A DNA stretch of 14,429 bases, from contig JAGLYR010000121.1 of the NCBI GenBank assembly GCA_023132135.1, forward strand, positions 1 to 14,429, in the 5' to 3' direction. Source of the stretch: Candidatus Eiseniibacteriota bacterium. GTDB taxonomy: Bacteria; Arandabacterota; Arandabacteria; JAGLYR01. The notes below the pieces were generated by a model. The model had not been told where the DNA came from. It saw only the letters and a program-made list of their open reading frames with translations, and made no database searches. Position 1 is the stretch's first letter, and the number at the start of each line of letters is the position of its first letter. This document shows, one piece after another, positions 1 through 14,429 of the stretch. Made by a program: the position numbers and the translations under genes.

Positions 1-46
1 CTCTTGTCCGGGATCTATTCTCTATTAGCTACTTCTCTATTGCTCT

Positions 47-92
47 GCCTGGACTGTGTACAAATCCTCCCGGATTTGTGCATAGTCCAGGC
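47..92 (+). promoter_or_regulatory. Long RNA hairpin in the leader of the yjbQ-family gene
   Basis: Bases 47-67 pair with 72-92 to form a continuous 21-bp stem closed by a 4-base loop (TCCC, 68-71). Two of the pairs are G-T/T-G oppositions (56:83 and 59:80). These become allowed G·U wobbles in plus-strand RNA but A·C mismatches in RNA from the other strand, so the element looks like plus-strand transcribed RNA. It ends 2 bases before the GGGAGG ribosome-binding site (95-100) of the next gene. No T-run follows, so it does not look like a classical intrinsic terminator. It could be a translation-control or mRNA-stability element, a terminator or processing site of an unseen upstream gene, or a relic of an inverted-repeat element. 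The structure is clear; the role is not. Confidence 0.6.
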
Positions 93-108
93 TAGGGAGG
101 CTGGAAGC

Positions 109-528
109 GTGACTGTGATCACGAGACGATTGACGCGCAAGACGCGGGGGCATTCGCAGATGCTCGACATCACGACGGATGTCGCCGGGATCGTGGAGTT
201 GTCCGGGATGGACGCGGGAATGGTGACAGTGTTCATCCCGGGCGCCACTGGTGGGGTGACGACCATCGAGTATGAAAGCGGTCTCGTTTCGGATATGGAA
301 CGTGCCTTCGAGACCTTGGCGCCGGAGAACATCCCCTACGCGCACAACGAACGCTGGGGCGACGGCAATGGCCATTCCCATGTCCGGGCGGCGATGCTGG
401 GCCCCTCGTTGAGCGTTCCCTTTTCCGGTGGCCAGATGATCCTGGGGACCTGGCAGCAGATTGTGGTGGTGGATTTCGACAACCGGCCGAGGCGCCGGGA
501 AATCGTGGTCCAGCTCATGGGAGAGTGA
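109..528 (+). CDS. yjbQ: YjbQ/UPF0047 family protein
   Basis: This encodes a 139-residue protein of the YjbQ (UPF0047) family. Members are small trimeric cytoplasmic proteins, often annotated as secondary thiamine-phosphate synthase because some have weak activity of that kind; the physiological role is unsettled. The family signatures are plain: FIPGATGGVTTIEYE in the first half, then HNERWGDGNGHSHVRA with its conserved His/Asp/Asn cluster, LGPS, and LGTWQQIVVVDFDNRPR near the C-terminus. Length is typical. The GTG start at 109 has an ideal SD (GGGAGG, 95-100, spacing 8). The frame stays open upstream to base 4, but that extension would translate the hairpin at 47-92 and add non-family sequence. 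The stop lies one base before the mtnA start, so the two are probably co-transcribed. Confidence 0.9.
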   Translation: MTVITRRLTRKTRGHSQMLDITTDVAGIVELSGMDAGMVTVFIPGATGGVTTIEYESGLVSDMERAFETLAPENIPYAHNERWGDGNGHSHVRAAMLGPSLSVPFSGGQMILGTWQQIVVVDFDNRPRRREIVVQLMGE

Positions 529-529
529 C

Positions 530-1573
530 ATGAATCGCGGAAAGGCCCCCGCGCCCCTCGAAACCCTGGCTTGGCGGGATGGCAAGCTCCGGATCATCGA
601 TCAGACGAGGCTTCCCCGAGAGCTGGCTATCATGGAAATCGCCGATTACCGCCACGTGATAGCGGCAATCCGGAACCTGGAGGTGCGAGGCGCACCTGCC
701 ATCGGTATTGCCGCGGCGTACGGCGCGGTGCTGGCTGCGGAGGAGGCGGTCGGGAGTCCGTCCCCGGAGGTCCGATCCCGGTTGAGGAAGGCTCTTTCCG
801 AACTCAGGTTGGCCCGGCCTACGGCCGTCGATCTCATGTGGGCCATCGACCGGGTGGGGGAAGTGGTCGACCGCACGGATGTTCCCGACGAGGGGCTCGC
901 AGAAGCGATCCTGGAAGTGGCGCGAAGAATCCACTGCGAGGATCTGGACAAGTCCCTGCGCATGGGCGAGCTGGGAGCTTCGCTGCTCCCCGATGAGGCG
1001 ACCGTCCTTACGCACTGCAACGCGGGTGGCTTGGCGACGGGCGGCTACGGGACCGCTCTGGCGGTGGTTTTTGCCGCGTGGGAAGCGGGGAAGAAGATCC
1101 GGGTCGTTGCGGACGAGACCCGGCCTCTTCTGCAGGGAGCCCGCCTGACTGCGTGGGAACTCCAGCGGGCGGGGATTCCCGTCACGTTGGTGTGTGACGC
1201 AGCGGCCCCGTGGCTTATTGGCAGCGGAGAAATTGACGCTGTCCTCGTCGGGTCGGATCGGATTGCGGCCAACGGAGACGTGGCCAACAAGATCGGGACC
1301 CTGGGAATCGCGCTGGCGGCCGATGCGAGCGGGATTCCATTCTACGTGGTGGCGCCGACTTCGACGCTGGATCCGGACACACTGTCGGGCGAAGAGATCC
1401 CTATCGAGGAGCGGGATGCCGAAGAGGTTACAAGGATCTTCGGGATCCGCACCGCCCCGGAAGGCATCGACGTTCGCAACCCGGCCTTCGACGTCACCCC
1501 GGCCCGCTACGTGACTGCCATCATCACGGAACGGGGGATCCATCGGCCACCGTACCAGGAATCTCTGCGCTGA
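530..1573 (+). CDS. mtnA: Methylthioribose-1-phosphate isomerase (MtnA)
   Basis: This is a 347-residue, full-length member of the eIF-2B alpha/beta/delta-like superfamily. MtnA isomerises 5-methylthioribose-1-phosphate to 5-methylthioribulose-1-phosphate, a cytoplasmic step of the methionine salvage pathway. Visible motifs are RGAPAIG (residues 53-59, sugar-phosphate binding), THCNAGG with the likely catalytic Cys163, ADETRPLLQGARLTAWEL (194-211), and GSDRIAANGDVANKIGT with the likely catalytic Asp243. Cys163 and Asp243 match the Cys/Asp pair known from the Bacillus enzyme. ATG 530 is chosen because it follows GGGAGAG (519-525) and the preceding stop; the frame extends upstream to 461 only by overlapping the previous gene. 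The Cys-Asp pair and length favour MtnA over related ribose-1,5-bisphosphate isomerases. No other methionine-salvage gene is present in the window. Confidence 0.93.
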   Translation: MNRGKAPAPLETLAWRDGKLRIIDQTRLPRELAIMEIADYRHVIAAIRNLEVRGAPAIGIAAAYGAVLAAEEAVGSPSPEVRSRLRKALSELRLARPTAVDLMWAIDRVGEVVDRTDVPDEGLAEAILEVARRIHCEDLDKSLRMGELGASLLPDEATVLTHCNAGGLATGGYGTALAVVFAAWEAGKKIRVVADETRPLLQGARLTAWELQRAGIPVTLVCDAAAPWLIGSGEIDAVLVGSDRIAANGDVANKIGTLGIALAADASGIPFYVVAPTSTLDPDTLSGEEIPIEERDAEEVTRIFGIRTAPEGIDVRNPAFDVTPARYVTAIITERGIHRPPYQESLR

Positions 1574-1596
1574 CACCGAAGGCCGGGTTTTTCTGC

Positions 1597-1625
1597 TTGA
1601 CGTGGGAGGTCCGATATCATAGATT
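1597..1625 (+). promoter_or_regulatory. Candidate sigma-70 promoter for rplM-rpsI
   Basis: TTGACG (1597-1602) and TAGATT (1620-1625) are separated by 17 bases in the 104-base gap between mtnA and rplM. The -35 matches consensus at 5 of 6 positions and the -10 at 4 of 6, including the leading TA and final T. Transcription would start near 1632, leaving a leader of about 45 bases before rplM. An overlapping TATCAT (1615-1620) would leave only a 12-base spacer and is less likely. The call rests on sequence match alone. Confidence 0.5.
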
Positions 1626-1677
1626 CAGAGTTTGGTTTGGATAACATGTACTTGGCAAATAGTTCTGGAGGGAACGG

Positions 1678-2136
1678 ATGAAGACCTATTCTCCAAAACC
1701 CGTGGACATTCACAGGGACTGGTGGGTTGTGGATGCGGAGGGTGCTGTCTTGGGTCGGCTGGCCACGCAGATCGCCAACGTTCTCAGGGGCAAGAACAAA
1801 CCCATGTTTGCACCCCACATGGACGTCGGGGATCACGTGATCGTGGTCAACGCGGACAAGATCGTGCTCACGGGCAGGAAACTGGAACAGAAGGAGTTAC
1901 TGAGGTACAGCGGGTATCACGGCGGGCTCCGCCGAATTCCCTACGACAAGCTGCTGCGCGAGCATCCGGACAGGGTGATTCGCAAGGCGGTTCGGGGAAT
2001 GTTGCCGAAGAATCGTCTGGGGCGTCAGGTTATTCGCAAGCTGAAGGTCTATGCAGGTCCCGATCACCCGCACTCGGCGCAGGGCCCCCAGGTGCTCGAG
2101 ATCGAGCACACGCGGAGAGGGCTCTCGGAGGCTTAG
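1678..2136 (+). CDS. rplM: 50S ribosomal protein L13
   Basis: This encodes a 152-residue L13, an early-assembling 23S rRNA-binding protein of the large subunit. Family landmarks are the N-terminal [16 protein letters not shown] segment, the [13 protein letters not shown] strand, YSGYHGGLR, and the L13 signature around [10 protein letters not shown]. The C-terminal [14 protein letters not shown] is also typical. The length is slightly above the usual 140-150. The ATG is preceded by GGAGGG (1667-1672). It is followed after 38 bases by rpsI, the near-universal partner, and the two are probably one transcript started from the candidate promoter at 1597-1625. Confidence 0.97.
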
Positions 2137-2174
2137 GGCAACTGAGGGAACATGAAAGGGAGGGTATGGAATCC

Positions 2175-2561
2175 ATGGAGGTGTTTGAAGCCACCGGCAG
2201 GAGAAAGGAGTCGGTTGCTCGTGTGCGCCTCATTCCGGGCAGCGGACAGCGGCTGATCAACGGGCGCGCCTTGGGCGAGTACTTTCCGAGGAAGACCCTG
2301 GTGGAAATGGTTGAGGCGCCCTTCGGCATTGTCTCGGACGCGCAGAAACTGGATTTGATGGCCAACGTCGGGGGCGGCGGACTCACCGGTCAGGCCGGCG
2401 CTGTTCGCCTGGGTATTGCCCGGGCGCTGGCCAAGTCGGACGAGTCGCTGAGGACGCCGCTGAAGAAGGCCGGTTTTCTCCGGCGTGATCCCCGGATGAA
2501 AGAACGGAAGAAGTATGGTCTGGCCGGTGCCCGCAAGCGTTTCCAGTTCTCCAAGCGTTAG
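2175..2561 (+). CDS. rpsI: 30S ribosomal protein S9
   Basis: This encodes a 128-residue S9, whose C-terminal tail reaches the P-site tRNA in the small subunit. Diagnostic segments are ATGRRKESVARVRL at the N-terminus, GGGLTGQAGAVRLGIARAL (the S9 signature), and the basic tail ending in FQFSKR, where the final SKR is the conserved tRNA-contacting end. ATG 2175 is preferred because GGGAGGG (2158-2164) lies 10 bases upstream. An in-frame ATG at 2166 would add three residues but sits only one base after that SD. The frame stays open upstream across rplM, which is a shadow. It forms an rplM-rpsI pair. Confidence 0.96.
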   Translation: MEVFEATGRRKESVARVRLIPGSGQRLINGRALGEYFPRKTLVEMVEAPFGIVSDAQKLDLMANVGGGGLTGQAGAVRLGIARALAKSDESLRTPLKKAGFLRRDPRMKERKKYGLAGARKRFQFSKR

Positions 2562-2670
2562 GATGTACTGGACTCCTGCGAGCGCGGAATCTCACACGTC
2601 TTCGGATCGTGGCAATGGTTTCCCGGCGCAATCATGACTTGGCTCGGGTTTGTCGCGGCGTGAAGAAGGC

Positions 2671-2687
2671 GGTGGTTTAAAACCATC
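2671..2687 (+). promoter_or_regulatory. Small hairpin just upstream of the rpsB ribosome-binding site
   Basis: Bases 2671-2677 (GGTGGTT) pair with 2681-2687 (AACCATC) around a TAA loop, giving a 7-bp stem with one G·U pair. It ends 5 bases before the AAAGGAG SD of rpsB. Ribosomal protein S2 represses its own rpsB leader in several bacteria through leader RNA structure, so an autoregulatory role is possible, but short palindromes occur by chance. I did not recognise a known rpsB-leader consensus. Confidence 0.3.
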
Positions 2688-2706
2688 AAGGCAAAGGAGA
2701 CGAGCT

Positions 2707-3462
2707 GTGAACGATGTGCCGCTGAAAAGCCTGTTGGAAGCTGGAGTTCACTTCGGGCACCAGACCCGGCGGTGGAATCCGAAGATGAAGAAGTACATCT
2801 TCCTCGCGCGGAATGGGATCTACATCATCGACTTGCAGAAAACCCAGAAGGCCCTCCGGCGTGCCTGTGACACCGTGCGGAAGGTCGCCGCGGGGGGCGG
2901 AGAAATCCTCTTCGTCGGCACCAAGAAACAGGCCCGGCAGGTTGTGCGTGAGGAGGCCGAGCGGTGCGAAATGCACTTCGTCGCCGAGCGCTGGCTCGGG
3001 GGCATGCTCACCAATTTCCAGACCATTCGCAAGAGTCTGGATCGTCTCTCAGCCCTGAAGAAGGACCTCTCGGATGAAGCGGTGATGGCGTCTCGTCCGA
3101 AAAAGGAAATCCAGCGACTGGAGAAACAGCGGGCCAAGTTGGACAAGGTTCTGTGCGGCGTCGAGAACATGACCAAACTCCCCTCGATGGTCTTCGTCGT
3201 GGACTGCCGGAAGGAAGGCATCGGGGTGGCCGAGGCCAACAAGCTCGGCATCCCTGTTGTGGCCATCGTGGATACCAACAGCGATCCTGACGAGATCAGC
3301 TACACCATTCCCGGAAACGATGATGCGATCCGCTCCATTCGGCTGATTACAAGTGCGATCGCCGACTCGGTGCTGGAAGGCCGCCAGGCCGCCCTCAAGG
3401 AACGATCGGTCCCGGCTGGAGACCAAGCCCCGCAAACCGCGGAACCCGCAAGCAAGGAATAG
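2707..3462 (+). CDS. rpsB: 30S ribosomal protein S2
   Basis: This is a 251-residue S2, the protein that helps recruit S1 to the small subunit. It opens with [24 protein letters not shown] and IYIIDLQKT, contains [15 protein letters not shown], a charged coiled-coil arm around residues 115-145, and the C-terminal [30 protein letters not shown] family region. The start is GTG at 2707, because AAAGGAG (2693-2699) lies 7 bases upstream and the homologous N-terminus begins here. Upstream in-frame starts would read through the leader. It is followed by tsf after 35 bases, the standard rpsB-tsf operon, and 145 untranslated bases precede it after rpsI. Confidence 0.96.
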
Positions 3463-3497
3463 ATTCCGAAAGATCGTGGAACTGAAGGAGGAAACGG

Positions 3498-4436
3498 ATG
3501 GAAATCTCCGCAGCCCAGGTCAAGGCATTGAGAGTCAAGACCGGTGCGGGCATGATGGACTGCAAGAAGGCCTTGGCACAGTGCAAGGGTGATATGGAGG
3601 CAGCGGGTGAGTACCTGAGAAAGACGGGTCAAGACGCTGCACTGGAACGGGGAGGGCGAACGGCCGCGGAGGGATTGGTGGATGCCTGTCTTCTTGCCGA
3701 TGCAGGGCTGGGTGTGTTGGTGGAAGTCAACAGCGAGACCGATTTTGTTGCGCGAACGGGTGAGTTCCAGACTTTTGTGAAGGACTTGGCAAACCAGATT
3801 GCCGGTGTGGAGTCACTCGGGCAAGGAGTAGCGGTCGCGAAGAAGGACTGCGTGGTCGATGCCAACGGTCAGGCTCGGACACTGGGGGAGATAGCTACGG
3901 AGAAATCAGCAGGTTTTGGCGAGAACATCGTGATCCGGCGGTTCGCCCGTTTCCGGAAGGCGGAGACGGCGGTCCTCGAAGCGTACATTCATCCCGGAGG
4001 AAGGGTCGGGGTTCTGCTGGAAGTGGATTGCGACAGCGATCCCGCCAGGGAGACCGAAGACTTCGGGGTCCTGGTGCGGGACGTTGCCATGCAGATAGCC
4101 GCCGCGTCCCCGCTGGTGGTGCAGCGGGACGAGGTAGACCAGGAACTCATTGAGAAGGAAAGAAGGATCAATCGGGAAATAGCCATCGAAGAGAAGAAGC
4201 CGGAGAACGTGATCGACAAGATTGTCGAAGGCCGTCTGCAGAAATTCTACAAGGAAGTCGTGCTCCTGGAACAGGAGTTCGTGAAGGATCAGGGAGCCAA
4301 GAACAAGCGCAGCATCCAGGCACTTCTGAAGGAAAAGAGCGGCGAGTTGGGTGGCGACATTGCTATCCGGCGCTTTGCCCGCTTCCAGCTGGGAGATCTG
4401 TCTGAGGAGACTCCCCCGGAGAGCCAGGCCACATGA
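3498..4436 (+). CDS. tsf: Elongation factor Ts
   Basis: EF-Ts is the guanine-nucleotide exchange factor that recycles EF-Tu·GDP. The 312-residue protein has the N-terminal UBA-like domain (VKALRVKTGAGMMDCKKAL), the TDFVAR motif at residues 81-86 that contacts EF-Tu, two core subdomains each containing an RRFARF segment, and the C-terminal helical region containing IVEGRLQKFYKEVVLLEQ. It is somewhat longer than the 283 residues of the E. coli protein. The stretch after TDFVAR and the acidic C-terminal tail are less conserved. The SD AAGGAGG (3485-3491) is strong. The TGA stop overlaps the pyrH ATG in an ATGA, which implies translational coupling. Confidence 0.96.
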   Translation: MEISAAQVKALRVKTGAGMMDCKKALAQCKGDMEAAGEYLRKTGQDAALERGGRTAAEGLVDACLLADAGLGVLVEVNSETDFVARTGEFQTFVKDLANQIAGVESLGQGVAVAKKDCVVDANGQARTLGEIATEKSAGFGENIVIRRFARFRKAETAVLEAYIHPGGRVGVLLEVDCDSDPARETEDFGVLVRDVAMQIAAASPLVVQRDEVDQELIEKERRINREIAIEEKKPENVIDKIVEGRLQKFYKEVVLLEQEFVKDQGAKNKRSIQALLKEKSGELGGDIAIRRFARFQLGDLSEETPPESQAT

Positions 4437-5155
4437 GCTACGGCAGGATCCTCCTCAAGTTCAGCGGCGATCTGATTGCCGCGGGCAAGGAACGCGGGGC
4501 CGCCGGCGGAGCCGGTGGACTCGTGGGCGATCTGGTGGAGGTACACGGTTCCGGGGTCCAGGTGGGTGTTGTGGTGGGTGGGGGAAACCTGTTGCGGGGG
4601 GCGGAAGTGTCCCGCGATGGGACCATGGGTCGCGCTGCGGCAGACGCGGTCGGAATGCTCGGGACGGTGATCAATGCTCTGGTTCTGGAAGATCTTTTGG
4701 AGCGGTCCGGTGTTGCGGCCCGTGTCCTGAGCGCTCTCCACATCAACGCACTGGTGGAGCCGCACAACCGGCGGCGGGCGCTTTGGCATCTGGAAAAGGG
4801 GCGGGTCGTCATTTTTGCGGGTGGGACGGGCAACTCCTACCTGACAACCGACACAGCGGCGGCCCTGAGGGCTGCCGAGATAGGCGCGCAGGCCTTGCTC
4901 AAGGCGACCAAGGTCGATGGCATTTACGCTGCCGATCCCATGGTGGATCGTGGGGCCGAGCGGTTCGATCGGCTTTCCTATACGGAAGTTCTCAAGAGGC
5001 AGCTGGGAATCATGGACGCTGCCGCCGTTTCCATATGCCGGGAAACCGGGATCCCGATCGTCGTGTTCGATGGAATGCGGAGGGGAAACCTCCAGGCTGT
5101 GGTGAGAGGTGAGATTGTGGGCACTGTCGTCGGAGGAGAGGATCAGCATGAGTGA
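4433..5155 (+). CDS. pyrH: Uridylate (UMP) kinase
   Basis: PyrH phosphorylates UMP to UDP in pyrimidine nucleotide synthesis. It is a cytoplasmic, normally hexameric member of the amino-acid kinase fold. The 240-residue protein shows RILLKFSG (lysine near residue 9), the GGGN loop at 49-52, LLRG (Arg55), Asp71 before VGMLGTVINAL, the GTGNSYLTTDTAAALR acceptor/ATP region at 131-145, and KATKVDGIYAADP. The segment after the first motif is unusually Gly/Ala-rich (about residues 21-32) and lacks the GID sequence seen in many homologues. Other catalytic landmarks are intact, so it is probably active. The start overlaps the tsf stop by 4 bases and the end overlaps frr by 8 bases, consistent with the tsf-pyrH-frr operon. 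Confidence 0.94.
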   Translation: MSYGRILLKFSGDLIAAGKERGAAGGAGGLVGDLVEVHGSGVQVGVVVGGGNLLRGAEVSRDGTMGRAAADAVGMLGTVINALVLEDLLERSGVAARVLSALHINALVEPHNRRRALWHLEKGRVVIFAGGTGNSYLTTDTAAALRAAEIGAQALLKATKVDGIYAADPMVDRGAERFDRLSYTEVLKRQLGIMDAAAVSICRETGIPIVVFDGMRRGNLQAVVRGEIVGTVVGGEDQHE

Positions 5156-5708
5156 CGACGAGACCATCGCGCGTGCGAACCAGAAAATGGGAAAGGCCGT
5201 CGAGGTAATCCAGAGGGAATTCGCTTCGGTGCGCACAGGCCGGGCCACAACGGTTCTTCTGGACTCAATCAAGGTGGAAGCCTATGGGTCGACTGTGCCC
5301 CTGGTGCAGGTTGCAAGTCTGAGTGCGCCCGAGCCCAGGCTCCTGGTTGTGCAGCCATGGGATCAGACCCTGCTCCCCGAGGTTGAGAAGGCGATCCAGA
5401 AATCGGATCTGGGGCTGACGCCTGCCAACGACGGTACGGTGATCCGGCTCCCGGTTCCACAACTTACCGAGGAACGGAGAAAGGACTTGGTCCGACTGGT
5501 CAAGCGCGTGGCGGAAGAGGGCCGCGTAGCCGTTCGCAATGTTAGGCGCGACTCCAACGAGGAATTGAAGAAGAGAGAGAAAGCAAAGGAGATCTCGGAG
5601 GATGAAAATCGGCGTCTGGCACAGCAGGTCCAGGATCTGACGGACGAGCACATCAAAGAAGTGGATAGTACGCTGGCGGATAAAGAGAAAGAGATCATGG
5701 AGATCTAG
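5148..5708 (+). CDS. frr: Ribosome recycling factor
   Basis: RRF works with EF-G to split post-termination ribosomes. The 186-residue length is exactly typical. Features are FASVRTGRATTVLLDSIKVEAYGSTVPL at the first helix and domain boundary, the PWDQTLLPEVEKAIQKSDLGLTP hinge region, VIRLPVPQLTEERRKDLV, and the long C-terminal helices with NVRRDSNEELKK. ATG 5148 is preceded by GGAGGAG (5132-5138) and overlaps the end of pyrH by 8 bases. The frame extends upstream to 5109 only inside pyrH. Confidence 0.96.
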   Translation: MSDDETIARANQKMGKAVEVIQREFASVRTGRATTVLLDSIKVEAYGSTVPLVQVASLSAPEPRLLVVQPWDQTLLPEVEKAIQKSDLGLTPANDGTVIRLPVPQLTEERRKDLVRLVKRVAEEGRVAVRNVRRDSNEELKKREKAKEISEDENRRLAQQVQDLTDEHIKEVDSTLADKEKEIMEI

Positions 5709-5730
5709 TGCCTAGGGCGAGGTTTGTAGG

Positions 5731-6498
5731 TTGGGCAGGCAGACGACGGAAGAAGAATCCGGGTTGTTGAGGAAGATCCTGGCGACAGGCAGCGTCCCTG
5801 TGCATGTTGCGATGATCATGGACGGGAACGGTCGATGGGCCGGTAAGCGCTGTCTGCCGAGGGTCGAGGGTCACCGCGCTGGTGTGGAGAGGGTGCGCGA
5901 GGTTGTGGAGACGGCGGGAGATCTGGGGGTGAAGATCCTGACCCTCTATACTTTCTCCACGGAGAACTGGTGCCGACCCATTGAAGAGATCTCCATGCTG
6001 ATGACCTTTCTCGCCGAAGTACTGCAGCGCGAGATCGACGATCTGGACCGGAACAATGTGCGCCTTCGCGCCATGGGGAGACTCGAGCTTCTCCCGGTAT
6101 CCGTGCAGGAAGAGCTGGACCGGGCCGGTAGACGTCTTGCAGACAACACGGGCCTCATACTGAATCTGGCGCTCAGCTATAGTGGCCGGGCGGAACTGGT
6201 GGACGCGGTTCGCAAACTGGTTTCCAGTACATCCGGGTTGCCCCTTGATCCTCTTGATATCACCGAAGAGACCCTCTCTGAACACCTGTACACGGCCGAC
6301 TTGGCGGATCCGGACCTTCTGATCCGCACGAGCGGCGAGATGCGCATCAGCAATTTCATGCTCTGGCAGCTGGCATATTCCGAAATATGGGTCACGGATG
6401 TTCTCTGGCCGGATTTCCGCCGGATGGATTTCCTGCGGGCGGTTCGGGATTACCAGGCCAGAAACCGCCGCTTCGGCGGGGTTACCTCTGATCGGTGA
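5731..6498 (+). CDS. uppS: Undecaprenyl diphosphate synthase (cis-prenyltransferase)
   Basis: UppS condenses isopentenyl diphosphate units onto farnesyl diphosphate to make the C55 carrier lipid used for peptidoglycan and other surface glycans. The 255-residue protein has the signature HVAMIMDGNGRWA with catalytic Asp31, GHRAGVERVREVVE (His48), TLYTFSTENWCRP, and the C-terminal pyrophosphate-binding block RTSGEMRISNFMLWQLAYSE followed by LWPDF. The TTG at 5731 gives the usual short leader of about 25 residues before the first motif and has a weak AGGGCGAGG SD about 8 bases upstream. Later TTG codons at 5764/5767 and GTG 5800 are alternatives. It lies 22 bases after frr and 7 bases before cdsA. 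Confidence 0.93.
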   Translation: MGRQTTEEESGLLRKILATGSVPVHVAMIMDGNGRWAGKRCLPRVEGHRAGVERVREVVETAGDLGVKILTLYTFSTENWCRPIEEISMLMTFLAEVLQREIDDLDRNNVRLRAMGRLELLPVSVQEELDRAGRRLADNTGLILNLALSYSGRAELVDAVRKLVSSTSGLPLDPLDITEETLSEHLYTADLADPDLLIRTSGEMRISNFMLWQLAYSEIWVTDVLWPDFRRMDFLRAVRDYQARNRRFGGVTSDR

Positions 6499-6505
6499 GG
6501 AGGCC

Positions 6506-7342
6506 GTGTCCAAACTCGGCCGAGGATCCAATCTGATTCATCGCACAGCCGTCGGCGTTGTCGCCGTCCCGGTTCTTCTGTTCCTGGCCTGGGTCGGGGG
6601 GATTGCCTTTGTCGCTCTGGTGGCCGTGATTGTAGTCCTGGGTCTCTCGGAGTTCTATCGGCTGGTCGAAGCGGGGGGAGAGAAGCCTCTCTCGCAGCTG
6701 GGTTTGGTCGGCGGGCTTGGTCTGTGTCTGGCGGTGTGGTGTGGAGAGGCGCACGTTGGTCTGACGCTGGTGGCGGGATCGATTCTGGTTGCGGCCCTTT
6801 TCCGTCGATCGCTTCGCGACTCGCTCCCGGCCGCGGCCACGACTCTTGCGGGTCTGCTGTGGATCGGCTGGTTGGGCTCACACCTCATCGCGCTCAGAGA
6901 GCTGCCGGGTCCGGGCCAAGGCGATCCTTATGGAGGGGCGCGGTATGTGTGGCTGGTCTTGTCCCTCACCTGGTGCTGTGACACCGGGGCCTATGGTGTT
7001 GGGGTGAAATGGGGCCGTCATCGCCTCCTTGAGCGTGTCAGCCCCGGCAAATCGGTGGAGGGCGCGTTGGGGGGGATAGCGGCCTCTCTCGGCATGGCAT
7101 GGATTGCCGGGAAGTGGTTTGCTCCTTTCCTTGAATCGGCGGATGTGATCGCGCTGGGACTGGGAGTCGGAGTTGTCTCCCAGCTGGGTGATCTGGTGGA
7201 ATCGATGGTCAAGCGTAACGCAGGAGTCAAGGATGCCTCTCATCTGATCCCCGGGCATGGGGGGGTTCTGGACAGATTTGACAGCATGTTCTTCTCCGCA
7301 CCGCTGGTGTATCTCTACCTTCGTTTCTTCGTGATTCCATAG
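6506..7342 (+). CDS. cdsA: Phosphatidate cytidylyltransferase
   Basis: CdsA converts phosphatidic acid and CTP to CDP-diacylglycerol, the precursor of membrane phospholipids. It is a polytopic inner-membrane enzyme. The 278-residue product has several hydrophobic segments (from about residue 13 onward). Conserved catalytic segments are DTGAYGVGVKWGRH, SPGKSVEGALGG, and the family signature in the last 50 residues, KRNAGVKDASHLIPGHGGVLDRFDS with its paired aspartates. The GTG start at 6506 follows GGTGAGGAGG (6494-6503), whose GGTGA part overlaps the uppS stop and gives workable spacing. The frame extends upstream to 6398 only inside uppS. Confidence 0.93.
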   Translation: MSKLGRGSNLIHRTAVGVVAVPVLLFLAWVGGIAFVALVAVIVVLGLSEFYRLVEAGGEKPLSQLGLVGGLGLCLAVWCGEAHVGLTLVAGSILVAALFRRSLRDSLPAAATTLAGLLWIGWLGSHLIALRELPGPGQGDPYGGARYVWLVLSLTWCCDTGAYGVGVKWGRHRLLERVSPGKSVEGALGGIAASLGMAWIAGKWFAPFLESADVIALGLGVGVVSQLGDLVESMVKRNAGVKDASHLIPGHGGVLDRFDSMFFSAPLVYLYLRFFVIP

Positions 7343-7354
7343 GGGAAGCGCGCC

Positions 7355-8518
7355 GTGAAACGGAAGAAACTCGTCATCCTGGGTTCAACGGGCTCCATCG
7401 GAAGAAACGTTCTGGATGTTGCGCGCGCTCATGCCGACCGCTTCGAGGTCATCGGACTCAGTGCGCATGAGCGGGGGAAACTTCTGGCGGAACAGGTTCG
7501 CGAGTTCCACCCGAGGATCGTGTGCCTGACCTCCGACGAGGGTGTGGCCGGTTTCCGGGGTGCGTGTGGGGATGCCAAGGTTGAAATCCGGGAGGGAGAA
7601 GAGAGCCTGAGCCGGTTGGCCGGAGATCCCGAGGCCGACATCGTGGTGAACGCGGTGGTGGGCGCCGCGGGGTTGAGGCCCACGGTTGCCGCGCTGGAAG
7701 CGGGGCGTCCGCTGGCCTTGGCCAACAAGGAATCGCTCGTGCTGGCCGGCGAGATTGTCATGGGGCTGGCCGCACAACGGGGAACGGTCATCCGGCCCAT
7801 AGACAGCGAGCTCAGCGCGCTGTGGCAGTGCCTGGCCGACCGGCCCCGGGAGGGGATCCGGAAAGTCCATCTGACTGCTTCGGGGGGACCATTCCGGGGT
7901 CTGGATGAGGCGGAACTTGCGAGAGTGACGGCCGGGGATGCTCTCAGGCACCCGGTCTGGGAAATGGGACCACGCATCACGATCGATTCAGCCACTCTCA
8001 TGAACAAGGGGTTTGAGATCCTGGAGACCCATTGGTTGTTCGGGTTCCCGTTCTCCGATATCGAAGCCATTGTTCATCCGCAGTCGGCCGTCCATGCCAT
8101 CCTGGAATTCGTAGACGGGTTTTCGATTGCGCTGGTGAGCCGGGCGGATATGAGACTGTCCATCCAGTATGCCCTGACTTTCCCCGAGCGCCTGCCGATG
8201 GAGGTTCCCCGTCTCGATTTGGCGGAGCTGGGAGGCTTCACCTTCGAGATGCCCGACCTGCGGCGGTTCCCTTGCCTGCAGCTGGCCCGGGAGGCAGGGG
8301 AGGCCGGGATGACGTACCCGGCCGTTCTCAACGGGGCCGACGAGATGGCAGTCCGCGCCTTCCTGGACGGACAGCTCCGTTTCGTGGACATTCCCCGGTT
8401 GATTGAATCGTGTCTGTCCGGCCACAAGCCTGTGTCGAGGCCTGCCGTCGAGGATATTCTGGAGGCCGATCGCTGGGCCCGGGCCTTCTGCCGGAATGAG
8501 GTTGAAGCTCTATCGTAG
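7355..8518 (+). CDS. dxr: 1-deoxy-D-xylulose-5-phosphate reductoisomerase
   Basis: Dxr (IspC) makes 2-C-methyl-D-erythritol 4-phosphate with NADPH and a divalent metal, the committed step of the MEP isoprenoid pathway. The 387-residue protein has the NADPH-binding GSTGSIG near residue 10, ALANKESLV, the metal-binding IDSELSALWQCL, LTASGGPF, HPVWEMGPRITIDSATLMNKGFE, and VHPQSAVHAILEF. The C-terminal helical domain is complete. The GTG start follows AGGGGAAG (7341-7348, spacing 6), 12 bases after cdsA. The gene indicates that the organism uses the MEP rather than the mevalonate route, and it supplies the precursors used by the neighbouring uppS. Confidence 0.96.
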   Translation: MKRKKLVILGSTGSIGRNVLDVARAHADRFEVIGLSAHERGKLLAEQVREFHPRIVCLTSDEGVAGFRGACGDAKVEIREGEESLSRLAGDPEADIVVNAVVGAAGLRPTVAALEAGRPLALANKESLVLAGEIVMGLAAQRGTVIRPIDSELSALWQCLADRPREGIRKVHLTASGGPFRGLDEAELARVTAGDALRHPVWEMGPRITIDSATLMNKGFEILETHWLFGFPFSDIEAIVHPQSAVHAILEFVDGFSIALVSRADMRLSIQYALTFPERLPMEVPRLDLAELGGFTFEMPDLRRFPCLQLAREAGEAGMTYPAVLNGADEMAVRAFLDGQLRFVDIPRLIESCLSGHKPVSRPAVEDILEADRWARAFCRNEVEALS

Positions 8519-8549
8519 GCATACCGCAGAGTGCACAGAAGGGGATCTC

Positions 8550-10085
8550 ATGATTGACTACATCTTTGCCGCCGTTTTCGCCCTGAGTCTGCTGATCTTC
8601 TCCCACGAGTTGGGCCACTTCATGGCGGCGAAACTCTCCGGGATTCGCGTGCTCAGGTTTTCCATGGGTTTCGGCCCGGTTCTTCTGCGCTGGGGCCGGG
8701 GGGAAACGGAATACGCGCTTTCCGCCATTCCCTTTGGTGGATACGTGAAGATGGCTGGTGAGGGAGATGAGGACGAAACCAAAGGCGAGCCCTGGGAGTT
8801 CGCCTCCAAGCCGGTGTGGAAGCGTCTGATTGTCGTGATCGCCGGTCCGTTCATGAATCTCCTGCTGGCGCTGGTGATCACGATTTCTGTGATCTACATC
8901 GGCGGGATCGAGTATGTGGACACCACCCGGTTGGGCCGCGTGGTGCCGGGATCTCTGGCAGACGGGGCGGGGTTGGTGGTGGGAGACCGGATCCTGGCGG
9001 TGGGGGAGACGGACGTCGGGAACTGGAGCGATCTGACCGATGCCCTGCTCACTGTTCCGGGGGGACCCGTCAATATCTCCATTGAGCGGGAGGGCGAGGT
9101 TGTTCAGACCGTCATGGTGTTCCCGGATTCGGTGACACCAGCGGTGTACCGGCGCATTGGTGTGGAACCCTTTGAACGGCCCGTGATCGGGAAAGCCCGG
9201 CGGCGGTCTCCTGCACGCCGGGCCGGTCTGCGGTCCGGAGATGAGATTGTCTCCATAGCGGGCACGCCCATCACCCAGTGGGGAGAAATAGCGGCGATCA
9301 TTCACGAGAGTCCTGGCGTGGCCATACCCATCGTGTGGTTACGGGATGGCAACCGGATGGAGGCCGAAGTGGTTCCCGAAGAGGGGGATGTCCTGAGCGA
9401 CGCGCCCATCATCGGGACAGTGCGCGGGGGTTCTGCTGCAGACCTGGGGGGACTTGAGCGGGGAGACCGGATTGTCTCCGTGAACGGTGCTCGGGTGGAG
9501 CGGTGGGGTGAGGTCGGCGAGTTTGTTCGCCAGAGTGGCGGTGCTCCTGTTGTGATTGCCTGGGATCGGGACGGACATCCGATGCAGGCGGAGGTTGTTC
9601 TGGAAGAGGGAGACATTCTGAACGACCCCATGAAGGTCACGCGCAAGGGCCTGATCCAGATCAAGGCGTTCTATGCCCGCCGCGACGTGCCGCTTCTGGA
9701 AGCGGCCTCGCTGGGCTTCGATCACACGATGTGGTTGGCCAAGCAGGTTCTGCTGTTCATCAAGGTGCTCTTCACGGGCCAAGCTTCGCGCGACATGGTC
9801 GGAGGCCCCATCCGTATCGGCCAAATGGCGGGTGAGATGGTTATGTGGGGAGTTGCCGAGCTGTTCTTCTTCATTGCCTACCTCTCCGTGGTTCTCTGCC
9901 TTCTGAATTTGCTCCCTGTGCCGGTTCTCGACGGCGGCCACGTGGTCTTCCTCGCCATAGAGGTGGTCATGCGCCGGCCCCTGAGCCTCAGGGTCCGCAC
10001 GGTTTTCCAGCAGGTGGGCTTTGTCCTGCTCCTGCTGGTGATGGCGCTGGTGATGGTGCTGGACCTGGATAAGTTACGCGGATAG
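8550..10085 (+). CDS. rseP: RseP-type site-2 intramembrane metalloprotease with three PDZ-like domains
   Basis: RseP cleaves transmembrane anti-sigma factors and remnant signal peptides within the inner membrane. The 511-residue protein has the HEXXH zinc motif in the first membrane helix (HELGH, 19-23), AIPFGGYVKMAGE (59-71), a membrane helix at about 93-118, a periplasmic PDZ region (126-360), and the C-terminal NLLPVPVLDGGH (453-464) with zinc ligand Asp461, followed by the last membrane helix. Unusually, three PDZ-like modules are visible: about 126-192, 212-284 and 287-359. The last two are 73 residues each and align without gaps at 34 identities. Most homologues have one or two PDZ domains and 350-450 residues. 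ATG 8550 follows AAGGGGAT; upstream extension runs into dxr. The gene lies 31 bases after dxr and converges on the lipoprotein gene with a 10-base gap. Confidence 0.94.
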   Translation: MIDYIFAAVFALSLLIFSHELGHFMAAKLSGIRVLRFSMGFGPVLLRWGRGETEYALSAIPFGGYVKMAGEGDEDETKGEPWEFASKPVWKRLIVVIAGPFMNLLLALVITISVIYIGGIEYVDTTRLGRVVPGSLADGAGLVVGDRILAVGETDVGNWSDLTDALLTVPGGPVNISIEREGEVVQTVMVFPDSVTPAVYRRIGVEPFERPVIGKARRRSPARRAGLRSGDEIVSIAGTPITQWGEIAAIIHESPGVAIPIVWLRDGNRMEAEVVPEEGDVLSDAPIIGTVRGGSAADLGGLERGDRIVSVNGARVERWGEVGEFVRQSGGAPVVIAWDRDGHPMQAEVVLEEGDILNDPMKVTRKGLIQIKAFYARRDVPLLEAASLGFDHTMWLAKQVLLFIKVLFTGQASRDMVGGPIRIGQMAGEMVMWGVAELFFFIAYLSVVLCLLNLLPVPVLDGGHVVFLAIEVVMRRPLSLRVRTVFQQVGFVLLLLVMALVMVLDLDKLRG

Positions 10086-10095
10086 CCTGCGTTTC

Positions 10096-10437
10096 TCACC
10101 GATCCGTCGGTTCCTCAGCTTGGGTTATGGCTTGGGAAATGAGGTCCGACCACTCCACAGCGGTCAGGTGGTTCTTCTCTGCAAAGTCCACCATCTCCTC
10201 TCGCCAGTTGGAGGGCATAGGAGCAGCTTCGAGGGCGCGGAGGAGGGATTCCCGATCGCCTGCAGCATCTTCTTGCGCTCGAAGGAAGACGGTGCAATAC
10301 TCGACGAAGGTTTCTTGGGAGATAGTGCCGGGGGGACGTGCGGGTTCACACCCCGATACGGGGAGACTCAAAGCAAGAACCAGCCCGCCGGCAACGATCA
10401 TGTTCCGACTGTCCGGATGGCACTTGCCGCTTCGCAT
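10096..10437 (-). CDS. Small putative lipoprotein of unknown function
   Basis: This is the only convincing minus-strand gene in the window. It predicts 113 residues with a short basic N-terminus, a hydrophobic stretch (about 14-27) and a lipobox ending VSGC with lipidated Cys30. The mature part is about 84 residues, mostly helix-forming and charged: EYCTVFLRAQEDAAG, then WREEMVDFAEKNHLTAVEWSDLISQAI, with a polar tail. I do not recognise the family. It resembles in size and pattern other short alpha-helical lipoproteins of diderm bacteria. A second ATG at 10401 would give 101 residues but no basic n-region, so 10437 is preferred despite weak SD support for both. It converges on rseP and diverges from omp85, starting 20 bases from the Omp85 ATG. 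The location suggests an envelope role, but this is only inferred. Confidence 0.7.
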   Translation of the reverse strand: MRSGKCHPDSRNMIVAGGLVLALSLPVSGCEPARPPGTISQETFVEYCTVFLRAQEDAAGDRESLLRALEAAPMPSNWREEMVDFAEKNHLTAVEWSDLISQAITQAEEPTDR

Positions 10438-10457
10438 GTAACCATCCAAGCATATCC

Positions 10458-12407
10458 ATGTCACAGGGTCAATCCATATCCGTTCTGTCCGGGTCCGGCC
10501 GCGTGCGGATCGATCCGCGGTTCCTGATCGCGCTCCTTCTGATTGGGGCCGCCCTGTGGGCCGCGCCGGCCGGTGGTGATCAGGATAGGCCGCCCACCAT
10601 CCGCCGGCTGGAGTTCGAAGGGAACAGTCAGGTGGACGACGGTTCTCTGCGGGACGTGATTCGAACCGAGGCATCTTCCTTTCTGCATACCCGCAGATTG
10701 AATCGTCGCCATCTGGACGACGACGCCGTGGAGATCGTCAAGTACTACGAGAGCTGCGGGTTCCTGGAAGCCGAGGTCACTGCGACCCAGGTGGAGGAAG
10801 ACGCGGAAGGCGGATGCGTCGTCACGTTTGTCATTCGGGAAGGCCGTCAGACCATCATTGCCGAAATCCGGGTTTTCGGCAATCTCGTTATCAACACCCG
10901 CCGGATTGCACGGGAACTGGATCTGAAATCGGGCAAGCCGCTTCGCCCCTCGATTATCCCGCAGGACGAATTCCGCATCTATGCGCTCTACGCCGATGAA
11001 GGCTTCTTCCGCTGCGAAGTTTCCCACATGCTCATCGAGAGAGAGGATGGGGTCGTACTCACATATCTGATTGATGAGGGCGAGAGAGTGTACCTGGGTG
11101 GGGTGTCGGTGAGAGGGAACGAGCAAACGCGGCGGCTCATGATTGCGCGGGAGCTGGTTCTGCGCAGCGGAGACGTGTTCCGACGGAAGGATGTTCTGCT
11201 TTCCCAGCAACGGATCTATGAGACGGGTCTCTTGGTGGACGTCGAAATGGAACCGCGCCTCAGGGCGTCGGACAGGGACACGGTGGATCTGGTGATTCGG
11301 GTGCGGGAAGAGCGGAACCGCTGGGTCGGGATGGGGGTGGGCTATGGAACGCGCGATTTGCTCCGGCTGTCCGGTGAATGGGGACACCGGAACCTCTGGG
11401 GAACCGGACGGCAGGTTGGACTGGAAGGTGTCATGGGCACGGGGCTTTTCCCCGCGGAACTCAACAAGTTCCGGGCCCAGGTCCGCTACCTCGAGCCCTG
11501 GCTGGCCGGAACGCGGAACACGGGAATCGTGACTGTTTACGAGCAACACACGTACGAGCATTACGCTGGCGCCGATTTCTGGCTGAGGCGGACCGGTGCA
11601 ATGCTCAGCGCTCGGCGCAAAGTGGGAGAGAGAATCCGGACCTGGCTGAGCTACGGGTACGAGTCAGTCGAGGTTCCTTCGGACCTGGTGGATTTCAGCA
11701 GTCCTGAGGTTCTGCGGGATCTGGGGCTGGAGCGGGATGGAGAGACCTCTATTGTCGAGTTCATTTTCGAAAGGGACATGCGCGACCACTTCTTTGAACC
11801 TTCCCGGGGTTCGATGTCCCGTCTGTCGGTAGGCCTGGCAGGCGGACCGCTAGGGGGAACGAACGAGTTCGGCAAGATCACGGGATTCTGGAATTACTAC
11901 ATACAGTTCTCGCCCCGCTCGGTTCTTTCATTCAAGATCAACGCAGGGTGGGTCAACCGTTGCTGGGGAGACGGTGAGGTTCCCGCGTACGAACGCTTCC
12001 GGACCGGAGGTCCGACTTCCGTGCGGGGGTACCAAGAGGACGAGATTGAGGTGCCGGGGAGGGCGCCCGCCCCGGGGGATTCGACAGGAACGCTTGCCAC
12101 GCCCGGTTCCGCGCTTCTCGTCACCAAAGTGGAAATCACGTTTCCCCTGTTCTGGAAGCTGGGGGGCACGGTGTTCCTGGATGGCGGCAATGTCTGGAGC
12201 GATTTCAAACAGGTCAAGGGTAAGCACTTCCTCTCGGTGAGCGATGAGCCGAATTACTATCGCTACTCAACCGGCGTTGGGCTCTGGATCGCGACGCCGG
12301 TGGGGCCGTTACAGATTGGCTACGGAATCAAGCTGCGCCCGGGGCTTCGCGCCGGAGACATAATGTCGTCGGCCTCGGGATGGGTGATTTTCGGACAGTC
12401 GCTGTAG
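10458..12407 (+). CDS. Omp85-family outer-membrane assembly protein (BamA/TamA type, three POTRA)
   Basis: The product has 649 residues from ATG 10458. It has a signal peptide (basic segment about 15-21, hydrophobic core 22-36, cleavage near APAGG), three POTRA domains at about 47-130, 133-212 and 212-286, and a C-terminal 16-strand-type barrel from about 288. The barrel contains the loop-6 motif VRGY (522-525) and the VFLDGGNVW segment (572-580). BamA normally has five POTRA domains and about 800 residues, whereas TamA has three and about 580. A TamB-like gene follows directly, favouring a TamA-like role, while position after rseP is that of bamA. No SD precedes ATG 10458. GTG 10503 gives a cleaner signal peptide and is a real alternative. 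The last residue is Leu rather than the usual aromatic. Confidence 0.9.
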   Translation: MSQGQSISVLSGSGRVRIDPRFLIALLLIGAALWAAPAGGDQDRPPTIRRLEFEGNSQVDDGSLRDVIRTEASSFLHTRRLNRRHLDDDAVEIVKYYESCGFLEAEVTATQVEEDAEGGCVVTFVIREGRQTIIAEIRVFGNLVINTRRIARELDLKSGKPLRPSIIPQDEFRIYALYADEGFFRCEVSHMLIEREDGVVLTYLIDEGERVYLGGVSVRGNEQTRRLMIARELVLRSGDVFRRKDVLLSQQRIYETGLLVDVEMEPRLRASDRDTVDLVIRVREERNRWVGMGVGYGTRDLLRLSGEWGHRNLWGTGRQVGLEGVMGTGLFPAELNKFRAQVRYLEPWLAGTRNTGIVTVYEQHTYEHYAGADFWLRRTGAMLSARRKVGERIRTWLSYGYESVEVPSDLVDFSSPEVLRDLGLERDGETSIVEFIFERDMRDHFFEPSRGSMSRLSVGLAGGPLGGTNEFGKITGFWNYYIQFSPRSVLSFKINAGWVNRCWGDGEVPAYERFRTGGPTSVRGYQEDEIEVPGRAPAPGDSTGTLATPGSALLVTKVEITFPLFWKLGGTVFLDGGNVWSDFKQVKGKHFLSVSDEPNYYRYSTGVGLWIATPVGPLQIGYGIKLRPGLRAGDIMSSASGWVIFGQSL

Positions 12408-12416
12408 GTGAGTTGG

Positions 12417-14429
12417 ATGGCGGGACGATTCTCAAGACGGTCGAAGATTGCAGGGCTGGTGCTTCTCGGGCTCGTGATGGGAGCCGGGATGGCACTGGCG
12501 TATCTCTCGTTCCGCCCTTCGCCGTGGGTGGCAGAGCGCGTCTCCCGGGCTATCAACAGGGCGTGGGGGAATTCCTGCGGTTTCCGGGTGGAGATTGGGA
12601 CTGTTGTCGGCAGTCCGTTCACTCGGGTATCTCTCACCGGTGTTAGCTTCGAGCACTGGAGTGGCGGGATCCGGGCCTCGGTGGACACGGTTCAGATCGA
12701 TCCCGTTCTCCTAGGTTTGCTGCGCGGGAAGATTGCTCTGCGGTCTCTTATTCTGGTGTCGCCGGACATTCGACTACTGGCAGGTGGCCGGGATGATCTC
12801 CAGCAGGAATCCGCATTCCCCGCCAGCATCGGCCACTTGGAGATTCACCGGGTCATCATTCGGGACGCGCGGGTTGAGGGTGGTCCCCTGGGGCGGGGTG
12901 AGGTGGTGGAGGAGATCGATATCGAGGGCTTTGTTCGGGCGCGTGGTGATCACTTTGCCATCCGGTTGGACAGCGGTTCGGGGATCTGGTCGAGACCCGG
13001 CCTTCGCGTGAATTCACTCACCGGTTGGTTGACCCGGAAGGGACTGGTTCTGCGTCCCAAGCTCACCTTGCAAACGCCGCTGTCGTCTGTTGAGATCAAG
13101 GGAGAGATCCATCTGGATTCCCAGCAGCCCTCCCGGCTGAGAGTCGGGCTCGGGGACCTGTTTCTCGATGAGATTGCGTCCGCCGACCCGCGCGTGCCCC
13201 GGTGGATCTCGGGATGGCTTTCGGGCGCCCTTTACCTCACGGGGTCGCGGGAGGCCTGGGAGGCGCGAGTTTCCCTCCAGGGGCAAATCCCGGAGTGGCC
13301 TCCGGGTAAGGTTCGGGCCCACGTCGCCGGCCGGAGTGATTCCGTGGCGATCCTGGAACTGGCTCTCGAGGCCGAGAACACACGCTTGAGCAGCAACGGC
13401 ATGAGGGTTGCCCTGGAGTCGGGTTGCTTTGAGGGAAATCTGGACGTCCGGGGCCTGGACCTGGACAGGATCCTGAGGGTGGAGGGCGCCGAGACGGATC
13501 TCAATGCCGCGATCTCCTTCTCCGGCACAGGCCTTGGGGGATCTTCCCCGAGTGTCCATCTCGGCGTGGATCTGCAGCCAGGCACCGCACGGGGTCTGGG
13601 GCTGGGCGCGGGTCACATCGCGCTGGAGGCCGGGCCAGGCAGGATCGATGTCCACGAAGCTTGCGCCGTGGGTGATGGTTGGGAAATCACGGGGCATGGA
13701 GTGTGGGATCGGGGCGAGAATCTTCAGGCGGAGTTCGTTCTCGACTGTGCGTCTGTCCGGGAGATTGGCCGTGCTCTTGGCCAGGATCTGGAGGGCAGGG
13801 GCAGTGTCCGTTTCCGGGCTGGGGGAGCACTCGACGACCTGGCCGGGAGCGCGGCCATGGACTTCCGGGATCTGTGCTTTGAGGGAGTTACCGTTGATAC
13901 GCTTCTGGCCGACGTGTCCTTCACGGGAGGGAACGGACCGCTGGGAGCTTCCTGCTTTTTCGAATCACGGGGAATCGCCGCCCGGGGCATGTCGGGACAG
14001 AAGCTGGTAGCCCATTTCTCCATCACGGGCCGCGAGATTGACGAGTTTCATGCCGTGGGACAGGTCGACAGTGTCCTCCTGCAGGTCGAAGGACGAATGA
14101 CCGACCGTGATGGGGTTCAGACGCTGACCTTCACCCGGGCGGAGCTTTCGGGCACCGAGCGACTCTGGAAGAATGGTGATGATGTCCAGATAGTGTTCTC
14201 GGAGGATGGGATGGAGATCCGGCCCTGCCGTTGGCAGTGCACGGGGGGAGTGATCGAAGCTTCAGCACGGATTCGGTCGGATGGCGCCACAGACATCGCA
14301 GTCCACGGGACGCAGATGTCTCTCGGCGCGATCGCGAACCTTGCTGTGCCGGGCCGCGGGCTGGATGGCACGGCCTTTGTGGATGTGTCTGTAACAGGAA
14401 CCCGGGCGGCTCCGAGCGCGCAGGTTTCA
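12417..14429 (+). CDS. TamB/AsmA-like translocation and assembly protein, 3' end outside window
   Basis: An uninterrupted frame of 671 codons runs from ATG 12417 to the last base without a stop, so the gene is truncated by the window edge. AGGTGA (12406-12411) serves as SD and the start is 9 bases after the Omp85 stop. The product begins with basic residues (RFSRRSK) and a membrane anchor at about 11-31. The N-terminal TamB/AsmA pattern follows at about 57-121 (VEIGTVVGSPFTRVSLTGV, then a hydrophobic strand ending SPDIRLL). The remainder is a long series of beta-strand-rich, low-helix repeats of the kind that forms the TamB/AsmA hydrophobic groove. Family members bridge the inner and outer membranes and move phospholipids or assist outer-membrane protein insertion with Omp85 partners. 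The conserved C-terminal DUF490 domain should lie beyond 14429, so TamB versus other AsmA-like proteins is not fully settled. Confidence 0.85.
   Translation, partial: MAGRFSRRSKIAGLVLLGLVMGAGMALAYLSFRPSPWVAERVSRAINRAWGNSCGFRVEIGTVVGSPFTRVSLTGVSFEHWSGGIRASVDTVQIDPVLLGLLRGKIALRSLILVSPDIRLLAGGRDDLQQESAFPASIGHLEIHRVIIRDARVEGGPLGRGEVVEEIDIEGFVRARGDHFAIRLDSGSGIWSRPGLRVNSLTGWLTRKGLVLRPKLTLQTPLSSVEIKGEIHLDSQQPSRLRVGLGDLFLDEIASADPRVPRWISGWLSGALYLTGSREAWEARVSLQGQIPEWPPGKVRAHVAGRSDSVAILELALEAENTRLSSNGMRVALESGCFEGNLDVRGLDLDRILRVEGAETDLNAAISFSGTGLGGSSPSVHLGVDLQPGTARGLGLGAGHIALEAGPGRIDVHEACAVGDGWEITGHGVWDRGENLQAEFVLDCASVREIGRALGQDLEGRGSVRFRAGGALDDLAGSAAMDFRDLCFEGVTVDTLLADVSFTGGNGPLGASCFFESRGIAARGMSGQKLVAHFSITGREIDEFHAVGQVDSVLLQVEGRMTDRDGVQTLTFTRAELSGTERLWKNGDDVQIVFSEDGMEIRPCRWQCTGGVIEASARIRSDGATDIAVHGTQMSLGAIANLAVPGRGLDGTAFVDVSVTGTRAAPSAQVS

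Follow-up and report, generated by a model that had tools for sequence, protein, structure and literature searches.

In RseP, the PDZ tandem is accepted to be a size filter that holds back site-2 cleavage until site-1 cleavage has taken place. The rseP gene in the stretch of DNA analysed here (the window, 14,429 nucleotides) encodes a protein with three PDZ cores, which raises the questions of how the additional core arose, whether it is a complete PDZ domain and what it could mean for the gate. The overall reading, judged fairly probable, is that of an RseP-type S2P in which the PDZ-C core was duplicated once in its lineage, placing an extra, incomplete PDZ-C core in the gate.

An RseP-type site-2 protease with three PDZ cores

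The open reading frame extends from an ATG start at 8550 to a stop codon ending at 10085 (Table 1). Its 511-aa product scores 345.5 bits against the TIGR00054 (RseP) model, above the curated cut-off of 147.55, and Pfam returns Peptidase_M50 (PF02163) at 224 bits over residues 8-496 together with three PDZ_6/PDZ/PDZ_2 stretches. In the AF2 model the PDZ cores are flanked by long helices (residues 89-118 and 382-408) and lie between TM2 and TM3, and the full-length model matches the structures of E. coli RseP (7w6x) and Aquifex AaRseP (9j82) with a VIA Z of 30 over 420 aligned residues; Foldseek likewise matches it to solved RseP. The gene order tsf-pyrH-frr-uppS-cdsA-dxr-rseP-bamA is the usual arrangement (PMC6411480). 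Family assignment, motifs, predicted fold and gene neighbourhood all mark the protein as an ordinary RseP-type site-2 protease. It shares with 7w6x, 9j82 and the Kangiella structure 7w6y the M50 core with HExxH and LDG, the PDZ region between TM2 and TM3, circularly permuted cores and the PCT region, and differs from these two-PDZ proteins in having one extra PDZ core, with no closing motif of its own between cores 2 and 3.

Table 1. Positions of the rseP gene and its motifs, PDZ cores and closing segments in the window.
Feature	Residues	Positions	Strand	Evidence
rseP, 511-aa RIP metalloprotease (M50B / S2P Group I), three PDZ cores		8550..10085	+	TIGR00054, PF02163, AF2 model
Zinc motif HELGH	19-23	8604..8618	+	H19, E20, G22, H23 invariant in 61 homologues
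PDZ core 1 (PDZ-N)	125-196	8922..9137	+	PDZ HMM E 3e-20; pLDDT blocks 84-98
Motif closing PDZ1, IGVEPF	203-208	9156..9173	+	Aligned with E. coli RseP LGIRP (I215, PDZ-N core, PMC7728848)
Duplicated unit A (PDZ core 2, HMM 210-281)	210-284	9177..9401	+	HMM E 7e-25; pLDDT blocks 95-98 over 221-280
Duplicated unit B (PDZ core 3, HMM 285-356)	285-359	9402..9626	+	HMM E 5e-22
Sole PDZ-C closing segment	362-373	9633..9668	+	Motif KGLIQIK 366-372; I371 aligned with E. coli RseP I304
LDG zinc-ligand motif region, VLDGG	459-463	9924..9938	+	L460, D461, G462 invariant in 61 homologues

The boundaries of the cores are those of a purpose-built RseP-PDZ HMM, which finds all three with E-values of 3e-20 or better. 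Pfam, this HMM and the structural models agree on three PDZ cores in one RseP, as had been proposed in an earlier reading made from the sequence only, and the coordinates given there for the PDZ region (8925-9629), the residue numbers and the identity between the last two modules were all correct on recheck. Residues 212-284 and 287-359 align without a gap at 34 identities of 73, with a local score of 185 against a maximum of 48 in 500 shuffles. Units A and B are also the highest-scoring pair of modules within one protein among 130 parsed RseP proteins (score 180; the next reaches 145). Core 1 is closer to core 3 (24/73 identities) than to core 2 (17/75).

The copied unit and the closing segment

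According to the title of a paper by Inaba (2008), cited in PMC10202637, the PDZ domains of RseP are circularly permuted. In the E. coli protein, I215 (motif LGIRP) counts as part of the PDZ-N core and P306 (motif VGIEP) as part of the PDZ-C core (PMC7728848). The motif VGIEP also contains I304, the solved PDZ fragments extend to 218-220 and 309, and each of the two closing motifs lies at the C-terminal end of its own PDZ domain. Motifs of the LGIRP/VGIEP type presumably correspond to the carboxylate loop and second canonical strand of the PDZ fold. Judged by the extent of the repeat, the copied unit is shown to be 75 residues and not a whole PDZ domain, with the segment that would supply this loop and strand left out, so that the protein has three cores and only two such segments. 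At the junction of units A and B no closing motif is present, and VVPEEGDVLSD passes directly into APIIG (EEGDVLSD/APIIG), whereas in the two-PDZ RseP of Eiseniibacteriota VVPEEGD is followed by approximately 10-12 residues and then by a VG-(M/L)-IGIM segment. Only 3 residues, with no G-phi motif, link cores 2 and 3, as against 7-48 residues in 42 other three-PDZ proteins. The argument for a missing segment rests on this linker length and on the match of the junction to the ends of Eiseniibacteriota PDZ-C cores, and not on the count of G-phi motifs in linkers, which is weak evidence, as shuffled sequence yields the motif in 56% of cases.

These features suggest a gate made of PDZ-N plus a pair of PDZ-C cores that would share one closing segment, the pair having come from a single in-frame duplication of the PDZ-C core, with a 75-residue unit that begins at the third canonical strand and ends with the first. 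Unit B, which adjoins residues 362-373 and the membrane-proximal PCT region, would form the complete PDZ-C, and unit A would be an open core serving as a spacer or cap. This assignment of unit B as the completed PDZ-C and unit A as the open spacer or cap is the most likely one, by a modest preference.

The structural models bear on both possible partners of the segment. The full-length AF2 model has a mean pLDDT of 90.4, with residues 285-300 and 353-360 below 50, and matches the PDZ-C crystal structure 7w70 over 209..376 (87 residues aligned, rmsd 1.4). This match fits unit A (approximately 75 residues) plus about 12 residues of the closing segment, although the range gives no more than its two end residues. 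When core 3 is modelled alone with the residues up to 382, the mean pLDDT is 84, with core blocks at 91-98, and residues 284-376 match 7w70 with 87/87 aligned, rmsd 1.5 and Z 14.2; structure prediction thus returns for unit B a complete PDZ fold like that of RseP PDZ-C and bears out its earlier description as a PDZ module. The low confidence at 285-300 in the full-length model could suggest that core 3 does not fold; this was rejected, since both low stretches are explained by an input alignment with approximately 2 of 60 rows over core 3 and the one at 285-300 disappears when core 3 is modelled alone. Both cores fit segment 362-373 in the models and could thus each be completed by it, but within a monomer it can serve only one of them at any moment. 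Both models are biased, the full-length one by alignment depth and the core-3 one by the absence of core 2 as a competitor.

The main alternative, which is tentative, is that unit A takes the closing segment, which would make core 3 an insertion nested within the preceding loop. The match of the full-length model to PDZ-C crystal structures over 209..376 is consistent with this arrangement, as are the branch lengths in the module trees, where unit A has the shorter branch (0.44 versus 0.83-1.12 for unit B) and is the more conserved copy. Core 3 was, however, barely covered by the alignment behind this full-length model, so that the pairing it gives between core 2 and 362-373 may be artefactual; unit B adjoins the segment and, modelled alone, is predicted with good confidence to fold together with it. 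A further scheme, in which cores 2 and 3 compete for the single segment and strand exchange would let the gate alternate between two closed states, is considered improbable.

Origin of the additional core

At the DNA level the two copies share only 60% identity (131/219), with 33 of 73 third positions matching, and this low identity rules out an assembly stutter as the source of the repeat. The same codon is used at 18 of the 34 identical residues, as against 15.1 predicted by codon usage, and the copies agree at 5 of 13 fourfold sites. The synonymous signal between A and B is therefore nearly gone and near chance level, and the duplication, which had been described as recent, does not count as recent in the usual sense.

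The proposal that cores 2 and 3 derive from an in-frame duplication is upheld by the pairing of the modules as sisters, the 75-residue offset and the occurrence of two PDZ domains in relatives. In an 82-module tree A and B are sisters (100/54) placed among the second PDZ domains of two-PDZ proteins, and the pairing recurs in a smaller tree restricted to 32 second modules (94/67). The sisterhood predicted from the sequence is thus recovered in both trees at bootstrap values of 94-100, although trees without it are not rejected by AU tests (p 0.07-0.33; only 81 columns).

Sampling of the phylum-level group to which the protein belongs comprises 8 genomes, with its own family represented by the source genome only. 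In the four class relatives (G001, G003, G004 and G006) RseP has two PDZ domains, with an alignment gap that coincides with the third core; as the G006 protein is cut at a contig end, these relatives are complete or near-complete. In a nearby phylum, that of G346, with strict-threshold matches in 17 of 20 genomes, all 11 complete RseP examined have two PDZ domains. This phylum appears to be Eiseniibacteriota, because the second PDZ of a Candidatus Eisenbacteria protein (L108) is almost identical to the second PDZ of G393 (L174). Over the PDZ-C core, the two-PDZ RseP of Eiseniibacteriota and of class families f2 and f3 are the nearest to the 511-aa protein in sequence, and the Eiseniibacteriota PDZ-C shares with it the ending VVPEEGD; unlike the 511-aa protein, they have a single PDZ-C core and an intact closing segment (VGxIGI-like). 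As the class relatives and Eiseniibacteriota have two PDZ domains, the timing of the duplication would be lineage-specific, and the simplest and most likely reading of the comparisons is a single gain in the lineage of the 511-aa RseP.

It is rather unlikely that the class ancestor had three PDZ cores and that the other families each lost one while this lineage kept the ancestral state. The divergence between A and B (approximately 47% identical) is similar to that from the nearest two-PDZ relatives, and the AU tests allow a duplication before the split. Such a history nevertheless requires losses in families f2 and f3, all of which have intact two-PDZ tandems, and, if the event were older still, losses in Eiseniibacteriota as well, where the tandems are likewise intact; furthermore, the best trees pair A and B first.

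Group I S2Ps are known to carry a variable number of PDZ domains (PMC7728848, PMC10202637), and three-PDZ proteins are not confined to this locus. Module parsing of 130 proteins gives 11 with one PDZ, 75 with two and 44 with three, including the 511-aa RseP; as the set was gathered by similarity to this protein, the counts give no estimate of frequency. Among 386 genomes, approximately 18 have a match spanning the whole three-PDZ protein, with match ranges judged by eye. Named holders include Myxococcota, Bdellovibrionota, Hydrogenedentota, Auribacterota, Lentisphaerota, Peregrinibacteriota and one Pseudomonadota record. With 43 other three-PDZ proteins found and a variable number already in the literature, the possession of three PDZ domains loses the distinguishing character that the sequence-only reading had given it. 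No description of a three-PDZ RseP was found in the literature searched, most subscription papers being beyond reach, and the one match to "three PDZ" concerned three fungal genes.

The RseP proteins of Myxococcota, Bdellovibrionota, Hydrogenedentota, Auribacterota and Lentisphaerota resemble the 511-aa protein in being M50 RseP proteins with three PDZ cores, but they differ in layout, with linkers of 7-48 residues between cores 2 and 3 and with cores 1 and 3 more alike where one pair stands out. They also lie elsewhere on a tree built from PDZ-free columns (42 rows), which places the 511-aa protein among two-PDZ proteins. Constraining every three-PDZ protein to one clade on these columns costs 60 log units, and a common origin with the Myxococcota-type form is rejected (AU p 0.00045). 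The survey shows more than one origin of three-PDZ RseP, with layouts that differ. It is accordingly very unlikely that the 511-aa protein has the same old architecture, inherited or transferred, even though the form exists elsewhere and several three-PDZ proteins align with it end to end, as in the others the similar pair, where one stands out, is cores 1 and 3 (with core 2 divergent in several) and the linker between cores 2 and 3 is longer, with one exception. That exception, a Peregrinibacteriota protein (L153, 3983-5605), likewise has contiguous cores 2 and 3 (linker -1); it is very divergent, its copies are barely alike, and it is at most a parallel case. Three two-PDZ proteins (L076, L129 and L116) have cores that are unusually alike (27-31 identities of 77-79) and may represent other PDZ duplications or conversions.

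With three-module RseP already common in other bacteria and the 511-aa version of separate origin, the protein appears to be a modest, lineage-private variant of a known architecture, which has gained a core without an additional binding-groove segment.

Putative function and neighbouring frames

The second cleavage of anti-sigma factors, as expected of an RseP-type protein, and the clearing of membrane remnants are probably retained. Elsewhere in the source genome (L185 802-3684, G000:C339), an ECF sigma factor, a zf-HC2 anti-sigma factor with a hydrophobic segment and an HtrA-type PDZ protease are encoded in a row, and this cluster could be a candidate regulated-proteolysis cascade providing a substrate and a site-1 protease for RseP. 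The extra core may plausibly affect the size-exclusion gate, and it would probably make the size filter taller, larger or differently placed with no added canonical peptide groove. Comparison of the 511-aa protein with its two-PDZ relatives could therefore separate the contribution of gate size from that of peptide binding.

On the antisense strand, a 192-aa open reading frame (10096-10674, minus strand) lies between rseP and the bamA-like gene and separates these often-neighbouring genes; it has no Pfam match, and an internal Met is followed by a lipobox-like LSLPVSGC. After the Omp85/POTRA gene, a long open frame (12408-14429, plus strand) with a signal-anchor-like start runs off the end of the window and is, by eye, putatively TamB/AsmA-like.
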